A DNA stretch of 64,000 nucleotides from Micromonospora okii. GTDB taxonomy: Bacteria; Actinomycetota; Actinomycetes; Mycobacteriales; Micromonosporaceae. The notes under the pieces were generated by a model. The model was not told the DNA's origin, did not search any database, and saw nothing but the letters and a program-made list of their open reading frames with translations. Positions 1 through 64,000 of this stretch are shown one piece after another; the first letter of the stretch is position 1; each line of letters starts with the position of its first letter. A program made the position numbers and the translations under genes. The DNA lies in the NCBI RefSeq assembly GCF_020884795.1, contig NZ_BBZF01000019.1:126888-190887 (forward strand). The letters are read 5' to 3'.

Positions 1-2
1 TG

Positions 3-134
3 TACGCGTGGCTGGCGGGTGAGGCCGGCGTGATCCGCACGCTGCGCCGGCACCTCGTGGTCGAGCGGGGGCTGGACCGGCGGGCGGTGGCCTTCATGGG
101 CTACTGGCGGCTGGGCCGCGCCGATCCGGCCTGA
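3..134 (+). CDS. Siderophore-interacting FAD-binding protein, C-terminal end (partial)
   Basis: Only the last 43 codons are in the window. The tail reads [18 protein letters not shown] and later GYWRLGRA, which matches the C-terminal signature of the SIP/ViuB family (GEAGxxRxLRRxLVxERG, then GYWRxG). Family members are cytosolic flavin reductases that release iron from ferric siderophores using NAD(P)H. The N-terminal FAD domain lies upstream of the window, so length and intactness cannot be judged. Assignment rests on the conserved tail alone but that tail is distinctive. Confidence 0.8.
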
Positions 135-159
135 ACCGCCGCCGCCCTGCCCGTCGCGG

Positions 160-1497
160 TCAGGACGGTGCGCGACCGGCGCCGCCGCCGGTCGCGCACC
201 CGGGCTCGGCGGAGAGCGTCGCCCGCAGCCGCCGCCGCTGCGGGCGACTGACCAGGAACTCGGTGGCCGCGGTGACCAGGCAGATCGCGGCGAGCCAGCT
301 CAGCGCCCACAGCGCGGAGACCCGGGCGGTCAGCGGCAGCAGCGCCAGCAGCAGCGCGGCGGCGGTGAGCCGGGGCCAGACCACGGCCCGCGCCCCGGCG
401 CCCAACTGCCACTGGAAGGCGGCGTGGGCCACCAGGAACAGGACGACGCCCCCGTACATCGCGCGCCGACCCAGGTCGTCCAGTGGTTCGGCGTGACCGG
501 CCACGCCGGACAGGGCGGGCACCTGCTTGAGCCCGAGGGCCAGCAGGATGATCCCGGCGATCATCGGCAGGTGCAGGTAGCTGTAGCAGGAGCGGGCGAT
601 GGCGACCCGCCGGGCCGGGGTGGCAGCGGCCAGGGCGTGCTCGCCCGCCAGCGCGGAGAGGTCGAAGTAGATCCACTCGAGGGCGCCGGCGACGACGACG
701 GCGAGCGCGGACGCGACGAGCAGACCGGGCGTGTTGGGCTGGTCGGCCCCGGCGAGACCGACGGCGACGAGCACCTCGCCGAGCGCCACGATGATGATCA
801 GGTTGTGCCGCTCGGCCCAGTGCCGGGCGGAGAGGACGGCCCGCTCCGACACCGGCAGCGCCAGCGCGGCGGCGTAGTCCACGACGACGGCCAGCGCCCA
901 CAGGCCGACCTGCGACACCGGCACCGCGTCCGGGTCGAGCGCCGAGCGGGGCAGCAGGGCCGCGGCGAGCAGCAGCGCCGCGCCGGCGACCATCGGCGCG
1001 GTCAGCGCCGCGACGTCGCGTCCGCGCAGCCCCGGCGAGGCGTAGAGGCGTACGGCGAGGTAGATGACCCGGGCTGCGACGAAGCACACGACGAACCACA
1101 GCGTCGGCTCGACACTGTCGCCCGTCTCGGCGAACGCCTCGCGCGTGTTGACCGCCAGCACGAACATGACCGGCGTGGCCACCAGGAGGGTCACCCGTCC
1201 CAGGCCGTAGTCGGCGCGGACCCGGTTGCCCAGCCAGGCGAACAGCGTCCAGGACCACCAGAGCATCGACAGGACCAGAAGGCCGCGCAGCGTGCCGAGG
1301 TGCGCCGGATCGGTCATCAACGTGGTGACCTGGATGAAGGCGAAGACGAAGACCACGTCGAAGAAGAGCTCCGCCGTGGTGACCCGGGTCTCCTCGGTGA
1401 CCGGCCGCAACCCGGGTCGGAGCCGTCCAGCCGCGGGTGGGGGCCTCGGGTCGGGGGACCGGCCGGCGGGCCCGCTTTCCGGGGGCTCACGGGTCAC
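160..1497 (-). CDS. Low temperature requirement protein A (LtrA) family membrane protein
   Basis: A 445-residue polytopic membrane protein. After a charged Pro/Arg-rich N-terminus of about 40 residues come the family hallmarks TAELFFDVVFVFA, LSMLWWSWTLFAWLGNR and, in the middle, ERHNLIIIVALGE, plus a later WIYFD segment; about 10-12 hydrophobic helices follow one another. LtrA proteins are found widely in actinobacteria and their biochemical role is not established. The start is placed at GTG (1497) because AGGAGG lies 5 bases upstream; the open frame continues to 1833, but that extension is low-complexity Arg/Gly/Pro and lacks family similarity. Stands alone, divergent from the TraR-like gene. 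Confidence 0.88.
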   Translation of the reverse strand: MTREPPESGPAGRSPDPRPPPAAGRLRPGLRPVTEETRVTTAELFFDVVFVFAFIQVTTLMTDPAHLGTLRGLLVLSMLWWSWTLFAWLGNRVRADYGLGRVTLLVATPVMFVLAVNTREAFAETGDSVEPTLWFVVCFVAARVIYLAVRLYASPGLRGRDVAALTAPMVAGAALLLAAALLPRSALDPDAVPVSQVGLWALAVVVDYAAALALPVSERAVLSARHWAERHNLIIIVALGEVLVAVGLAGADQPNTPGLLVASALAVVVAGALEWIYFDLSALAGEHALAAATPARRVAIARSCYSYLHLPMIAGIILLALGLKQVPALSGVAGHAEPLDDLGRRAMYGGVVLFLVAHAAFQWQLGAGARAVVWPRLTAAALLLALLPLTARVSALWALSWLAAICLVTAATEFLVSRPQRRRLRATLSAEPGCATGGGAGRAPS

Positions 1498-1853
1498 CTG
1501 GTCCTCCTGCCCGGGCGGGACGGGTCGGCGGGCCGTCTTCCCGGGGCCGAGCCCGGCAAACCGGACAGCCGGTGGTTCCGTCGGCCTTTTTCGACCCGGC
1601 CGACAATCCCGCTGGGCTTTTCCGGCGCGGCGGCCTATGGTGGCCCGATGCATCCCGCCGCCCCGACCGCCCGCGTCCGCGTCACCGTCGTGACGCCGAC
1701 GCCGGCTGCCGTCGGGCGGTGTCGCCCCGCAGCCCGCCCGGCGCTGCCGGCCTGCGCGCCGGCCGTCGCCGTCGCCCCCGGCCAGGGGCTGCCGAGCCCG
1801 ATCCCCACCGGTCGTGGCCCTCCCGAAGCGCATTCCGCAAACGGGATCGGCCA

Positions 1854-1889
1854 GGGCGAAGCTTTCCAGCTTCGGCCCTTTTTCTTTTT
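1854..1889 (+). terminator. Rho-independent terminator in the leader of the TraR/DksA-like gene
   Basis: A 10-bp stem with one bulged G (GGGCGAAGCT paired with AGCTTCGGCCC), loop TTCC, followed by TTTTTCTTTTT. This is an unusually complete intrinsic terminator for a GC-rich actinomycete. It sits only 18 bases before the ATG of the next gene, reading in the same direction, so transcripts started upstream would stop just before that gene. No convincing protein gene lies between 1500 and 1850 on this strand. Confidence 0.8.
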
Positions 1890-1907
1890 CCCCGGAAGGG
1901 ACGTGAC

Positions 1908-2207
1908 ATGACCATCGAGACCCAGAGCCAGTGGCTCACCGACCTGCGTGTGACGCTGACCGACGACCACGCGACGCAGACCGCCCGGTTGACCGAGCTG
2001 ACCGCCGACACCGGCGACCCGGGCGACGCCCACACCCGGGCCGCGCTGATCGCCGCAACCCGGCAGAACGTGGAGCGCATCGCCGACGCGCTGCGCGCCA
2101 TGGCCGAGGGCCGCTATGGCGCCTGCGAGGCGTGCGGGACGCAGATCCCGCCGGAGCGGCTGCAGGTCGTGCCGCACGCCCGGCGCTGCGTGCCCTGCCA
2201 GCGCTGA
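1908..2207 (+). CDS. TraR/DksA-type zinc-finger protein
   Basis: A 99-residue protein with a helical N-terminal half and a C-terminal four-cysteine zinc finger, CEACGTQIPPERL followed by CVPCQR. Between them lies the GRYGACxxCG pattern typical of the DksA/TraR C4 family, whose members bind in the RNA polymerase secondary channel and modulate transcription. The coiled-coil portion is short relative to DksA (about 150 residues), which is usual for the actinobacterial small members. The ATG has GGAAGGG about 8 bases upstream. The strong terminator immediately before the ribosome binding site suggests premature termination or read-through control of expression (inference). Confidence 0.9.
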   Translation: MTIETQSQWLTDLRVTLTDDHATQTARLTELTADTGDPGDAHTRAALIAATRQNVERIADALRAMAEGRYGACEACGTQIPPERLQVVPHARRCVPCQR

Positions 2208-2231
2208 CGGGCCACCCGCCCGGCCCCCCGA

Positions 2232-2256
2232 CGCCCGCCCGCGAGCCGGGCGGGCG
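2232..2256. terminator. GC-rich hairpin between convergent genes
   Basis: Perfect 10-bp inverted repeat CGCCCGCCCG / CGGGCGGGCG with a 5-base loop, in the short gap between the TraR-like gene and the convergent membrane protein gene. There is no T-run on either side, so it is a likely but unproven bidirectional terminator. Confidence 0.5.
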
Positions 2257-2276
2257 AGCCGGCGGCCGTCGCCGCG

Positions 2277-2735
2277 TCAGTCGTCGACGGCCACCGGCTC
2301 ATTGGCCACGCACCGCAACTTCAGCTCGTGCTCGCCGCCCGGCCCCACGAACGTGACCTCGACGTCGTCGTCGGGGCCCCGGTCGGCGTCGCCCACCCGG
2401 TAGCCCTGCGCGGGGGCCCAGGACACCAGCCGCACCCCGCCCGGCACGCACTCGGCCACGGCGGTGCCGCCGGACGTGGCGAAGACCCCCCGACGCCCGA
2501 CAGCAGGCGGGGCGTCGGGCGTCGGCGAACCGGCCTCCGGCGGCGGCGTCGCGCCCGGCCCCGCCGACGTCGGCTCCGGCGAGGCCAGCGCCCGCTCCAC
2601 CTCGTCCTGGCTGAGCACCCCGCCCGGGGTACCGGTGATGCTCTCTCCGACCAGCCGGATCGCGGCCACCCCGACCAGGGTGGCGAGCACGGCGGTGGCC
2701 AGCCACCCGGCGAAGGCGAGGACGCGACGGCGCAT
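2277..2735 (-). CDS. Membrane-anchored extracytoplasmic protein of unknown function
   Basis: 152 residues: short Arg-rich cytoplasmic start (MRRRVLAF), one hydrophobic segment (about residues 8-28), a Pro/Gly/Ala-rich linker near 50-80, then an extracytoplasmic domain of about 70 residues with two cysteines (in VAECVPGG and LRCVAN), well placed for a disulfide. No family was recognised. The start at 2735 is chosen because it places the basic residues directly before the membrane helix. It is transcribed away from the response regulator gene, and the shared upstream region carries the CTTAACC/CTTAGCG box, so it may belong to that regulon (inference). Confidence 0.7.
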   Translation of the reverse strand: MRRRVLAFAGWLATAVLATLVGVAAIRLVGESITGTPGGVLSQDEVERALASPEPTSAGPGATPPPEAGSPTPDAPPAVGRRGVFATSGGTAVAECVPGGVRLVSWAPAQGYRVGDADRGPDDDVEVTFVGPGGEHELKLRCVANEPVAVDD

Positions 2736-2779
2736 CCCCCGACTATCCCCGACCGAGGGTTGGCGGCAGCGCCACACCA

Positions 2780-2797
2780 CGCTAAGGGAGGGTTAAG
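2780..2797 (-). promoter_or_regulatory. Putative response-regulator box, copy 1
   Basis: Read on the minus strand the site is CTTAACC-N4-CTTAGCG, two half sites repeated head to tail with 11-bp spacing, the layout typical of OmpR/PhoP-family operators. An identical arrangement occurs at 4792-4809 before the PepSY gene. Here it lies between the divergent membrane protein and response regulator genes. Confidence 0.6.
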
Positions 2798-2837
2798 AAG
2801 CGGGCCGGGGGCCGGCGTGGCGACTAGCCTGCACCGT

Positions 2838-3530
2838 GTGCCCCGCCTGCTGCTCGTCGAGGACGACCTGACCATCCGCACGCCGCTGGTGCGGGCGCTG
2901 CGGGACCGGGGGCACGCCGTGGCCGCCGCGTCGACCGCGATGGCGGGGCTGCGCGACGCCCTCGACGACCGGCCCGACCTCGTCGTGCTGGACCTGGGCC
3001 TGCCCGACCTCGACGGCCGGGAGCTGCTGCGGATGCTGCGGGCGGTCAGCGCGGTCCCGGTCATCGTGGCCACCGCCCGCGACGACGAGACCGAGATCGT
3101 CCGGGTCCTCGACGCCGGCGCCGACGACTACGTGGTGAAGCCGTTCACCGCCGCCCAACTGGACGCGCGGGTGCGGGCGGTGCTGCGCCGCGCGGCGTCC
3201 TCGGCGGCGGGAGAGCCGGCGCTGGTCGTCGGCGGGCTGCGGGTCGATTCGCGCTCGCGGCAGGTGACCCTCGACGGGGCGCCGGTGGAGCTGACCCCGC
3301 GCGAGTTCGACCTGCTGCACCACCTCGCCGCCCGGCCCGGGGAGGTGGTCACGAAGCGGGAACTGCTCACCGAGGTGTGGCAGATCCCGTACGGCGGCGC
3401 GGACAAGACGGTCGACGTGCACCTGTCCTGGCTGCGCCGCAAGCTGGGCGAGAGCGCGCAACAACCCCGTTACCTGCACACCGTGCGGGGCGTGGGCGTC
3501 CGGCTGGAGTCGCCGGGGAGCGGCGGGTGA
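2838..3530 (+). CDS. OmpR/PhoB-family response regulator
   Basis: 230 residues. Receiver domain 1-115 with acidic pocket ED (residues 8-9), phospho-acceptor D52 in LVVLDLGLPD, and the conserved Lys in VVKPF near 103; C-terminal winged helix with ELTPREFDLL and TVDVHLSWLRRKL. GTG start at 2838; the upstream open frame is non-homologous. Its stop overlaps the GTG of the kinase gene (GTGA), so the pair is translationally coupled. The CTTAACC/CTTAGCG box 40-58 bases upstream suggests autoregulation. Stimulus cannot be read from the sequence. Confidence 0.95.
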   Translation: MPRLLLVEDDLTIRTPLVRALRDRGHAVAAASTAMAGLRDALDDRPDLVVLDLGLPDLDGRELLRMLRAVSAVPVIVATARDDETEIVRVLDAGADDYVVKPFTAAQLDARVRAVLRRAASSAAGEPALVVGGLRVDSRSRQVTLDGAPVELTPREFDLLHHLAARPGEVVTKRELLTEVWQIPYGGADKTVDVHLSWLRRKLGESAQQPRYLHTVRGVGVRLESPGSGG

Positions 3531-4807
3531 GGGCGCGGCTGGCGCTGCTCGCCGCCGCGGTCAGCGTGCTCACCCTGGTCGCCTTCCTCGTCCCGCTGGC
3601 GCTGCTGGTGCGCGCCGTGGCGGAGGACCGGGCCACGGTCCGGGCGACCGCCGACGCGCAGAGCCTGGTGCCGGTGGTGGGCACGGCCGACGCCGCGACC
3701 ATCCGGCTGACCGTCGAGCAGCTCGCCGCCGAGTCGGGCCGCCCGGTCAGCGTCTTCCTGCCCGGCGACACGGTGCTGGGCACGCCCGCCCCGCGTACCC
3801 CCGCAGTGGCCCTGGCCGAGCGGGGCCGCAGCCTCACCGTGGAGTCGGACGCCGGACGCGAGGTGGTCATCGCCGTGCAGGGCCGCCCGGACGGCACGGG
3901 CGTGATCCGCACGGTGGTGCCGCGCGCCGAGCTGACCGCCGGGGTGCAGCGGGCCTGGCTGCTGCTGGCCCTGCTGGTGCTGGTGCTGGTGCTGGTCGGG
4001 TTGCTGGTGGCCGACCGGCTGGCCCGCACCCTGGTCCGGCCGATCGCCCAGCTCTCCGCGGTGTCGCACCGGCTGGCCAACGCCGAGCTGGACGCCCGGG
4101 TGGCTCCCGCCGGCCCGGCGGAGCTGCGCGAGGTGGCCGGCGCGCTCAACCACCTGGCGGGGCGCATCCAGGTGCTGCTCGCGCAGGAGCGGGAGCAGGT
4201 GGCCGACCTGTCCCACCGGCTGCGCACCCCGCTGACGGCGCTGCGGCTGGAGGCCGAGTCGCTGCGTGAGCCGCAGGACGCGGCGCGGATCACCGCCGCG
4301 GCGGACGGGCTGGAACGGGCCGTCACCGGGCTGATCCGCCAGGCCCGCCGCGACCGGTCGTCGGCCGCCCCCGCCGACGCGGCGGCGGTGGTCGCCGATC
4401 GGGTGGCGTTCTGGTCGGTGCTGGCCGAGGACACCGGGCGGGAGGTCCGCTGCGACCTGGCCTCCGGCCCGCTGCCGGTCCGGGTGCCCGCCGACGAGCT
4501 GGCCGCCGCGCTCGACGCGCTGCTGGGCAACGTGTTCGCGCACACCCCGGACGGCACCGGGTTCGCCGTGCGCCTCGCCCGGGACACCGACGGGGTGGTC
4601 CTCACCGTGGCCGACGAGGGCCCCGGGATGCCGGCGGCCACGGTGCGCCGGGGGGCCAGCCCCGCCGGCTCCACCGGCCTGGGCCTGGACATCGCCCGAC
4701 GGGCCGCCGAGGCGGCCGGTGGCCGCATGGAGCTGCGAGCCGCCCCGGGCGGCGGCGCGCAGGTGCGCCTCCGGCTGGGGCAGCCGGCGACCTTAACCGC
4801 GTCTTAG
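3527..4807 (+). CDS. Sensor histidine kinase (HAMP, HisKA, HATPase_c)
   Basis: 426 residues. Two membrane helices (about 10-30 and 143-162) frame an extracytoplasmic sensor of about 110 residues; HAMP about 163-215; dimerisation/phosphotransfer helix with H230 in DLSHRLRTPLTAL; C-terminal ATPase with N box (LLGNVFAHT), G1 box (DEGPGM) and G2 (GLGLDIA). Cognate kinase of the overlapping response regulator. Its 3' end overlaps the second copy of the putative regulator box, which belongs to the downstream PepSY gene. Confidence 0.95.
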   Translation: MRARLALLAAAVSVLTLVAFLVPLALLVRAVAEDRATVRATADAQSLVPVVGTADAATIRLTVEQLAAESGRPVSVFLPGDTVLGTPAPRTPAVALAERGRSLTVESDAGREVVIAVQGRPDGTGVIRTVVPRAELTAGVQRAWLLLALLVLVLVLVGLLVADRLARTLVRPIAQLSAVSHRLANAELDARVAPAGPAELREVAGALNHLAGRIQVLLAQEREQVADLSHRLRTPLTALRLEAESLREPQDAARITAAADGLERAVTGLIRQARRDRSSAAPADAAAVVADRVAFWSVLAEDTGREVRCDLASGPLPVRVPADELAAALDALLGNVFAHTPDGTGFAVRLARDTDGVVLTVADEGPGMPAATVRRGASPAGSTGLGLDIARRAAEAAGGRMELRAAPGGGAQVRLRLGQPATLTAS

Positions 4808-4809
4808 CG
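4792..4809 (+). promoter_or_regulatory. Putative response-regulator box, copy 2
   Basis: CTTAACC-N4-CTTAGCG, matching all 14 half-site bases of the copy at 2780-2797. It straddles the kinase stop codon and lies 71 bases before the PepSY gene start, so this gene is probably a direct target of the two-component system. Confidence 0.6.
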
Positions 4810-4879
4810 TCGGTACAGCGCGCCGCTATCCCGCCCTGGCCGATCCTCGATGACAGCAACCGAGGAAAGGTGCACCGAG

Positions 4880-5365
4880 ATGAAACGCAAGTCCCTGATC
4901 ATGGCGTCGGTCGGCGGCGCGGCGGTGCTGGCGGTGGCCGGGGTCGCCGCCGGTGCCACGGCCGTCGGTGCCACCACGACCGCTCCGCCCGCCGCGACCG
5001 CTCCGGCGACCACCCCGCCCGCCGCGACTGCTCCGCCTGCGGCGACCGCTCCCGCGACCGTTCCGCCCGGGACGACCGCTCCGCCCGCCGCGACCGTTCC
5101 GCCCGGGGCGGGCGTCGACGAGCGGCGGGCCGGCGAGATCGCGCTGGCGCGCGCCGGCGGCGGCCAGGTCGTCGAGGTCGAGGCTGAGGACGAGGACGGC
5201 CGCCAGGTGTGGAGCGTCGAGGTCGTCAACGGGCAGACCGAGCACGAGGTCGATGTGGACCGCAACGACGGCACCGTGGTCAAGGCCGAGCAGGAGCCGG
5301 TCGACGACGACAAGGACGACGACGCCGACGACGATGACAAGGACGACGACGGCGACGACGACTGA
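4880..5365 (+). CDS. Secreted or anchored PepSY-domain protein
   Basis: 161 residues. Basic start (MKRKSL) and a hydrophobic segment to about 35 form a signal peptide or anchor; residues about 36-78 are a low-complexity linker of repeated TAPPA/ATAPAT units; about 80-130 form a PepSY-like domain (AGEIALARAGGGQVVEVEAE, then VWSVEVVNG); the last 30 residues are almost all Asp with a few Lys. ATG 4880 follows GAGGAAAGG by 9 bases, favoured over ATG 4850. The acidic tail could bind divalent cations or cationic peptides at the surface (inference). Preceded by a putative box for the adjacent two-component system. Confidence 0.85.
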   Translation: MKRKSLIMASVGGAAVLAVAGVAAGATAVGATTTAPPAATAPATTPPAATAPPAATAPATVPPGTTAPPAATVPPGAGVDERRAGEIALARAGGGQVVEVEAEDEDGRQVWSVEVVNGQTEHEVDVDRNDGTVVKAEQEPVDDDKDDDADDDDKDDDGDDD

Positions 5366-5416
5366 CCGGGCGTGCCCGCCGGGGCCGGGCCACCCGCCCG
5401 CGCCCGGCCCGGCCGG

Positions 5417-6178
5417 TCAGGCGGCCCGGCGCGTGCTCGCCTGACCGGCGTACGGCGGCAGCAGCCGCAGCGGCGTCGGCTCCTCGGCCTGGTCCAGGTC
5501 GACGCGCCACCGGGACCGGCCCGTGCGTCCCTGTCGGGGCGACGGGCCGCCCGGGCGCAGCCCCGGCCGCGACAGCAGCGCGGTGAGCACCCAGCCGACC
5601 ACCAGGAATGCGTGGCTGACCAGCCGCGACACGGCGACCTGGCCGGTCATCAGGTCGTTGACCGACAGCAGCACCAGCGTCGCGACGAAGGCGCTGAGCA
5701 TCGGCAGCACGCCGGCCGGCGCGAACCTGCGCGCCGCCACGAAGAGGAACCCCGCGCCGACGGCGACGTTCCACGCCGCCGACTCGTGCCAGAGATGCTG
5801 GCCCGCCGCGTGGGCGTGCGCCCCGACCGCGCCCCGCCCCACCTGCGCCAGCCCGAGCACCACCTGCACGGCGCCCACCAGGCCCAGCGCGCCGCGCAGC
5901 CCGGCGACCAGCCGGCCCCGCGTCGCGCGCCGCGCGGGCGCGGGGCCGGCCGGGACGGCGGCGAGGATCGCGTCGGCGAGGTCGGGCGCCGGGGCCACCA
6001 CGCGGGTACGCGCCCGCCGGGTCACCGCCGCCGCCGCGTCGAACCAGGCTCGGCAGTCACCGCACGTGACCAGGTGCCCCTCGGCCGCGCTCCGCTCGGC
6101 GGGGGTCTCCTCCCCGTCTAGCTGGGCCGACAGCATCTCCCGCCACCGCTCACACCGCATGTACCGATAGTCGCTCAC
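5417..6178 (-). CDS. Membrane protein with N-terminal zf-HC2 (anti-sigma-like) domain
   Basis: 253 residues. The N-terminal 45 residues carry CERWREMLSAQLDGE and HLVTCGDCR, giving the HxxxCxxC zinc motif of ZAS anti-sigma factors; a 60-residue linker follows, then about five hydrophobic segments (about 85-210) and a basic C-terminal tail. The membrane part resembles the zf-HC2/DUF2275-like actinobacterial proteins that accompany ECF sigma factors, but no sigma factor gene is adjacent here. Starts at GTG 6178 or ATG 6160 are both possible; the latter lies nearer to the conserved domain. Confidence 0.75.
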   Translation of the reverse strand: MSDYRYMRCERWREMLSAQLDGEETPAERSAAEGHLVTCGDCRAWFDAAAAVTRRARTRVVAPAPDLADAILAAVPAGPAPARRATRGRLVAGLRGALGLVGAVQVVLGLAQVGRGAVGAHAHAAGQHLWHESAAWNVAVGAGFLFVAARRFAPAGVLPMLSAFVATLVLLSVNDLMTGQVAVSRLVSHAFLVVGWVLTALLSRPGLRPGGPSPRQGRTGRSRWRVDLDQAEEPTPLRLLPPYAGQASTRRAA

Positions 6179-6264
6179 CGCCGCCGGGAGGTTCCCGCCG
6201 ACCCGCCACCGCGACGCCGGGCCCGCGTGTCCACAGTGGACGGGAGCGGCATTTGTGATCTCAT

Positions 6265-7287
6265 GTGCCGATGATCAGTCCCACTCCTCTGATGGGCCTC
6301 GTGGCCGGTGTGTGGGGGTTCAAGACCCTCGCCGTCGGCGTCGAACTCGGCCTGTTCACCCGCCTGGCCGGCGGCCGGACCATGACCGTCGCCGAGGCCG
6401 CCGCCGAGTTCGGCTTCGACGAGCGCCCGGCCGACCTGCTGCTGGCCGCCAGCGCCTCCCTCGGCCTGCTGGTCAGGGCCGGCGACGGCTACCGCAACTC
6501 CGAGCTCGCCGAGCAGTTCCTGGTCGAGGGGCGGCCCTACTACTTCGGCGCGCAGGTCCGCTACTCCGACCTGCGCACCTACCTGCCGTGGCACCGCATC
6601 GGCGACGCGCTGCGCACCAACCGGCCCCTCACCTGGGAGCCGGGGGCGCAGCAGTCGATGTTCGACACCACCGACCCGGAGATGCTGGCGCAGTTCTGGG
6701 ACGCCATGTACTCCACCTCCAGCTTCACCGCCCGCGCCCTGGCCGACGCGTACGACTTCGGCGCGCACACCCGGCTGCTCGACGTGGGCGGCGGGGCCGG
6801 CGCGTTCCCGATCGAGTTCTGCCGGCGGCTGCCGGAGCTGCGCGCCACGATCCTCGACCTGCCGCACGTGTGCGAGCGGGCCCGCGAGCGCGTCGCCGAG
6901 GCGGGGCTGACCGGGCGCGTCGACGCCGTCGCCGGCGACTTCCTCGCCGACCCGGCCCTGCCCGACGGGCACGACGTGATCCTGCTGAGCATGATCCTGC
7001 ACGACTGGGACGAGCCGACCAACCGGGCGCTGCTGGCCAGGTGCCACGCGGCGCTGCCCCCGGGCGGGGCGGTGGTCATCTGCGAGCTGCTGCTCAACGA
7101 CGAGCGCACCGGCCCGCCGGAGGCGGCCCTGATGGGGCTGAACATGCTGGTCGAGACCGAGGGCGGGAAGAACTACTCCCGCGCCGAGTACGCCGCCTGG
7201 CTGGCCGACGCCGGGTTCGTCGACGTGCGCACCGTGTGGTTCGAGGCGCCGGGCGCCAACGGCGCGGTGGTCGGCCGGCGGGCCTGA
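6265..7287 (+). CDS. SAM-dependent methyltransferase (Methyltransf_2 type)
   Basis: 340 residues. An N-terminal winged-helix dimerisation region (about 1-100) is followed by a Rossmann domain with LLDVGGGAGAFPIEF near 172, the acidic residue after strand 2 in TILDLPHV, and LSMILHDWDE near 243; the HD within LHDWDE corresponds to the catalytic base/metal region of this family. Homologues O-, N- or C-methylate small aromatic substrates. It converges on the methyltransferase, kynureninase and dioxygenase operon and is probably the tailoring partner for its aromatic product (inference). Start is GTG 6265 or ATG 6271; no strong ribosome binding site distinguishes them. Confidence 0.85.
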   Translation: MPMISPTPLMGLVAGVWGFKTLAVGVELGLFTRLAGGRTMTVAEAAAEFGFDERPADLLLAASASLGLLVRAGDGYRNSELAEQFLVEGRPYYFGAQVRYSDLRTYLPWHRIGDALRTNRPLTWEPGAQQSMFDTTDPEMLAQFWDAMYSTSSFTARALADAYDFGAHTRLLDVGGGAGAFPIEFCRRLPELRATILDLPHVCERARERVAEAGLTGRVDAVAGDFLADPALPDGHDVILLSMILHDWDEPTNRALLARCHAALPPGGAVVICELLLNDERTGPPEAALMGLNMLVETEGGKNYSRAEYAAWLADAGFVDVRTVWFEAPGANGAVVGRRA

Positions 7288-7297
7288 CCCGGCGGCG

Positions 7298-7327
7298 GGC
7301 CGGGCCGGGCGCAGCCCCGGCCCGGCC
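7298..7327. terminator. GC-rich hairpin between convergent methyltransferase genes
   Basis: A 12-bp stem GGCCGGGCCGGG / CCCGGCCCGGCC with a short loop occupies almost the whole 43-bp gap between two convergent genes. No T-run is present. Position suggests a shared bidirectional terminator. Confidence 0.5.
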
Positions 7328-7330
7328 TGC

Positions 7331-8359
7331 TCACCGCGCGTCGGCCGGCTTGTGCGCGACGACCAGCTCCCAGGCGCCGGGCAGCACCGCCACCCGCTCG
7401 AAGCCGACCTTGGCGAGCAGGGCGGTGTAGAACTCGACCTCCCGCAGCCGGCTGACGCTGCTGTCCACGCCGATGAGGAAGTAGCTCCAGAAGAACTGCA
7501 TCGCCAGCCGGTCCGGGGTGCGGAACTCCTCGCAGATCAGCAGCATCCCGCCCGGGGCGAGCGCCGCGTACGCCCGCTCGACCAGCCCGCGCGCCACGTC
7601 GTCGGGCCAGTCGTGCAGCACCCGGACGAATGACAGCGCGTCGTAGCCGGTCGGCAGCGGCGCGGCGAAGAAGTCGCCGGGAACGAAGCCCAGCCGGTCG
7701 CCGTGGCCGCTGCGGGCCCGGGTGTCCGCGACGAGGGGCGCCACCGCCGGCAGGTTGTAGACGTCGGCGCGCAGGTCGGGGGCGTCGTCGAGGACGCGCG
7801 CGGCGAGGGTGCCGTCGCCGCCGCCGACGTCGAGCAGGCGGCGGCGGCCCGCCCAGAGGGCGCGGGCGTGCCGGTGCACCGCCTCGACGACCGGGCCGAG
7901 CCCGACGGCCATGCTCCGCTCGAAGGCGGCGGTCTGCTCGTCGGTGCGCGGCGGCCAGGCGAAGTCGTCGTCGCTCATGCTGACCTCCCCGCGCAGGGTC
8001 TCGGCCAGCCGGCCGTGCAGCACCCGCCACGGGTAGCGGTCCCGGTCCCGCTCCTGCGCGTCCGGCCCCACCACCGCGACCACGGCGTCGCGCAGCCCGG
8101 GAACGGCCCGGTAGGCGGTCGCGGCGAGGTCGTCGCAGGCGTACCGCTCGACGAAGCCGAGGCTCTCCAGGCAGTCGAGGAACTTGTACAGCCTCGGCGG
8201 CAGCACCCCGAACCGGGTGGCGAGGTCGCCGAGGCGGGCCGGCCCCGGCTCCAGGGCGTCCAGCAGCCCCATGCCGAGGGCGGTCTCCAGCACGTCCATG
8301 GCCTTGGGCCCGTTGGCGAGCAGGCTCATCAGCGCCCGGGGCGACAGGGTGACGGTCAT
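7331..8359 (-). CDS. SAM-dependent methyltransferase, possibly C-methylating (kynurenine-pathway type)
   Basis: 342 residues. N-terminal helical/winged-helix domain (about 1-110), then LLDVGGGDGTLAARV near 180, VYNLPAV for the ribose-binding acidic strand region, FVPGDFF, and VRVLHDWPDD near 257. The fold is that of methyltransferases acting on aromatic metabolites; relatives in actinomycin-, sibiromycin- and tomaymycin-type pathways methylate a 3-hydroxykynurenine ring, and this gene's overlap with a kynureninase gene makes such a role plausible, though not shown. The ATG overlaps the kynureninase stop (ATGA), so the two are co-translated. Last gene of the minus-strand operon. Confidence 0.85.
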   Translation of the reverse strand: MTVTLSPRALMSLLANGPKAMDVLETALGMGLLDALEPGPARLGDLATRFGVLPPRLYKFLDCLESLGFVERYACDDLAATAYRAVPGLRDAVVAVVGPDAQERDRDRYPWRVLHGRLAETLRGEVSMSDDDFAWPPRTDEQTAAFERSMAVGLGPVVEAVHRHARALWAGRRRLLDVGGGDGTLAARVLDDAPDLRADVYNLPAVAPLVADTRARSGHGDRLGFVPGDFFAAPLPTGYDALSFVRVLHDWPDDVARGLVERAYAALAPGGMLLICEEFRTPDRLAMQFFWSYFLIGVDSSVSRLREVEFYTALLAKVGFERVAVLPGAWELVVAHKPADAR

Positions 8360-9534
8360 CGGCCCAGCTCCTTCTCCAGCGCGTCCATGAACGCGTCGAC
8401 CTCGTCGAGGGTGTTGTAGACGTGCGGGCCGACCCGCAGGTAGCCCCGCCAACTGCAGATCACGTCCCGCTCGGCGAGCCGGCGCTTGACCGTCTCCCCG
8501 TCGGGCACGTCGAGGCACACGACGCCGCCGCGCCGGCCCGGCTCGGTCGGGCTGACCACCGTCACGCCGGCCGCCGCCGCCCGCTCCACGATCCGGGCCG
8601 TGCACGCCAGCGAGTGCCGGCGGATCGCGTCGACCCCCACCCCGGCCAGCAGGTCCAGGCCCACCTGGGAGACCAGCGAGGTGAGCGGGAACGGGGTGCC
8701 GCCGGCGAACCGCTGCGCACCGGGCGCCCAACCGGTCGACGGCTGGAAGGTCAGCGCCCGGTCGCCGGCCTGCCAGCCGGTCGCCGCCGGTTCCAGCTCC
8801 GACGCGAGGTCCGGGCGGACGTAGAGGAAGGCGGTGGCGATCCCGCACAGCCACTTGTGCGCGCCGCCGAGGACGACGTCGACGCCGAGCGCGGTGACGT
8901 CCAGCGGCACGATCCCGACGGTCTGGAAGGCGTCGACGACCACCAGCGCACCGACGTCGTGGGCGCGGGCGACCAGTCGCGGCAGGTCGAGGGTCGCGCC
9001 GGAGGTGAAGCTGGCGTGCGGCACGCACACCAGCAGCGTCCGCTCGTCGACGCGCCCGCACAGGGCGTCCTCGTCGAACAGCGGGCCGCCGGAGCCGACC
9101 ACGTCGAGTTCGGCCCCGTACCGGCCGAACGCCTTCCAGACGAACGGCACGGTGGGGAACTCCAGGTCGGTGGTGACGACCCGGTTGCGCGGGGCGCGGT
9201 AGTCGAAGCAGGAGGCGACCCGGGCCAGCAGGGTGCTCAGGTTCGTGTCGGTGACCACGCTGCCCGCCGGCGCGCCGATGAACGCGGCCAGCGAGTCGGC
9301 GTACCGGTCGAGGCCGACGTGCCAGCCCTGCCACACGTCGTCGCGCCAGGTGCGCAGCGTCCGCCCGTACTCCGCCAGCACCCGCTGCGCGCCCCGGGGC
9401 ACCGCGCCGGTGGAGTTGTTGTTCAGGTAGACGCCGGTCTCCAGCAGGGGGAACTCGGCGCGCAGGGCGGCGTGCGCGGCGGCGTCGAGGCAGCGCGCCT
9501 CGTCGGCCGCCGGTCGCGGGTCGGGTGCGCTCAC
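8356..9534 (-). CDS. Kynureninase-family PLP enzyme
   Basis: 392 residues, class V aminotransferase fold. Visible features: GVYLNNNSTGAVP at the start of the domain, VVVDAFQTVGIVPLDV with the PLP-contacting Asp (D201), and GGAHKWLCG with the probable Schiff-base lysine K227; late segments FAGGTPFPLTSL and RVGPHVYNT parallel kynureninase positions (CGTQPITSL, and the RxxxxPLYxT region). Kynureninases split kynurenine or 3-hydroxykynurenine to (3-hydroxy)anthranilate and alanine. GGAHKW differs from the usual kynureninase GCTYKY, so altered substrate use is possible. GTG start at 9534 overlaps the upstream stop (GTGA); the open frame running to 10797 is a shadow. Confidence 0.8.
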   Translation of the reverse strand: MSAPDPRPAADEARCLDAAAHAALRAEFPLLETGVYLNNNSTGAVPRGAQRVLAEYGRTLRTWRDDVWQGWHVGLDRYADSLAAFIGAPAGSVVTDTNLSTLLARVASCFDYRAPRNRVVTTDLEFPTVPFVWKAFGRYGAELDVVGSGGPLFDEDALCGRVDERTLLVCVPHASFTSGATLDLPRLVARAHDVGALVVVDAFQTVGIVPLDVTALGVDVVLGGAHKWLCGIATAFLYVRPDLASELEPAATGWQAGDRALTFQPSTGWAPGAQRFAGGTPFPLTSLVSQVGLDLLAGVGVDAIRRHSLACTARIVERAAAAGVTVVSPTEPGRRGGVVCLDVPDGETVKRRLAERDVICSWRGYLRVGPHVYNTLDEVDAFMDALEKELGR

Positions 9535-10847
9535 GCGGGGCAGCCTCCGGTCTCCTCGCGGGACGACGCCGGCCACGGGCCGTGGCCGACGGTGGTGAAG
9601 ACCGGCACGGAGCGGGCGGCGGCCAGGTAGGGCGTCCCCTCGGTGTAGCCGGTGCCGGGCTGGTCGCCGAGCATCCGGGTGGCCAGCCGGTGGTGGGTGC
9701 GGCGCCACTGGAGCAGGGCCGCCGCGAACTCGCCCATCCGCCGCCGCACCAGGTCGCGGTCGGGCCCGGCCAGCCGGCCGTCGCGCACGGCCGTCCGGTA
9801 GGCGGCGTCGATCGTCGGCGCCCCGGCGAGCACCCCGGCCCGCACCTCCGGCACCGAGCGGTAGGCGGCCGAGGCCAGCCGGGCCCCGTCGGGGGTACGG
9901 CACAGCGACTCCACCAGCTTGTAGGAGCGGGACTGGATGGCGCTGGCCCCCTCCGTGTACGCCCGGAACGTGCGGAACGACTCCGGCTGCATGGTGGCCA
10001 GCAGCGAGAAGAGCGGGCCGGCGGCGGCGAGCTGGTCCCGGGCGTGGGTGAGCCGGTCGGCGGCCGGCCGCGCCCGGCCCCGGGCCACGTCGCCGACCGC
10101 CGCGCGCAGCTCGTCGGCGAGCGCCGCGAAGACGCACTCGTACGCCTGGAGCACCCGGATGAACAGGTACTCGTCGTGCGACACGTACACCGGCAGCATG
10201 GTCAGCCGCAGGATCCGCTCCTCGGCGGCGGTGCGGTCGGCGCGGGCGAGGGCGGTCAGCGCCGCCGCCGCTGCCTGCGGTCGGGAGCCCTCGGGCGGCG
10301 CGACCAGGCCGAGGCGGGTCAGCGCCGGCGCCGCCGCCCGGACCCCGAGCCGGTGGCGCTTGGCCACCAGCGCCGGGCCGGGGCGCTGCTCGGGCAGCAG
10401 GCTCGTGGCCCCGGCCCCGGCGGCCAGTTCGAACGCCAGCGCGTCGGCGATGAGGCGGACCAGGAGCCGGTCGCGTTCCCGCCGCCCGCCGTCCGGGTCG
10501 CCCGCCGTGTTCCCGTCCCCGGTGGGCAGCCCGAGCAGGGGCAGCCCGAGGTAGCTGCGGTAGTCGTACCGGCCGTCCCACTTGTCGAGGGCGACGTCGA
10601 GGAAGTCGCGCAGCAGCCGGGCGGGGCCCGGCCGCCCGGCGGCGTCCGGGCCGCCACGGGCGGCGGGAAGCTGCGCCCGGATCTCGTCGAGAAGGGCGAG
10701 CAGTTCCTTTTCGACGAAGTGTTTGCCGACCCGGTGGAACTCGGCCAGCACGGCGGGGTAGGGAAAATTGTCGGGGTCGGAAAAGCCGGACACCCAACTC
10801 GTCAGCTCACGCACGAACCGCACCTCGACATGACGTTTGTGTGGCAC
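9531..10847 (-). CDS. Tryptophan 2,3-dioxygenase superfamily protein, long form
   Basis: 438 residues. The C-terminal half contains three blocks that align with heme TDO: YVSHDEYLFIRVLQAYE (TDO: HDExLFIxxHQxYE), LATMQPESFRTFRAYTEGAS followed by QSRSYKLVE (TDO: L..MTPxDFLEFRxxLxxASGFQSxQFRLxE), and WRRTHHRLATRMLGDQPGTG (TDO: WRxRHxxxVxRMIGxKxGTGG), where the second-block RxxH supplies the heme ligand. An N-terminal 180-residue extension with DKWDGRYDYRSYLGLPLL is beyond the ordinary TDO length of about 280. Expected reaction: oxidative opening of the indole ring of tryptophan or an analogue. GTG start at 10847, 28 bases after the short paralogue. Confidence 0.78.
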   Translation of the reverse strand: MPHKRHVEVRFVRELTSWVSGFSDPDNFPYPAVLAEFHRVGKHFVEKELLALLDEIRAQLPAARGGPDAAGRPGPARLLRDFLDVALDKWDGRYDYRSYLGLPLLGLPTGDGNTAGDPDGGRRERDRLLVRLIADALAFELAAGAGATSLLPEQRPGPALVAKRHRLGVRAAAPALTRLGLVAPPEGSRPQAAAAALTALARADRTAAEERILRLTMLPVYVSHDEYLFIRVLQAYECVFAALADELRAAVGDVARGRARPAADRLTHARDQLAAAGPLFSLLATMQPESFRTFRAYTEGASAIQSRSYKLVESLCRTPDGARLASAAYRSVPEVRAGVLAGAPTIDAAYRTAVRDGRLAGPDRDLVRRRMGEFAAALLQWRRTHHRLATRMLGDQPGTGYTEGTPYLAAARSVPVFTTVGHGPWPASSREETGGCPA

Positions 10848-10875
10848 ACGGACGGTGGGAGGCGGGGCGTTCCGG

Positions 10876-11592
10876 TTACGGCAGATGGGGCGCGGAATGG
10901 TCGTCCGTCGGCTCGTCGGCGGTGCTCGTCCGGGCCCGCCACAGCTCGGGGAAGAACCGGTGCTCGATCAGCTTGGCGAGCATGGTCGCCGGGCTGCCCT
11001 TGGTGCCGGCGGGGGCGTGGCCGCCGATGCGGACGGCGACCTGGTAGTGCCGCACGCGCCAGAACGAGACCCGCTCGTCCCACTCGACCATCGCCTCGGC
11101 CAGCCGGTGCAGCGGGTCGGTCGGCGTCGCCGCGGCGAGCGCCGACAGCTCGATCCGCCGGGCGGCGAGGTGCTCGCAGAACGCCCGGCCGAGCTGCCGG
11201 CTGGCGCCCTGGACCCGCCGCCAGCCGGGTGATTCGGCCCCGGAGCCGTTGCCGAGCGCGGGCTGCATCGCCTGGAAGTCGGCGGGGGAGAGGTAGCGGA
11301 ACATCTCGAGCTGGTCGGTGACCAGTCGCACCCCGAGCGTCGCCCGGGTGATCAGCGGCTCCGCCGCGGCCGGGTCGCCGGCGTCGATCCGGCACGCCGC
11401 CTCGGTCAGCTCGGCCTCCGCGAGCTTGAGCCACAGCTCGGCGGACTGGTGCACCACCTGGAAGAGCAGTTCGTCGCGGTGGATCATCTGCCCCGGAGGC
11501 CGCTGGAGGTCCAGCAACGCGTCCGTGCGCATGTAGCGCGCGTAGTCCGTGTCGCCGTCGCCGGGCAGCACGGCAGAATGGTCCCGCTTCAC
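10876..11592 (-). CDS. Tryptophan 2,3-dioxygenase superfamily protein, short form (MarE-like)
   Basis: 238 residues. RDELLFQVVHQSAELWLKL matches the TDO N-terminal substrate/heme block; MFRYLSPADFQAMQPALGNGSG and SPGWRRV replace the usual FRxYLxPASGFQSxQFR, as in the divergent heme-dependent aromatic oxygenase branch that includes MarE; FWRVRHYQVAVRIGG holds the probable proximal histidine, and GTKGSPAT replaces GTGGSSG. It may therefore not be an ordinary N-formylkynurenine-forming TDO. First gene of the minus-strand operon; GTG at 11592 preceded by GAGGGG is chosen over the longer frame to 11763, whose extra residues show no homology. Confidence 0.75.
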   Translation of the reverse strand: MKRDHSAVLPGDGDTDYARYMRTDALLDLQRPPGQMIHRDELLFQVVHQSAELWLKLAEAELTEAACRIDAGDPAAAEPLITRATLGVRLVTDQLEMFRYLSPADFQAMQPALGNGSGAESPGWRRVQGASRQLGRAFCEHLAARRIELSALAAATPTDPLHRLAEAMVEWDERVSFWRVRHYQVAVRIGGHAPAGTKGSPATMLAKLIEHRFFPELWRARTSTADEPTDDHSAPHLP

Positions 11593-11799
11593 GGAATTGT
11601 CCCCTCGTTCGACGTCGGGGGCAGGTGAACCCGACCGCGACGGATCATCGCGGCGCACAGTATCCAACGACCAACTGCAATATGTCACGCCCCCGTCGCA
11701 GACTGTCCACTGCCGGTGGGAATGGCGGCTTCCCGACGGTTTCCGGCGAAAGGCGGGCGACATGGCGGGGGCCGGCGGCGCCCGGGAACGGCCGGTCGC

Positions 11800-12528
11800 T
11801 CAGCCCGGCGGCGCGGGCCGGGGTGCGCCGGCGACGCGGTCCAGCCACTCCGCGAGCAGGGCCTTCTCGGCCGCCGTCAGCCCCGTGGCGAGCCTCGGCA
11901 GCGCGGCCCGCAGCGCGACGGCGTGCCGCACGGCGGAGCGGGGGTCCGGCCCGGGGGCGGCGCGGGCGATGGGGCTGTCGGTGGCCACCGCCGCGATCAC
12001 CGCCTCCCGGGTCGCCGCCGACAGGGCCGGGTCGCGCTCGGGCGGCGCGACGCGCAGCAGGGCGAGGGTCACCCCGGACGCGGCGGCGTGCGTGATCCCG
12101 GTGGCCCGGTCGACGGGGACGCGCAGCCGGCCGGCCTCGGCCACCCGCTGCACGAGCTGGCCCAGGATGTCGCCGGCCACCCGGGCGGCGGTCGGCTGCT
12201 CGCCGGGGCGCGGGTCGCCGTACATGAGGGCGTAGCAGGCGGGGTCGGCGAGGCCGAACTCGACGTGCAGGTCCCAGCCCTGGCGCAGGGCGTCCACCGG
12301 GTCCTCGGCGGGTTCGTGGGAGGCCTTGGAGTGCAGGTACGCGGCGAAGCCGTAGCTGGCGGCGGCGTCGAGCAGCCCCCGCATGTCTCCGAACTGGCGG
12401 TAGAGCGTGGGCGCCTGCACCCCGGCGGCCCGCGCGACGGCCCGGGTGGAGACCGCCTCCCGGCCGCCCTGGGCGAGCAGCGCCGCGGCGGCCCGCACGA
12501 TCCGGTCCCGGGGCGACGTGTCGATCAT
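11800..12528 (-). CDS. TetR-family transcriptional regulator
   Basis: 242 residues. N-terminal helix-turn-helix (about 8-55) with ALLAQGGREAVSTRAVARAAGVQAPTLYRQF split over helices 1-3, the classical TetR signature; the C-terminal all-helical ligand domain has no identified family beyond TetR_C. The gene points the same way as the dioxygenase operon, 208 bases upstream of it, and may control it or itself. The region just upstream of its start (12531-12575) is AT-rich for this genome and contains repeated GATCATGA and an imperfect dyad CGCT-N6-AGCG, a possible operator. Confidence 0.9.
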   Translation of the reverse strand: MIDTSPRDRIVRAAAALLAQGGREAVSTRAVARAAGVQAPTLYRQFGDMRGLLDAAASYGFAAYLHSKASHEPAEDPVDALRQGWDLHVEFGLADPACYALMYGDPRPGEQPTAARVAGDILGQLVQRVAEAGRLRVPVDRATGITHAAASGVTLALLRVAPPERDPALSAATREAVIAAVATDSPIARAAPGPDPRSAVRHAVALRAALPRLATGLTAAEKALLAEWLDRVAGAPRPAPPG

Positions 12529-12625
12529 GACAGCGACGATACGTGGATCATGATAACGCCGCTAATCACAGCGCTATCGCGTCGGTGTTAGCAGCGGAAA
12601 CCGCAGGTCAGGGGATGTTAGCCGG

Positions 12626-13390
12626 TCAGCCGCGCAGGGCCAGGTCGAGCACCGCGCCGAGCCCGTTGGGCCGACCCGGCTCCGCCTCCGGCAACACCAG
12701 CGCCGCGCAGCCGGCCCGCACGGCCCCGGCGTCGGCCGCCGTGTCGCCCACCATCAGCGCCCGCTCCGCGTCCACGCCGAGCATCCCGCACGCCCGCCAG
12801 AAGATCGCCGGGTCCGGCTTGCAGCGCCCCACCTCGTACGACAGGGCGTACGCGTCGATCAGCCCGTCGAGCCCCCACGCCGCGAAGAACGGCCGGATGT
12901 CGAAGCCGATGTTGCTGACCACGGCCACCTTCACCCCGCCCGCCTTCAACGCCGCCAGGGTCGGCGCGGTGTCCGGGTACGGCACCCAGCCCTCGGGCAC
13001 CAGCACCCGCTCGTACAGCGCCTCGGCGAAGCCCTCGATCCCGGCGTCCACGGTCGCCGCCAGGGCCGTGTACGCGCCCCGGTGGGCGTGCGGGTAGAGG
13101 TCCCGCTCGGCCCACAGCTCCGCCACCGCCGGCGGCACCCGGGCCGGCAGGGGCCCGCCCGCCCGGCCGGCGGTGAGCAGGCGGTCGGCCAGCGCCGTGG
13201 CCCGCATCCGCTCCAGGCTCACGCCGCAGGCCGTCGCGGCGGCGAGCACCCAGGCGTGCGGCTCCTCCACCTGGGCGAGGGTGCCGTGGAAGTCGAACAG
13301 CACGGCCTCGACGGGCCGCCGGGACGCCCCGGCGCTGGCGGCGTCGCCGCTTCGGGGACTCGACTGGGGCGGTTCGGCATGGTCCGGCAC
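12626..13390 (-). CDS. HAD-superfamily hydrolase
   Basis: 254 residues. HAD motif I FDFHGTL (nucleophile Asp followed by DxH rather than DxD), motif II VVSNIG, motif III Lys in RCKPDP and motif IV MVGDTAADAGA are all present, with a helical cap (about 60-130) of the subfamily I type. Likely a phosphatase for a small phosphorylated metabolite; the substrate cannot be predicted. Start uncertain: GTG 13390 is used, but a later start near the VEAVLFDF core would give about 206 residues. The motif I DFH variation is known in some phosphatases. Confidence 0.85.
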   Translation of the reverse strand: MPDHAEPPQSSPRSGDAASAGASRRPVEAVLFDFHGTLAQVEEPHAWVLAAATACGVSLERMRATALADRLLTAGRAGGPLPARVPPAVAELWAERDLYPHAHRGAYTALAATVDAGIEGFAEALYERVLVPEGWVPYPDTAPTLAALKAGGVKVAVVSNIGFDIRPFFAAWGLDGLIDAYALSYEVGRCKPDPAIFWRACGMLGVDAERALMVGDTAADAGAVRAGCAALVLPEAEPGRPNGLGAVLDLALRG

Positions 13391-13476
13391 GCCGTGCACC
13401 CTACCGACCGCCCCCGGCGCTGCTGTCGGATGGCCTTGGCCGGTGGTCCCGGCGGGCACGCACTAATCTTGGGGAC

Positions 13477-16272
13477 ATGTCGAGCCCCGCCGAGCGGTAC
13501 GCCGCGGCGCGCCGCCGGGCCGCGCAGGCCTCACAGTTCCCGGCGCTGGACGAGTTCGCCCTTGACCTGGGGTTCGATCTCGACGACTTCCAGCGGGAGG
13601 CGTGCCAGGCCCTGGAACGGGGCAGCGGGGTGCTGGTCTGCGCCCCCACCGGCGCCGGCAAGACCGTGGTCGGCGAGTTCGCCGTACACCTGGCGCTGCG
13701 CGGCGCCCCCGCGCAGCCGGCGGCGTCCGGCGACGGGCCGGCCCCGCGCCGCAAGTGCTTCTACACCACGCCGATCAAGGCGCTGTCGAACCAGAAGTAC
13801 CACGACCTGGTGGAGCGCCACGGCGCCGAGCAGGTCGGCCTGCTCACCGGCGACAACGCCATCAACGGCGACGCGCCGGTGGTGGTGATGACCACCGAGG
13901 TGCTGCGCAACATGCTCTACGCCGGCTCGGCCACCCTCGAGGGCCTGGCGTACGTGGTGATGGACGAGGTGCACTACCTCGCCGACCGGTTCCGTGGCGG
14001 CGTCTGGGAGGAGGTGATCATCCACCTGCCCGCCTCGGTCACCCTGGTCTCCCTGTCGGCGACCGTCTCCAACGCCGAGGAGTTCGCCGACTGGCTGGTC
14101 ACCGTGCGCGGCGAGACCGCCGTGGTGGTCTCCGAGCACCGGCCGGTGCCGCTGTGGCAGCACATGCTGGTCGGCAAGCGGATGTTCGACCTGTTCCACG
14201 ACGCCGACGCCGCCCGCAAGCACGACGTGCACCCGGAGCTGCTGCGCTACACCCGCGACACGATGCGCCGCCTGGAGCTGGGGGAGGGGCGCAGCGCCGG
14301 CCCCGGCGGCGGCCGGCGCGGGCCCCGCTGGCGCGGCCCGCTGCGCCCCGACATCGTCGACCGCCTCGACCGGGAGGGGCTGCTCCCGGCGATCCTGTTC
14401 ATCTTCAGCCGCGCCGGCTGCGCCGCCGCCGTGCAGCAGTGCCTCGCCGCCGGCCTGCGGCTGACCTCGCCGGAGGAGCGGGCGGAGATCCGCCGGGTCG
14501 TCGAGTCCCGGGTCACCGCCATCCCGGGGGAGGACCTGTCGGTCCTCGGCTACTGGGAGTGGCTCGACGGCCTGGAGCGCGGCCTGGCCGCCCACCACGC
14601 CGGGATGCTGCCGGTGTTCAAGGAGGTCGTCGAGGAGCTGTTCGTCCGGGGCCTGGTCAAGGCGGTCTTCGCCACGGAGACCCTCGCCCTGGGCATCAAC
14701 ATGCCCGCCCGCTGCGTCGTCCTGGAACGCCTCGTGAAGTTCAACGGCGAGGCCCACGTCGACCTCACCCCGGGGGAGTACACCCAGCTCACCGGCCGCG
14801 CCGGCCGCCGGGGCATCGACGTCGAGGGGCACGCCGTGGTGGTCTGGTCCCCCGAGACCGACCCCCGGCACGTGGCCGGCCTGGCCTCCACCCGCACCTA
14901 TCCGCTGCGCTCCAGCTTCCGCCCGTCGTACAACATGGCCGTCAACCTCGTCGGCACCGTCGGCGCGGAGCCGGCCCGCGCGCTGCTGGAGTCCTCGTTC
15001 GCCCAGTTCCAGGCCGACCGGTCGGTGGTCGGCCTGGCCCGGCAGGTGCAGCGCAACACCGAGACCATCGAGGCGTACGGCGCGGAGGCCGCCTGCCACC
15101 ACGGCGACTTCGACGAGTACTTCGCCCTGCGCGTGGCCATCGCCGACCGGGAGCGCGCCGTGGCCCGGCAGGGCCAGCAGCAGCGCAAGGCCGCCGCGGT
15201 GGCCGCGCTGGAGCGGCTGCGCGTCGGCGACGTGATCCGCGTGCCGTCCGGGCGGCGGGCCGGCCTCGCGGTCGTTCTCGACCCGGCCACCGGCGGGTTC
15301 GGCGAGCCGCGCCCCCTGGTGCTCACCCAGGACCGCTGGGCCGGCCGGGTCAGCCCGGGCGACTTCACCACCCCGGCCGAGGTGCTCGCCCGCATCCGGG
15401 TGCCGAAGCACTTCAACCACCGCTCCCCGGCGGCCCGCCGCGACCTCGCCGCCGAGATCAGCGGCACCGGCCTGGACCGGCACGGCGGTCGCCGGGGCGG
15501 CCGGTCCCGGCAGGGCGCGGGGGAGGACCACGCGATCAGCCAGCTCCGCACCGAGCTGCGCCGGCACCCGTGCCACGCCTGCCCCGACCGGGAGGAGCAC
15601 GCCCGCTGGGCCGAGCGGCGCCGCCGGCTGGAACGCGACACCGAGGAGCTGCGCCAGCGGGTCGCCGGCCGCACGGGCTCCCTGGCCCGCACCTTCGACC
15701 GGATCGTGGCGCTGCTGACCGCGCGCGGCTACCTCTCCGCCGACGGCGCGGTCACCGACGCGGGGCGGATGCTGGGCCGGATCTGGACCGAGGCGGACCT
15801 GCTGGTCGCCGAGTGCCTGCGCCGGGGCGTCTGGGACGGGCTCTCCCCGGCGGAGCTGGCCTCCGCCGTCTCCGTGGTGGTCTTCGAGGCCCGCCGCGAC
15901 GTCGACGAGCGGGCGTCGCTGCCGCGTGGCCCCGTCGCGGAGGCGGTCGACGCCACCCTCAAGCTCTGGGGCGACATCGAGGCCGACGAGGCGGCCCGGG
16001 GGCTCACGGTGACCCGCGAGCCGGACCTCGGCTTCGCCTGGCCGGTCTACCGCTGGGCGCGGGGGGAGGCGCTGGCCAAGGTGCTGGCCAGCGGCCACCA
16101 GATCGACGGGGAGATGCCGGCCGGCGACTTCGTGCGCTGGGCCCGCCAGGTGGTCGACCTGCTCGGTCAGCTCGCCGACTCCGGCGGCGCGTCGGCGGAG
16201 CTGCGCTCCACCGCCCGCCAGGCCATCGCGGCGGTCAACCGGGGCGTCCTCTCCTACCACGCCCCCGCCTGA
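13477..16272 (+). CDS. helY: HelY-type Ski2-like RNA helicase
   Basis: 931 residues, close to the 906 of mycobacterial HelY. RecA domain 1: Q-motif region FDLDDFQREA, Walker A APTGAGKT (about 62), TTPIKALSNQKY (Ia), Walker B/DEVH in MDEVHYLADR, SLSAT (III). RecA domain 2: LAAHHAGMLP (IV), ATETLALGINMPAR (V) and QLTGRAGRRGID (VI). A C-terminal DSHCT domain follows a 250-residue arch-like region. Superfamily 2 helicases of this class unwind structured RNA in an ATP-dependent way. ATG 13477; the preceding TAATCT at about 13463 fits a -10 element with a very short leader. Confidence 0.95.
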   Translation: MSSPAERYAAARRRAAQASQFPALDEFALDLGFDLDDFQREACQALERGSGVLVCAPTGAGKTVVGEFAVHLALRGAPAQPAASGDGPAPRRKCFYTTPIKALSNQKYHDLVERHGAEQVGLLTGDNAINGDAPVVVMTTEVLRNMLYAGSATLEGLAYVVMDEVHYLADRFRGGVWEEVIIHLPASVTLVSLSATVSNAEEFADWLVTVRGETAVVVSEHRPVPLWQHMLVGKRMFDLFHDADAARKHDVHPELLRYTRDTMRRLELGEGRSAGPGGGRRGPRWRGPLRPDIVDRLDREGLLPAILFIFSRAGCAAAVQQCLAAGLRLTSPEERAEIRRVVESRVTAIPGEDLSVLGYWEWLDGLERGLAAHHAGMLPVFKEVVEELFVRGLVKAVFATETLALGINMPARCVVLERLVKFNGEAHVDLTPGEYTQLTGRAGRRGIDVEGHAVVVWSPETDPRHVAGLASTRTYPLRSSFRPSYNMAVNLVGTVGAEPARALLESSFAQFQADRSVVGLARQVQRNTETIEAYGAEAACHHGDFDEYFALRVAIADRERAVARQGQQQRKAAAVAALERLRVGDVIRVPSGRRAGLAVVLDPATGGFGEPRPLVLTQDRWAGRVSPGDFTTPAEVLARIRVPKHFNHRSPAARRDLAAEISGTGLDRHGGRRGGRSRQGAGEDHAISQLRTELRRHPCHACPDREEHARWAERRRRLERDTEELRQRVAGRTGSLARTFDRIVALLTARGYLSADGAVTDAGRMLGRIWTEADLLVAECLRRGVWDGLSPAELASAVSVVVFEARRDVDERASLPRGPVAEAVDATLKLWGDIEADEAARGLTVTREPDLGFAWPVYRWARGEALAKVLASGHQIDGEMPAGDFVRWARQVVDLLGQLADSGGASAELRSTARQAIAAVNRGVLSYHAPA

Positions 16273-16310
16273 CCCCCCCCAACCCCTGCTGACCCCGCCC
16301 GGGGGCTAGC

Positions 16311-16370
16311 GTCGATCAAGAGCTTTGCGTCACTTCGCGGGCCCCCGCTGACGCAAAGCTCTTGATCGAC
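16311..16370. repeat. 22-bp perfect inverted repeat, possible dispersed terminator element
   Basis: Left arm 16311-16332 (starting GTCGATCAAGAGCTTTGCGT) and right arm 16349-16370 (ending ACGCAAAGCTCTTGATCGAC) are perfect complements, separated by a GC-rich 16-base loop. It lies between the convergent helicase and exonuclease genes. It is AT-richer than its surroundings, as expected for a mobile or dispersed palindromic unit rather than a chance hairpin; lacking a T-run, it may act as a factor-independent bidirectional terminator or a REP-like element. Confidence 0.75.
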
Positions 16371-16396
16371 GGCCGGTCAGGGCCGGCTCGGACCGG

Positions 16397-17326
16397 TCAG
16401 GGCCGGTCAGGGCTGGCGGCGAGGGCGTCGACCAGGCGGCGGCAGGAGTTGGCCAGGTTCCATCGGTCGGCCAGCTCCAGCAGGCGGTCCGGGTCGGCCG
16501 GCGCCTGCGGCAGCGCGGTGGGCAGCTCCGGCAGCGGGACGTCCCGGGCCACCCGCACCACCTTCGGCGCGACGGCCAGGTAGTCGCGGGCGGCGTCCAG
16601 CTTCGCCCGCAGGCCGGGGGCGAAGCCGGAGCCCGGGGCGTCGAGCGCGGCGAGGAGACCGTCGAGGTCACCGTGCCGCTCGATCAGCCGGGCCGCGGTC
16701 TTCTCCCCGACCCCGGCCACCCCGGGCAGCCCGTCGCTCGGGTCGCCGCGCAGCGCCGCGAAGTCGGCGTACCGGTCGGCGGGCACGCCGTAGCGGGAAC
16801 GCACCGCCGTGTCGTCGCAGTCCTCCAGCTTCGCCACCCCCCGCCCCACGTAGAGCAGCCGCACCCCCCGGGCGTCGTCGACGAGCTGGAACAGGTCCCG
16901 GTCGCCGGAGACCACCTCCACCGGCGCGGGCTGGGTCACCGACAGGGTGCCCAGCACGTCGTCGGCCTCGTAGCCGGCCGCGCCGACGGCGGTGATGCCC
17001 ACGGCGGCCAGCACGTCCAGGATGACCGGCACCTGCGGGGTAAGGGTGTCGGGCACCACCTCGCCGCCCTCGGGGGCCAGCCGGTGCGCCTTGTACGACG
17101 GCAGCAGCGCCACCCGCCACTCCGGCCGCCAGTCGTGGTCCAGCGCGCAGACCATCCGGTCGGGGCGGCGGGCGCGGACCAGGGTGGCGAGCATGTCGAG
17201 GAAGCCGCGCACCGCGTTGACCGGGGTGCCGTCGGCGGCCCGCGCGGCGGACTCGGGGACGCCGAAGTAGGCCCGGAAGTAGAGGCTGGGGGCGTCGATC
17301 AGCAGGATCGGGGGTCGGTGTGCCAC
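16397..17326 (-). CDS. 5'-3' exonuclease (PolA N-terminal/FEN-like)
   Basis: 309 residues. Contains the metal-binding acidic clusters of the PIN/FEN nucleases: LIDAPSLYFRAYFG at the N-terminus, AAGYEADDVLG near 120, VSGDRDLFQLV near 140, and the helix-hairpin-helix region GVAGVGEKTAARLIERHG near 200-215. It is a stand-alone exonuclease, not fused to a polymerase, as seen in many actinobacteria; likely role is removal of RNA primers or flap processing. GTG start at 17326. Convergent with helY. Confidence 0.92.
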   Translation of the reverse strand: MAHRPPILLIDAPSLYFRAYFGVPESAARAADGTPVNAVRGFLDMLATLVRARRPDRMVCALDHDWRPEWRVALLPSYKAHRLAPEGGEVVPDTLTPQVPVILDVLAAVGITAVGAAGYEADDVLGTLSVTQPAPVEVVSGDRDLFQLVDDARGVRLLYVGRGVAKLEDCDDTAVRSRYGVPADRYADFAALRGDPSDGLPGVAGVGEKTAARLIERHGDLDGLLAALDAPGSGFAPGLRAKLDAARDYLAVAPKVVRVARDVPLPELPTALPQAPADPDRLLELADRWNLANSCRRLVDALAASPDRP

Positions 17327-17375
17327 GCCGGACAGCCTGGCACAACCGTCCGACGACCCGGGTGCGGCGCGGCGG

Positions 17376-17597
17376 TCAGCGGTCCTCGTCGCGCCGGTAC
17401 AGGGTCTCCCGCCGTGCCAGGCGCTGCACCGCGTAGCTCGCCACCAGCAGGGCGATCGCGAGGACCACCTCCAGCCACGCCACCGCCCCGTTGGCGATGG
17501 TCAGGCCGACGACCAGCAGCGCCAGCCCGGCCACCGCGAGGATGCCGGCCCACAGCAGCCCCCGCCGTCGCCGCGCCGCCCGCTCGTCGACCGCCAC
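17376..17597 (-). CDS. Small two-helix membrane protein
   Basis: 73 residues: basic N-terminus (RRRR near 9-12), hydrophobic helices about 13-35 and 38-57, and a charged C-terminal tail (RRDEDR). No family recognised. It is just upstream of the exonuclease gene on the same strand with a 49-base gap and may be cotranscribed. Confidence 0.65.
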   Translation of the reverse strand: MAVDERAARRRRGLLWAGILAVAGLALLVVGLTIANGAVAWLEVVLAIALLVASYAVQRLARRETLYRRDEDR

Positions 17598-17717
17598 CGC
17601 GCCGCCCGCCTTTCTCCCGCGCCGCCCGCGCCGGTGTCGGCGCAGGTCCAGGCTAGCGACGCGGCCACCCGGCCCGGGCGGCTTCGCCGCGAGCCGGCCC
17701 TGCGGCCGGGGCCCCGG

Positions 17718-18035
17718 TCACCACTGGTCGAACCAGGCCCGGACGCCGTCGAGGTCGCCCGCGCCGAGGGCGACCATCAGCGCGACCCGGGCCTTGGCGG
17801 CGGGTAGGCCGTACGCGCCGACGGCGGCCAGGGCGTCGGCGGCGCGACGCGGCTCCGCCAGCCGGACGTGGCGGGCGCGGCACCGAGGCCGGCCGATCCG
17901 GGATCGGGGATCGGCCGAACGACCGTTAAGCTGAACGGGTGGGAACCGACGCGGCGGCCGTCGACCCGCCCGCGCCCCGATCACCGAAGCCGGCCCCGGC
18001 CCGGGTTCCCGCACCGCGCCGGCCGCCCCACGCAC
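17718..18035 (-). CDS. Possible small hypothetical protein
   Basis: The C-terminal 50 residues (HVRLAEPRRAADALAAVG, AKARVALMVALGAGD, ending WFDQW) look like a genuine compact helical domain, with natural Ala/Leu periodicity. The N-terminal half is Arg/Pro-rich and no good start or ribosome binding site is visible; it also runs antisense to the leader of the acyl-CoA dehydrogenase gene. The true start may lie inside this frame or the gene may be a remnant. Function unknown. Confidence 0.35.
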   Translation of the reverse strand: MRGAAGAVREPGPGPASVIGARAGRRPPRRFPPVQLNGRSADPRSRIGRPRCRARHVRLAEPRRAADALAAVGAYGLPAAKARVALMVALGAGDLDGVRAWFDQW

Positions 18036-18082
18036 GACGCGGTCGGCTCACCATCACCCCCACGGAGCTCATCGCGCTATGA
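17939..18082 (+). CDS. Possible 47-residue leaderless ORF coupled to the acyl-CoA dehydrogenase
   Basis: A GTG at 17939 lies a few bases after TTAAGCT, a plausible -10 element, as in leaderless actinobacterial mRNAs. The frame is Pro/Ala/Arg-rich, ends with GRLTITPTELIAL, and its stop overlaps the next ATG (ATGA). The coupling pattern is what supports it; there is no recognisable homologue and the composition is close to background. Confidence 0.35.
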   Translation: MGTDAAAVDPPAPRSPKPAPARVPAPRRPPHARRGRLTITPTELIAL

Positions 18083-19221
18083 CTGTCGACCGGATCCTCC
18101 CCACCGACGAGGCCCACGACCTGCTCGACCTCGCCACCGAACTCGCCGACCGGGAGCTCGCCCCCCGGGCCGCCGAGTTCGAGCGGCGCGCCGAGTTCCC
18201 CCGGGAGGTGCTGCGCACCCTCGGCCGCGCCGGCCTGCTCGGCCTGCCGTACCCCGAGGAGCACGGCGGCGCCGCCCAGCCGTACGAGGTGTACCTCCAG
18301 GTCCTGGAGATCCTCGCCAGCCGGTGGCTCGCCGTCGCCGAGGCGGTCAGCGTGCACACGCTGTCCTGCTACCCGGTGGCGCAGTTCGGCAGCGCCGCCC
18401 AGCGCGAGCTGCTGCCCGACATGCTCGGCGGCGAGCTGCTCGGCGCGTACTGCCTCTCCGAGCCCCAGGGCGGCTCGGACGCGGCGGCGCTGACCACGAA
18501 GGCCGTCCGCGACGGCGACGCGTACGTCGTCACCGGCACCAAGGCGTGGATCACCCACGCCCGGGTGGCCGACTTCTACAACGTCTTCTGCCGCACCGGC
18601 GGCCCCGGCCCGAAGGGCATCTCCTGCCTGCTCGCCGACCGTGGCACCCCCGGCATCGTCCCGCAGGCCGCCGAGCGGACCATGGGCCTGCACGCCTCCC
18701 CGGTGGCGCAGATCGCCTTCGACGACGCCCGGGTGCCGGCCGACCGGCTCGTCGGCGCGGAGGGCGCGGGCTTCACCATCGCCATGTCCGCGCTGGACTC
18801 CGGGCGGCTCGGCATCGCCGCCTGCGCGGTCGGGCTGGCCCAGGCCGCCCTCGACTACGCCGTCGGGTACGCCCGCGAGCGGCAGCAGTTCGGCCGGTCC
18901 ATCATCGACTTCCAGGGCCTCGGCTTCCTCCTCGCCGACGCGGCCACCCAGATCTCCGCCGCCCGCGCCCTGACCCTGCACGCGGCCCGGCTGCGCGACG
19001 CCGGCCGCCCGTACTCGACGGAGGCGGCGAAGGCGAAGCTGTTCGCCACGGACGTCGCCATGCGGGTCGCCACCGACGCGGTGCAGGTGCTCGGCGGGGC
19101 CGGCTACGTGGCCGACCACCCGACGGAGCGGTACCTGCGGGAGGCGAAGGTGCTGCAGATCGTCGAGGGCACCAACCAGATCCAGCGGATGGTGATCTCC
19201 CGGGCGCTGGCGAAGGGCTGA
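18079..19221 (+). CDS. Acyl-CoA dehydrogenase
   Basis: 380 residues, the normal family length. N-terminal helical domain; middle beta domain with YCLSEPQGGSDAAAL (FAD/substrate loop) and VTGTKAWITHA; C-terminal domain with RQQFGRSIIDFQ, QVLGGAGYVADHPTERYLREAK and IVEGTNQIQR. The Glu in IVEGTNQ is the expected catalytic base. It oxidises acyl-CoA at alpha-beta using FAD and passes electrons to ETF; chain specificity is not apparent. The ATG overlaps a small upstream reading frame by ATGA. Followed by an Lrp/AsnC gene on the same strand. Confidence 0.95.
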   Translation: MTVDRILPTDEAHDLLDLATELADRELAPRAAEFERRAEFPREVLRTLGRAGLLGLPYPEEHGGAAQPYEVYLQVLEILASRWLAVAEAVSVHTLSCYPVAQFGSAAQRELLPDMLGGELLGAYCLSEPQGGSDAAALTTKAVRDGDAYVVTGTKAWITHARVADFYNVFCRTGGPGPKGISCLLADRGTPGIVPQAAERTMGLHASPVAQIAFDDARVPADRLVGAEGAGFTIAMSALDSGRLGIAACAVGLAQAALDYAVGYARERQQFGRSIIDFQGLGFLLADAATQISAARALTLHAARLRDAGRPYSTEAAKAKLFATDVAMRVATDAVQVLGGAGYVADHPTERYLREAKVLQIVEGTNQIQRMVISRALAKG

Positions 19222-19273
19222 CCCGGCGGGAGCGTCGTCGCACGGGAGCCGTTTTCCCGGTAGGTTGCACGCC

Positions 19274-19780
19274 GTGGAGGAGACCGACCGGGCCATCGTC
19301 GCGGCGCTGACCGCCGACGGGCGGCTGTCGTACACGGATCTGGCGGAGAAGGTGGGCCTGTCGGTGTCCGCGGTGCACCAGCGGGTCCGCCGGCTGGAGC
19401 AGCGCGGCGTGATCAAGGGGTACGCCGCCCGCGTCGCCTTCGAGGCGCTGGGCCTGCCGCTGACCGCGTTCGTGGCGATCCGGCCGTTCGACCCGTCACA
19501 GCCCGACGACGCCCCCGAACGGCTGGCCCACCTGCCCGAGATCGACTCCTGCTACTCCGTGGCGGGGGAGGACTTCTACATGCTGCTGGTGCGGGTGGCC
19601 GGGCCGGCGGACCTGGAGCGGCTGCTCCAGGAGATCCGCACGGCCGCCAACGTCACCACCCGCACCACCGTGGTGCTGTCCACCCCGTACGAGAACCGGC
19701 CGCCGGGGATCAGTGCCGAGCAGACAGCTCGGGGGCGGGGTCGGCCGGCGGGGGAGCCGGCTGGTTCCACCGCCCGATGA
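19274..19780 (+). CDS. Lrp/AsnC-family transcriptional regulator
   Basis: 168 residues. N-terminal winged HTH (about 1-50: TDRAIVAALTADGRLSYTDLA, then VHQRVRRLEQRGVI), followed by the alpha/beta RAM ligand-binding domain with CYSVAGEDFYMLLVRVA. GTG 19274 is preferred to TTG 19265. The last 25 residues are low-complexity and overlap by 71 bases the 3' end of the convergent histidine phosphatase gene. Effector is probably an amino acid; the target may be the preceding dehydrogenase gene. Confidence 0.92.
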   Translation: MEETDRAIVAALTADGRLSYTDLAEKVGLSVSAVHQRVRRLEQRGVIKGYAARVAFEALGLPLTAFVAIRPFDPSQPDDAPERLAHLPEIDSCYSVAGEDFYMLLVRVAGPADLERLLQEIRTAANVTTRTTVVLSTPYENRPPGISAEQTARGRGRPAGEPAGSTAR

Positions 19781-20321
19781 CCCGCCGGCCGTGCTCGTGA
19801 CCGAGCAGGCTCACCGTGGCGGTGTCCAGGCGGAGCAGCCCCCCGGCGGCCGGCGGTAGCCCGACCCACCGCGCGCCCAGCACCCGCAGGGCGTGCCCGT
19901 GGCCGACCAGGGCCACGTCGCCGCGCTCCAGCAGCGGGGCGACCCGGGCGAGCACCCGGTCGAGCCGCTCACCCACCTCGGCCGGGGACTCCCCGCCCGG
20001 GCAGCCGTCCGTCCAGAGGTTCCACGCCGGGCGGTCGGCGTGGATCTCGGCGGTCGTCACGCCCTCGTACTCGCCGTAGTTCCACTCGGCCAGGTCGGGA
20101 TCGGTGGCCGTGACGGCCAGCCCGGCCAGCTCGGCGGTGCGCAGCGCCCGGCGGCGCGGGCTGGACAGCACCCGGACGAACCGCCGCCCGCCCAGGAGCC
20201 CCCCGACGGCCCGCGCCTGCCGCTCGCCGTCGGTGGTCAGTTCCAGGTCGGTGTACGAGGTGTGCCGCCGCCCGAGACTCCAGGCCGTCTCCCCGTGTCG
20301 CACGAGCACGATCTCTCCCAT
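19710..20321 (-). CDS. Histidine phosphatase (phosphoglycerate-mutase-like)
   Basis: 203 residues. LVRHGETAWS carries the phospho-accepting histidine (residue 8), SPRRRALRTAEL gives the second Arg, and GHGHALRVLG near 160 the second histidine. The family removes phosphate from sugar phosphates or nucleotides; the actinobacterial form is often annotated as acid phosphatase. ATG 20321 has the conserved GEIVLVRHG start immediately after it. Confidence 0.92.
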   Translation of the reverse strand: MGEIVLVRHGETAWSLGRRHTSYTDLELTTDGERQARAVGGLLGGRRFVRVLSSPRRRALRTAELAGLAVTATDPDLAEWNYGEYEGVTTAEIHADRPAWNLWTDGCPGGESPAEVGERLDRVLARVAPLLERGDVALVGHGHALRVLGARWVGLPPAAGGLLRLDTATVSLLGHEHGRRVIGRWNQPAPPPADPAPELSARH

Positions 20322-20367
20322 CCGCCCAGTCAAGCACCTGCCCGGTTCCGGCAGTAGCGCTAGCCTC

Positions 20368-21048
20368 CTAGGATGCTCTAGCCGGTGTGAGCCGCCCGTC
20401 CTGGACCTCGACAACGCGGTCGGCCGCAGCGAGGTGGACGCGGTCGTGGGTGACCAGGACGGTGGCGGTGGCCCGCCGGTGGGTGAGGCGGGTGATCAGG
20501 TCGACGACGGCAGCGCCCCGTTCGTGGTCGAGGGCGCTGGTGGGTTCGTCGACGAGCAGCACCGTGGGGTCGTTCATCAGCGCCCGGGCGATGTTGACGC
20601 GCTGGCGCTGCCCGCCGGAGAGCTGGTGGGGGCGGCGGTCCGCCTGGGCGGCGAGGCCGACGGCGTCGAGCAGTTCCCGGGCCCGGCCCCGGGCCCCGGC
20701 GGGGGAGCGACCGTCGAGCTGCGCCATGACCTGGAGCTGCTCGGTCGCGGTGAGGGAGGGCAGCAGGTTGGGCTGCTGGAACACGATGCCGATCCGGCTG
20801 CGGCGCAGGGCGGTCAGCTCGCCGCGCGTCATGCCGGTGGTGGCGACGCCGTCGACGGTGACGGTGCCGGCGTCCGGGGCGATCAGGGTGGCGGCGACGG
20901 CGAGGAGGCTGGACTTGCCGGAGCCGGAGGGGCCGACGACGGCGGTCAGGCTGCCCCTGGGCACGGTCAGGGTGACCCGGTCGAGGGCGGTCAGGCGGGA
21001 GTCGCCGTCGGGGTAGGTGAGGGTGACATCGGTCAGGTGCAGGCTCAT
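20368..21048 (-). CDS. ABC transporter ATP-binding protein (MacB/LolD type)
   Basis: 226 residues. Walker A GPSGSGKSS, Q-loop FQQPNLLPSLTA, signature LSGGQRQRVNIARAL, Walker B LLVDEPTSALD and the H-loop VTHD. The LolD/MacB pattern fits its partner, an FtsX-type permease with which it overlaps by ATGA. Probably powers export or extrusion of a lipophilic or peptide compound. Divergent from a NarL-type two-component system, a common antibiotic/envelope-stress arrangement. Confidence 0.95.
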   Translation of the reverse strand: MSLHLTDVTLTYPDGDSRLTALDRVTLTVPRGSLTAVVGPSGSGKSSLLAVAATLIAPDAGTVTVDGVATTGMTRGELTALRRSRIGIVFQQPNLLPSLTATEQLQVMAQLDGRSPAGARGRARELLDAVGLAAQADRRPHQLSGGQRQRVNIARALMNDPTVLLVDEPTSALDHERGAAVVDLITRLTHRRATATVLVTHDRVHLAAADRVVEVQDGRLTPARAS

Positions 21049-22133
21049 CGGGCGCTCCCCAGGGCGGTCAGCGGGTCGACGGAGGTGATGCGGCGGATGG
21101 CCAGCGCCGCGCCGAGCGCGCCGAGCGCGATCATCACGGCGGCCGGGACGAGAACGGTGGCGGGAGTGAGGACGAACGGCACGGCCGCGCCGGCGACGAG
21201 GGCGCCCAGGCCGGCGGCGAGGGCGGTGCCGAGCAGGGTGCCGCCGGCGAGCAGGACGACGGCCTGGCCGAGCGCGTCGGTGAGCAGGGTGGCGGTCGAG
21301 GCGCCCAGGGCCTTCAGCACGGCGACGTCGCCGCTGCGCTGGATGGTCCAGACGGTGAAGAACGCCCCGATGACGAGCGCGGAGATCGCGAACAGGAAGC
21401 CGCGCATCAGTTGCAGTGAGCCGTTCTCCGAGGTGTAGGAGCCGATCGCGGAGAGCGAGTCGTCCTTCGAGACGGTTTCGGTGCCCGCGCGCTCGTCGGC
21501 GGCCCGGATGTCGGCGTCGGCGCTGGTGTCCAGGGCGATGACGGTGGCGGCGGGCTCGTCGGCCCCGCCGCCGGGGGGCGCCAGCCTCTGCCACAGGCCC
21601 AGGCTGGTCCAGACGACGGGGGTGTGGCTGAAGGAGGCGTCGCCGCGCACGGCGGCCACGCTCACCTGCTGCCCGCCGAGGGTGAGGGTGTCGCCCGGGC
21701 CCACGCCGAGGTTCTCGGCGGCGGTGACGGAGAGGACGGCCGCGTGCCCGTCGATCGTGTCGCCGGCCGGGGCGAGCGCCGAGCCGGGCTGGACGCCGAA
21801 GGCGGAGACCCCGGTGCTCCGGTCGCCGGCGGTGGCCCTGGTGGTGGTGATGCCCAGGGGTTCCGCCCGGTCCACGCCGGGGGTGTGGGCCCACTGCTGC
21901 CACTGCCTCTCGCTGACGGTGGAGTTGGAGAACGACAGCTCCTCACCCCCGCCGGGCGCGCCGAACGCGAGCATGTCGGCGGGCAGGCCGGTGATCGCGG
22001 AGACGTTCTGCCGGCCGAGGCCGGCGGTCAGCCCGGACAACAGCCCGACGAGCATGGTGATCAGCACGATGACGGTTCCCATCAGGGCGAAGCGCCCCTT
22101 GGCGAATCTCAGGTCTCTCCAGGCGACGAACAC
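21045..22133 (-). CDS. FtsX-family ABC transporter permease
   Basis: 362 residues. N-terminal helix (about 18-40), a large extracytoplasmic MacB-PCD-like domain (about 45-225), then three helices at about 240-262, 285-310 and 325-345, the usual topology. RDLRFAKGRFALMG at the start and the C-terminal IRRITSVDPLTALG are family hallmarks. GTG 22133 is used; an upstream ATG at 22214 would add 27 non-homologous residues. Overlaps the ATPase gene by 4 bases. Confidence 0.9.
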   Translation of the reverse strand: MFVAWRDLRFAKGRFALMGTVIVLITMLVGLLSGLTAGLGRQNVSAITGLPADMLAFGAPGGGEELSFSNSTVSERQWQQWAHTPGVDRAEPLGITTTRATAGDRSTGVSAFGVQPGSALAPAGDTIDGHAAVLSVTAAENLGVGPGDTLTLGGQQVSVAAVRGDASFSHTPVVWTSLGLWQRLAPPGGGADEPAATVIALDTSADADIRAADERAGTETVSKDDSLSAIGSYTSENGSLQLMRGFLFAISALVIGAFFTVWTIQRSGDVAVLKALGASTATLLTDALGQAVVLLAGGTLLGTALAAGLGALVAGAAVPFVLTPATVLVPAAVMIALGALGAALAIRRITSVDPLTALGSAR

Positions 22134-22306
22134 GGCTTCGGCCTGCCCCTCTCGTGGTGTACGTGGTAGACCTCCACGGTCGCCGCTCGCCCCCGGGGTC
22201 CGCTTCTGGCGCAAGGCAGCAGATGTGGCGTGCCGAAAGGCCGCCCGCCGGTGCTAACTTTCGATTGAGGCGCGCCGGGGCGGTGGCTGCCTACGCTGGA
22301 AGAACC

Positions 22307-23527
22307 GTGAAGACCACCGCTGCGGCCTTGACGCCCGCCACCCGGACCCTGACCTGGTGCCTGCACCTGCTCGTCGTCGGCCTGCTCGCCCTGGCCGCCG
22401 TACGGGCCGTCGCCGGCGACCACCCGTACGCCGGGGTGGTCGCCGCGGTGGCTGTGGCGTGCGGGCTGGTCTACGCGGTCGGGCCCCTGCTGCCCTCCGT
22501 CGGCCGCTCCCGGCGGGCCGCCGCGGTGTGGCTGGCCGCGGTGGACGCGGTGTGGCTGGTCCTGCTGGCCCTGTCGTCGGACGCGGTGTGGGTGGCCTTC
22601 CCGCTGTACTTCCTGCACCTGCACCTGCTGTCCCGCCGCGCCGGCCTGGCCGCCGTGGCGATCACCGCGGCGGCCGCCGTCGTCGGCTTCGCCGCGCACC
22701 GGGGCTCCTTCAGCCCGGCGATGGCGATCGGCCCCGCCCTCGGCGCGGCCGTGGCGATCGCCGTGGTGTGGGGCTACCAGGCCCTGTACCGCGAGAGCGA
22801 ACGCCGCCGGCGGCTGATCGAGGAGCTGACCGCGACGCGCGCCGACCTGGCCGCCGCCCAGCACACCGCCGGCGTCCTCACCGAGCGCGAGCGCCTCGCC
22901 CGGGAGATCCACGACACCCTGGCCCAGGGCTTCTCCAGCATCCAACTGCTGCTGCGCGCCGCAGAGCGGGCCCTTCCCGGCGCGCCGGACAGGGCCGCCC
23001 GCCACGTCGGCCAGGCCCGCCAGGCCGCCGTCGACAATCTCGCCGAGGCCCGCCGCTTCGTCGCCGCCCTCGCCCCGCCCGCGCTGGAGGGCACCACCCT
23101 GGCCGGCGCACTGGAGGAACTGTGCGGCACCACGAGCGTCCGGCACCGGCTCACCGCGCGTTTCCACCTCACCGGCGAACCCCGGCCGCTGCCGGCCGCG
23201 CACGAGACGGCACTGCTGCGCATCGCCCAGTCGGCCCTCGCGAACACGGTGCGCCACGCCGAAGCCAGCACCGCCGACGTCACCCTCAGCTACCTCGGCG
23301 ACCGGGTGGCCGTGGACGTCACCGACGACGGGCACGGCTTCGACCCGCACCGGCTTGCCGCGCCCGAGGCCCCGGGCGGTGGGTACGGCCTGGCCGCGAT
23401 GCGCGCCCGCGTCCTCGCCCTCGGCGGCACCCTCACCGTCGAGTCCGCGCCGGGCCGGGGCACCGCCCTGGCCGCCCAGCTACCCGTCGCCCCGGGCGCC
23501 GGCCGCGCCGTCGAGGAGCACCCGTGA
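22307..23527 (+). CDS. NarL-type sensor histidine kinase
   Basis: 406 residues. Five to six N-terminal membrane helices (about 10-155) without a large extracellular loop, a short coiled coil, HisKA_3 with H202 in AREIHDTLAQGFSSIQ, and an HATPase domain with N box and GYGLAAMRAR. Intramembrane-sensing kinases of this type often detect envelope damage or a transported drug. GTG 22307 follows TACGCT by about 10 bases, suggesting a leaderless transcript. Coupled (GTGA) to the response regulator and divergent from the FtsX/ATPase transporter, a probable target. Confidence 0.93.
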   Translation: MKTTAAALTPATRTLTWCLHLLVVGLLALAAVRAVAGDHPYAGVVAAVAVACGLVYAVGPLLPSVGRSRRAAAVWLAAVDAVWLVLLALSSDAVWVAFPLYFLHLHLLSRRAGLAAVAITAAAAVVGFAAHRGSFSPAMAIGPALGAAVAIAVVWGYQALYRESERRRRLIEELTATRADLAAAQHTAGVLTERERLAREIHDTLAQGFSSIQLLLRAAERALPGAPDRAARHVGQARQAAVDNLAEARRFVAALAPPALEGTTLAGALEELCGTTSVRHRLTARFHLTGEPRPLPAAHETALLRIAQSALANTVRHAEASTADVTLSYLGDRVAVDVTDDGHGFDPHRLAAPEAPGGGYGLAAMRARVLALGGTLTVESAPGRGTALAAQLPVAPGAGRAVEEHP

Positions 23528-24159
23528 CAGGCCCGCTCATCCGGCTGCTCCTGGCCGACGACCACCCCGTCGTCCGGGCCGGCCTCCGCGCCGTACTGGA
23601 GACCGAGCCCGACCTCGAGGTCGTGGCCGAGGCCGCCACCGCCGAGGAGGCCGTGGCCCGCGCCGGCGTGGGCGACATCGACGTGGTCCTCATGGACCTG
23701 CAGTTCGGCCGGGCGATGAACGGCGCCCAGGCCACCGCCGAGATCACCGCCCGGCCCGGCGCGCCTCGGGTGCTGATCGTCACCACCTACGACACCGACG
23801 CCGACACGCTGCCCGCCATCGCGGCCGGCGCGACCGGCTACCTGCTCAAGGACGCCCCGCCCGAGGAGATCGCCGCCGCCGTGCGCACCGCCGCCGCCGG
23901 GCGGACGACCCTCGCCCCCGCCGTTGCCGACCGGCTCGTGAACCGGCTGCGCGACCCCCGCGCGGCCCTGACCCCCCGCGAGACCGAGGTCCTGACCCTC
24001 GTCGCGGGCGGCCTGTCCAACCAGGCCATCGGCGCCCGCCTGTACCTGACCGAAGGCACCGTCAAGTCCCACCTCGCCCGGATCTACGCCAAGCTCGGCG
24101 TCGACTCGCGCACCGCCGCCGTCGCCGCCGCGACGCAGCTCGGCCTCATCCGGCGCTGA
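23524..24159 (+). CDS. NarL/FixJ-family response regulator
   Basis: 211 residues. Receiver domain with DD (11-12), phospho-acceptor D58 in VVLMDLQFG, TTYDTD and conserved Lys in YLLKDAPPEE; C-terminal LuxR-type HTH with LTPRETEVLTLVAGGLSNQAI and TVKSHLARIYAKLGV. Overlaps the kinase stop by GTGA. Expected to regulate the divergent transporter genes, though no clear operator was found in 22134-22306. Confidence 0.95.
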   Translation: MTGPLIRLLLADDHPVVRAGLRAVLETEPDLEVVAEAATAEEAVARAGVGDIDVVLMDLQFGRAMNGAQATAEITARPGAPRVLIVTTYDTDADTLPAIAAGATGYLLKDAPPEEIAAAVRTAAAGRTTLAPAVADRLVNRLRDPRAALTPRETEVLTLVAGGLSNQAIGARLYLTEGTVKSHLARIYAKLGVDSRTAAVAAATQLGLIRR

Positions 24160-24640
24160 CCCGGGGGAGGGGGCCTGCTACACCGCCGGGGACGGCGGCA
24201 GGTCGTTCGCTACGTCATGAACCGTCACCCGTCCGACATGAGCACTGTGTACCGCCGCGAGGGTTGAGGCGCTATGCAGGACCCGATGAGCCGTCGGGCT
24301 GGCGAGAACGGGCGGCCGCAGCCAACCGTGCAGACGAGCACCAGGACGGGCACCGGCCCTCGGCGGCGCGCCGCGAGCGGCAGGCCGAGGAGCGCGGACA
24401 GTGCCCACACCGCCGCGTCGGAGCCCGGTGTCCGAAGCTGGGCGGCGGCCGTGAGGGCTCAGACACCAGCCGCATGGTGGCAAGGTGATCACGCGCTCGC
24501 CGTCATGGTTGCCTGCTCGTCGTGTTCGCGGTGTCGTGTTCGCGGAGCATTCACCTACGAAACCCCCGGCAAATCTCCCGACGGCCTCGTCACTCAACGA
24601 CGGCCTGTCAGTATCAGACTCAGCTACCAGTCGGTCGGTG
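24160..24640 (+). other. Gene-poor boundary region, no convincing gene
   Basis: Roughly 480 bases of lower GC than the flanking chromosome. Short frames exist (for example a 16-codon ATG frame at 24216-24266 and an Arg-rich frame ending at 24488), but none shows recognisable domain sequence. A 10-base GTGTTCGCGG word is repeated within 24520-24545. It separates ordinary chromosomal genes from the lower-GC resistance-like pair and may hold remnants of an insertion. Confidence 0.4.
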
Positions 24641-25594
24641 TCAGCTGCTCATGCCTGCGGCGAAGGGCATCGTCTGCCAGTGGTCAACCGCGGGCTTGAG
24701 GTACTCCATCAGTTTGGGAAGCTGCGGGACCAGGGTGAGGGTGGCGATGACTCGCAGCATGCCCACGGCGTTGACGAAGGCGAGGACCTCCTCGTCGAGC
24801 GGCCTCATGCCGTTGCGTCGTGCGCCGCGGTTGTAGGCGGCTTCGTGCTCGGGTCCAAGAGCGGCCAGGTCCCACTCGACGGGACCAAGCGTGACCAGTT
24901 CGAAGTCGGCGAAGAGGTCGCCGTCCACTGCGCGGAAAATGTTGGCGGGCGGGGAATCGCCGTGGATGGGCTGGAGGCCGATGCCGGGGAACCGGGCTTC
25001 GAAAGCGCTGCGTGAGCGTACGAGGGGTTCGAGGAGTTGCCATTCGCGGCGGGCGCGGTCGAGCTCGGCCGCTCCGATCAGGTCGGGATGGTGGTCGAGC
25101 AGGGCGAGGCTGTCCGCGATGAACCGAGGGTCGGCCGCGGACAGGAACTCCAGGCGGTGGCTCGGGTAGGCGCGCAGTGCCGCGTGCAGGTCGGCGACGC
25201 TCTCGGCGTTCGCCACGTAGTCGGGTTCCATGTCCCGGGCCTCCTCGACGAACGGCCAGAACGTCATCGAGAACCCGTCGCGCTGCACGGGTTCGCGCGG
25301 CAAGAGCGGACTGGGCCCGATCACGGGGATTCCCTGGTCGGCCAGCCAGCGTGTGACATCCAGCTCGTCCTGCTGGCGCCGCGCGAGGGCGGCCAGGTCG
25401 TCCGGGCGGGGCAGGACGGTGGGAATCCGGGTCACGACCGGCGAGGGGGCCAGGTGGACGACGACGGAAAAGACGTCGTGGAGCACCGTGGGCTCGGTGA
25501 CGGTCAGGCCGAGCCCGCGCCCGGCCGTGACGGCTGCCTCGACGACGGCGGAGGTGCGGTCGGCGCGCTGTTGTGGTGTCAGGAAGGTGGTCAT
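24641..25594 (-). CDS. Aminoglycoside phosphotransferase (APH)-fold kinase
   Basis: 317 residues. The C-lobe has a Brenner motif HGDSPPAN (HGDxxxxN) near 215 and FADFELVTLGP near 233, where the usual DFxxxxxGP keeps the metal-binding Asp; MTFWPFVEE marks the hinge. The N-lobe is poorly conserved, as usual. Such kinases phosphorylate aminoglycosides, macrolides, choline or other small alcohols; the substrate cannot be decided. It lies downstream of an ABC-F gene on the same strand in a region of lower GC, a pattern consistent with acquired resistance (inference). Confidence 0.8.
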   Translation of the reverse strand: MTTFLTPQQRADRTSAVVEAAVTAGRGLGLTVTEPTVLHDVFSVVVHLAPSPVVTRIPTVLPRPDDLAALARRQQDELDVTRWLADQGIPVIGPSPLLPREPVQRDGFSMTFWPFVEEARDMEPDYVANAESVADLHAALRAYPSHRLEFLSAADPRFIADSLALLDHHPDLIGAAELDRARREWQLLEPLVRSRSAFEARFPGIGLQPIHGDSPPANIFRAVDGDLFADFELVTLGPVEWDLAALGPEHEAAYNRGARRNGMRPLDEEVLAFVNAVGMLRVIATLTLVPQLPKLMEYLKPAVDHWQTMPFAAGMSS

Positions 25595-25658
25595 TGATCC
25601 CTTGCCTCAGTGGTGATGGATGTCAAGCGATTCAGGGCGGGGGTAGGCCGGACATCGG

Positions 25659-27311
25659 TCAGCGCCTGCGGCCGGCGTACAGTTCCAGATGCTCGGCTTC
25701 GAAGCGTGCGCGGAGGTCGCGGTCGTGCGAGACCGCGACCACCGCCCCTGGGTAAGCCGCGAGCGCCGTGTGAAGGTCCTCGACTAGGTCGAGAGCGATG
25801 TGGTTGGTCGGCTCGTCGAGGACGAGGAGGTCCGCGGGCCGGGTAACCAGGGTCGCGATCTGCAGCCGCCGCTGCTGTCCCACGGACAGTGCGGCGACTG
25901 GGACGTGAAGGTCCTGTTCGCGGAACAGGCCCAGGGACAGGAGCTGTTCGGCGTACTCGTCCGGCAGGCCGGGCCGGCCGGCGGCGAACGCGGCCAGTAG
26001 CGGCAGCCGAGTGGCGTGCGGGGGCAGTTTCTGGGCGAGGTAGCCGATCCGGGCGGGGCGGCGTACCGTGCCGGCGTCCGGCTGCAGGTCGCCCGCGAGG
26101 ACGCGAAGCAGCGTCGTCTTGCCCGCGCCGTTCTCGCCCGTGACGAGGAGGCGCGTTCCGGGCTCGATCGTCAGGAGCCCGTCGAGGCGGAGCCGTTCCC
26201 CGACGCGCACGTTGTCGAGCTCGGCGAGTGTGCCCTGGGCCGGGCCACCGGCTGCCGACGGCAGCGCCGTCGTGAACCGGAGCGGTATCGGCGGCTTTGC
26301 CACCGGGTTACGCCGCAGCCGGTCCAGGCGCTCCCGCACCGAGCGCACCTGGCCGCCGAGCTTGGCCTCGCTGGAGCGGCGGTGCTTGCCGAAGCCCTGC
26401 TTCGGGTCACGGCTGGTGGCGGCCAGCCGCCTGCCGGCGGCCTCCAGCAGTTCCTCGGCGCGGGCCACCTCCTCGACCCAGTCCACGTACCGCTGCTCCG
26501 CTCCGCGCCGGGCGGCAGCCTTCGCGGCGCGGTAGCCGGCCCAGCCGTCGCCGTACCGGCACACGGTGCGCTCGTCCCGGTCGACCTCGAGGATGGTGGT
26601 GGCGATGCGCTCCAGGAAGCCGCGGTCGTGGGTGACCGCGACGACGGTGCCGCGGTGCGCGCGCAGGTATTCCTCCAGCCAGCGCACGGCGGCCGCGTCG
26701 AGGTGGTTCGTCGGCTCGTCCAGGAGCAGCAGTTCCGGGGCGGCGGCCAAGACACAGGCCAGCGCGAGGCGCGACTGCTCGCCGCCGGACAGGGAGCTGA
26801 GCAGGCGCTCCCGGTTGATCCGGGCCAGCCCGAGCCCGTGCATGGCGGCATCCACACGGGCATCTGCCTCGTATCCGCCACGCTCCTCGAATGCGATCAA
26901 CAGCTCACCGTAGGCGGCGAGCTCCTCGTCCGACGCGTCGGCGAGGAAATCCTCTGCCGCACGAAGCCTTCGCGCCATGTCGCGCAGTTCGGTCAGGGCG
27001 AGGTCGACGGCGTCCTGAACGGTGCAGCCCGCATCGAGGCCGAGAGTCTGGGCGAGGTGACCGGTGCCGCCGGGAAAGCGGACGGTGATCTCTCCGTTGT
27101 CCGGTGCCTCGGCCGAGGCGAGCAGCCGCAGCAAGGTGGACTTGCCGGAGCCGTTCTCACCGATGACGGCGGCCTTCTCACCCGGCCGGACGGTGAAGGA
27201 AACCTGGTCGAGGACGGTCCGGATGCCATACGACTTGGTGACGGACCTGACAGACAGCTGCCCCACAGCGGGGACGGTGATGGGCAGGGCGGTATGAGTG
27301 TGGTCGCGCAT
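25659..27311 (-). CDS. ABC-F ATPase, antibiotic-resistance type
   Basis: 550 residues with two ATPase cassettes: Walker A GENGSGKST (near 50), signature LSGGEQSRLALA, DEPTNHLDAAA; then GENGAGKTT (near 395), LSVGQQRRLQIA and DEPTNHIAL. A linker of about 70 residues between cassettes (charged, near 280-345) is the region that reaches toward the ribosomal P/E site in ABC-F protection proteins such as TlrC, OleB and VmlR. No membrane segments. The minus-strand leader contains a 7-codon ORF and a stem-loop, suggesting drug-sensing translation control. GC and codon use are less extreme than in neighbours. Confidence 0.88.
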   Translation of the reverse strand: MRDHTHTALPITVPAVGQLSVRSVTKSYGIRTVLDQVSFTVRPGEKAAVIGENGSGKSTLLRLLASAEAPDNGEITVRFPGGTGHLAQTLGLDAGCTVQDAVDLALTELRDMARRLRAAEDFLADASDEELAAYGELLIAFEERGGYEADARVDAAMHGLGLARINRERLLSSLSGGEQSRLALACVLAAAPELLLLDEPTNHLDAAAVRWLEEYLRAHRGTVVAVTHDRGFLERIATTILEVDRDERTVCRYGDGWAGYRAAKAAARRGAEQRYVDWVEEVARAEELLEAAGRRLAATSRDPKQGFGKHRRSSEAKLGGQVRSVRERLDRLRRNPVAKPPIPLRFTTALPSAAGGPAQGTLAELDNVRVGERLRLDGLLTIEPGTRLLVTGENGAGKTTLLRVLAGDLQPDAGTVRRPARIGYLAQKLPPHATRLPLLAAFAAGRPGLPDEYAEQLLSLGLFREQDLHVPVAALSVGQQRRLQIATLVTRPADLLVLDEPTNHIALDLVEDLHTALAAYPGAVVAVSHDRDLRARFEAEHLELYAGRRR

Positions 27312-27341
27312 GGAACTTTCCCTGGGCTTACGAAGGGTCTA

Positions 27342-27375
27342 CGGGCAGCAGAAACGGCGGCATCGGCCGTGCCCG
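27342..27375 (-). promoter_or_regulatory. Stem-loop in the ABC-F leader
   Basis: CGGGCA and TGCCCG (6 bp) bracket an inner ACGGC/GCCGT helix in the leader between the 7-codon ORF and the ABC-F start. No T-run follows, so translation-level or factor-dependent control would be expected instead of intrinsic termination. Confidence 0.4.
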
Positions 27376-27378
27376 GAC

Positions 27379-27402
27379 TCAGACGAAGAAAAGGAAAGCC
27401 AT
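27379..27402 (-). CDS. Putative 7-residue leader peptide of the ABC-F gene
   Basis: ATG-started frame encoding MAFLFFV then TGA, 68 bases before the ABC-F start. TGTTAT at about 27410, in the minus direction, is a plausible -10 element, which would leave almost no 5' leader before the ATG. Short hydrophobic leader peptides precede many ribosome-protection and erm genes and stall ribosomes when drug is present. Its length and composition fit; no independent evidence of translation exists. Confidence 0.5.
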   Translation of the reverse strand: MAFLFFV

Positions 27403-27582
27403 GGCCCCACCATAACAAGACTTGTTCCTCAGCCCCCTATCCCAGCTTCACGCTGCGGTTGGCGGCCTTGTCGGCGGTCGTCGCCAGCGGGCTGGCGATG
27501 CTGATCCGTGTGGCCCGGGGACACCGACAGCCAGCCCAGGCTCTAGTTTCCTAGGACGCCTTACAGGAAGTGCCCAAAAGAT

Positions 27583-27632
27583 CAAAAAAAACAGGAAAAA
27601 AGAACGGGCCTCGGCGTCAGCCGAGGCCCGTT
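27583..27632 (-). terminator. Rho-independent terminator after kamA
   Basis: Perfect 13-bp stem AACGGGCCTCGGC / GCCGAGGCCCGTT with a four-base loop, followed in the minus direction by TTTTTT, CCTG and TTTTTTTT. Lies 19 bases beyond the kamA stop. A very strong intrinsic terminator. The remaining bases 27420-27580 hold no recognisable gene. Confidence 0.9.
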
Positions 27633-27651
27633 CGCGGCCTGTGCCGAGAGG

Positions 27652-29058
27652 TCAGTCGTCGCGGTGCTCGTGCCACCACTGCTGGCCGGCGGCGGGAAGC
27701 GTGTCGATCGGGTCGTAGTAGGCGTAGCGCTTGGCCAGCGCCTCCAGGTCGGCCGACTCGATGGAGGTGCGGTAGTTCTTCGTCCAGTACGAGATGCCGC
27801 GCTCGCGGTCGTACTCGGTGAGCATGTGCACCCAGCGCTTGCCGACGAACGGCACGTCGCAGACGATGCGCGGGGTGGCGTAGCCGGGCAGGTAGCCCAT
27901 GATGTCGTGCTGGAGTTGCTGGGCGTGCCAGACCGGCACCCGCCAGTGCTCGGCGTTGGGGATCATGTCGCACATGTAGAAGTAGTACGGCAGGATGCCG
28001 GCCTCGCCCTGCAACGCGAAGCAGAGGTCGAGCAGGTCGGGGGCGGTGGCGTTGACGCCGCGCATGAGCACGCCCTGGTTGCGCACGTCGCGTACGCCGA
28101 CGTCGAGGGCGGTCTGGGCCGCCTTCGCGACCAGCGGGGTGAGCGACTGGGCGTGGTTGACGTGGGTGTGGATGGCCAGGTTGACGCCGCGCCGGGCGGC
28201 GGTGCGGGCGACCCGCTCCAGGCCCTCGACGACGTCGGGCTGGAGCCAGTGCTGGGGCAGGCCCATGAGGGCCTTGGTGGCGAGCCGGATGTCGCGGACC
28301 GTCTCCAGTTCCAGCAGCCGCATCAGGTACGACTCCAGGTTGCGCCACGGCACGTTGGCCACGTCGCCGCCGGAGACGACGACGTCGCGGACGCCGGAGT
28401 GGGCCTTGAGGTAGGCGATGTGGGCGTCGTAGCGGTCGACGGGCTTGAGGGTGAGCTTGAGCTTGTCGACGGTGGGGGTGGAGTTGCCGACGAGGTCCAT
28501 CCGGGTGCAGTGCCCGCAGTACTGGGGGCAGGTGGAGAGCAGCTCGGCGAGGACCTTGGTGGGGTAGCGGTGGGTGAGGCCCTCGGCGACCCACATGTCG
28601 TGCTCGTGGAGGGAGTCGCGGCTGGCGTAGGGGTGGGACGGCCAGTCGGTGCGCCGGTCGGAGGCGACGGGGATCATGTAGCGCCGGATGGGGTCGGCGA
28701 GGAACGCCTCGGTGGTGACCGCGTCGAACGGGACCATCGTGTTGATCATCTGCGGGGGCACCAGCATGGACATGGTGGCCAGGGCCCGCTGGTCGGCTTC
28801 GAGGTCGGCGTAGAAGGTCTCGTCGACGGTGTCGCCGAGGACGGCGCGGAGCTGCTTGACGTTCTTGACGCAGTTGACCCGCTGCCACTGGGCGTTCTCC
28901 CACTGCTCGCGGGTGACGTGTCGCCAGCCGGGGAAGCGGGTCCAGTCGGGTTCGGCCAGGGGGCGGCGGCGGTACTCGTACGGCTGCCCGGCGGTCGGCG
29001 GGGCGACCGGGGCGTGACGGGGCTGAGGGATGGTCTCAACCGGTTGGGTCTGGGTCAC
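27652..29058 (-). CDS. kamA: Lysine 2,3-aminomutase
   Basis: 468 residues. Radical SAM motif C177-P-Q-Y-C181-G-H-C184, preceded by the long N-terminal helical domain with WRHVTREQWENAQWQR; later VSGGDVANVP, and HTHVNHAQ and NQGVLMRGVN segments of the PLP/radical SAM barrel. The enzyme interconverts L-lysine and beta-lysine using PLP, SAM and a 4Fe-4S cluster. It is divergent from kdd and the other lysine-degradation genes, so both arms probably share the 29059-29201 control region. The C-terminus keeps the YDPIDTLP region seen in actinobacterial homologues. Confidence 0.93.
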   Translation of the reverse strand: MTQTQPVETIPQPRHAPVAPPTAGQPYEYRRRPLAEPDWTRFPGWRHVTREQWENAQWQRVNCVKNVKQLRAVLGDTVDETFYADLEADQRALATMSMLVPPQMINTMVPFDAVTTEAFLADPIRRYMIPVASDRRTDWPSHPYASRDSLHEHDMWVAEGLTHRYPTKVLAELLSTCPQYCGHCTRMDLVGNSTPTVDKLKLTLKPVDRYDAHIAYLKAHSGVRDVVVSGGDVANVPWRNLESYLMRLLELETVRDIRLATKALMGLPQHWLQPDVVEGLERVARTAARRGVNLAIHTHVNHAQSLTPLVAKAAQTALDVGVRDVRNQGVLMRGVNATAPDLLDLCFALQGEAGILPYYFYMCDMIPNAEHWRVPVWHAQQLQHDIMGYLPGYATPRIVCDVPFVGKRWVHMLTEYDRERGISYWTKNYRTSIESADLEALAKRYAYYDPIDTLPAAGQQWWHEHRDD

Positions 29059-29201
29059 GGCCCCTCCTCGGTGCGTGGTGCGGATGATCAGCGGCCCGTA
29101 GGCTACTGGAAATTATCCGGCGAAGAAATTAGTCTGCCGTAAGTTTTCCCGCTAGGCGAGCCCTGGGCGGGGCTTCGAGCGGCTGGGATGGGGAGGTCGG
29201 C

Positions 29202-30263
29202 GTGACGTCACCGGTGGGTCTGCACCGCGTTGTCGAACCGGCGGGGGTGCTGCCGCAGGCGGCGTGGCGGCTGGACGCGAGCCCGGTGATCGCGCCGAAC
29301 GAGGTGCGGATCCGGGTGGAGCGGTTGAACCTGGACGCGGCGAGCTTCCGGCAGTTGTCGGAGAAGCACGGCGGGGACGGGGAGAAGGTCCGCGCCGAGG
29401 TCCTGGAGATCGTGGCCGCGCGGGGCAAGATGCAGAACCCGGTGACCGGGTCGGGCGGGATGCTGATCGGCACCGTCGAGGAGGCGGGGCGGCGGTCCCC
29501 GCTGGGGCTGCGGGTGGGTGACCGGGTGGCGACGCTGGTGTCGCTGACGCTGACCCCGCTGACGATCACCGACGGGCTGGCCCGGTGGGACGGGCGCAGC
29601 GAGCAGGTGCCCTGTGACGGGTACGCGATCCTGTTCGCCCGGTCGATCGCGGCGGTGCTGCCGGCGGACCTGCACCCGGAGTTGTCGCTGGCGGTGCTGG
29701 ACGTGTGCGGGGCGCCGGCGTTGACGGCGCGGGTGGTCGGTGATCTGGTGCGTCGGCGGCGGGAGGCCGGTGAGGCGTCGCCGGTGACGGTGGCCGTGAT
29801 CGGTGGGGCGGGTAAGAGCGGGTCGTTGTCGTTGGCGGCGGCGCGGCGGGCGGGAGCGGGTCGTACGGTCGGGGTGGTGCCGGTGGCGGCGGAGCGGGAC
29901 GCGCTGGTGGGGGCGGGCCTGGCCTCGTCGGTGGCGTTGGCGGATGCGCGGGATCCGGTGGGGTTGTCGACGGCGGTGACGACGGCGCTGGGGGTGCCGG
30001 CGGACGTGACGGTGGTGTGCGTGGACGTGCCGGGTTGTGAGCACGGGGCGGTGCTGTCGACGGCGGACGGCGGGACGGTGGTCTTCTTCTCGATGGCGAC
30101 GAGTTTCGCGGCGGCGGCGCTGGGCGCGGAGGGGTTGGCGGCGGACGTGACGATGCTGGTGGGTAACGGGTACGTGCCGGGTCACGCGGAGCTGGCGTTG
30201 GAGTTGTTGCGGTCCGAGCCGGGGGTGCGTGCGCTGTTCGAGGCGCGGTTGGCGGCAGACTGA
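29202..30263 (+). CDS. kdd: L-erythro-3,5-diaminohexanoate dehydrogenase
   Basis: 353 residues. Alcohol-dehydrogenase-like two-domain protein: N-terminal VEPAGVLPQAAWRLDAS and QNPVTGSGGMLIGTV, characteristic of Kdd, and a Rossmann region with VAVIGGAGKSGSLSLAAA near 195. It oxidatively deaminates 3,5-diaminohexanoate to 5-amino-3-oxohexanoate with NAD+. GTG 29202 has GGGGAGG 6 bases upstream. First gene of the plus-strand lysine operon; the following gene starts 5 bases after its stop. Confidence 0.92.
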   Translation: MTSPVGLHRVVEPAGVLPQAAWRLDASPVIAPNEVRIRVERLNLDAASFRQLSEKHGGDGEKVRAEVLEIVAARGKMQNPVTGSGGMLIGTVEEAGRRSPLGLRVGDRVATLVSLTLTPLTITDGLARWDGRSEQVPCDGYAILFARSIAAVLPADLHPELSLAVLDVCGAPALTARVVGDLVRRRREAGEASPVTVAVIGGAGKSGSLSLAAARRAGAGRTVGVVPVAAERDALVGAGLASSVALADARDPVGLSTAVTTALGVPADVTVVCVDVPGCEHGAVLSTADGGTVVFFSMATSFAAAALGAEGLAADVTMLVGNGYVPGHAELALELLRSEPGVRALFEARLAAD

Positions 30264-30268
30264 GTGTC

Positions 30269-31843
30269 ATGACGACTCCCTCGACGTTGTATCGCGGCGG
30301 CGTGCTGCACTGTCCGGCTGATCCGAGTGCGTCGGCGTTGCTGGTGCGTGACGGTCGGATCGCCTGGTTGGGTGCGGCGGCGGACGCGCCGCGCGCCGAC
30401 CGGGTGGTGGAGCTGGGCGGCGCGTTGGTGACGCCGGCGTTCGTGGACGCGCACGTGCACGCGACGGACACCGGGTTGGCCCTGTCGGGTCTGGATCTGT
30501 CGGCGGTGCGGTCGGCGGGTGGGTTGTTGGAGGCGGTGGCGGGGTTCGCGGCGGGGTTGCCGGCGGATGCGGTGGTGTTGGGGCACGGCTGGGACGAGTC
30601 GTGCTGGTCGGAGCCGGTGCTGCCGGGGGCGGCGGAGTTGGGTCGGGCGGCGGGTGGGCGGCGGGTGTACCTGTCGCAGGCGTCGATTCATTCGGCGTTG
30701 GTGTCGTCGGCGATGGTGGCGGCGTGTCCGGAGGCGGCGAGGGCGGCGGGGTTCGACGCGTCGGGGTGGTTGCGGCGGGACGCGCACCATGTGGTGCGGG
30801 CGGCGGCGTTGGGGTCGGTGACGCGGGGGCAGCGGGTGGCGGCGCAGCGGGTGGCGTTGGCGCACGCGGCGTCGTTGGGGATCGCGGCGGTGCACGAGTG
30901 TGGTGGGCCGGAGATCTCGGACGAGGAGGACTTCACGGGGCTGTTAAGCATTTCGGGTGCCGGGTTGCCGGAGGTGTACGGGTACTGGGGTGAGCTGTTG
31001 GGCGCCGCGAAGGCCCGGGAGTTGGGTGCGGTGGGTGCGGGCGGTGACCTGTTCGCGGACGGGGCGTTGGGGTCGCGGACGGCGCACGTGTCGGAGGCGT
31101 ACCTGGATGGGGAGCCGGGGGCGTGTGGGCACGGGTACGTGAGCGCGGAGCAGGTGCGTGACCACCTTCTGGACTGTGTGGCGCACGGGGTGCAGGGGGG
31201 TTTCCACGCGATCGGTGACGCGGCGATCGGCACGGTGCTGGCGGGGTTCGCGGCGGCGGCGCGGAAGGTGGGCGTGGAGCGGTTGCGGGCGGGGCGGCAC
31301 CGGGTCGAGCACGCGGAGATCATGGGCAAGCGGTTGATCGCCGGGTTCGTGGAGTACGGCATCGTGGCGTCGGTGCAGCCCGCGTTCGACCGGTTGTGGG
31401 GTGGCGCGGGCCGGATGTACGAGTCGCGGCTGGGTCTGTCCCGGTCGTTGGAGTCGAACCCGATGGGCGCCATGCACGGGGTGGGGGTGGCGTTGGCGTT
31501 CGGGTCGGATTCGCCGGTGACGCCGCTGGACCCGTGGGGGTCGGTGCGGGCGGCGGCGTCGCATCACAACCCGGTGCAGCGGATGAGCGTGCGGGCGGCG
31601 TTCGCGGCGCACACCCGGGGCGGGTGGCGGGCCGTGCACCTGGACAACGAGGGCGTGCTGGCTCTGGGCGCGCCGGCGACGTTCGCGGTGTGGGACACCC
31701 CGGCCGGGGTGGAGCGGGGTCTGCCGGTGTTGCAGGCCGAGGACCCGGAGGCGCGCGGCGCGGAGGACCCGACGCCGCTGCCGGTGTGCCGGGCCACGGT
31801 GTTGCGCGGTGACGTGATCTATCAGGAGGGCACTTCCACGTGA
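30269..31843 (+). CDS. YtcJ-like metal-dependent amidohydrolase
   Basis: 524 residues. Metal-binding PAFVDAHVHATD near 53-64, AIGDAAIG with HAIGD near 310, HRVEHAEIM near 335, FGSDSPVTPLDPW near 410 and a C-terminal composite beta domain with APATFAVWD. This is the composition of YtcJ/LaaJ-type amidohydrolases that hydrolyse amides or N-acyl compounds. It is embedded in the lysine operon between kdd and kamD, where kce is often found, and so may process a pathway-linked amine or its acylated form (inference). Leucine TTG and G-ending codons are very frequent. Confidence 0.88.
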   Translation: MTTPSTLYRGGVLHCPADPSASALLVRDGRIAWLGAAADAPRADRVVELGGALVTPAFVDAHVHATDTGLALSGLDLSAVRSAGGLLEAVAGFAAGLPADAVVLGHGWDESCWSEPVLPGAAELGRAAGGRRVYLSQASIHSALVSSAMVAACPEAARAAGFDASGWLRRDAHHVVRAAALGSVTRGQRVAAQRVALAHAASLGIAAVHECGGPEISDEEDFTGLLSISGAGLPEVYGYWGELLGAAKARELGAVGAGGDLFADGALGSRTAHVSEAYLDGEPGACGHGYVSAEQVRDHLLDCVAHGVQGGFHAIGDAAIGTVLAGFAAAARKVGVERLRAGRHRVEHAEIMGKRLIAGFVEYGIVASVQPAFDRLWGGAGRMYESRLGLSRSLESNPMGAMHGVGVALAFGSDSPVTPLDPWGSVRAAASHHNPVQRMSVRAAFAAHTRGGWRAVHLDNEGVLALGAPATFAVWDTPAGVERGLPVLQAEDPEARGAEDPTPLPVCRATVLRGDVIYQEGTST

Positions 31844-31920
31844 GTGAGCTTGCGAGCGGACCATCGGCACGGCACGGGCGCCGGTACGGCGTCGCCGAGC
31901 GCGGCGGGGTGACGGCGTGA
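31840..31920 (+). CDS. Possible 26-residue coupled ORF
   Basis: Starts with GTG overlapping the amidohydrolase stop (GTGA) and ends in the GTG of kamD (GTGA again). The beginning GTGAGTGAGCTTGCGAGCGG resembles a recurring GAGCxxGCGAGC-type word in actinobacterial start regions and may be a repeat instead of a protein. Low support. Confidence 0.2.
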   Translation: MSELASGPSARHGRRYGVAERGGVTA

Positions 31921-33476
31921 CGGGCAAGCTTGGGCTGGATCCGGCTTTGGTGGCGCGGGCGCGGGAGTTGGCGCGCCGGGCCGGGCAGCCGGTGGTGGAG
32001 CTGGCGCGCAGCCACACCACGGTGTCGGTGGAGCGGGCGGTGCTGCGGCTGGCCGGGGTGAGCGGCGCCGATCCGGACGGCATCCCGTGGGTGAACCGGC
32101 TGGTGGACGCGGTGGTCGCCGACGTGGGTCTGGGGCACGGGGTGGCGCTGCCGGTGTTCGACGCTTGCGCGCGGGAGCAGATCGGTGACGTGACGCTGCT
32201 GGCGCAGAAGGCCGCCGCCGGGTCGGTGCGGTTCACGCAGCCCACCGGCAGGGCCGCCACCGCGGCCCGGCGGGCGGCCCGGAAGGCGGTCGCCGTGGGC
32301 GTGCGGCGGATCGACCGGCGGCGGGCGGAGCGGGACCGGCTGGTGCGGCGGTTCGGGGATCCGAGGCAGCGGCCGTGGATCTACCTGATCGTGGCGACGG
32401 GGGACATCTACGAGGACATTCCGCAGGCGCAGGCGGCGGCGCGGGCGGGCGCGGACGTGATCGCGGTGATCCGGTCGACGGGGCAGTCGTTGTTGGACTA
32501 CGTGCCGGAGGGGGCGACGCGGGAGGGGTTCGCGGGGACGTACGCGACGCAGGAGAACTTCCGGTTGATGCGGGCGGCGTTGGACGAGTCGTCGCGGGAG
32601 TTGGGCCGGTACGTGCGGCTGACGAACTACGCGTCGGGGTTGTGCATGCCGGAGATGGCGGCGCTCGCGGGCCTGGAGCGGCTGGACATGATGCTCAACG
32701 ACTCGATGTACGGGATCCTGTTCCGCGACATCAACCCGATCCGGACGTTCGTGGATCAGCGGTTCTCGCGGCAGGTGCACGCGCGGGCGGGGATCATCAT
32801 CAACACCGGTGAGGACAACTACCTGACCACGGCGGATGCGGTGGACGAGGCGCACACGGTGACGGTGTCGCAGTTGCTCAACGAGTACTTCGCGCACGAG
32901 GCGGGGTTGGCGGACTGGCAGTTGGGGTTGGGTCACGCGTTCGAGATCAACCCGGAGGTGCCGGAGTCGTTGCGGTTGGAGTTGGCGCACGCGTTGTTGG
33001 CGCGGGAGTTGTTCCCGGAGGCGCCGTTGAAGTGGATGCCGCCGACGAAGCACATGACCGGTGACGTGTTCCGGGGCAACCTGCTGGACGGGTTCTTCAA
33101 CCTGGTGGGGGCCATGACGGGGCAGGGGATTCTGCTGGTGGGGATGATGACGGAGGCGGTGGTGACGCCGTGGCTGTCGGACCGGGACATCGCGTTGCAG
33201 AACGTGCGGTACGTGCTGGGTGCGGCGGGGGGGTTGCACGAGGACTTCGTGCCGGCGTCGGGCGGTTTCATCCAGCAGCGGGCGCACCGGGTGCTGGGGG
33301 AGGCGGTGGACCTGCTGGACCGGATCGGGGATCAGTCGCTGTTGACGGCGATCGCCGAGGGCACGTTCGGGATCATGAAGCGGCCGGCGGATCGGGGCAA
33401 GGGCCTGGACGGGGTGGCGCGGCACGAGGCGGGCTACTACAACCCGGCCACGGAGATCCTGGAGCAGCCGTCATGA
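31917..33476 (+). CDS. kamD: Lysine 5,6-aminomutase alpha subunit
   Basis: 519 residues. Family landmarks include LARSHTTVSVERAVLRLAG, WIYLIVATGDIYEDIPQAQ, DVIAVIRSTGQSLLDYVPEG, QENFRLMRAAL, ASGLCMPEMAALAGLERLDM and INTGEDNYLTTADAV, spanning the substrate- and PLP-binding TIM barrel. With KamE it moves the 6-amino group of beta-lysine to C5 using adenosylcobalamin and PLP. GTG 31917; overlaps by 4 bases with both neighbours (GTGA, ATGA). Confidence 0.95.
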   Translation: MTGKLGLDPALVARARELARRAGQPVVELARSHTTVSVERAVLRLAGVSGADPDGIPWVNRLVDAVVADVGLGHGVALPVFDACAREQIGDVTLLAQKAAAGSVRFTQPTGRAATAARRAARKAVAVGVRRIDRRRAERDRLVRRFGDPRQRPWIYLIVATGDIYEDIPQAQAAARAGADVIAVIRSTGQSLLDYVPEGATREGFAGTYATQENFRLMRAALDESSRELGRYVRLTNYASGLCMPEMAALAGLERLDMMLNDSMYGILFRDINPIRTFVDQRFSRQVHARAGIIINTGEDNYLTTADAVDEAHTVTVSQLLNEYFAHEAGLADWQLGLGHAFEINPEVPESLRLELAHALLARELFPEAPLKWMPPTKHMTGDVFRGNLLDGFFNLVGAMTGQGILLVGMMTEAVVTPWLSDRDIALQNVRYVLGAAGGLHEDFVPASGGFIQQRAHRVLGEAVDLLDRIGDQSLLTAIAEGTFGIMKRPADRGKGLDGVARHEAGYYNPATEILEQPS

Positions 33477-33586
33477 GCGAACGCACCGAGCGAAGCGAGG
33501 GCCATGAGGGCATGCCCAGCCAGCACGGCATGAGCGAACGCACCGAGCGGAGCGAGGGCCGTGAAGGCATGCCCGGCCAGCACGGC
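33473..33586 (+). repeat. 57-bp tandem duplication at the kamE start
   Basis: Units 33473-33529 and 33530-33586 differ at only four positions and both start with ATGAGCGAACGCACCGAGCG. Each encodes MSERTERSEG followed by EGMPxQHG. The result is three successive in-frame starts, the first overlapping the kamD stop. Confidence 0.9.
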
Positions 33587-34339
33587 ATGAGTGAGAAGAA
33601 GATCGTGCGGCCGTACGGGGACACCACGGGTGACGGCATGGTGCAGGTGTCGTTCACGTTGCCGGTGCCGCACGACAAGCGGGCCGAGGGCGCGGCGGTG
33701 CAGTTGGCGAACAGGATGGGCATCGACCCGGCGATGTTGGTGCACGCGAAGCCGGTGGGTGACGAGTTCACGTTCTTCGTGGTGTACGGACGGGTGAACC
33801 ATCTGGTGGACCTGGGCGCGGTGCGGGTGGTGGAGCGGGACTTCCCGCTGTTGTCGGCGAAGGAGGTCAACACCGTCGTCAAGCAGCGGTTGCGGCGCAA
33901 GTTGTCGGTGGTGGGGGCGTGTATCGGCACGGACGCGCACACGGTGGGCATCGACGCGATCCTGAATGTGAAGGGCATCGCGGGGGAGAAGGGCCTGGAG
34001 TACTACCGGGAGTTGAAGGTGACGAACCTGGGTGCGCAGGTGGGGGTGCCGGAGCTGGTGGAGGCGGCCCGGGTGGAGCGGGCGGACGCGGTGCTGGTGT
34101 CGCAGGTGGTGACGCAGCGCGACGCGCATCTGCACAACACGCGGGAGATGTCGGCGGCGTTCCGTGAGGCGATGCCGGCGGGGCGGCGTCCGTTGCTGAT
34201 CGTCGGTGGGCCCCGGTTCGACGAGTCGATGGCCGGTGAGTTGGGTGTGGACCGGATCTTCGGTCGGGGCACGACCCCGGGTGAGGTGGCCAGTTACCTG
34301 GTGCACGCGTTGGTGACGAACAGGAGGGTGAAGGCGTGA
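33473..34339 (+). CDS. kamE: Lysine 5,6-aminomutase beta subunit
   Basis: 288 residues from the first ATG. Core: KKIVRPYGDTTGDGMVQVSF, then the cobalamin site GTDAHTVGIDAILN (DxHxxG) and KGIAGEKGLEYY, and NLGAQVGVPELV. KamE carries the B12 and the lysine that holds PLP. The first 38 residues are two near-identical 19-residue units (MSERTERSEG...), each beginning with Met, so translation may start at 33473, 33530 or 33587; the third gives the usual family N-terminus MSEKKIVRPYGD. Confidence 0.93.
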   Translation: MSERTERSEGHEGMPSQHGMSERTERSEGREGMPGQHGMSEKKIVRPYGDTTGDGMVQVSFTLPVPHDKRAEGAAVQLANRMGIDPAMLVHAKPVGDEFTFFVVYGRVNHLVDLGAVRVVERDFPLLSAKEVNTVVKQRLRRKLSVVGACIGTDAHTVGIDAILNVKGIAGEKGLEYYRELKVTNLGAQVGVPELVEAARVERADAVLVSQVVTQRDAHLHNTREMSAAFREAMPAGRRPLLIVGGPRFDESMAGELGVDRIFGRGTTPGEVASYLVHALVTNRRVKA

Positions 34340-34728
34340 GTGATTCCCGGGTGGGTCTGACGGTGACCCATCGCCGGTATGTGCCGTACTCGCACGCGCA
34401 CTACGCGGGGAACCTGGTGGACGGGGCGTACGCGTTGGGGTTGTTCGGGGATGTGGCCACGGAGGTGTGCATCCGCACCGACGGCGACGAGGGGTTGTTC
34501 GCGTCGTATTCGGATGTGCAGTTCCGGGCGCCGATGAAGGCCGGTGACGTGTTGGAGGTGGTGGCGACGGTGACCCGGGTGGGCACCCGCAGCCGCACGA
34601 TCGACTTCGAGGCGCGGGTGGTGTGCCGGGGTCGGCCGGACCGGTCGGCGTCGGCGGCGGAGGTCCTCGCCGTGCCGGTCGTGGCGGTGACGGCGACCGG
34701 CACGGTGGTCGTGCCGCCGGTGGCGTGA
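34336..34728 (+). CDS. kal: 3-aminobutyryl-CoA ammonia-lyase
   Basis: 130 residues, hotdog fold. THRRYVPYSHAHYAGNLVDGAYALGLFGD and FRAPMKAGDVLEVVATVTRVG are typical of Kal. It eliminates ammonia from 3-aminobutyryl-CoA to give crotonyl-CoA, the last dedicated step of the lysine pathway. GTG 34336 overlaps the kamE stop; its own stop overlaps the next GTG. Confidence 0.93.
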   Translation: MSDSRVGLTVTHRRYVPYSHAHYAGNLVDGAYALGLFGDVATEVCIRTDGDEGLFASYSDVQFRAPMKAGDVLEVVATVTRVGTRSRTIDFEARVVCRGRPDRSASAAEVLAVPVVAVTATGTVVVPPVA

Positions 34729-36059
34729 GCGTCGCCGTCTGCGTCGACGTCGGGTCGACGTACACGAAGGCGGCGGTGGTGGATCTGGAGGCGGGTCGGC
34801 TGGTGGGTGCCGGGTCGGCGCCGACGACGGTGGGTTCGGATGTGCTGCGGGGCCTGGACGCGGCGGTGGCGGCGGCGACGGCCGGGCTGGGTGTGCGGGG
34901 CGCGCCGTGGTACGTCTGTTCGTCGGCGGGTGGTGGGCTGCGCCTGGCGGTGGTGGGCTACGAGCCGCTGGTGACGGCGCAGGCGGGTCGGCGGGTGGGT
35001 TTGTCGGCGGGGGCGAACGTGGTGCACGTGGCGGCCGGCCGGTTGGGCGGGGCGCAGGTGGCGGCGTTGCGGGCGGCCCGCCCGGACGTGGTGTTGCTGG
35101 TGGGTGGCACCGACGGCGGTGACGGCGAGACGGTGACGCACAACGCGACGCGGTTGGCGCGGGCGCGGTGGCGGGTGCCGGTGGTGTTGGCGGGCAACGT
35201 GGACGTCCGCGACGAGTTGGGTGCGTTGCTGGCCGGGGCGGGGGTGCCGGTGACGGTGGCGGAGAACGTGTTGCCGCGCATCGGGGTGTTGGCGCCGGCG
35301 TCGGCGCGGGCGGCGATCCGGGAGGTGTTCCTGCGGCACGTCATCGGCGGTAAGCGGTTGTCGCGGGGGCCGCGGTTCGGCAGGTTGGTGCGGGCGGCGA
35401 CCCCGGACGCGGTGCTGGGCGGGGTGGAGGTGCTCGCCGACGCGCTGGGCGGGGACCTGGCGGTGGTGGACGTCGGTGGGGCGACGACGGACGTGTACTC
35501 GGTGTTGACGCCGGACGAGCGGGCCGGCGGGCCGGGGCGGGAGGTCGCGGGGTCGCTGTGGCGGGCCCGCACCGTGGAGGGGGATCTGGGGGTGCGGTGG
35601 AGCGCGCCGGGGGTGTTGCGGGCCGCCGCCGAGGAGCGGCTGCTGGCCCCGGGTGAGGAGGCTAGGCTGGCCGCGGCGGCGGCGGTGCGGGCCGCGGAGC
35701 CGGGTTTCCTGCCTTCCGACGAGGCGGGGCGGGCGGTCGACGCGCGGTTCGCGGCCCTGGCGGCGACGGTGGCGTTGCGGCGGCACGCGCGCGGGGCGGG
35801 GACCGGGGAGCGGGCGGGCCGGGACCTGCGGGACGTGCGGCTACTGGTGGGTTCGGGCGGGGTGCTGCGTCACGCGGCGGCGGTGGACGCCGCCGGGGTG
35901 CTGGGTGGGGTGTTGGCCGACCACGGTGGTGGGTGGCCGTTGCCGCGCGCGGCGCGGCCGGTGGTCGACGTCGACTACGTGTTGGCGGCCGGTGGGTTGC
36001 TGGCAGGGGAGCATCCGGTGGCGGCGCGGGCGTTGCTGCGGCATCACCTGGATCGCTGA
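34725..36059 (+). CDS. MutL/GlmL-family reactivase-like protein
   Basis: 444 residues. ASKHA-type ATPase: CVDVGSTYTKAAVVDLE (phosphate 1) near 4-20, VVLLVGGTDGGDGETV near 120, VVDVGGATTDVYSV (phosphate 2) near 248, and VGSGGVLRHA near 393. GlmL/MutL homologues accompany adenosylcobalamin mutases and are thought to help assembly or reactivation; in clostridial lysine operons this role is assigned to KamB. Last gene of the operon, joined by GTGA to kal. Codon use is strongly G-ending. Confidence 0.88.
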   Translation: MSVAVCVDVGSTYTKAAVVDLEAGRLVGAGSAPTTVGSDVLRGLDAAVAAATAGLGVRGAPWYVCSSAGGGLRLAVVGYEPLVTAQAGRRVGLSAGANVVHVAAGRLGGAQVAALRAARPDVVLLVGGTDGGDGETVTHNATRLARARWRVPVVLAGNVDVRDELGALLAGAGVPVTVAENVLPRIGVLAPASARAAIREVFLRHVIGGKRLSRGPRFGRLVRAATPDAVLGGVEVLADALGGDLAVVDVGGATTDVYSVLTPDERAGGPGREVAGSLWRARTVEGDLGVRWSAPGVLRAAAEERLLAPGEEARLAAAAAVRAAEPGFLPSDEAGRAVDARFAALAATVALRRHARGAGTGERAGRDLRDVRLLVGSGGVLRHAAAVDAAGVLGGVLADHGGGWPLPRAARPVVDVDYVLAAGGLLAGEHPVAARALLRHHLDR

Positions 36060-36130
36060 ACGCACCGTCACCGCGTCGAGACGCGCGGACACGACACGCC
36101 GTGGTGTGACACACGACAGGCCGGGGTGGG

Positions 36131-36161
36131 TTGACAGCGGGCGGGGGGCAGCACGTACCGT
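36131..36161 (+). promoter_or_regulatory. Putative sigma-70-type promoter for a small RNA
   Basis: TTGACA at 36131-36136 and TACCGT at 36156-36161, 19-bp spacer. A good -35 hexamer with an actinobacterial TANNNT -10; transcription would start near 36168. No coding gene follows on this strand until 37135. Confidence 0.55.
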
Positions 36162-36167
36162 CTTTGA

Positions 36168-36457
36168 GTCCTACTACGGGAAGCGGCTGTTGTTCGCTTC
36201 GTCCCTTCGTCCGCTGGCCGAGTGACCTTCGGGTCGCGGCGGCCAGGTCCAGCGGGCGGGGGTCGGCGGGGCGGCGCGAACCGGCCGCGGTTACCGGTGT
36301 ACGGGTGGGGTGAAGGGCACGGCCAGTAGACAACGGCCAGGCGGGGGCAGCCAGTCCACGTCGGGTCGGTCCGAAGGTCGGCGTCGTTCATTCTCGCCCC
36401 ACCGGCCGGGAAGGGCCTGGGAGCATCGGGGCGCGGCGTACGCCGCGCCCCGATTTT
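36168..36457 (+). ncRNA. Candidate structured small RNA of about 290 nt
   Basis: Between a promoter-like motif and an intrinsic terminator there are about 290 bases without a plausible protein gene. The sequence is rich in possible helices: GGGAAGCG / CGCTTCGTCCC near 36178-36206, GACC-TTCG-GGTC within a GGCC/GGCC helix near 36217-36245, and GGTGGGGTGAA near 36303 with a distant partner TTCATTCTCGCCCCACC near 36390-36406. The ends do not match tmRNA, RNase P RNA or SRP RNA. It could be a 6S-like or Ms1-like RNA, or a new class; which one is not determined. Confidence 0.5.
36427..36457 (+). terminator. Rho-independent terminator closing the candidate RNA
   Basis: CGGGGCGCGGC / GCCGCGCCCCG, 11-bp perfect stem with GTAC loop, followed by ATTTT. 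Only the plus direction has a T-run, so it ends a plus-strand transcript in a region with no plus-strand gene, which is the strongest support for the RNA. Confidence 0.75.
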
Positions 36458-36475
36458 GTGTTCGCGGCCGGGTGG

Positions 36476-37060
36476 TCAGTCGGTGGTGGTGCGGGCGCGC
36501 ACGTGCATCCGTTCGCCCTGCGGGCCGAACAGGGTGAGCAGTTCGGCGGGGTGCGGGTCGGGGTTGGCCACGGCGTGCGGCAGGCGGGTGTCGAACTCGG
36601 CGACCTCGCCGGGGGTGAGCAGGAGGTCGTGCTCGGCCAGCAGCAGGCGGACCCGACCGGAGAGCACGTACAGCCACTCGTGGCCCTCGTGGGTCTGCTG
36701 CTGCTGCGGCTGCGCGGGGGTGTGCGGGGGCAGGATCTGCTTGAACGCCTGGAGGCCGCCGGGGCGGCGGGTCAGGGGCAGGAACGTGCTGCCGTGGCGG
36801 ACGATGGGGCGCGGGTGCACGCGGGGGTCGCCGGTGGCGGGCGCGCCGACGAGTTCGTCCAGGGGCACCTGGTGGGCGCGGGCGAGGGGCAGCAGCAGTT
36901 CCAGGGTGGGCCGCCGTCCGCCGGATTCGAGGCGGGACAGGGTGCTCACGGAGATGCCGGTGGTCTGGGCGAGTTGGGCCAGGGTGATGCCGCGTCGGGT
37001 GCGCAGGGCCCGTAGTCGGGGGCCCACGGTGGCCAGGATCGCCGCCTCCTCGTTTGCCAT
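36476..37060 (-). CDS. XRE-family regulator with C-terminal cupin domain
   Basis: 194 residues. HTH_3 domain about 13-70 (LRALRTRRGITLAQLAQTTG, VSTLSRLESG), then a cupin about 110-185 with HEGHEWLYVLSGRVRLLL and LTPGEVAEFDTRLPHAV, including the metal/ligand histidines. This architecture senses a small molecule and represses nearby genes. It is divergent from the flavoreductase-methyltransferase gene, 74 bases apart, and probably controls it. Confidence 0.92.
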   Translation of the reverse strand: MANEEAAILATVGPRLRALRTRRGITLAQLAQTTGISVSTLSRLESGGRRPTLELLLPLARAHQVPLDELVGAPATGDPRVHPRPIVRHGSTFLPLTRRPGGLQAFKQILPPHTPAQPQQQQTHEGHEWLYVLSGRVRLLLAEHDLLLTPGEVAEFDTRLPHAVANPDPHPAELLTLFGPQGERMHVRARTTTD

Positions 37061-37134
37061 ACCGGCAACGATACTTGCCGTCCCGCGCCGGGTGGGGGCA
37101 CCGTGGGCCCCCGACGACGGGCGAGGGAGACGCG

Positions 37135-38739
37135 ATGGACGACAGGTACGACGTGGTGGTGGTCGGCGGGGGCGCCGCCGGGCTCAGCGGGGCGCTGGCC
37201 CTGGCGCGGGCGCGGCGGCGGGTGCTCGTGGTGGATGCGGGGCGGCCCCGTAACGCCCCGGCCGGGCAGGCGCACAACTTCCTCACCCGCGACGGCGTCG
37301 CGCCGGCGCGACTGCTGGCCGTCGGCCGCGACGAGGTCACCGGCTACGGCGGGGAGGTCGTCGACGCGACGGCCGAGGAGGCGACGCGCGACGGCGACGG
37401 GTTCGTGGTGCGGCTGGGCGACGGGCGGGCGGTGCGGGCCCGGCGGCTGCTGGTGACCACCGGCTGCGTCGACGAGCTGCCCGACGTGCCGGGGCTGGCC
37501 GGGCGGTGGGGGCGTGACGTGCTGCACTGCCCGTACTGCCACGGCTGGGAGGTGCGCGACCGGCGCATCGGGGTGCTGGCCACCGGCGCGGCCGGGGTGG
37601 CGCAGGCCCACCTGTGGCGGCAGTGGAGCCCGCACGTGACGCTGCTGCTGCACGACGTGGCCGCGCCGGGCGACGAGGAGGCCGAGCGGCTCGCGGCGCG
37701 GCAGATCCCCGTGGTCGACGGCCCGGTCGCCGCGCTGGAGGTGACCGGGGACGCGCTGACCGGGGTGCGGCTGGCCGACGGCGAGGTCATCGGCCTCGAC
37801 GCCCTCGTCGTGGCGTCCCGGGCGGTCGCGTCGGCGGGCGTGCTGGCGTCGCTGGGGCTGGCCCCGGTCGACGCGGGGGCCGGCGCGCAGGTGCCCGCCG
37901 ACGCGAGCGGCGCCACCGCCGTGCCCGGGGTGTGGGTGGCGGGCAACGTCGCCGACGTGCGCGCGCAGGTGATCACCGCGGCGGCGGCCGGTTCGACGGC
38001 CGCCGCGGCGATCAACGCCGACCTGGTCGCCGCCGACACCGACGCCGCCGTGCGGCGCCACCGGCACGACCTGGCCACCATGTTCGAGCGGGAGGGCTGG
38101 GAGCAGCGGTACGGGCAGCGGCCGGCGTTGTGGAGCGGGCGGGTCAACCCGCAGCTCGCGGCCGAGGCCGGCGACCTGGCCCCGGGCCGGGCGCTGGACG
38201 TCGGCTGCGGTGAGGGCGCCGACGCGCTGTGGCTGGCGCGGCGGGGCTGGCGGGTCACGGCCGTCGACATCGCCGGCACGGCCCTGCGGCGGGCCGCCGC
38301 GCACGCCGCCGAGGCGGGGGAGGCGGTCGCCGACCGGATCACCTTCCAGCGGGCGGACCTGCGGGAGCAGCCGCCGGCCGCCGGCGGCTACGACCTGGTG
38401 TCGGCGCAGTTCATGCACCTGCCGGGCGTGCAGCGGCGGCGGTTGTTCGCGCGGCTGGCCGACGCGGTCGCCCCGGGCGGCACCCTGCTGATCGTCGGGC
38501 ACGATCCGGCGGACCTGCGCGACACCGCCCACCGGGCGCACTTCCCCGAGCTGATGTACACGGCGCGGGAGGTCGCCGCCGACCTCGACCCCGGGCGGTG
38601 GGAGGTGCTGGTGGCCGAGGCCCGGCCGCGCGCCGTGGTGGACCACGACGGGCGGGACGTCACCCACCACGACGCGGTGCTGGTGGCGCGCCGCCGCGAC
38701 CCGGCGGGGGCGCCCGGTGTCGCCGTGGCGGGCGGGTAG
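37135..38739 (+). CDS. Thioredoxin-reductase-like flavoprotein fused to a SAM methyltransferase
   Basis: 534 residues. Part one (about 1-310) has the FAD motif VVVVGGGAAGLSGALALA, redox CPYCHGWE near 136-143 and the NADP/FAD end motif PGVWVAGNVADV. Part two (about 320-530) begins DLATMFEREGWEQRYG and has the SAM site ALDVGCGEGADALWLARRG near 361. The TrxR part lacks the two-cysteine CAxCDG sequence but keeps a CxxC of its own. Domain fusions of this type occur in actinobacteria; the substrate is unknown, with a thiol-bearing or metalloid compound one possibility. ATG 37135 preceded by GAGGGAGA. Confidence 0.88.
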   Translation: MDDRYDVVVVGGGAAGLSGALALARARRRVLVVDAGRPRNAPAGQAHNFLTRDGVAPARLLAVGRDEVTGYGGEVVDATAEEATRDGDGFVVRLGDGRAVRARRLLVTTGCVDELPDVPGLAGRWGRDVLHCPYCHGWEVRDRRIGVLATGAAGVAQAHLWRQWSPHVTLLLHDVAAPGDEEAERLAARQIPVVDGPVAALEVTGDALTGVRLADGEVIGLDALVVASRAVASAGVLASLGLAPVDAGAGAQVPADASGATAVPGVWVAGNVADVRAQVITAAAAGSTAAAAINADLVAADTDAAVRRHRHDLATMFEREGWEQRYGQRPALWSGRVNPQLAAEAGDLAPGRALDVGCGEGADALWLARRGWRVTAVDIAGTALRRAAAHAAEAGEAVADRITFQRADLREQPPAAGGYDLVSAQFMHLPGVQRRRLFARLADAVAPGGTLLIVGHDPADLRDTAHRAHFPELMYTAREVAADLDPGRWEVLVAEARPRAVVDHDGRDVTHHDAVLVARRRDPAGAPGVAVAGG

Positions 38740-38766
38740 CCTTCGGCGCGTGATCGTGGTGGTGAG

Positions 38767-40371
38767 GTGCCGGTGACGACGCTGCGGCGGGCAGGACGGG
38801 CGCGGACAGTCGGCGGGGCCGGCGACGGGCGGCCGTTGCCGCTGCCGGTGGCCGTGGCGCTGGCGGTCGCGGCGGGGTTGGCGCTGCTGGCGGCGTTCCC
38901 CCCGTACGGGGTGTGGCCGCTGGCGGCGGTCGGCGTGGCGCTGCTGGCCGCGGCGACGCACCGGCGTCGGCCGCGCGCCGGCGCGGGCCTGGGGTTCCTG
39001 GCGGGGGTGGCCCTGTTCGGGCCGCTGCTGTCGTGGACGAACCTGCACACCGGCTCCCTGCCGTGGGTGCTGCTGTCGCTGTTGCAGGCCGGGTACGTGG
39101 CGCTGCTCGGCGCAGCCGCCGCGTGGTGCTCGCCGCTGGTGCGGCGGTGGCGGTGGTCGTGGCCGGCGCTGACCGGTGTGCTGTGGGTGGGGCAGGAGGC
39201 GCTGCGGTCCCGGGCCCCGTTCGGCGGGTTCCCGTGGGGGCGGCTGGCGTTCAGCCAGGACGACTCCCCGGCGCTGCGGTGGGCGGCGGTCGGCGGGGCG
39301 CCGCTGGTCACGTTCGTCGTGGCCGTGGCCGGTGGGCTGCTGGTGGCGGCGGCGTGGCGGCCCTGGCGGGCCGCCGGCCGGGCCCGGTGGACGGCGGCCG
39401 GGCCGGCGCTCGCGGCGGTGGCGGTGCTGGCCCTGGGGCTGGCGGTGCCGGTGGGGGTGGCCGGCGGCGGCCCCACGGTGACGGTGGCGGTGGTGCAGGG
39501 CAACGTGCCGCGTCTGGGCCTGGACTTCAACGCCCAGCGGCGGGCGGTGCTCGACAACCACGTCCAGGCGACCCTGGAGCTGGCCGGGCAGGTGGCCGAC
39601 GGGTCCCGCCCGCAGCCGGACGTGGTGGTGTGGCCGGAGAACTCCAGCGACATCGACCCGCTGCGCGACCCGGCGGCCGGGGCGCGCATCAGCGCCGCCG
39701 CCGACGCCGTGCGGGCGCCGATCCTGGTGGGGGCGGTCCTCGTCGGCCCCGGGCCGGGGCAGAGCCGCAACGCGGGAATCCTGTGGCGCCCCGGCAGCGG
39801 CCCCGACCTGGCGCAGTTGTACACCAAGCGGCACCCGGTGCCGTTCGCCGAGTACGTGCCGCTGCGCGACGTGGCGCGGATGGTCAGCAAGGAGGTCGAC
39901 CGGGTCCGCAGCGACATGGTCGCCGGTGACCGGCCCGGGGTGGTGGACGCCGGGGCGGCGACGCTGGGCGACGTGATCTGCTTCGAGGTGGCCTACGACG
40001 GGCTGGTCCGCGACACCGTCACCGGCGGCGCGCAGCTGCTGGTGGTGCAGACCAACAACGCCACGTTCGACGTGGCCGAGGCGCGGCAGCAGTTGGCGAT
40101 GGTGCGGCTGCGGGCGGTGGAGCACGGCCGCGCGTCGTTGATGGCCTCCACGGTCGGGGTGTCCGGGTTCGTCGCCCCGGACGGGCGGGTATCCGACGCC
40201 ACCGGGTTCAACACCCGCGCGGTGGTGGTGCGTGAGCTGCGCCTGGGCGACGGTCGGACCCTGGCCACCCGGGTCGGGGTGTGGCCGGAGGCGGTGCTGG
40301 CCGCCGGCGCGGTGGCCGCGCTGGCCGGCGCGGCGGTACTGCGCCGCCGCCGCCGGGTGGACCCGGGGTAG
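38767..40371 (+). CDS. lnt: Apolipoprotein N-acyltransferase
   Basis: 534 residues. Six to seven N-terminal helices (about 25-230), then a nitrilase domain with catalytic Glu in VVVWPENSS near 292, Lys in YTKRHPVPF and Cys in DVICFEVAYD near 404, and a last helix. The enzyme N-acylates the lipoprotein N-terminal cysteine in the membrane. Start is GTG 38767 or GTG 38773. Followed after 38 bases by the mannosyltransferase gene; in mycobacteria these two activities sit in one protein. Confidence 0.92.
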   Translation: MPVTTLRRAGRARTVGGAGDGRPLPLPVAVALAVAAGLALLAAFPPYGVWPLAAVGVALLAAATHRRRPRAGAGLGFLAGVALFGPLLSWTNLHTGSLPWVLLSLLQAGYVALLGAAAAWCSPLVRRWRWSWPALTGVLWVGQEALRSRAPFGGFPWGRLAFSQDDSPALRWAAVGGAPLVTFVVAVAGGLLVAAAWRPWRAAGRARWTAAGPALAAVAVLALGLAVPVGVAGGGPTVTVAVVQGNVPRLGLDFNAQRRAVLDNHVQATLELAGQVADGSRPQPDVVVWPENSSDIDPLRDPAAGARISAAADAVRAPILVGAVLVGPGPGQSRNAGILWRPGSGPDLAQLYTKRHPVPFAEYVPLRDVARMVSKEVDRVRSDMVAGDRPGVVDAGAATLGDVICFEVAYDGLVRDTVTGGAQLLVVQTNNATFDVAEARQQLAMVRLRAVEHGRASLMASTVGVSGFVAPDGRVSDATGFNTRAVVVRELRLGDGRTLATRVGVWPEAVLAAGAVAALAGAAVLRRRRRVDPG

Positions 40372-40409
40372 CGACACGCCGGCGCCGCGCCGGCGGGGGC
40401 GGAGGAGTG

Positions 40410-41198
40410 GTGAGCGAATCGGCGGGCGCGCGACCCCGGCCGGCGCTGGGCCGGGTGCTGGTGGTCATCCCCACCTACAACGAGGCCGACAACGTCACCA
40501 CGGCCGTGGCGGGGGTCCGCGCCGCCGCCCCGGACGTGGACGTGCTGGTCGCCGACGACGACAGCCCCGACGGCACGGGGGTCCTCGCCGACGCCCTGGC
40601 CGCCACCGACGCGCGGGTGCACGTGCTGCACCGGCCCGGCAAGGAGGGCCTCGGCGCCGCGTACCTGGACGGGTTCGCGTGGGCGCGGCGGCGCGGCTAC
40701 GACGCGGTGGTGGAGATGGACGCCGACGGCTCCCACGCCCCGCAGGACCTGCCGAGGCTGCTGGCCGCCGCCGCGCACGCCGACGTGGTCATCGGGTCGC
40801 GCTGGTGCCGGGGGGCGACGGTGGTGGACTGGCCGCTGCGGCGGCTGCTGCTGTCGCGGTGCGGGAACCTGTACGCGCGGCTGGCGTTGGGGGTGCCCGT
40901 CGCCGACGCCACCGGCGGGTACCGGGTGTACCGGCTGGCCGCCCTGGACGCGGTGGACCTGGGGTCGGTGTGTTCGCAGGGCTACTCGTTCCAGGTGGAG
41001 CTGTCCCGGCTGGCCCACCGGGCGGGGGCGCGGATCGTGGAGGTGCCGATCACGTTCGCCGAGCGGCGGCGGGGGGCGAGCAAGATGAGCCCGCTGATCG
41101 TGGCGGAGGCGTTGTGGCGGATCAGCGTGTGGGCGGTGCAGGACCGGCGTTCCGGGTGGCGGCGCCGCGCGGGCGGTGGTCGGGGCCGGTGGCCGTGA
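40410..41198 (+). CDS. ppm: Polyprenol monophosphomannose synthase
   Basis: 262 residues, GT2 family. VVIPTYNEADNV, ADDDSPDGTG, and the metal-binding VEMDADGSHAPQDLP with DAD; HRPGKEGLGAAYLDGF; GSRWCRGA and VPITFAERRRGASKM are characteristic of Ppm/DPM1. It moves mannose from GDP-mannose to polyprenol phosphate, the donor for lipoglycans and protein mannosylation. Two GTG codons (40407, 40410) follow GGAGGA closely; the second is used. Confidence 0.93.
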   Translation: MSESAGARPRPALGRVLVVIPTYNEADNVTTAVAGVRAAAPDVDVLVADDDSPDGTGVLADALAATDARVHVLHRPGKEGLGAAYLDGFAWARRRGYDAVVEMDADGSHAPQDLPRLLAAAAHADVVIGSRWCRGATVVDWPLRRLLLSRCGNLYARLALGVPVADATGGYRVYRLAALDAVDLGSVCSQGYSFQVELSRLAHRAGARIVEVPITFAERRRGASKMSPLIVAEALWRISVWAVQDRRSGWRRRAGGGRGRWP

Positions 41199-41247
41199 CG
41201 GGTGGGCGTGTCATGCTGGACGGGCGGGATGACGCGACGGGGGTGAG

Positions 41248-41775
41248 ATGCGCCGAGGACTGAGATTCGCGCCGGTGGTCGCGCTGGTGTGGGTGCTGCT
41301 GGAGTTGGCGGTGTTCGTCGGCGTGGGCCGGGGGATCGGGTTCGGCACGGCGGTGCTGCTGGTGTTCGCGGCGTCGCTGCTGGGCCTGGTGCTGCTGCGC
41401 CGGGAGGGCATGCGGGCGTGGCGGGGGTTCCGGGCCGCCGCGCGGGCCGGTCAGCCGCCCGGCCCGCAGGTGACCGACGGGCTGGTGGGGTTGCTGGGCG
41501 CGCTGCTGCTGGCGGTGCCGGGGCTGGTCGGGGCCGTGGTGGGTGCGCTGCTGCTGGTGCCGCCGGTGCGGCGGCTGGCCCGCGCCGGGGTGCGCCGGGC
41601 CACGGAGCGGCGGGTGTCGTCGATGCTCGCCGGTGACCTGTTCGGGCCGAGGCGGGTGCGGGTGCGCCGCGGCGAACCGGGGGCCGGCGCGCCTGCGGAG
41701 CCGGCGCCGGCCGCGCCGACGGTGGTCGACGGTGGCCGGGCCATCGAGGGCGAGATCGTCGACCCGGGCCGCTGA
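41248..41775 (+). CDS. fxsA: FxsA-family cytoplasmic membrane protein
   Basis: 175 residues. Helices about 8-25, 27-48 and a paired hydrophobic block near 75-105, with the FxsA pattern of RREGMRAWRGFRAA between helices 2 and 3. C-terminal 55 residues are Pro/Ala-rich. FxsA is named for reducing F-plasmid exclusion of phage T7 in E. coli; its role in actinobacteria is not established. Convergent with rbpA across a strong terminator. Confidence 0.85.
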   Translation: MRRGLRFAPVVALVWVLLELAVFVGVGRGIGFGTAVLLVFAASLLGLVLLRREGMRAWRGFRAAARAGQPPGPQVTDGLVGLLGALLLAVPGLVGAVVGALLLVPPVRRLARAGVRRATERRVSSMLAGDLFGPRRVRVRRGEPGAGAPAEPAPAAPTVVDGGRAIEGEIVDPGR

Positions 41776-41792
41776 CGGCGGTCCGCATACAG

Positions 41793-41829
41793 CGAAACGC
41801 CCCCGGAAGGCTCTTCCGGGGGCGTTTCG
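41793..41829. terminator. Bidirectional terminator between fxsA and rbpA
   Basis: Perfect 16-bp inverted repeat CGAAACGCCCCCGGAA / TTCCGGGGGCGTTTCG with 5-base loop, 17 bases after fxsA and 11 bases after the rbpA stop. Short A/T tracts are inside the stem ends instead of outside. Position and stability support termination on both strands. Confidence 0.8.
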
Positions 41830-41840
41830 GCGGGTGTGGG

Positions 41841-42182
41841 TCAGGCGCGACCGCGGCGGGTGCGGACCTCCTGGAGCCGCTCGGCGAGGATGTCCTCCAG
41901 CTCCTCGATCGAGCGCCGCTCCAGCAGCATGTCCCAGTGGGTGCGCGGCGGCTTGGCCTTCTTCTGCTCCGGCTCGGTGCCGTCGACCAGCCGGGCGACG
42001 CTGCCGTCGAACTTGCACTCCCAGGTCGTGGGGACCTCGGCGTCGACGGCGAACGGCACCTCGAACTGGTGGCCCTTGGCGCAGAGGTACTCGCGGGTCT
42101 GCCGCGGCGCGAGCTCCGTGTTGCGGTCGGACTCGTAGCTGACCGCGCCCAGGCGGCTTCCGCGCAGCATGCGCTCGCCCAT
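41841..42182 (-). CDS. rbpA: RNA polymerase-binding protein RbpA
   Basis: 113 residues, the normal size. GERMLRGSRLGAVSYESDRN is the conserved N-terminal tail/core entry; the core has YLCAKGH and WECKFDG with zinc-associated cysteines; the basic linker precedes a C-terminal sigma-interacting domain with THWDMLLERRSIEELE. RbpA binds primary sigma factors and stabilises promoter open complexes in actinobacteria. A GGAAT-N19-GTT element upstream resembles a sigma-R-type promoter, known for rbpA in Streptomyces. Confidence 0.95.
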   Translation of the reverse strand: MGERMLRGSRLGAVSYESDRNTELAPRQTREYLCAKGHQFEVPFAVDAEVPTTWECKFDGSVARLVDGTEPEQKKAKPPRTHWDMLLERRSIEELEDILAERLQEVRTRRGRA

Positions 42183-42223
42183 GATCGAATTCCCCTCGTT
42201 GGTGGTGCTGGTCTCGTCCGTAC

Positions 42224-42250
42224 AACGGTGCGCGTCGGCCGGGTCATTCC
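42224..42250 (-). promoter_or_regulatory. Sigma-R-like promoter of rbpA
   Basis: On the minus strand GGAAT at 42246-42250 and GTT at 42224-42226 are separated by 19 bases; the sigma-R family consensus is GGAAT-N18(19)-GTT. It lies about 40-70 bases before the rbpA start. Oxidative (thiol) stress control would follow if real. Confidence 0.5.
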
Positions 42251-42405
42251 CACCCCGGCGGCCCCGCACCCGCACCCGGGCACGGCACCCCGCGCGCCCC
42301 CACAAGGGTAGCCCGGCCGCGACAGCGCCCCGACCGGGGCGAATCGCCGGGAGTGTTTCGGCGGTTTACGGGGATGTTACCCGTCCCAGCCGTGCGGAGG
42401 TTTCG

Positions 42406-43887
42406 ATGACCAGTGACGCGCCGGCCGCCGGCAGGCCGCCCGCAGAACGGACCTTCTTCGGCCACCCCCGGGCCCTGGCCACCCTGTTCCTCACCGAGAT
42501 GTGGGAGCGGTTCAGCTTCTACGGGATGCGGGCCATCCTCGTGCTGTACCTGACCGCCACCGTCGCCGAGGACGGCCTCGGCATGCGCGACTCCACCGCC
42601 AACGCCGTGTACGGCACGTACAACGCGATGGTGTACCTGATGGCGCTGCCCGGCGGGTGGGTCGCCGACCGGCTCATCGGGGCCCGCCGCTGCGTGCTGT
42701 GGGGCGGCATCGTCATCGCCTGCGGCCACTACGTCATGGCGGTGCCCACCACCTGGAGCGTTTTCGCCGGCATGACGCTGATCGTGCTCGGCACCGGGCT
42801 GCTCAAACCCAACATCTCGACGATGGTCGGCGACCTGTACGACCGGGACTCCCCGCGCCGCGACGCCGGGTTCTCCCTGTTCTACATGGGCATCAACCTG
42901 GGCGGGTTCATCGCCCCGCTGATCACCGGGTTCCTCGGCGAGAAGGTCAACTGGCACCTGGGGTTCGGGGCGGCGGCGATCGGCATGACCTTCGGCGTGA
43001 TCCAGTACGTCCTGGGCGGGCGCAACCTCGGCGACGCCGGGGAACGCCCCGCCGACCCGCTGCTCGGCGCGGACCGCCGCCGGGCGCTGACCCGCGCCGG
43101 GGTGGCCGTCGTCGTGGCCGTCCTCGTCGTGGCCGCCCTGGCCGTGGCCGGGCTGTTCACCGTCAACACCGTGGTCAACCTGCTCACGGTCGCCACCGTG
43201 CTGATCACCGTCGGGTACTTCGCGCGCATCCTCGTCGACCGGGAGATCAGCGACACCGAACGCAGCCGGATGAAGGCGTACGTGTGGCTGTTCGTGTTCG
43301 CCGCGTCGTTCTGGCTGATCTACGACCAGGCCGGGTCGGTGCTGAACATCTTCGCCGCGAACAACATCGACCGCCACGTGTTCGGGTTCACCTTCCCCGC
43401 GTCGTGGCTCCAGTCGGTCAACCCCATCCTGATCATCATCGGGGCGCCGCTGTTCGCGTTGCTGTGGCTGCGGCTGGGCCACCGGGTCTCCACGCCCGTG
43501 AAGTTCGCCGTGGGTCTGGTGCTCAACGGCCTGTCGTTCGTGCTGATGGCCGCCGCCGCGCAGGCCGCCGTCGGCGGCGACCTGGTCTCCCCGTGGTGGC
43601 TGGTCGCGGTCTTCGCCATCCAGGTCGCCGGCGAGCTGTCGCTGAGCCCGGTCGGCCTCTCCGCCACCACCAGGCTCGCCCCCGTGAAGTACGCCAGTCA
43701 GATGATGGGGCTGTGGTTCCTGGCCACCGCCGTCGGCGACGCCATCGGCGGGCAGGTCGCCCGGCTCGCCGAGAGCTGGCCGGAGCCGGTGTACTTCCTC
43801 ACCTTCGGGGCCGCGTCGGTGCTGCTCGGCCTCGGCGCGGTGATGTTCGCCCGGCAGATCCGGCACCTGATGGCCGGCATCCACTGA
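42406..43887 (+). CDS. POT/PTR-family proton-coupled oligopeptide transporter
   Basis: 493 residues with about 14 membrane helices. Family motif ExxERFxYYG appears as EMWERFSFYGMRAI near 31, GGWVADRLIGARR near 85, and FYMGINLGGFIAPLITG in the FYxxINxGSL motif region near 165; FWLIYDQAGS in helix 7. Likely imports di- and tripeptides with protons. ATG 42406 has GGAGG 5 bases upstream. Divergent from rbpA. Confidence 0.92.
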   Translation: MTSDAPAAGRPPAERTFFGHPRALATLFLTEMWERFSFYGMRAILVLYLTATVAEDGLGMRDSTANAVYGTYNAMVYLMALPGGWVADRLIGARRCVLWGGIVIACGHYVMAVPTTWSVFAGMTLIVLGTGLLKPNISTMVGDLYDRDSPRRDAGFSLFYMGINLGGFIAPLITGFLGEKVNWHLGFGAAAIGMTFGVIQYVLGGRNLGDAGERPADPLLGADRRRALTRAGVAVVVAVLVVAALAVAGLFTVNTVVNLLTVATVLITVGYFARILVDREISDTERSRMKAYVWLFVFAASFWLIYDQAGSVLNIFAANNIDRHVFGFTFPASWLQSVNPILIIIGAPLFALLWLRLGHRVSTPVKFAVGLVLNGLSFVLMAAAAQAAVGGDLVSPWWLVAVFAIQVAGELSLSPVGLSATTRLAPVKYASQMMGLWFLATAVGDAIGGQVARLAESWPEPVYFLTFGAASVLLGLGAVMFARQIRHLMAGIH

Positions 43888-43901
43888 CCGCCCACCCCGG
43901 C

Positions 43902-45044
43902 TCAGCGGGGCGGGGCGCCCAGCCGGGCCAGCGCGGCGGCCAGGTCGCTGACCTGGTCGACCAGTTGCGCCGAGCGACGCTGCGCGGCGTCCCGCTCGGC
44001 CTCGGCGGCGCGCAGCCGCGCCTCCAGCTCGCCGAGGCGGCCCTCGACGGCGGCCGAGGACTGCCGGGCGGCGGTCAGCTCGGCGACGACGGCGTCGCGG
44101 GCCGTGACGGCCTCCGCCAGGCGCGCCGCCAGCGCCGCCGTCTCCTCCCCGGCCGCCCGCGCGGCCGTGTGCGCCGCCTCGGCGGCCCGCCGCGCGTCGT
44201 CGGCGGCGGCGCGCAGCCGGTCGGCCAGCTCCCGCGCCCGCCCGGCCTCCGCGCCGGCGGCGTCGGCCCGCTCGGCGGCCCGCCGGGCGTCGGCGCGGGA
44301 CCGCTGCGCGTCGGCGTCGGCCTGCTCGGCGCGCCGCCGCGCCTCCTGCTCCGCCGCCTCGTGCCGGGCCGCGTCGGCGCGGGCGGCGTCCCGCTCGGCG
44401 GTCAGGTCCGCCGTCCGCCGCCGCTGCGCGTCGCGGTCCTCCCGCACCTCGCGCAGCTCGTGGCGGGCCGCGTCGCGGTCCCGCTCGGCCTGCGTGCGCA
44501 GCGCCTCGGCCGCCGAGGCGTCGCGGCGGGCCGCGTCCCGGGCCGCCTCGGCGGCGTCGGCGCGCTCCCGGTCCCGGGTGGCGTCGGCCTGCGCGCCCTC
44601 GGCCCGCTGCCGGGCGGCGTCCGCCTCGGCCACCGCCGACCGGGCCTCCTGGCGGGCGCGGGCGGCCGACGCCGCGGCGTCCTCGGCGTCGCGGCGGGCC
44701 TCGTCGCGTTCGGTGTGCGCCTGCGCCAGCTCCGCGGCGGTGTCGGCGCGCACCCGCGCCACCTGCCGCTCCACCCCCGCCGGGGACAGCTCGGCGTGCA
44801 GCGCCTCGGTGAGGGTCTCCACGATCTGGTCGAGGCGGTCCACCGCCTCCCACGTGCGGGCCACCTGACCGGGCAGGCCGGGGGCGTTGCGGTGCCGCAT
44901 CCGGTTGTTGCGGGAGGCCCGCTGGCAGGCGCCGTCGTTGTCGCGGCAGTAGCGGAACGGCCGGCCCGCTCCGGCCCGTTGCGGCACGTCGCGCCCGCAG
45001 TGCGCGCAGGGACGGGTGTCGGTGGGGGAGGGCTGGGCGTCCAT
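43902..45044 (-). CDS. Zinc-finger protein with long Ala/Arg/Glu coiled coil
   Basis: 380 residues. N-terminal CAHCGRDVPQR and later YCRDNDGAC (C13, C16, C33, C40) can form a treble-clef-like zinc site. Residues about 60-375 are almost uninterrupted coiled coil, rich in Ala, Arg, Asp and Glu, with no membrane or signal region. Function unknown; the plan resembles actinobacterial filament or DNA-associated scaffold proteins. The long plus-strand antisense frame 44104-44868 is a shadow. Confidence 0.7.
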   Translation of the reverse strand: MDAQPSPTDTRPCAHCGRDVPQRAGAGRPFRYCRDNDGACQRASRNNRMRHRNAPGLPGQVARTWEAVDRLDQIVETLTEALHAELSPAGVERQVARVRADTAAELAQAHTERDEARRDAEDAAASAARARQEARSAVAEADAARQRAEGAQADATRDRERADAAEAARDAARRDASAAEALRTQAERDRDAARHELREVREDRDAQRRRTADLTAERDAARADAARHEAAEQEARRRAEQADADAQRSRADARRAAERADAAGAEAGRARELADRLRAAADDARRAAEAAHTAARAAGEETAALAARLAEAVTARDAVVAELTAARQSSAAVEGRLGELEARLRAAEAERDAAQRRSAQLVDQVSDLAAALARLGAPPR

Positions 45045-45102
45045 CGAGGCGGAAGTCTAGTCAGGCCGCCCGCCGGCCCCCGCGACGCGCACCGGCTGCG
45101 GG

Positions 45103-46452
45103 TCAGCCGGCGGCGCGGGCCGCCCCGTCGAGGGTGTAGCGGCGCTGCAGCAGCAGCGCGGCGAGCATCGACACCACCGGCAGCAGCCCGAAGCCGTAGC
45201 GGATCGCCGCCAAGGCCGTGTCGGGCTGGGCGACCGGGTCGCCGGCGGCCGAGGCCACGAACCCGCCGGCGGCCAGGCACAGCGCGTACGCGTAGGGGCC
45301 CAGCGCCGCGCCGGTGGCCTCGGTGGCCGTCCACACCCCGGTGTAGGTGCCCGCGCCGGTGGCCCCGGCGGCGCGGATGACGTCCGGCATCATCGCGAAC
45401 GGCAGCAGCTGCATCCCGGCGAACGCCACCCCGAGCACCGCCACCGCCGCGACGAGCACCGGCAGGCCGGCCGGGCGGCCCACGGCGAGGACCGCCGACC
45501 CGGCGGCGAACGCCGCCTGCGCGGTCAGCAGCGCCCGCTGCTTGCCGACCCGCCGGGCCACCGCCAGCCACGCCGTGGTGACCAGCAGCGCCGGGGCGAC
45601 GAACGCCGCGACCAGCACGGTGGTCAGCGCCGGGCGGCCCAGCTCGTACTCGGCGTAGTAGGGCACGCCGGCGAGCACCAGGTGGGTGGTGGTCGACATC
45701 GCCAGGTACGCGGCGACGAGCCAGCGGAACTGCCGGTCGCGCAGCGCCGCCGTCAACGCCCGCCACCCGCCCGGGGCGTGGGCGGCGGGCAGGGTCCCGG
45801 CGGCGCGGCGCAGCCGGGCCACGCCGGCCACCCCGACCGCCATGGCCGCGAGGGTGCCCGCGCCCAGCAGCAGCCCCATCCGCTGGTAGCCGGCCCGGGT
45901 GGCGGCGTCACCGCCGGTCAGCAGGGGCGCGAGCAGCCCGGCGACCAGGATCCCGAGGGTCAGCACCACCATCCGGAACGCCATCAGCCGGGTCCGCTCG
46001 TGGTAGCCGATGCGCAGGTCGGCGGGGGTGGCCAGGTAGGGCACCTGGTAGGCGGCGAACAGCAGGTTCCCGGCGACGAAGCAGACCACGACCCAGGCGG
46101 CGGCCGGCGCGCCGGTGAGCCCGCCGGGCACCGCGAACAGGGCCGCGAACGCCACCGGCAGCGCGCAGCCGGCCAGCAGCAGCCGCCGGCGGTCGCCCCG
46201 GCGGGCCAGCTCCACGTCGCAGCGGTGCCCGACCCACGGGTGCAGCAGCACGTCGGCGACCTTCGGCGCCAGCAGCGCCAGGCCCGCCAGCCACGGCGTC
46301 ACGGCAAGCACGTCGGTGAGGAAGTACAGCAGCAGCAGCCCGGGCACGGTCACCCACACGCCCATGCCGAGCGAGCCGGTGGCGAAGCCGAGCAGCGGGC
46401 CCCGCGGCAGGTCGGCGGCCGGCGTGCCGGCGCGCTGGTGGAGCCCGGTCAT
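45103..46452 (-). CDS. MFS transporter, GPH-like sugar/drug symporter type
   Basis: 449 residues with 11-12 membrane helices. LLLYFLTDVLAVTP, KVADVLLHPWVGHRCD (the MelB/GPH DPxxGxxxD-like loop) and RTRLMAFRMVVLTLGI are recognisable. GPH family members move sugars or other solutes with cations; in this context efflux of a toxic substrate is equally possible. ATG 46452 follows GGAAGGGA. It is divergent from TetR, which has an operator between the two genes. Confidence 0.85.
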   Translation of the reverse strand: MTGLHQRAGTPAADLPRGPLLGFATGSLGMGVWVTVPGLLLLYFLTDVLAVTPWLAGLALLAPKVADVLLHPWVGHRCDVELARRGDRRRLLLAGCALPVAFAALFAVPGGLTGAPAAAWVVVCFVAGNLLFAAYQVPYLATPADLRIGYHERTRLMAFRMVVLTLGILVAGLLAPLLTGGDAATRAGYQRMGLLLGAGTLAAMAVGVAGVARLRRAAGTLPAAHAPGGWRALTAALRDRQFRWLVAAYLAMSTTTHLVLAGVPYYAEYELGRPALTTVLVAAFVAPALLVTTAWLAVARRVGKQRALLTAQAAFAAGSAVLAVGRPAGLPVLVAAVAVLGVAFAGMQLLPFAMMPDVIRAAGATGAGTYTGVWTATEATGAALGPYAYALCLAAGGFVASAAGDPVAQPDTALAAIRYGFGLLPVVSMLAALLLQRRYTLDGAARAAG

Positions 46453-46485
46453 GGTCTGCGTCCCTTCCACGGCGCGCCGCCGCAA

Positions 46486-46503
46486 ATCCAACGGTTGCTG
46501 GAT
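46486..46503. promoter_or_regulatory. TetR operator, copy 1
   Basis: ATCCAAC-N4-GCTGGAT between the MFS gene and the tetR gene. One mismatch in dyad symmetry; the second copy at 47199 is perfect. Confidence 0.7.
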
Positions 46504-46515
46504 TGTAGGGGGACA

Positions 46516-47175
46516 ATGGCGGCCGTGACCATGCCCCGCCGTCGACCGGGCCGCCCCCGGCGCGCCGAGAACCGCGACACCCGCGAGGTGGTGCTCGCCG
46601 CCGCCACGGCGCTGTTCGCCGCCCGTGGCTTCGACGCCGTCGGGCTGCGGCAGGTCGCCGCGGCCGCCGGCGTCGACGTGGCCACGGTCTCCCACCACAC
46701 GGGTACGAAGGCGCAGCTCTACGACGCCTGCTTCGCCCGGGTGTTCGCCGCCGAGCGGCAGGCCCTGGAGTCGGCGACGCGGGCCGCCCGGGTGGCCCTC
46801 GACGCCGGGCCCGTGGCGGCCCGGCAGGCGCTGCACGACCTGGTCGACGTGTTCGTCGACTTCCTCGAGGCCCGGCCGGAGACCACCGCGCTGTGGCTGC
46901 GTCGCTGGCTGGAGCCGCACCGGCACGCCGAGCTGGACCAGCGCTACTCCACCCCGCTGTACGACCTGGTCGAGGGGCTGCTGCGCGACGCGGCGGCGGC
47001 CGGGGCGCTGGTCGATCCCACCCCCCGCGTCACCGTGCGCGGCCTGGTGTGGGCGGTGCACGGGCACGTGGTGGCGCTGGCCGTGCCGGGAGGGCCGGAG
47101 CAGGGGGAGCGCCGCGAGTTCCGCGCCTGGCTGCACCGCGTCCTGCACGGGCTCTACGGCCCGACCGCCCCTTGA
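46516..47175 (+). CDS. TetR-family regulator
   Basis: 219 residues. Basic lead RRRPGRPRR, HTH about 20-65 (ATALFAARGFDAVGLRQVA, VDVATVSHHTG), C-terminal helical domain. The VSHHTG recognition helix replaces the common LYxHF. Two matching operators flank the gene, so it probably represses itself, the MFS permease gene and the flavin monooxygenase/SDR genes. ATG 46516, 12 bases after operator 1. Confidence 0.92.
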   Translation: MAAVTMPRRRPGRPRRAENRDTREVVLAAATALFAARGFDAVGLRQVAAAAGVDVATVSHHTGTKAQLYDACFARVFAAERQALESATRAARVALDAGPVAARQALHDLVDVFVDFLEARPETTALWLRRWLEPHRHAELDQRYSTPLYDLVEGLLRDAAAAGALVDPTPRVTVRGLVWAVHGHVVALAVPGGPEQGERREFRAWLHRVLHGLYGPTAP

Positions 47176-47198
47176 CGCCGGTCGGCGACCCGCGCATT

Positions 47199-47216
47199 AT
47201 CCAACCGTCGTTGGAT
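47199..47216. promoter_or_regulatory. TetR operator, copy 2
   Basis: ATCCAAC-N4-GTTGGAT, a perfect dyad 22-39 bases before the monooxygenase start. Shares the arrangement and 13 of 14 bases with copy 1. Confidence 0.75.
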
Positions 47217-47237
47217 TAACGGTCGGGGGAGGAAACC

Positions 47238-48554
47238 ATGGGCGCACCGAGGATCGCGGTGATCGGCGCCGGCGCCGCCGGCCTGGCCACCCTCAAGGCC
47301 CTCGCCGACGCCCGGGTCGACGCCGTCTGCTTCGACGCCGGCGAGCAGGTCGGCGGCCTGTGGGTGTACGGGGCGCCGGACTCGCCCGCCTATCGCACCC
47401 TGCACCTGAACACCAGCAGGGCCCGCACCCAGTTCGCCGACCACCCCATGCCGGCGGACTGGCCCGACTACCCCGACCACACCCGCGTCGCCGGCTACCT
47501 GCACGACTACGCCGACCGTTTCGGCCTGCTCGCCGCCGTCCGGCTGCGGCACACCGTCGACCGGGTCACCCGCACCCCCGACGGCCGCTGGACGGTGCGC
47601 GCCACCGGCCCCGACGGGCCCACCGAGGTCACCGTCGAGGCGGTCGTCGTCGCCAACGGCCACAACCGGGTGCCCCGGCTCCCCGAGCCCGGCTACCCCG
47701 GCGACTGCGCCGCCGAACAGCTCCACAGCCACGCCTACCGGGGCCCCGACCAGCTCACCGGCCGGCGCGTGCTCGTCGTCGGCGGCGGAAACTCCGCCAT
47801 GGACATCGCCGTCGACGCCTCCCACACCGCCCGACGCACCCTGCTGTCCCTGCGCCGCGGCGTGTGGGTGGTGCCCAAGTACCTGCTCGGCCGCCCCTCG
47901 GACACCCTCAACGGGGCCCTGGCCCGCCGGCTGCCCTGGCGGCTGCGCCAACGGGTCACCCAGGCGATGCTCGCCGCCACCGTCGGCCCGCCCGCCCGCT
48001 ACGGCCTGCCCACCCCCGCCCACGGATTCCTCCAGGACCACCCCACCCTCTCCGACGCGCTGCTGTCCCGGCTCACCCACCGCGACATCGAGGCCCGCCC
48101 CGGCATCGCGGCCTTCGACGGCGACCGCGTCACGTTCACCGACGGCCGCGTCGACGCCGTCGACCTGGTCGTCTGGTGCACCGGCTACCGCGTCGAGATC
48201 CCCTTCCTCGACCCGGCGCTGCTCGGCGACGGCGCCGACACCCTGCCGCTGTACCGGCACGTGTTCCACCTCGACGCCCCCGGCCTGATGTTCGTCGGGC
48301 TGATGCAGTCCACCGGGGCGGCGTTCCCCCTCGTGGAGGCGCAGGCCCGGCTCGTCGCCGCTCACCTGGCCGGCCGGTACGCCCCACCCGACCCCGCCAC
48401 ACAGCGGGCCGCCTGCCGCGCCGAACTGCTCGCCGCCACCGCCCGCTGGGGGCAGCGGCGGCCCGCGATGCGGGTCGACTTCGACGCCTACCTGGCCGAG
48501 CTGGGCCGGGAGCTGACCGCCGGGGCCCGCCGCGCCGCCCGGGCCGCGTCGTGA
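47238..48554 (+). CDS. Flavin-containing monooxygenase
   Basis: 438 residues. FAD site VIGAGAAGLATLKAL (9-23), NTSRARTQFADHPM (FMO NTSxxxxxFSDF-like region) near 60, NADPH site VLVVGGGNSAMDIAVDA near 180, and VVWCTGYRVEIPF near 310. Acts on a nucleophilic nitrogen, sulfur or a ketone (Baeyer-Villiger like). FxGxWHxxxxP is not clearly present, arguing against a typical Baeyer-Villiger enzyme. The GTGA overlap with the SDR gene and the operator ahead of it make this a two-gene catabolic unit. Confidence 0.9.
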   Translation: MGAPRIAVIGAGAAGLATLKALADARVDAVCFDAGEQVGGLWVYGAPDSPAYRTLHLNTSRARTQFADHPMPADWPDYPDHTRVAGYLHDYADRFGLLAAVRLRHTVDRVTRTPDGRWTVRATGPDGPTEVTVEAVVVANGHNRVPRLPEPGYPGDCAAEQLHSHAYRGPDQLTGRRVLVVGGGNSAMDIAVDASHTARRTLLSLRRGVWVVPKYLLGRPSDTLNGALARRLPWRLRQRVTQAMLAATVGPPARYGLPTPAHGFLQDHPTLSDALLSRLTHRDIEARPGIAAFDGDRVTFTDGRVDAVDLVVWCTGYRVEIPFLDPALLGDGADTLPLYRHVFHLDAPGLMFVGLMQSTGAAFPLVEAQARLVAAHLAGRYAPPDPATQRAACRAELLAATARWGQRRPAMRVDFDAYLAELGRELTAGARRAARAAS

Positions 48555-49393
48555 GCGCCCTGACCGGCCGGCGGGTCCTGCTCACCGGCGCCCGGGGCAC
48601 CTTCGGCCGCCACCTCGGCGCGGCGCTGACCGCCGGCGGCGCCCGCGTCGTCGGCCTCGACCTGCACGCCCACGACGACCCCGACGTGCCGGTGCTCGCC
48701 GCCGACCTGACCGACCCGGCCGCCGCGCCGGCCGCCGTGGCCGCCGCCGTCGACCGGCTCGGCGGCCTCGACCTGCTGATCAACAACGCCGGCGTCGGCG
48801 GACCCGCCCCCGCCGAGCTGTCGCCCGACGAGACCGTGCGCCGGCAGCTCGAGGTGAACCTGCTCGCCGCCTGGCGGACCACCGCCGCGGCCCTGCCCGC
48901 CCTCGTGGCCGCCCACGGCCGGGTCGTCTTCGTGGCCAGCCGGATGGCGGTGCTGCCGCTGCCCCTGGCCGCCGCGTACGGGGTCAGCAAGCGCGCCCTC
49001 GTCGCGTACGCCGACGCCCTGCGCCTGGAGGTCGGCACCCACGTCGGCGTCAGCGTCGTCTATCCGAGCATGGTCGCCTCGCCGATCCACGACAGCACCG
49101 CCGCAGCCGGGCTGTCCCTGAGCGGGGTGTCCCGCCCGGAGCCCGTCGAGGGCGTCGTCGCGGCGATCCTGCGCGCCGCCACCGCCCGCCGGGCCCCCCG
49201 CGACGTGGCGACCACCGCCCGGGGGCGCCTCGAGATGGCCCTCGCCCGGCACGCGCCCGCGCTCGCCGACCGCCTCGTGCGCCGTACCGTCGCCGGGCGG
49301 GTCGCCGCCGGGGACCTCGACGCGGCGCCGCTGGCCGCCGGGCTGGTCGCCCGCCACCGCGACCCGGCGGCGCAGGAGCCCCGCAGCCCGTGA
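48551..49393 (+). CDS. Short-chain dehydrogenase/reductase
   Basis: 280 residues. LLTGARGTFGRHLGAAL (TGxxxxxGxxL), LLINNAGVGGPAP (NNAG), VVFVASRM with the catalytic Ser replaced by position-equivalent S in VAS, and YGVSK with Tyr/Lys. A standard classical SDR with an added C-terminal 60-residue region. Starts by GTGA overlap with the monooxygenase and probably acts on its product. Confidence 0.9.
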   Translation: MSALTGRRVLLTGARGTFGRHLGAALTAGGARVVGLDLHAHDDPDVPVLAADLTDPAAAPAAVAAAVDRLGGLDLLINNAGVGGPAPAELSPDETVRRQLEVNLLAAWRTTAAALPALVAAHGRVVFVASRMAVLPLPLAAAYGVSKRALVAYADALRLEVGTHVGVSVVYPSMVASPIHDSTAAAGLSLSGVSRPEPVEGVVAAILRAATARRAPRDVATTARGRLEMALARHAPALADRLVRRTVAGRVAAGDLDAAPLAAGLVARHRDPAAQEPRSP

Positions 49394-49448
49394 CGGCGAC
49401 CGCCGGCACGGGACACCGCCGACGGCCGCGCCGGGCCACACTACGGGG

Positions 49449-50015
49449 ATGCCGGTCATCCTGCGCGCCCCCGCGACGGCCCACCACCCCGGACTGCTGC
49501 TGCGCCCGTGGTGCGACACCGACGTGGCCGCCCTGGTGGAGGCCCATCGCGACCCGGTGCTGCGCCGCCGGGTCCGGCGGCCGATCGCCGACGCCCGCGA
49601 CGCGCGGCGCTGGATGGCCCGCAGCCGGCAGGGCTGGGCCGCCGACCGGCGCTTCGACTTCGCCGTCGTGGAGCCGCAGCCCCACGGCGGCGACCGGCTG
49701 GTCGCCACCGTCGTCGTCAAGGAGGTCCTGCCCGGCCGCGCGCACGCCGAGGTGGGGTACTGGACCGCCGCTTGGGCGCGCGGGCGCGGCGTCGCGCCCC
49801 GGGCCGTCGAGGCGGTCACCGGGTGGGCGTTCGCCCGGTTCGCCGCCGCCGGCCTGACCCGGCTGGAGTTGCTGCACGAGGTCGACAACACCGCGTCGTG
49901 CCGGGTGGCGGAGAAGGCCGGCTACCTGTTCGAGGAGGTCCTGCCCGCCCGGGAGCCGTTCCCCCACGACGGGCACCGGCACGTACGGCGGGCACCGCCC
50001 CGCCCGAGCGCCTGA
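49449..50015 (+). CDS. GNAT-family N-acetyltransferase (RimJ/RimL-like)
   Basis: 188 residues. LLLRPWCDTDVAALVEAHRDP at the N-terminus, HAEVGYWTAAWARGRGVAPRAV (acetyl-CoA pocket R/QxxGxG/A) near 100-120, LTRLELLHEVDNTASCRVAEKAGY near 140-160, the RimL-type end. Substrate may be a protein alpha-amino group or a small amine. Confidence 0.88.
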   Translation: MPVILRAPATAHHPGLLLRPWCDTDVAALVEAHRDPVLRRRVRRPIADARDARRWMARSRQGWAADRRFDFAVVEPQPHGGDRLVATVVVKEVLPGRAHAEVGYWTAAWARGRGVAPRAVEAVTGWAFARFAAAGLTRLELLHEVDNTASCRVAEKAGYLFEEVLPAREPFPHDGHRHVRRAPPRPSA

Positions 50016-50105
50016 CCACGCGGCTTCCCTCCGGGGAATGCGCCACCTCGGCCCGGCGCTGTCCCCTCGGACGGCCGCTACGGTGGATCGCAGGGAGGTG
50101 GCGAG

Positions 50106-50582
50106 GTGACCGATCGCTGGGAGGCCGCGGCCGAGGCGCAGATCCGCGCCGCCCAGGAACGCGGCGAGTTCGACAACCTGCCCGGTGCGGGCAAGCCGCT
50201 GCCGGGGCGGCACCTGCCCTACGACGAGTCGTGGTGGATCAAGAGTTTCCTGGAGCGCGAGCAGATCCCCGGCGACCTGCTGCTGCCCACCCCGCTGCTG
50301 CTGCGCCGCCGGGTCGAGAAAGTGCCTCACGAGGTGCGGGACCTGCCCACCGAGGCGTCCGTGCGGGCGTACGTGGGCGACCTCAACCGGGAGGTCCTCG
50401 CCTGGCTGCGCAACCCCACCGGCCCGCAGGTCGTCGTGCGGCCCGTCAACGCCGACGAGGTGGTGCGCGGCTGGCGCGCCGACCGGGAGCGGGCCCGGGC
50501 GCAGGCCCCCGCCGCTACGGTCCCTGTGACCCCGGGGCGCAGCAGTCGGGGCTGGTGGCGCCCCTGGCGTCGCCGTCCCTGA
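50106..50582 (+). CDS. DUF1992 (DnaJC28-like) protein
   Basis: 158 residues. WEAAAEAQIRAAQERGEFDNLPGAGKPL is the diagnostic DUF1992 sequence, followed by LPYDESWWIKSFLEREQIP. Members share this domain with eukaryotic DNAJC28 but lack a J-domain; function is not known. GTG 50106 with GGGAGG upstream. Confidence 0.9.
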   Translation: MTDRWEAAAEAQIRAAQERGEFDNLPGAGKPLPGRHLPYDESWWIKSFLEREQIPGDLLLPTPLLLRRRVEKVPHEVRDLPTEASVRAYVGDLNREVLAWLRNPTGPQVVVRPVNADEVVRGWRADRERARAQAPAATVPVTPGRSSRGWWRPWRRRP

Positions 50583-50642
50583 CCCCCGGGGCCGGTCACA
50601 CGAGGGGCAGCGGCTGCTGCGGGTCGGTGCCAGGATGCTCGG

Positions 50643-51536
50643 GTGCGTCCCACCGCCGTCGCACTGCTCACTGCGGCCCTGCTCGCCGTCGGTCACGTCC
50701 TCGGGGTCCTGACCGACCGTCCGCTCCTGCGCTACGCCGAGGTGCTGGTGGTGCTCCTGCTGCTGGCGTACGTGTTGCTGGCCAGGCTGCCGTCGCCGGG
50801 GTGGGCGCTGCCGGTCGCGCTCGCCGTGCCCGCCGTCGACGCGGTCCGCACCATGCCCGTCACCGAACCGGCGACAAGTGGTTGGACCGTGTACCGCGAT
50901 TCCCCCGTCGAGGTCGACGGGTGGCACACGTTCACGGAAGGGCTGGCGGCGACCTGGGCGGGCACCGCCTTCGCGGTCGTGCTGCTGCTGTGGCTCGCCG
51001 CACGCGGCGGCGAGCAGGCGCGGCGGCCGGTCCCGGCCGTCCGACGGCGTCTCGCCCTCGCCGGTGGCGCGCTCGCCGTGACCCTCGTCGTGGGGTACGC
51101 GCTCGTCCGGGTCGTGCAGGTGTGGCGCGTTCTGGTCGATGCACGGGACATGTACGACAACTCGGATCCGGGCGAGGCGGCGACTGCGGCGGGCCTGGCG
51201 GTGGTGGCGGTGGTGGCGCCGCTGCTGCTGGCGCTGGCCTCGCTCGTGCTGACCGTGGCGCTCGCCCGGCGGGCCCTGTGGTTGGCCGCCGGGGGCGCTG
51301 CGCTGCTCGCCGCCGTCGCCCTGCCGTTGCTGGACGCGGCTCTCACGGCGACGCCCCTGCCCATCGCCGCCTACGACGGTGCCCTGTTCGGCCGGTTCGC
51401 CATCACCCCGACGCTGTCCATGCCGGCCCCGGTTCCGGCGTTGACCGCCGCCGTTAAGCTGACCGCGTACGCGCTCGTGGTGGTGGGCCTGGTGCGGGCG
51501 GCGGGTCCGCCGGCGCAACCGGTACGGCAGAGTTGA
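50643..51536 (+). CDS. Polytopic membrane protein of unknown function
   Basis: 297 residues, about seven hydrophobic segments (about 5-22, 32-46, 53-65, 100-118, 137-160, 180-205, 212-232 and 265-285) with an extracytoplasmic stretch near 75-95. Very Ala/Val/Leu-rich; no family recognised. No partner genes are obvious. Confidence 0.7.
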   Translation: MRPTAVALLTAALLAVGHVLGVLTDRPLLRYAEVLVVLLLLAYVLLARLPSPGWALPVALAVPAVDAVRTMPVTEPATSGWTVYRDSPVEVDGWHTFTEGLAATWAGTAFAVVLLLWLAARGGEQARRPVPAVRRRLALAGGALAVTLVVGYALVRVVQVWRVLVDARDMYDNSDPGEAATAAGLAVVAVVAPLLLALASLVLTVALARRALWLAAGGAALLAAVALPLLDAALTATPLPIAAYDGALFGRFAITPTLSMPAPVPALTAAVKLTAYALVVVGLVRAAGPPAQPVRQS

Positions 51537-51638
51537 CCCACCGCCCGCACCAGGGCCGCGACAGCCACGGATGACCGCCGACCCGATCCCTCGCTGCGGG
51601 AAGGGCTTTCCGGAAGCCCCATGGCGATGATCACCGTG

Positions 51639-52253
51639 TCACGGCCGCGCGGCCTGCCACGTCCAGAAGGTGCGGCGGGGGCGGCCGTCGAACTCCGCGC
51701 GCCCGGTCATCCAGAGCAGCACCTCGACGGGCGGGCCGGGCGGGGCGTCGGGGAAGAGCCGCTCCAGCACGGCGGCGGCGAGCGGAGCGGGCGGTCGCCA
51801 GGTCACGCCGAGGCCCCGGGTGATGTCGTGGGTGTGCAGCAGGGACTCGGCGACGCCCATCGCCGCGAACCCGCTCGGGTCGCAGGCGCCGAAGTGCCAG
51901 GCCCGTTGCTGCGGGCCGGCGGCGTCGAGGGCGGTGGCCAGCAGCTCCGCGCAGGCAGCCACGACGGCCAGGACGTCGGCGGGGGTCGCGCTGGGGGAGA
52001 CGGTCAGGTCGAACGGCAGGTAGCCGTCCGCCGGCCGGCCGACGACCTGCCCGGCGTACGCGAGCAGGTCGTGCGCCACGTGCGCCGCCGTGGCCAGGCA
52101 GCTCCACTCCAGCGTGCCGGCGGGCACGGCCCAGTCCCGGTCGACGTGCGCGCCGAGCACCCGCAGCACCTCACCGGACGCGGCCCGCACGTGTGACCCG
52201 TCCACCCCGTCACCCCCCAGATCGTCGGCCGCGATCCTACGGGCACCCACCAC
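51639..52253 (-). CDS. Maleylpyruvate-isomerase-like mycothiol-dependent (DinB-fold) protein
   Basis: About 204 residues. LEWSCLATAAHVAHDLLAYAGQVVG, a middle TPADVLAVVAACAELLATAL helix and ESLLHTHDITRGLG, the last with the HxHDI metal motif, are typical of the MDMPI/DinB four-helix bundle; the C-terminal WMTGRAEF also fits. Such proteins are candidate mycothiol S-transferases. Start is uncertain: GTG 52253, GTG 52250 or GTG 52277. Confidence 0.8.
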   Translation of the reverse strand: MVGARRIAADDLGGDGVDGSHVRAASGEVLRVLGAHVDRDWAVPAGTLEWSCLATAAHVAHDLLAYAGQVVGRPADGYLPFDLTVSPSATPADVLAVVAACAELLATALDAAGPQQRAWHFGACDPSGFAAMGVAESLLHTHDITRGLGVTWRPPAPLAAAVLERLFPDAPPGPPVEVLLWMTGRAEFDGRPRRTFWTWQAARP

Positions 52254-52403
52254 GCGCCGGTACCACCCACAGGTCACCGACGGGTACGCCCGGCACCCGC
52301 TTCAGGCGACGGCGGCGCGGGACGGTCGGCGGCGGTGCGCACCGCGAGGTCGGCCAGCCCCCACCCTGCGGGTACCTCAGGTGGCGTGCTGCAATGAATC
52401 ACC

Positions 52404-53219
52404 ATGAATTCCACAAATCTCCCGCCGATCGATGAACCCGGCCTTCTGCTGGCGATGGAGCAGAACCTCGCCGAGCACGCCTGCCACCTGCACCGGCACC
52501 TGGAAGGCGCCTCCGTCACCGAGACCGGCGACCTGCTGATCGCCGACAGCGGTCTCGCCGACGACACCTTCAACATCGTCGCGGCGGCCCGCTTCACCCC
52601 GGCCACCGCCCCGGTCCGCGCCACGGAGACGGCCCGGACCCTGGCCGCCACCAGCCGCCCCTTCTCCTGGTGGGTGGGCCCCGCCTCCACGCCGGGCGAT
52701 CTCGCCGAGTACCTCCGGGCCGCCGGCCTGGAGGCGTCGGAGACCGAGACCGGCATGTGGAAGGACCTGCGCGGCCCGCTGCCCGAGGCGCGCGCCGACA
52801 GCCTGGACATCCGCCTGGTGACCACTGCGGAGCAGCTCGCCGACTACGCCACGGTTCTCGCCGCGAACTGGGACCCGCCCGCCGCCACGGTGCGCCGGTT
52901 CTTCGCCGACGCCGCCGACCTGGCGCTCAACGCCGACTGCCCCGCCCGCTACCTCGTCGGCTACGTCGACGGCCGTCCCGTCTGCTCCGCCGAGGTCTTC
53001 CTGCACGCGGGCGTTGCCGGGATCTACAACATCGCCACCCTCGCCACCGCCCGCCGCCGCGGCTACGGCGGCGCCGTCACTGTGGCCACCCTGCACACCG
53101 CCCGCGACGCGGGCTACGAGATCGCGGTGCTGCAGGCGTCCGCCGACGGCGAGCCCGTCTACCGCCGCCTTGGCTTCACCGCCTGCGGCCACTTCACCGA
53201 GCACGCCCTCACCCCCTGA
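52404..53219 (+). CDS. GNAT-family acetyltransferase, two-domain
   Basis: 271 residues. N-terminal half (about 1-130) is a degenerate GNAT-like domain ([17 protein letters not shown]); C-terminal half is the active one, with [18 protein letters not shown] (acetyl-CoA pyrophosphate loop RRRGYG) near 213-220 and [14 protein letters not shown] near 247. Substrate not predictable. ATG 52404. Confidence 0.88.
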
Positions 53220-53236
53220 AGGAGCACCGTCGCCGG

Positions 53237-54460
53237 TCAGGCCGCCGGCCACCACGTCCGCCCCGCCGGCGCGTCCCGGACGAACACGATCGCGTCGTTG
53301 CCCGCCAGGTGCGCCGGGTCCAGCGGCGCGTACCCGAACCAGGGGGAGACCCGGGCGGCGGGCGGCACGTCGCCGAGGGCGGCGGCCAGCCTGCGGACGT
53401 CGACGACGTAGCGGTCCTGTGGCAGCGCGTACAGCAGCCCCTCGACGGTGTCCGGTGGCGGGGTCGACACCCCGTGGTGGCGGATCGTGCCCAGGGCGGT
53501 AGCGAGCACGGCGTACTCCTGGCCGAGTCGGGCGTCGACGATCGCGCCGGCGCTCCACCACCGCACCGGCCCCTGCCACATCCGCATCGTGCTCTCGTGC
53601 CGTTGCAGGTGCGCGTGGTGGGCGTACACCAGCGCGGGGCCGCGCTCGGCGACGGCGAGCAGGTTGGCGGCCATCATCGACGCCCGCGTGGCCAACAGCC
53701 CCGCCATGCGGCTCGGCGCGGGGTCGGCCATCCGGTGGTGGTACCGCAGCAGCCCGACGGCAGTGCGCCCGTACATGCGCGCCCGGTCCCAGTCGTCCCG
53801 CGAGGAGGCCGCGATCAGGCGCGGCGCCTGGGTGTCGAGCAGGGCCACGAGGTCGTCGGCGAGCAGCCGGAGGCGCTCGGCCTCGGGCGTGCGCCCCACG
53901 GAGCGGGACGGGTCCGTCATCGCGGCGGGTTCCGTCCACCGCTCGTCGTCGCCGAGCAGCCGGTCGAGGGTCTGCACGTCGTGGGTGAGCAGGTCGTCGT
54001 CGGTCCGGGCGGCGAGGTAGGCGTGCAGCGCGGTGAGGGCCTGCCGGGGGCTCGCGGCACCGGTGATCTCCAGGGGGCCGTCGAACCCGACGAAGCGCAG
54101 CCGCTCGGCCGCCGGCCGGCCGTCGTTGTACGCGCGCATCCAGCGCACGAGTTCCCGGTTGGCCGGGGACGCGCCGAACCCGTGGCTGAAGCCGCGCCGC
54201 ATGACCTCGTCGAGGGTGCCTGCGCCCGAGGTGACGTAGTCGTCGACGACCAGGCCCGCCACGCTGTCGCTCTCGATGGCGATCGTGCGGTAGCCCTCCC
54301 GCTCGACGAGTTGCCGGAACAGTTCGTTGCGCACCTCGAGCAGGACGTCCTCGCCGTGGGTGGGCTCGCCGAGGGCGAGCAGCCGTGGCCTGGCCGGAAG
54401 CAGCCCCAGGACGGTGGCGGCGTCGACGGGATGGGCGGCGTCCTCGACAGCGACAGTCAT
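53237..54460 (-). CDS. Erythromycin-esterase-family protein
   Basis: 407 residues. LLALGEPTHGEDVLLEVRNELF carries the EreB-type Glu and His; IAIESDS the following Glu; GFDGPLE and VYAHHAHLQRH (conserved His pair) appear later. EreA/EreB hydrolyse macrolide lactones, but most family members in soil actinobacteria are of unknown specificity. ATG 54460 lies only 3 bases from a perfect 20-base palindrome, suggesting tight repression by the divergent MerR protein. Confidence 0.88.
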   Translation of the reverse strand: MTVAVEDAAHPVDAATVLGLLPARPRLLALGEPTHGEDVLLEVRNELFRQLVEREGYRTIAIESDSVAGLVVDDYVTSGAGTLDEVMRRGFSHGFGASPANRELVRWMRAYNDGRPAAERLRFVGFDGPLEITGAASPRQALTALHAYLAARTDDDLLTHDVQTLDRLLGDDERWTEPAAMTDPSRSVGRTPEAERLRLLADDLVALLDTQAPRLIAASSRDDWDRARMYGRTAVGLLRYHHRMADPAPSRMAGLLATRASMMAANLLAVAERGPALVYAHHAHLQRHESTMRMWQGPVRWWSAGAIVDARLGQEYAVLATALGTIRHHGVSTPPPDTVEGLLYALPQDRYVVDVRRLAAALGDVPPAARVSPWFGYAPLDPAHLAGNDAIVFVRDAPAGRTWWPAA

Positions 54461-54462
54461 AT

Positions 54463-54482
54463 CTTCAACGCTATCGTTGAAG
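54463..54482. promoter_or_regulatory. Palindromic operator between ere homologue and MerR gene
   Basis: CTTCAACG-CTAT-CGTTGAAG, a perfect 8-bp dyad with four-base spacer (20 bases). AT-rich for this genome and located 3 bases before one gene and 25 before the other. Confidence 0.8.
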
Positions 54483-54506
54483 CGACGGTGGAGACTTTTC
54501 CGCGAC

Positions 54507-55235
54507 ATGGGCAGGACGGTGCGGCTAAACCCTCAACACGGTGGTCGGCTCAGGCCGGTCGACCTGGCGCGGTCGCACGGGCTGTCCACGCAGGCGGTCC
54601 GGAACTACGAGGCGGCCGGCATCCTCCCGGTGGCCGAGCGCAGCCCGCACGGCTACCGCGCCTACACGCCGCTGCACGCCCAGGCGCTGTGCGCGTTCCT
54701 CGCCCTCGTGCCCGGGCACGGCCACCCCACGGCTGCGGAGATCATGCGCGCCGTCAACCGGGGCGCGGTCGAGGACGCGCTGCGGCGCGTCGACGAGAGC
54801 CACGCGCAACTCCTCGACGACCGCCGCACCTTCCAGGCGGTGGAGGACGCGCTCGGCGGCCTCGCTCCCGTGGCGGCGGAGCGCGGCGACACGTTCGTCG
54901 GCCCCTTGGCGCGCAGGCTCGGCGTGCGCCCGGCCACCCTGCGGGCGTGGGAGCGCGCCGGCCTGGTCCGGCCGGGCCGCGACCGGCGGACGGGCTACCG
55001 GGTCTACGGCGCGGCGGACGTGCGCGACGCGTTGCTCGTCCACCAGCTCCGGCGGGGCGGCTACCCCTTGGCGCAGATCGCCCCGCTGATCGTCCAGGTT
55101 TGCGCCGCCGGAGGCGTCGCGCCTCTCGAATCGGCGCTGCGCGACTGGCATGCCCGACTGTCGGCCCGTGGCCGCGCCATGCTCGCCGGTGCCGCCGCCC
55201 TCGACGCCTACCTCCGCGCCAGCCAGCGTCCGTAA
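54507..55235 (+). CDS. MerR-family regulator with two DNA-binding domains
   Basis: 242 residues. First HTH about 14-65 (DLARSHGLSTQAVRNYEAAGIL and SPHGYRAYTPL), then a helical stretch, then a second MerR HTH about 138-190 (GPLARRLGVRPATLRAWERAGLVRP and RRTGYRVYGAADV). Ordinary MerR proteins have one HTH and a dimerising helix. A single chain with two HTH modules could read a palindrome as a monomer. ATG 54507; divergent from the esterase gene. Confidence 0.9.
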   Translation: MGRTVRLNPQHGGRLRPVDLARSHGLSTQAVRNYEAAGILPVAERSPHGYRAYTPLHAQALCAFLALVPGHGHPTAAEIMRAVNRGAVEDALRRVDESHAQLLDDRRTFQAVEDALGGLAPVAAERGDTFVGPLARRLGVRPATLRAWERAGLVRPGRDRRTGYRVYGAADVRDALLVHQLRRGGYPLAQIAPLIVQVCAAGGVAPLESALRDWHARLSARGRAMLAGAAALDAYLRASQRP

Positions 55236-55306
55236 CCGCGCCGCGCCCCCGGCCTCTTCCCCACCGCACGTCCCGCCGATTCGCACCGCCGCTTGCCTTG
55301 ATTATC

Positions 55307-55328
55307 GGATTGTTGTTAACAGCAATCC
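55307..55328. promoter_or_regulatory. 22-base near-perfect palindrome, operator-like
   Basis: GGATTG-T-TGTTAACA-G-CAATCC, symmetric except one mismatched pair. It lies in a 229-base intergenic stretch that is notably AT-rich; the convergent MerR and HNH genes leave it without an obvious target. Confidence 0.45.
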
Positions 55329-55464
55329 CGCAAATAAGCCGGACAAAGGGGGCATAACATCAGCACACCATAATGACAGTTCTTGTGCGTAATGAGTTAC
55401 GCTGGTGTAGTCGGGTCTGTGAGCCCGCCATACGGCGAGCCCACACCCACCCGGTCGAAGCCGA

Positions 55465-55938
55465 TCAGGGCGTGGACGGGGCGACGCCGACTGCGGCCCG
55501 GGCGCGGGCGACCTCGGCGGCCTGGCGTTCCCGCCACCGCCTCTGCGCCTCGCTGTTGCAGCGCCGGCAGACCTTGCGGTAGCGGCCCGTCTCCGGGTCG
55601 GGCTCGCGGTCGTGGCCGTTGCGGCACTGCGGCCGCTGCGAGCGGGTGCGGCAGTTCTCCGCGTGGGAGAGCTGCCGCAGGTGGCTCGGCTCGATGCAGT
55701 CCGGCACGCCGCACTCGTGGTGGACCTCCAGGCCCGGCTGGTAGCCGCCGACGAAGACCGCGTACGCGGCGACGTGAGCCCACGCCCGGCCGGCCACCTT
55801 CTGGTGGACCCCGCGCCTGCTGCCGTAGCCGCGCACGATCAGGCACCCGCCGGGCTGCCGCTGCGAGCGCTGGAGCAGGTACGCCCTCAGCGACTCCTGG
55901 GTGAAGTGGCGCGACAGTCCCTGCACTCCTGACAGCAC
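55465..55938 (-). CDS. HNH-endonuclease-like protein
   Basis: 157 residues. The zinc/HNH core is YQPGLEVHHECGVPDCIEPSHL: HH for the catalytic/metal histidines, C and C pairs, and the final HL. The following LSHAENCRTRS and the CRNGH and CRRC pairs form a second zinc site. Upstream, AHVAAYAVFVGG matches the helix before HNH in HNH_3 homing-type proteins. ATG 55938. Stand-alone HNH genes may be homing or phage relics. Confidence 0.8.
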   Translation of the reverse strand: MLSGVQGLSRHFTQESLRAYLLQRSQRQPGGCLIVRGYGSRRGVHQKVAGRAWAHVAAYAVFVGGYQPGLEVHHECGVPDCIEPSHLRQLSHAENCRTRSQRPQCRNGHDREPDPETGRYRKVCRRCNSEAQRRWRERQAAEVARARAAVGVAPSTP

Positions 55939-55947
55939 GCGGGAAGC

Positions 55948-56391
55948 CTAGGGCACCCGCGCCGCCACACGGCGTGCCCGGGCGGGATCAGCGTCGGGTG
56001 CCGTTGTCGATCTCGGTGTCGGACTCGCCGGGCGCGCGCCGATCGCCTGCTCGGCGGCCCGGCCGCCGGTGGTCTCGTCGCCCAGCCGCAGGTCGCTGCG
56101 CGGTAGCCCGGCCAGCCCGGCGGGATCGCGCGTCGGCTGGTCCGGCCAGCCGGTCTCCGCGCCCACCCCGCCCGCGGACTCGCGGCGTCCGACGCCACGG
56201 CCGTGGTAAGTGCCCTCGCCCGGGCCGCCCAGCGTGGTGTCGGCGGCCCGCGGGTCCGGCTCGGCCAGGCCGGCGCGGCGCAACATGTCGACCAGTTCGT
56301 CGTGCGGCATGCGCTCGGTGTCCGGTATGCCGGCACCGCGCGCGATGGACCGCAGGGTGGTCAGGTCCTGGTCTGCGAAGGTCTCGGCCAT
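55948..56391 (-). CDS. Rho N-terminal-like domain protein
   Basis: 147 residues. TFADQDLTTLRSIARGAGIPDTERMPHDELVDMLRRAG (about 3-40) is a Rho_N/SAP-like helix-extended-loop-helix unit that binds nucleic acid. The remaining 100 residues are Gly/Asp/Pro-rich and low in structure. Ends 9 bases before the HNH start, so the two may be cotranscribed. Confidence 0.65.
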   Translation of the reverse strand: MAETFADQDLTTLRSIARGAGIPDTERMPHDELVDMLRRAGLAEPDPRAADTTLGGPGEGTYHGRGVGRRESAGGVGAETGWPDQPTRDPAGLAGLPRSDLRLGDETTGGRAAEQAIGARPASPTPRSTTAPDADPARARRVAARVP

Positions 56392-56518
56392 GCCCGTGGC
56401 TTCCCCGGACACCGGGCCGAGGTAACCGACGGGGCTGGGGAAACGCGGGCGCGGCCTGGTCGACGGTGGGTGGAAAACGCCTGGCCGTCCCCGGGTGAGT
56501 GCTGGCAGGGTGCGGGGC

Positions 56519-57046
56519 ATGAGTACACAGGTCCTCGCGGGGGCGCTCGCCGACGAGCGCCGCCGCGTCGTGTTCGCCGCGATCGTGCTCGGTGCCCGGG
56601 ACGTGCCCGCCGTGGTGTCGCGCACCGGTCTGCCCGCCCGGGACATCGCCACCGCCGTACGCCGGCTCACCGACTCGGGCGTGCTGGCCGACGACGGCTG
56701 CGGGCTGCGGGTCGACGGCGAGCGGCTGCGCGAGCTGGCCCGGGCCGGCGCGGCGGCGCCGACCGCGCCGGCCACCGACGCGCGCGAGACGATCCTGCGC
56801 ACGTTCCTGCGCGACGGCGCGCTGACCCGGCTGCCCGCCCAGCGCGGTCGCCGTCGGGTGCTGCTGGAGCACATCACCGCGCGGACCTTCGAGCCCGGGC
56901 GGCGCTACCCGGAGCGGGCCGTGGACGACGCCCTGCGCCCCTGGTGCGAGGGGGGCGAAGCCGACCACGTGACGTTGCGCCGCTACCTGGTCGACGACCT
57001 GCTGCTCACCCGCGAGTCCGGCGTCTACTGGCGGACGGGGCCGTGA
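56519..57046 (+). CDS. DUF2087 helix-turn-helix regulator
   Basis: 175 residues. N-terminal winged HTH about 5-60 (VPAVVSRTGLPARDIATAVRRL), then the DUF2087 block RRVLLEHITARTFEPGRRYPERAVDDAL and ADHVTLRRYLVDDLLLTRESGVYWR. Proteins of this kind regulate stress or metabolism genes; their ligands are unknown. ATG 56519 is favoured over the longer frame from 56495. Confidence 0.9.
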   Translation: MSTQVLAGALADERRRVVFAAIVLGARDVPAVVSRTGLPARDIATAVRRLTDSGVLADDGCGLRVDGERLRELARAGAAAPTAPATDARETILRTFLRDGALTRLPAQRGRRRVLLEHITARTFEPGRRYPERAVDDALRPWCEGGEADHVTLRRYLVDDLLLTRESGVYWRTGP

Positions 57047-57125
57047 CGAACCGGCGCGACGCGGCGTCGCTCTCAGGCCGGGTTGACGTCGCGGGGGCAG
57101 CGCGCTAAAACAGAAGTCGAAGGAA

Positions 57126-57146
57126 CTTGAGTCGCCCAGACTCAAC
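57126..57146. promoter_or_regulatory. HspR-type HAIR operator before hsp20
   Basis: CTTGAGT-N7-ACTCAAC. The HspR inverted repeat consensus is CTTGAGT-N7-ACTCAAG, so 13 of 14 half-site bases match. It lies 39-59 bases before the hsp20 ATG; a further CTTGAG follows 57147. HspR is not encoded in this window. Confidence 0.85.
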
Positions 57147-57184
57147 TTGAGACCTTGGACCAGGAGAACCGAGGAGGCAGAGCC

Positions 57185-57610
57185 ATGCTGATGCGTACCG
57201 ACCCGTTCCGTGAGATCGACCGGATCGCCGAGCAGTTCTTCGGCACCACCGCCCGCCCGGCCGTGATGCACATGGACGCCTACCGCGACGGGGACCACTT
57301 CCACGCCGCGTTCGACCTGCCCGGCGTCGACCCGGACAGCATCGAGTGCACCGTGGAGCGCAACGTGCTGACCGTCCGCGCGTCCCGCCGCCGCCCGACC
57401 GGCGACAACGTCGAGCTGGTGGCCGCCGAGCGACCCATGGGCACCTTCAGCCGGCAACTGTTCCTCGGCGACACCCTCGACACCGACAACCTCGAGGCCG
57501 GCTACGACAACGGCGTGCTGACGCTGCGCATCCCGGTCGCCGAGCGGGCCAAGCCGCGGCGGGTCGCCGTGACCACGACCGGCAACGGCCGCAGGCAGAT
57601 CGACGCCTGA
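57185..57610 (+). CDS. Hsp20/alpha-crystallin small heat shock protein
   Basis: 141 residues. Short N-terminal arm ([19 protein letters not shown]), alpha-crystallin domain about 35-125 ([24 protein letters not shown], later [20 protein letters not shown]), and C-terminal tail. GVLTLxIP is the signature. ATP-independent holdase. ATG 57185 preceded by GAGGAGG. Preceded by a HAIR operator, so induced by heat through release of HspR (family knowledge). Confidence 0.95.
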
Positions 57611-57617
57611 CCGTCCC

Positions 57618-57649
57618 GCGCCGGGCGGGAGCCACATCCCGCCCGGCGC
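57618..57649 (+). terminator. Hairpin terminator after hsp20
   Basis: Perfect 13-bp repeat GCGCCGGGCGGGA / TCCCGCCCGGCGC with 6-base loop, beginning 8 bases after the hsp20 stop. No T-run; likely terminator by position and stability. Confidence 0.7.
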
Positions 57650-57865
57650 CCGCCTGACCCGGGTGCGGGCAGGCGGGGAAACGCGGTCGCGCGCCGCCGT
57701 ACGGGATGCGAGAGTGGACCCGACCAAACAGCCGACCGACAGGGAGCCGACCGACACATGTGATCCGCAGGCAGCGGCCGGGCGAAGCCCGCCGCCACGC
57801 GCACCGACCGATCGCCCCATCCCGGGCCGGTCCGTCCCGTCTCGCGTCCCCTGCGGAGGAGCACC

Positions 57866-59527
57866 GTGTTGAAGGTCGTGTCCGTCAGCAAGCAGTACGA
57901 CGCCGATCCGCTGGTCACCGGCGTCGACCTGGTCGTCAACGCCGGTGACCGGGTCGGCCTGGTCGGCCCGAACGGCGTCGGCAAGTCCACCCTGCTGCGC
58001 GTGCTCACCGGCGCGGAAGCCCCGTCGACCGGGCACGTGCACCGCGCCCCCGGCACCACGATCGGGTACTTCGCCCAGCAGGTGCCCGACCCGACGGTCA
58101 CCGTCGCCGACTTCCTCGCCGCCGGCCTGGGCGAGCTGGGTCCCCTGGAACGTGAGCTGCGCGCCCTGGAGCGGCGGCTCGCCGCCGGGGACACCGACGC
58201 GCTGCACGCGTACGGGGAGGCGCAGGAGCGGTGGGCGGCGCTGGACGGCTGGCGGGCGCAGGCCCGGCTGGCGGAGGTCCGCCAGCGCCTCGACGTGGCG
58301 CACCTGGACGACGCCGCGCCGCTGCACCGGGTCAGCGGCGGCGAGCAGGCCCGGCTCACCCTGGCCCGGGTGCTGCTGGACGCCCCCGACCTGCTGATCC
58401 TCGACGAACCCACCAACCACCTCGACGCCGACGGCATCGCCTGGCTGGGTGGCTGGCTGGCCGCCTTCGACGGCGGGGTGCTCGTGGTCAGCCACGACCG
58501 GGCGTTCCTCGACCGGACGGTCACCCGGATCGTGGAACTCGACGGCATCCACGACGAGCCGCAGACCTACACCGGCGGGTACACCGCCTACCGGGCGGAG
58601 AGGACCCGCCGCTGGCAGCGGCTGCTGCTGGACTACGAGGCGCAGCGCAAGGACCACCGGCGCTGGCTGGCCGACATCGACCGCACCCGGCAGCAGGCGC
58701 GCGGCGTGGAGGAGTCGGTGCGCACCGGCCTCGGCTCCGACCAGGTCCGCCGCTACGCGAAGAAGGTGGCGAAGAAGGCCAAGGCCCGCGAGCGGCGGCT
58801 GCGCCGGCAGATGGACTCGATCCGCTGGCTGGCCGAGCCCCGTACCCGACCGGTGTTGACCCTGGCGTTCCCGCAGCCCACCGGCGAAGACGCCCCGGCG
58901 CTGCGCGCGGCCGGGCTCGCGGCGCAGGCCGGCGGGCGGACGCTGTTGCGCGACCTGGACCTCGTCGTCGACGCCGGGCAGCGGGTCCTGCTCACCGGCG
59001 ACAACGGCGCCGGCAAGACCACCCTGCTGCGGCTGCTCGCCGGGCAGCGCGCACCCGACGCGGGGACGGTCACCGCCGCCGGGCCGGTGGCGCTGCTGCC
59101 GCAGACCCACGACGCGCTGCGCACCGACGTCACGGTCCTGGGGTGGTTCCGCTCCCAGGTCCCGGTGTACGTCGACGAGGCCGAGCGGCTGCTCGACGCG
59201 CACCTGTTCGGCCCCGACCAGTGGGACACCCCGCTGCGGGTGCTCTCCGCCGGGGAGCTGCGCCGGCTGCTGCTCGCGGCGATGGTCAACAGCCGGGCGC
59301 GGGTGCTGCTGCTCGACGAGCCGACCAACTACCTCGACTTCGACTCCCTCGACGTGGTGGAGGCGGCGCTGCGGGAGTTCTCCGGGACGGTGGTGCTGGT
59401 GACCCACGACGTGTGGTTCGCCGACGCGGTCGGCGTCGACCGGCGGTGGCGCCTCGCCGACGGCCGCCTGCACGACGAGCCGGTCGGCGCGCCCCGGGGT
59501 CAGGCGGCCATGGCGGGCGAGGTGTAG
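57866..59527 (+). CDS. ABC-F family ATPase (Uup/antibiotic-protection-like)
   Basis: 553 residues, two cassettes: GPNGVGKSTLLRVL (about 35), VSGGEQARLTLARVL, DEPTNHLDADG; GDNGAGKTTLLRLL (about 370), LSAGELRRLLLA, DEPTNYLDFDS. The linker (about 240-330) is charged (AKKVAKKAKARERRLRR). Many actinobacterial ABC-F proteins of this class protect ribosomes or aid stalled translation. LSAGELR departs from the usual LSGGE signature in cassette 2. GTG 57866 follows GGAGGA by 5 bases. Its 3' end overlaps the winged-helix gene by 28 bases. Confidence 0.88.
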   Translation: MLKVVSVSKQYDADPLVTGVDLVVNAGDRVGLVGPNGVGKSTLLRVLTGAEAPSTGHVHRAPGTTIGYFAQQVPDPTVTVADFLAAGLGELGPLERELRALERRLAAGDTDALHAYGEAQERWAALDGWRAQARLAEVRQRLDVAHLDDAAPLHRVSGGEQARLTLARVLLDAPDLLILDEPTNHLDADGIAWLGGWLAAFDGGVLVVSHDRAFLDRTVTRIVELDGIHDEPQTYTGGYTAYRAERTRRWQRLLLDYEAQRKDHRRWLADIDRTRQQARGVEESVRTGLGSDQVRRYAKKVAKKAKARERRLRRQMDSIRWLAEPRTRPVLTLAFPQPTGEDAPALRAAGLAAQAGGRTLLRDLDLVVDAGQRVLLTGDNGAGKTTLLRLLAGQRAPDAGTVTAAGPVALLPQTHDALRTDVTVLGWFRSQVPVYVDEAERLLDAHLFGPDQWDTPLRVLSAGELRRLLLAAMVNSRARVLLLDEPTNYLDFDSLDVVEAALREFSGTVVLVTHDVWFADAVGVDRRWRLADGRLHDEPVGAPRGQAAMAGEV

Positions 59528-60669
59528 ACGGTGGGGACGCGGAACCCGGCGAGCCAGGAGGTCAGGCGTTGCGCCTCGACGTCGAGCAGGCGCCGCTCGG
59601 CGGCCGACACCGGTTCCACCAGTCGCACGCGCACGGCGCCGGCGGCGTCCTGCACCCAGCAGCCGACGGTCCGGCCGTTGACCCAGGCGGTCGTGCCGGC
59701 GTTGCCCCGGCGTTCGAAGAGCACGTCACGGTGGGGCCCGAGGAAGAAACCGCGGTCCTGCCATCCCATGACGGTGGGGTCGAGCACGGGCAGCAGCGCC
59801 GCCCACGGCCCCGGGTCGGTGATCCGGTCGCCGTCGTCGGGCAGCAGCCAGCCGATCCGGCCGGAGTCGAGCGTGACCGGCGCCGCGCCGAGCTCGGCGA
59901 AGGCCCTGCGCACCACGGTCCTGGTGGCGCCGAGCCACCACACGCAGTCGTCCTCGGTGCCGGGGCCGAACGCGTACAGCCAGCGGCGCACGATCTCGCG
60001 GTAGCCGTCGGCGGCGGTCGTCGGGTCGGGCAGCGCGCCGAGCCAGTGGCGCATCAGCGTCCACCGGGGGCGGGAGGTGTGCCAGCCGGCGGTGTTGGCG
60101 CCGCGCACGACGTCGGCGGTGAGGCCGAGGTGGGTCAGCACCCGAGACGCCGTCCAGGGGGCGCCCGGGCTGACCGTCACCCTGACGTCGATCGTCGCGA
60201 CGGCGCGGCGGACGTCCTGGGCGACGTGCCCCTGTGGGGCGTCGGCGAGCAGGGCGAGCACCTCGGCGCGGGCCCCGTCGAGCCATGCGTCGCCGTCGGT
60301 GGCCAGGCCCGCCGCGACGACGTCCTTAACCATCCGGGCGCGTTCGGTGGCGGCGACGCGGGCGGAGGGACCGGCCCACGCCGCCGGCAGCAGGTCCCGG
60401 GGGAAGACGAACAGGGTGCGGCGCATGGCGAGCTGCTTGACCAGGCTGCGGTCGTCGTACAGGGCGCGGTGCACGTCGGCGGTCGTCAGCGTGTCGGCCC
60501 GCGCGGCGCAGGACAAGTAGACGGTGGCGGGTTCGGTGGCGTGCAGGACGGCCACCGCCCGGGTGACGGCCTCCGGCGAGGCGACCCGGAACTGCGGGGC
60601 CAGGGCGTGCCGGATCGCGAGCCGGGCGCGGCGTTCGGCGTCGCCGACGTGCCGCGTCGGCGGGGTCAC
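59500..60669 (-). CDS. Winged-helix DNA-binding domain protein (DUF1006-like)
   Basis: 389 residues. RALYDDRSLVKQLAMRRTLFVFPRDLLP, HGxxARxVLxxHLGL-like DVRVTVSPGAPW and ASRVLTHLGL, and FEWLGATR-like VWWLGATRTVVRRAF are typical of the AlkZ-like/HTH_42 superfamily, which includes DNA glycosylases that unhook crosslinked bases. The QxD or QxQ catalytic motif cannot be confirmed by eye. GTG 60669 overlaps the WYL gene stop, so the two are cotranscribed. A DNA-repair role remains unproven. Confidence 0.8.
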   Translation of the reverse strand: MTPPTRHVGDAERRARLAIRHALAPQFRVASPEAVTRAVAVLHATEPATVYLSCAARADTLTTADVHRALYDDRSLVKQLAMRRTLFVFPRDLLPAAWAGPSARVAATERARMVKDVVAAGLATDGDAWLDGARAEVLALLADAPQGHVAQDVRRAVATIDVRVTVSPGAPWTASRVLTHLGLTADVVRGANTAGWHTSRPRWTLMRHWLGALPDPTTAADGYREIVRRWLYAFGPGTEDDCVWWLGATRTVVRRAFAELGAAPVTLDSGRIGWLLPDDGDRITDPGPWAALLPVLDPTVMGWQDRGFFLGPHRDVLFERRGNAGTTAWVNGRTVGCWVQDAAGAVRVRLVEPVSAAERRLLDVEAQRLTSWLAGFRVPTVYTSPAMAA

Positions 60670-61625
60670 GCGGCGGCCCGCGTGTAGCGGCGGCCGAGTT
60701 CGGCGCAGGCGTCCTTCAGCTCCGCCGGCCCGACGACCTGCAGGTCGGCGCCGAACCGGCCGAGGGAGGCGGCCAGGGCCGTCCACGACCAGGAGCCCTG
60801 GACGAGGCGGCACCGGTCGGGGCCGAGCGCCTCGACCGTCCCGTCGCGCAGGTAGGTGGCCACGACCTGCGCGGGAAGGTCGAGGACGACCTCGCCGACG
60901 CACGGCCAGTCGGGGGAGGTGTCGTTGCCCCGGAACCTCGCCGCCACGAAGGTGGCCACGTCCGGGGCGGGCAGTTCGCGTGGGGCGAAGCGGGGCCCGG
61001 TCGGGGTGCGGGGGCGGATGCGGTCGACCCGGTAGGTGCGCCAGTCGTGCCGGTCGAGATCCCAGGCGACGAGGTACCAGCGGGCGTTCCAGGTGACCAG
61101 GTGGTGCGGCTCCACCCGGCGGGGCGGCCGCTGGTCGTCGGTGGCGGCGTAGTCGAAGCGCAGCACCTCGCGGGCGTGCGCGGCGTCGCCCACGGCGGTC
61201 AGCACCGCCACGTCGACCGGCGGGTCCGGTCGCGTGGTGGGCGCCGCGACGGCGGTGACCCGCAGGGCGTCGACGCGGCGCCGCAGCCGGCGGGGCAGGA
61301 CCTGCCGGATGGTGGTCAGCGCCCGCGCCGCCGCCTCCCCGACGGTGCCCGAGACGGCCGCGAGCTGCAACGCGACCGTGATGGCCACGGCCTGGTCGTC
61401 GTCGAACAGCAGCGGCGGCAGTTGGGTGCCGGCGTCGAGCCGGTAGCCGCCGTCGGGCCCCTTGACGGCACGGATCGGGTAGCCGAGTTCGCGTAGCCGG
61501 TCGACATCCCGGCGCACCGTGCGGGGGCTGATCTCCAGCCGCTCGGCGAGCAGCCGGCCCGGCCAGTCACGGCGGGCCTGCAACAGCGACAGCAGCGACA
61601 GCAGTCGGGCCGACGTCTTTGGCAT
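60666..61625 (-). CDS. WYL-domain transcriptional regulator (YafY type)
   Basis: 319 residues. DeoR-like HTH about 1-60 (ARLLSLLSLLQARRDWPGRLLAERLEISPRTVRRDVDRL across the helices), WYL domain about 140-220 with HHLVTWNARWYLVAWDLDR and TYRVDRI, and a C-terminal WCX extension. Such proteins respond to nucleic acid or small ligands and control DNA damage and other genes. ATG 61625. A GGTAGCGG dyad at 61644-61670 is immediately upstream and divergent to the VOC gene. Confidence 0.92.
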   Translation of the reverse strand: MPKTSARLLSLLSLLQARRDWPGRLLAERLEISPRTVRRDVDRLRELGYPIRAVKGPDGGYRLDAGTQLPPLLFDDDQAVAITVALQLAAVSGTVGEAAARALTTIRQVLPRRLRRRVDALRVTAVAAPTTRPDPPVDVAVLTAVGDAAHAREVLRFDYAATDDQRPPRRVEPHHLVTWNARWYLVAWDLDRHDWRTYRVDRIRPRTPTGPRFAPRELPAPDVATFVAARFRGNDTSPDWPCVGEVVLDLPAQVVATYLRDGTVEALGPDRCRLVQGSWSWTALAASLGRFGADLQVVGPAELKDACAELGRRYTRAAA

Positions 61626-61643
61626 GACGGTGATCCTGCCGCA

Positions 61644-61670
61644 GGTAGCGGCCACAAGCTGACCGCTACC
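61644..61670. promoter_or_regulatory. Inverted repeat between WYL and VOC genes
   Basis: GGTAGCGG-N11-CCGCTACC, perfect 8-bp arms, 19-45 bases from the WYL start and about 70 from the VOC start. A probable WYL-regulator operator. Confidence 0.65.
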
Positions 61671-61738
61671 CCTGCGATCGTTCTCCCCGCACCGGAAACC
61701 CGGCCTGCTGTCCGAACCACAACAGGAGACGAATCGTC

Positions 61739-62167
61739 ATGGCTGTCAACACCGTCACCCACGTCAACCTGCGGGGCAACGCCCGGCAGGCGCTGGAGTT
61801 CTACCGTTCGGTCTTCGGCGGCGACCTGGTCGCGGTCACCTACGCCGACGCCCACGCCGTGCAGAACCCCGACGAGGCCGACCAGATCATGTGGGGCCAG
61901 GTCACCTCGCCCGACGGCTTCGCGATCATGGCGTACGACGTGCCGTCGTCGCGGCCGTGGAGCCAGGGCGACGCGCCGTTCTTCGTCTCCGTCCGGGGCA
62001 GGGACGCCGACGAGATCAGCGGCTACTGGAAGAAGCTCGCCGAGGACTCCACCATCGTGGTCGACCTCGGCCCGGCCGGCTGGGCGCCGCTGTACGGCAT
62101 GCTCACCGACCCCTTCGGTGTCACCTGGGTCCTCGACGTCGCCGTCGACCACGACCCGGCCGCCTGA
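61739..62167 (+). CDS. VOC/PhnB-like glyoxalase-superfamily protein
   Basis: 142 residues. THVNLRGNARQALEFYRSVFGG at the start, FFVSVRGRDADEISGYWKKLA, and LTDPFGVTWVLDV at the end are the PhnB/3-demethylubiquinone-type VOC pattern. The usual metal ligands are not all evident, so it may bind or degrade an unknown compound. ATG 61739. Divergent from the WYL regulator. Confidence 0.9.
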   Translation: MAVNTVTHVNLRGNARQALEFYRSVFGGDLVAVTYADAHAVQNPDEADQIMWGQVTSPDGFAIMAYDVPSSRPWSQGDAPFFVSVRGRDADEISGYWKKLAEDSTIVVDLGPAGWAPLYGMLTDPFGVTWVLDVAVDHDPAA

Positions 62168-62169
62168 TC

Positions 62170-62329
62170 TTGAGGACGCACGCGTTGGGGCGGACCGGCA
62201 TCCAGGTCAGCCCCTTCTGCCTCGGCACCATGATGTTCGGGATGGCCAACACCGACCGGGAAGACTGCGTCCGGATCATCCACCGGGCACTGGACGCCGG
62301 GATCAACGTCATCGACACCGCCGACGTCT
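62170..62329 (+). pseudogene. Aldo/keto reductase, 5' part, interrupted by IS element
   Basis: Begins at TTG 62170 (3 bases after the VOC stop) and encodes LRTHALGRTGIQVSPFCLG, then MMFGMANTDRED and GINVIDTADV; the frame then enters the insertion at the TCT target. The remaining sequence resumes at 63479. Without the IS the codons GAC-GTC-TAC-GGT rejoin as DVYG, matching the AKR DTADVYxxG motif. Confidence 0.9.
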
Positions 62330-63478
62330 GGCGGGGTCAAGGTGTGAGTGCAATCGTTAGGGTGCGATGAGTTGTGCGAGGCGTTGGGCTGGTGTGTTCC
62401 AGCCCAGCGTTTCGCGGGGTCGGGTGTTGAGTTCGTGGGCGACTTCGTCCAGGCCGTTTTGGTCGATGGTGCGGAAGTCGTAGCTGCTTTTGGGGAAGTA
62501 CTGGCGTAGGAGCCCGTTGGTGTTCTCGTTGGTGCCGCGTTGCCAGGGGCTGTGGGGGTCGCAGAAGTAGACCGGGCAGCCGGTGGCGATGCTGAATTGC
62601 GGGTGGGTGGCCATCTCGGTGCCCTGGTCCCAGGTCAGTGATCGGCGTAGGTGCGCGGGCATGCGGGTGGTCAGGTCGGTGAGTACGCCGATGACGGCTT
62701 CGCTGTCGCGGCCGTGGGGCAGGGCGCCGAGCATCACGTAGCGGGTGGCTCGTTCCACGAGGGTCACGATCGCTGAGGCTCCCGCCTTGCCGATGACCAG
62801 GTCACCTTCCCAGTGCCCGGGCACCGCCCGGTCGGTGGCCTCGGCCGGCCGGCTACTGATGTGCAGGTCCCCGATCCAGGGCCGCCGGCTGCGGGCGGCA
62901 CCCGCGGCACGTGACTGCGGGCGCCGGCGGGTGCGGCCCGACCGTAGCGCCACCTGCCGGCCCAACTCCGCTCGCAGGTTGCCCCGCGACTGCACGTAGA
63001 TCGCCTGGTAGATCGTCTCGTGGGACACCTGCAACTCCGGCCGGTCAGCGAACGTGGCCCGCAACCACGCGGCGATCTGCTTCGGAGACCACCTACGGGC
63101 CAGTTTCCCCGCCACCACCTGCCGCAGCCGCCTATCCACCGCCAGCTTCGACCGCGCCGGCCGCCGCCTGGCCACGTCAGCCCGCCGCTGTGCCCACTGC
63201 GCCTGATACCCCCACCGATACGGGCGGCGAGCCCGCCCAGACGGCAACGACCGCCCGAGCGGGTTCTTCGTCCCGTGCCGCGCACTGTTGTTCCGCGCCA
63301 CCTCCCGCGACACCGTGCACACCGGCACGCCCACCACCGCCGCGATCTGCGAAATCGTGCGACCCGAAGCCCACAAATGCTCCAACACCTGCCGATGCCC
63401 GAACGTCAACACACCCGGCCTCGCCACCACAACCTCCAGCCCAACCAAGATCAGTTGCACTGAAGCCTAGAAACCGCC
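62330..63478 (-). mobile_element. IS30-family insertion sequence, complete
   Basis: 1149 bp. Left end begins GGCGGGGTCAAGGTGTGAGT, right end complements GGCGGTTTCTAGGCTTCAGT; the ends agree at 18 of the first 24 positions, finishing with AGTGCAA in both. The element is flanked by a 3-bp duplication TCT (62327-62329, 63479-63481), the IS30-family size. It encodes one transposase (62357-63460). Insertion is recent enough that the target gene is otherwise intact on both sides. Confidence 0.93.
62357..63460 (-). CDS. IS30-family transposase
   Basis: 367 residues. N-terminal HTH (FGHRQVLEHLWASGRTISQIAAVVG), then DDE catalytic core: HWEGDLVIGKAGASAIVTLVERATRY holds the first Asp, SLTWDQGTEMATH the second, and SPWQRGTNENTNGLLRQYFPK the Glu. 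All three are present, and the frame is uninterrupted, so it may be active. GTG start at 63460. Spans 96 percent of the element. Confidence 0.95.
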   Translation of the reverse strand: MQLILVGLEVVVARPGVLTFGHRQVLEHLWASGRTISQIAAVVGVPVCTVSREVARNNSARHGTKNPLGRSLPSGRARRPYRWGYQAQWAQRRADVARRRPARSKLAVDRRLRQVVAGKLARRWSPKQIAAWLRATFADRPELQVSHETIYQAIYVQSRGNLRAELGRQVALRSGRTRRRPQSRAAGAARSRRPWIGDLHISSRPAEATDRAVPGHWEGDLVIGKAGASAIVTLVERATRYVMLGALPHGRDSEAVIGVLTDLTTRMPAHLRRSLTWDQGTEMATHPQFSIATGCPVYFCDPHSPWQRGTNENTNGLLRQYFPKSSYDFRTIDQNGLDEVAHELNTRPRETLGWNTPAQRLAQLIAP

Positions 63479-64000
63479 TCTACGGTCACAGCGAGACCGA
63501 GAAGATCGTCGGCGCGGCGCTGCGGGGCCGGCGTGACGACGTCGTGCTCGCCACCAAGTTCAGCGGCGCGATGGGCGGGGACCCGAACCGTCGTGGCAAC
63601 TCCCGACGCTGGATCGTCACCGCCGTCGAGGACTCGCTGCGCCGGCTGCGGGTCGACCACATCGACCTGTACCAGATCCACCATCCCGATCCGGGCACGG
63701 ACATCGAGGAGACCCTGGCCGCGCTGACCGACCTGCTGCGCAGCGGCAAGGTCCGGGCGATCGGCTCCTCGAACTTCCCGGCCCCGGAGATCGTGGAGGC
63801 CCAGTGGGTCGCCGAGCGGCGGGGCCTGGCCCGGCTGCGCACCGAGCAGTCGACGTACTCGATCCTCAACCGGGCGGTCGAACGTGAGGTGCTGCCGGTC
63901 TGCGAGCGGTACGGCATCGGCACCCTGGTGTACAGCCCGCTGGCCGGGGGAATGCTCGCCGGCCGCTACCGCAAGGGCCGGCGACCCGACAGCGGCCGGA
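63479..64000 (+). pseudogene. Aldo/keto reductase, 3' part (continues beyond the window)
   Basis: Frame resumes with YGHSETEKIVGAALRG and DDVVLATKFSGAMG, then DHIDLYQIHHPDP (the DxxDLYxxHxPDP motif with catalytic His), RSGKVRAIGSSNF and EQSTYSILNR. Together with 62170-62329 this is an NADPH-dependent AKR interrupted between the DTADVY segment and the GxSE segment. The 3' end is outside the window. As it stands it cannot give a full-length enzyme. Confidence 0.92.

Follow-up and report, generated by a model that had tools for sequence, protein, structure and literature searches.

A compact gene unit in Micromonospora okii

A 64,000-nucleotide stretch of the Micromonospora okii genome (the window) carries two genes for proteins of the TDO superfamily next to a kynureninase-like gene and two methyltransferase genes. 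Which of these genes belong together, and what could they make? The six genes of the locus lie where the first-pass annotation had placed them, and Pfam and NCBIfam assign the same broad families:

6271..7287, plus strand: MTA, second COMT-type methyltransferase (PF00891, 150 bits), convergent, minority partner
7331..8359, minus strand: MTB, COMT-type methyltransferase, 342 aa (PF00891, 78.4 bits; best PDB match RedM)
8356..9534, minus strand: KYN, kynureninase-like class V PLP enzyme, 392 aa (PF00266 and PF22580, KYNU_C)
9531..10814, minus strand: TDOL, long TDO-superfamily protein, 427 aa (PF03301, 53.2 bits in the 438-aa reading)
10876..11592, minus strand: TDOS, short TDO-superfamily (MarE-like) protein, 238 aa, first cassette gene (PF03301, 64.6 bits)
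11800..12528, minus strand: TetR-type regulator (TetR_N, PF00440, 52.3 bits), adjoining the cassette

The transcription order on the minus strand is TDOS, TDOL, KYN, MTB, and MTA converges on them. Four-base overlaps join TDOL to KYN (9531-9534) and KYN to MTB (8356-8359), and 61 bases separate TDOS from TDOL. TDOS starts at 11592 with GTG, and MTA at 6271 (ATG) or 6292. For TDOL the likeliest start is 10814 (427 aa) rather than 10847, because the M-x-E-L-T stretch opens many relatives too. Gene calls came from a codon-usage caller, which overlooked TDOL in two relatives' loci (L091 and L102) despite an open frame.

Conservation of the four-gene order

The order TDOS-TDOL-KYN-MTB was found in 17 of 19 Micromonosporaceae loci in one scan, with varied flanks; the 4-base overlap recurs between TDOL and KYN in 15 of 17 loci and between KYN and MTB in 16 of 17. 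In other species with the same order, KYN is about 71-85% and MTB about 70-85% identical. Since the order recurs in other species with different flanks, the arrangement is not due to chance, and the possibility raised at first pass, that the genes do not co-occur outside this genome, does not hold. With no NRPS- or PKS-sized gene seen among the codon-usage gene calls in the window (largest called protein, 931 aa), the recurrence bears out the earlier description of a compact tryptophan/kynurenine-type unit without an adjacent NRPS or PKS, and the unit is self-contained and conserved. The cassette is a self-contained unit that occupies different chromosomal places in different Micromonospora species. 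Relatives' loci were fetched for TDOL matches down to about 1e-16, and the loci are not independent, as the numbered genomes (G) and named contigs share species.

The conserved part is narrower than the locus first described, with its facing second methyltransferase and upstream TetR gene: TDOS, TDOL, KYN and MTB recur together, MTA stands beside only 5 of 26 loci, and no relative of the TetR gene occurs at any other genome's fetched locus, only at this genome's own loci. The regulator was therefore dropped as a cassette partner and probably lies outside the conserved unit, as judged by these comparisons.

The distribution is patchy, with TDOL in 79 of 354 Micromonosporaceae genomes. At 1e-30 it was detected in 9 of 394 genomes drawn from the host's class (this genome included), and five records of a plasmid collection match it, the only non-actinomycete among them being Neorhizobium (25.9% over 45%). 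A tree built from one sequence in three (69 of 205), with a single reference added, carries a long-branch warning.

Two TDO-superfamily proteins inherited as a pair

The most notable point of the locus, not singled out at first pass, is that two different TDO-superfamily proteins are inherited as a pair. Both genes are present in 75 of the 354 genomes, TDOL only in 4, TDOS only in 4 and neither in 271 (P-value = 1.7e-66, Fisher test, kinship ignored); 4 or 7 candidates were scored per genome, so that some genomes may be missed, and the eight single-gene genomes were rescored with all candidates. The TDOS and TDOL distance matrices are correlated (0.925, 83 loci), and when only the 40 loci with a KYN gene as well are taken, the correlation between the two is 0.907, against 0.75 and 0.77 for either with KYN. 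In six genomes (G156, G271, G176, G214, G096, G099) TDOL lies apart from TDOS, and there TDOS-KYN-MTB sits elsewhere in the genome (in G096 MTB is visible merely as two short pieces).

The joint inheritance, the presence of TDOS-KYN-MTB in the six genomes with a solitary TDOL locus, the closer correlation of TDOS with TDOL than of either with KYN, and the recurring overlaps all support an explanation that we favour tentatively, at somewhat less than an even chance. The nearly obligate pair TDOS and TDOL, perhaps as a heteromer, would act on tryptophan (or a close derivative) and open its indole ring, giving an N-formylkynurenine-type product. KYN would remove alanine from this product, a (formyl)aminobenzoate being left, and MTB, with MTA where present, would add a methyl cap, yielding a small methylated anthranilate-type compound of secondary metabolism. 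The cassette product is probably a small methylated aromatic.

Each partner also occurs alone, which weighs against this explanation. TDOL is found without TDOS in G034, G043, G193 and G067 (the last with only a 28% TDOS-like neighbour), and TDOS-KYN-MTB without any TDOL in G211, G300, G242 and G254. These genomes, like the six in which the two are far apart, agree with two consecutive, independent heme oxygenases, of which one would open the ring and the other would hydroxylate the kynurenine-type product in place of a flavin 3-monooxygenase; KYN would then release a hydroxyanthranilate and MTB O-methylate it. We regard this as somewhat unlikely: the four genomes without TDOL would leave MTB with no phenol to methylate unless another hydroxylase serves.

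Family and fold of TDOS and TDOL

Both proteins exceed the PF03301 cut-off (34.9 bits) and have the axial heme-ligand His, as members of the HDAO/TDO superfamily do, and both predicted models adopt the helical-bundle fold of TDO, IDO, MarE and PrnB (Foldseek, VIA-align). The TDO and kynureninase names given at first pass hold at the level of the broad family, but no protein reaches the curated equivalog cut-offs: TDOS (106.5 bits) and TDOL (62.8 bits) stay far under that of TIGR03036 (TDO, 390.7 bits), and KYN (77.2 bits) under that of TIGR01814 (kynureninase, 246.4 bits).

MarE is the 2-oxindole-forming HDAO monooxygenase of maremycin biosynthesis, and it is the best PDB match of the TDOS model (pLDDT 78.5; VIA Z 20.6, 23% identity). 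TDOS aligns with it near full length and keeps Tyr24, Phe51, His55 and the axial His, going by the active-site residues given in the accessible part of PMC11904535; it differs in coming with TDOL and, in the lineage of the window's own protein (window-type), in having Q, K or V for the carboxylate-binding Arg. TDO and MarE are described there as homotetramer-type single-protein enzymes.

TDOL matches TDO by sequence, and its model (pLDDT 86.6) aligns with TDO over 213 residues (VIA Z 16.7). Unlike TDO, it has a long N-terminal part and is encoded together with a paralogue. Its scores against PrnB (VIA Z 16.5 over 263 residues, spanning 14-411) and IDO (VIA Z 16.0) are similar at 11-15% identity, with alignments of 263-273 residues between 14 and 412, and its N-terminal part models like their small domain.

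The likeness of TDOS to a 2-oxindole monooxygenase weighs against ring opening by the pair, and with the tie between PrnB and TDO for TDOL it points to another oxidised tryptophan, formed by a MarE-like 2-oxindole reaction or a PrnB-like rearrangement, on which KYN would act as a different PLP lyase. NRPS-linked relatives, which carry the pair without KYN, agree with this; we nevertheless consider it unlikely, as KYN retains key kynureninase features (below) and relatives of the pair adjoin KynB-type and hydroxylase genes typical of the kynurenine route. The same models, with TDOL resembling PrnB/IDO over nearly its whole length and TDOS resembling MarE, also suit two consecutive oxygenases, as does the inclusion in the HDAO superfamily of oxygenases of tyrosine-derived compounds (PMC11904535, accessible part).

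Active-site residues of the pair

The heme-ligand His is present in all 99 distinct TDOS and all 106 distinct TDOL sequences, again as consecutive oxygenases would have it. We take the carboxylate-binding Arg117 and the distal His55 to follow Xanthomonas TDO numbering. TDOS has the distal His throughout (99/99), and its position 117 is Q in 55, R in 39, K in 3 and V in 2 sequences. TDOL has Arg117 in 106/106, a GTG or GSG loop in 105/106 and Leu for the distal His in 105/106 (one gap). Neither protein of the window combines Arg117 and His55 in a single chain, TDOS having Gln for the former and TDOL Leu for the latter. The other PF03301 protein of this genome also lacks the distal His (Ser), so this residue alone is a weak criterion.

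In the window-type lineage TDOS has the distal His with Q, K or V at position 117, and TDOL has Arg117 with Leu for the distal His; this, together with the retention of Arg117 in the TDOS of G242 and G254, where TDOL is absent, supports a joint reaction of TDOS and TDOL. However, Arg117 persists in TDOS of other architectures although TDOL is present too (29/29), and G211 and G300 have a Gln-form TDOS with an intact frame (in G300 open to its normal end) and no TDOL, which weighs against the idea that TDOL compensates for the lost Arg. When G300 joined G211 in this respect, our confidence in the joint ring-opening explanation fell slightly and that in consecutive oxygenases rose marginally.

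Three apparent features were rejected. Loss of the carboxylate Arg is confined to the window-type lineage (R in 39/99) and is no family-wide rule for TDOS. TDOL does not lack the N-terminal Tyr arm, as its alignment has YxxY at residues 85-88. The lack of loop Thr254 in TDOS (0/99 by column) is an alignment effect: G-T/S-x follows the axial His in 90/99, and generally only the last Gly of GTG differs.

The kynureninase-like protein

The best PDB sequence match of KYN is the Pseudomonas-type kynureninase 1qz9 (E-value = 2e-40). With residue numbers that we take to be those of the human enzyme, all 58 window-type KYN sequences keep the equivalents of the PLP Lys276, Asp250, Trp305 and Arg434 (a carboxylate Arg), alongside the KYNU_C domain. 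In contrast to KynU, Asp168 is replaced by V (49), I (8) or M (1), His253 by Q (58/58) and Tyr275 by H (56), N (1) or S (1). Because these three residues are missing and the score is far under the cut-off (77 against 246 bits), KYN may catalyse another PLP reaction; this counts against the preferred explanation, and the three differences agree with a lyase acting on another oxidised tryptophan.

The family names by themselves, TDO and kynureninase, would also suggest a spare catabolic operon supplying anthranilate or NAD metabolism. This is very improbable, since contig 31 of the same genome encodes a true kynureninase (407.3 bits, above the cut-off) with a further PF03301 protein as its neighbour, and the cassette has methyltransferases, a patchy distribution and varied flanks.

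Methyltransferases and related clusters

Both MTA and MTB clear the PF00891 cut-off of 22.3 bits, and an LHDW motif with the catalytic His is present in 24 of 24 MTA/MTB sequences. RedM, a COMT-type N-methyltransferase of reductasporine, is the best PDB match of MTA (E-value = 3.5e-52; SibL, 1e-36) and of MTB (E-value = 1.1e-24). According to the accessible part of PMC10784701, which also covers the role of the catalytic His, most of the family carries this residue at the position of Ser253 in RedM, and COMT-type enzymes mostly O-methylate; MTA and MTB, unlike RedM, keep the His. The O-methyltransferase His in both proteins supports a methyl-capped product and equally suits O-methylation after two consecutive oxygenases. 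Predominant O-methylation weighs against the anthranilate-type explanation, the cassette having no dedicated ring hydroxylase or formamidase.

Known clusters combine similar genes. In mycemycin (MymB, C, D, Q) and sibiromycin (SibL, SibP) biosynthesis, a TDO, a kynureninase and a SibL-type methyltransferase lead to a methylated anthranilate (PMC5867642, accessible part). The mycemycin cluster described there has one TDO, an amidohydrolase, halogenases, a salicylate synthase, and adenylation and carrier proteins, whereas the cassette has two divergent TDO-family proteins and neither an amidohydrolase nor an assembly line adjacent.

In 4-methyl-3-hydroxyanthranilate pathways of the sibiromycin/actinomycin type, kynurenine 3-monooxygenase and formamidase are encoded in the cluster. 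Their absence, reported at first pass, stands for the locus itself (neither was found by Pfam among 10 neighbouring proteins). The genome has a single PF04199 (KynB-type) match, on contig 12, and in Streptomyces-type clusters relatives of the pair have a flavin hydroxylase and a PF04199 gene as neighbours, so the steps missing here exist in sister systems. Sister clusters also set the pair with trpE/G/D-type genes, and these neighbours together point to tryptophan and kynurenine. Where the fuller pathway includes a separate flavin hydroxylase besides TDOL, a hydroxylating role for one of two consecutive oxygenases is disfavoured.

Further contexts of the pair

Besides the methyltransferase cassette, the pair occurs in three contexts in sister clusters, namely with NRPS genes, in a fuller kynurenine-type pathway and in a nitric oxide synthase (NOS) operon, of which an M. 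zamorensis plasmid carries an example. More broadly, TDOS and TDOL could form a two-component heme aromatic-oxygenase system, MarE-like plus PrnB/IDO-like, reused in at least four contexts, with the NOS-linked version using nitric oxide as a nitrating system; as a whole we find this quite unlikely. Its two-component half has good comparative support from sequences, and a nitrating role of the NOS-linked pair would be suggested by operon neighbourhood. Genome-wide co-occurrence with NOS was dropped as a link because NOS is present in 164 of 354 genomes, so adjacency alone counts; in this genome NOS lies about 87 kb from the cassette.

Among the matches listed in PubMed Central (titles and abstract openings), no description of a paired TDO-family system or of this cassette was found, and we know of no product assigned to this common, self-contained Micromonospora pathway. 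A widespread, co-inherited pair with the Arg lost in one TDOS lineage and the distal His missing throughout TDOL offers a clean case for studying the roles of active-site residues and how the TDO superfamily divides labour. If the nitration reading were true, the NOS-adjacent operon would represent a new route to nitroaromatics.

Organization and family assignment of the cassette

The first-pass annotation described four minus-strand genes facing a second methyltransferase, and this arrangement is present at 6271-11592 of the window, with a TetR gene beside it:

10876-11592, minus strand: TDOS, the short, MarE-like gene of the TDO family
9531-10814, minus strand: TDOL, the long gene of the TDO family
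8356-9534, minus strand: KYN, a kynureninase-like class V PLP gene
7331-8359, minus strand: MTB, a COMT-type methyltransferase gene
6271-7287, convergent to the minus-strand four: MTA, a second COMT-type methyltransferase gene
11800-12528, adjoining the cassette: TetR gene

Transcription runs TDOS, TDOL, KYN, MTB, with four-base overlaps at TDOL/KYN and KYN/MTB. The gene calls within the window include nothing of NRPS or PKS size, the longest called protein having 931 aa, in line with the earlier statement that no NRPS or PKS is adjacent. The TDO and kynureninase names hold for the broad families: with 64.6 and 53.2 bits, TDOS and TDOL clear the Pfam threshold of 34.9 for PF03301, and KYN carries a KYNU_C domain. 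However, all three proteins miss the equivalog cut-offs, TDOS (106.5 bits) and TDOL (62.8 bits) falling far below NCBIfam tryptophan 2,3-dioxygenase (390.7) and KYN reaching 77.2 bits against 246.4 for kynureninase. Contig 31 of the same genome encodes another PF03301 protein (166 bits) immediately 5' of a 407-bit kynureninase, so the cassette is not the genome's sole kynurenine route; the same two genes argue against a spare catabolic operon, which we consider very improbable. The genome's single match to PF04199 (KynB-type) lies on contig 12.

Elsewhere in the window, 30344-36059 holds an amidohydrolase gene and a MutL-type gene (PF13941) together with genes of the lysine 5,6-aminomutase alpha and beta types. 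Two 57-base tandem copies, 91% alike (33469-33582), at the start of the beta-type gene encode a repeated SERTERSEG-type peptide. The gene at 62357-63028 contains a transposase-type rve integrase core domain.

Conservation of gene order

A TDOL search of named genomes recovered 26 loci, 19 of them from Micromonosporaceae. The order TDOS-TDOL-KYN-MTB is kept in 17 of the 19, confirming co-occurrence outside this genome; of the exceptions, the L044 contig stops after TDOL and L055 has only a KYN fragment. Four-base overlaps were found at TDOL/KYN in 15 and at KYN/MTB in 16 of the 17 loci. Flanking gene families of the window are common to L038, L039, L040 and L062, a second flank set is common to L043, L046 and L048, and ten loci (L041, L042, L045, L047 and L049-L054) have neither set, with scattered common families only. 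The stable gene order and overlaps amid differing flanks indicate that the cassette stays together while its surroundings change. MTA adjoins five loci (L039, L040, L043, L046 and L048). Among the fetched loci, a TetR relative was found solely in this genome's own, which speaks against TetR being part of the conserved cassette.

Joint inheritance of TDOS and TDOL

TDOS and TDOL belong together. Among 354 Micromonosporaceae genomes, TDOL was detected in 79 (single-protein search, E <= 1e-50) and TDOS in 79 (profile search, E <= 1e-40), with both in 75, TDOL only in four (G034, G043, G067 and G193), TDOS only in four (G211, G242, G254 and G300) and neither in 271 (P-value = 1.7e-66, Fisher test, kinship ignored). 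Scoring of every candidate revealed no TDOL in the TDOS-only genomes, and the TDOL-only genomes gave weak, split TDOS-profile matches only (best E 2e-12 to 1.5e-19), the level expected from the ordinary TDO of a genome. Pairwise distances of TDOS and TDOL were correlated (0.925, 83 loci). For 40 loci with KYN the values were 0.907 (TDOS-TDOL), 0.75 (TDOS-KYN) and 0.77 (TDOL-KYN), and for 15 window-type loci, with the order TDOS-TDOL-KYN, 0.94, 0.85 and 0.84. In a 70-row tree with long branches and unsure reference placement, a fully supported branch separates the TDOS from the TDOL sequences.

TDOL stands by itself in 11 of 68 longer loci drawn from these genomes (L079-L138 and L203-L210). In six cases TDOS-KYN-MTB lies elsewhere in the genome (G156, G271, G176, G214, G096 and G099; MTB of G096 is visible in two short fragments), at a distance from TDOL of about 118-165 kb in the first four, all Micromonospora. 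Three more come from TDOL-only genomes, L102 from G193, L103 from G043 and L105 from G034; the remaining two are L134, at a contig end, and L137, a distant relative (32%). TDOL of G156, G271, G176 and G214 (L093, L096, L091 and L131) occupies one common genomic place, which G193 shares without TDOS; this position looks like a single relocation, and TDOS of G193 was lost or never present. TDOL of G214 is in two pieces in different frames. In G300, where the TDOS frame is unbroken, a 50-residue stretch with 42% identity that lies between TDOS and KYN may be a TDOL remnant.

Active sites, predicted structures and proposed pathway

Residues were compared in Xanthomonas TDO numbering. All 99 distinct TDOS sequences have Y24, Y27, F51 and the distal and axial His; position S124 is S in 97 and T in 2, a G-T/S-x motif comes after the axial His in 90, and position R117 is Q in 55, R in 39, K in 3 and V in 2. 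PMC11904535 describes roles for Tyr24', His55 and Arg118 in MarE. R117, S124 and the axial His are present in all 106 distinct TDOL sequences, with a GTG or GSG loop in 105, Y24 in 101 (N in 3, gap in 2) and Leu at the distal-His position in 105 (gap in 1). Ser occupies this position in the second PF03301 protein of the window's genome, the one on contig 31, so the distal His is not required by every member.

By architecture, R occurs at TDOS position 117 in 0 of 42 window-type loci (MTB and MTA in view or not) and in 29 of 29 loci in which KYN separates TDOS from TDOL, whether plain, NOS-linked or linked to a flavin hydroxylase. Loci seen as TDOS-TDOL only have R in 8 and Q in 7, unclassed loci Q in 2, and TDOS-KYN-MTB loci without adjacent TDOL Q in 7, V in 2 and R in 2. 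These two R carriers are G242 and G254, both without TDOL; G211 and G300, likewise without TDOL, have Q.

AlphaFold models were built from 27 TDOL and 26 TDOS sequences (pLDDT 86.6 and 78.5). The TDOS model is nearest to MarE (Foldseek E 3.6e-8; VIA Z 20.6, rmsd 6.3, 214 residues), and aligns with TDO at VIA Z 17.6 (rmsd 2.9, 186 residues). Foldseek E-values for TDOL were weak (best 1.6e-4, TDO). Its VIA scores are ties within 1: TDO at Z 16.7 over 213 residues in the C-terminal half (191-415), and, nearly full length, PrnB at 16.5 over 263 and IDO1 at 16.0 over 273. Because the TDO match is C-terminal and the PrnB/IDO1 matches nearly full-length, TDOL seems, as modelled, to combine a catalytic part of TDO type with an N-terminal region resembling PrnB and IDO.

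The best-supported account, a tentative one, is that the pair would open tryptophan, KYN would remove alanine and MTB would cap the product. A single enzyme built from TDOS and TDOL is plausible, because the two are inherited jointly and TDOS of G242 and G254 carries Arg where TDOL is missing. Two separate enzymes fit about equally, because the TDOL model resembles PrnB/IDO over its full length and G211 and G300 have Q-type TDOS without TDOL; that the two are consecutive oxygenases is somewhat unlikely. A different oxidation by the pair, of MarE or PrnB type, appears improbable.

KYN and the methyltransferases

All 58 window-type KYN sequences keep the equivalents of the PLP Lys, Asp, Trp and carboxylate Arg. 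At Asp168 of kynureninase (human numbering) they have V in 49, I in 8 and M in 1, at His253 Q in all 58, and at Tyr275 H in 56, N in 1 and S in 1. Among 32 other copies, 31 are without Asp168, His253 and Tyr275, and the Trp equivalent is also missing in two; the single copy keeping all three residues (L063) comes from a locus without a TDOS match.

RedM is the best match of both MTA and MTB. However, all 24 MTA/MTB sequences have His where RedM has Ser253, as reported in PMC10784701. Retention of this His favours O-methylation by MTA and MTB, short of proof.

Other genomic contexts of the pair

In loci from Streptomyces, Nonomuraea and Acrocarpospora, TDOS-KYN-TDOL precedes genes for a flavin aromatic hydroxylase, an aminotransferase of class IV and a PF04199 protein, with Pfam applied to the Nonomuraea copies; Streptomyces L061 ends after the hydroxylase gene. 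Four Streptomyces loci of this type also contain an ATP-grasp gene and trpE, trpG and trpD type genes (Pfam run on L056). In Streptomyces L034, L035 and L058, TDOS-TDOL lies directly 3' of a condensation-PCP gene with NRPS genes adjoining and without KYN (9468-13206 in L034, a linear plasmid; 7585-11293 in L058).

The order TDOS-KYN-TDOL without the hydroxylase was found in 22 longer Micromonospora-type loci. A nitric oxide synthase (NOS) oxygenase gene adjoins 10 of them, nine times downstream of TDOL on the same strand (L106, L111, L113, L115, L116, L117, L119, L121 and L126) and once upstream on the other strand (L114). The M. zamorensis plasmid locus likewise has a NOS gene (6449-7708 of L036) and a globin-domain gene upstream. 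A paper on NOS-guided mining describes P450 partners, and its main text does not contain the word dioxygenase (PMC10831120). NO-dependent chemistry by the TDO-superfamily proteins is possible in the NOS-linked operons.
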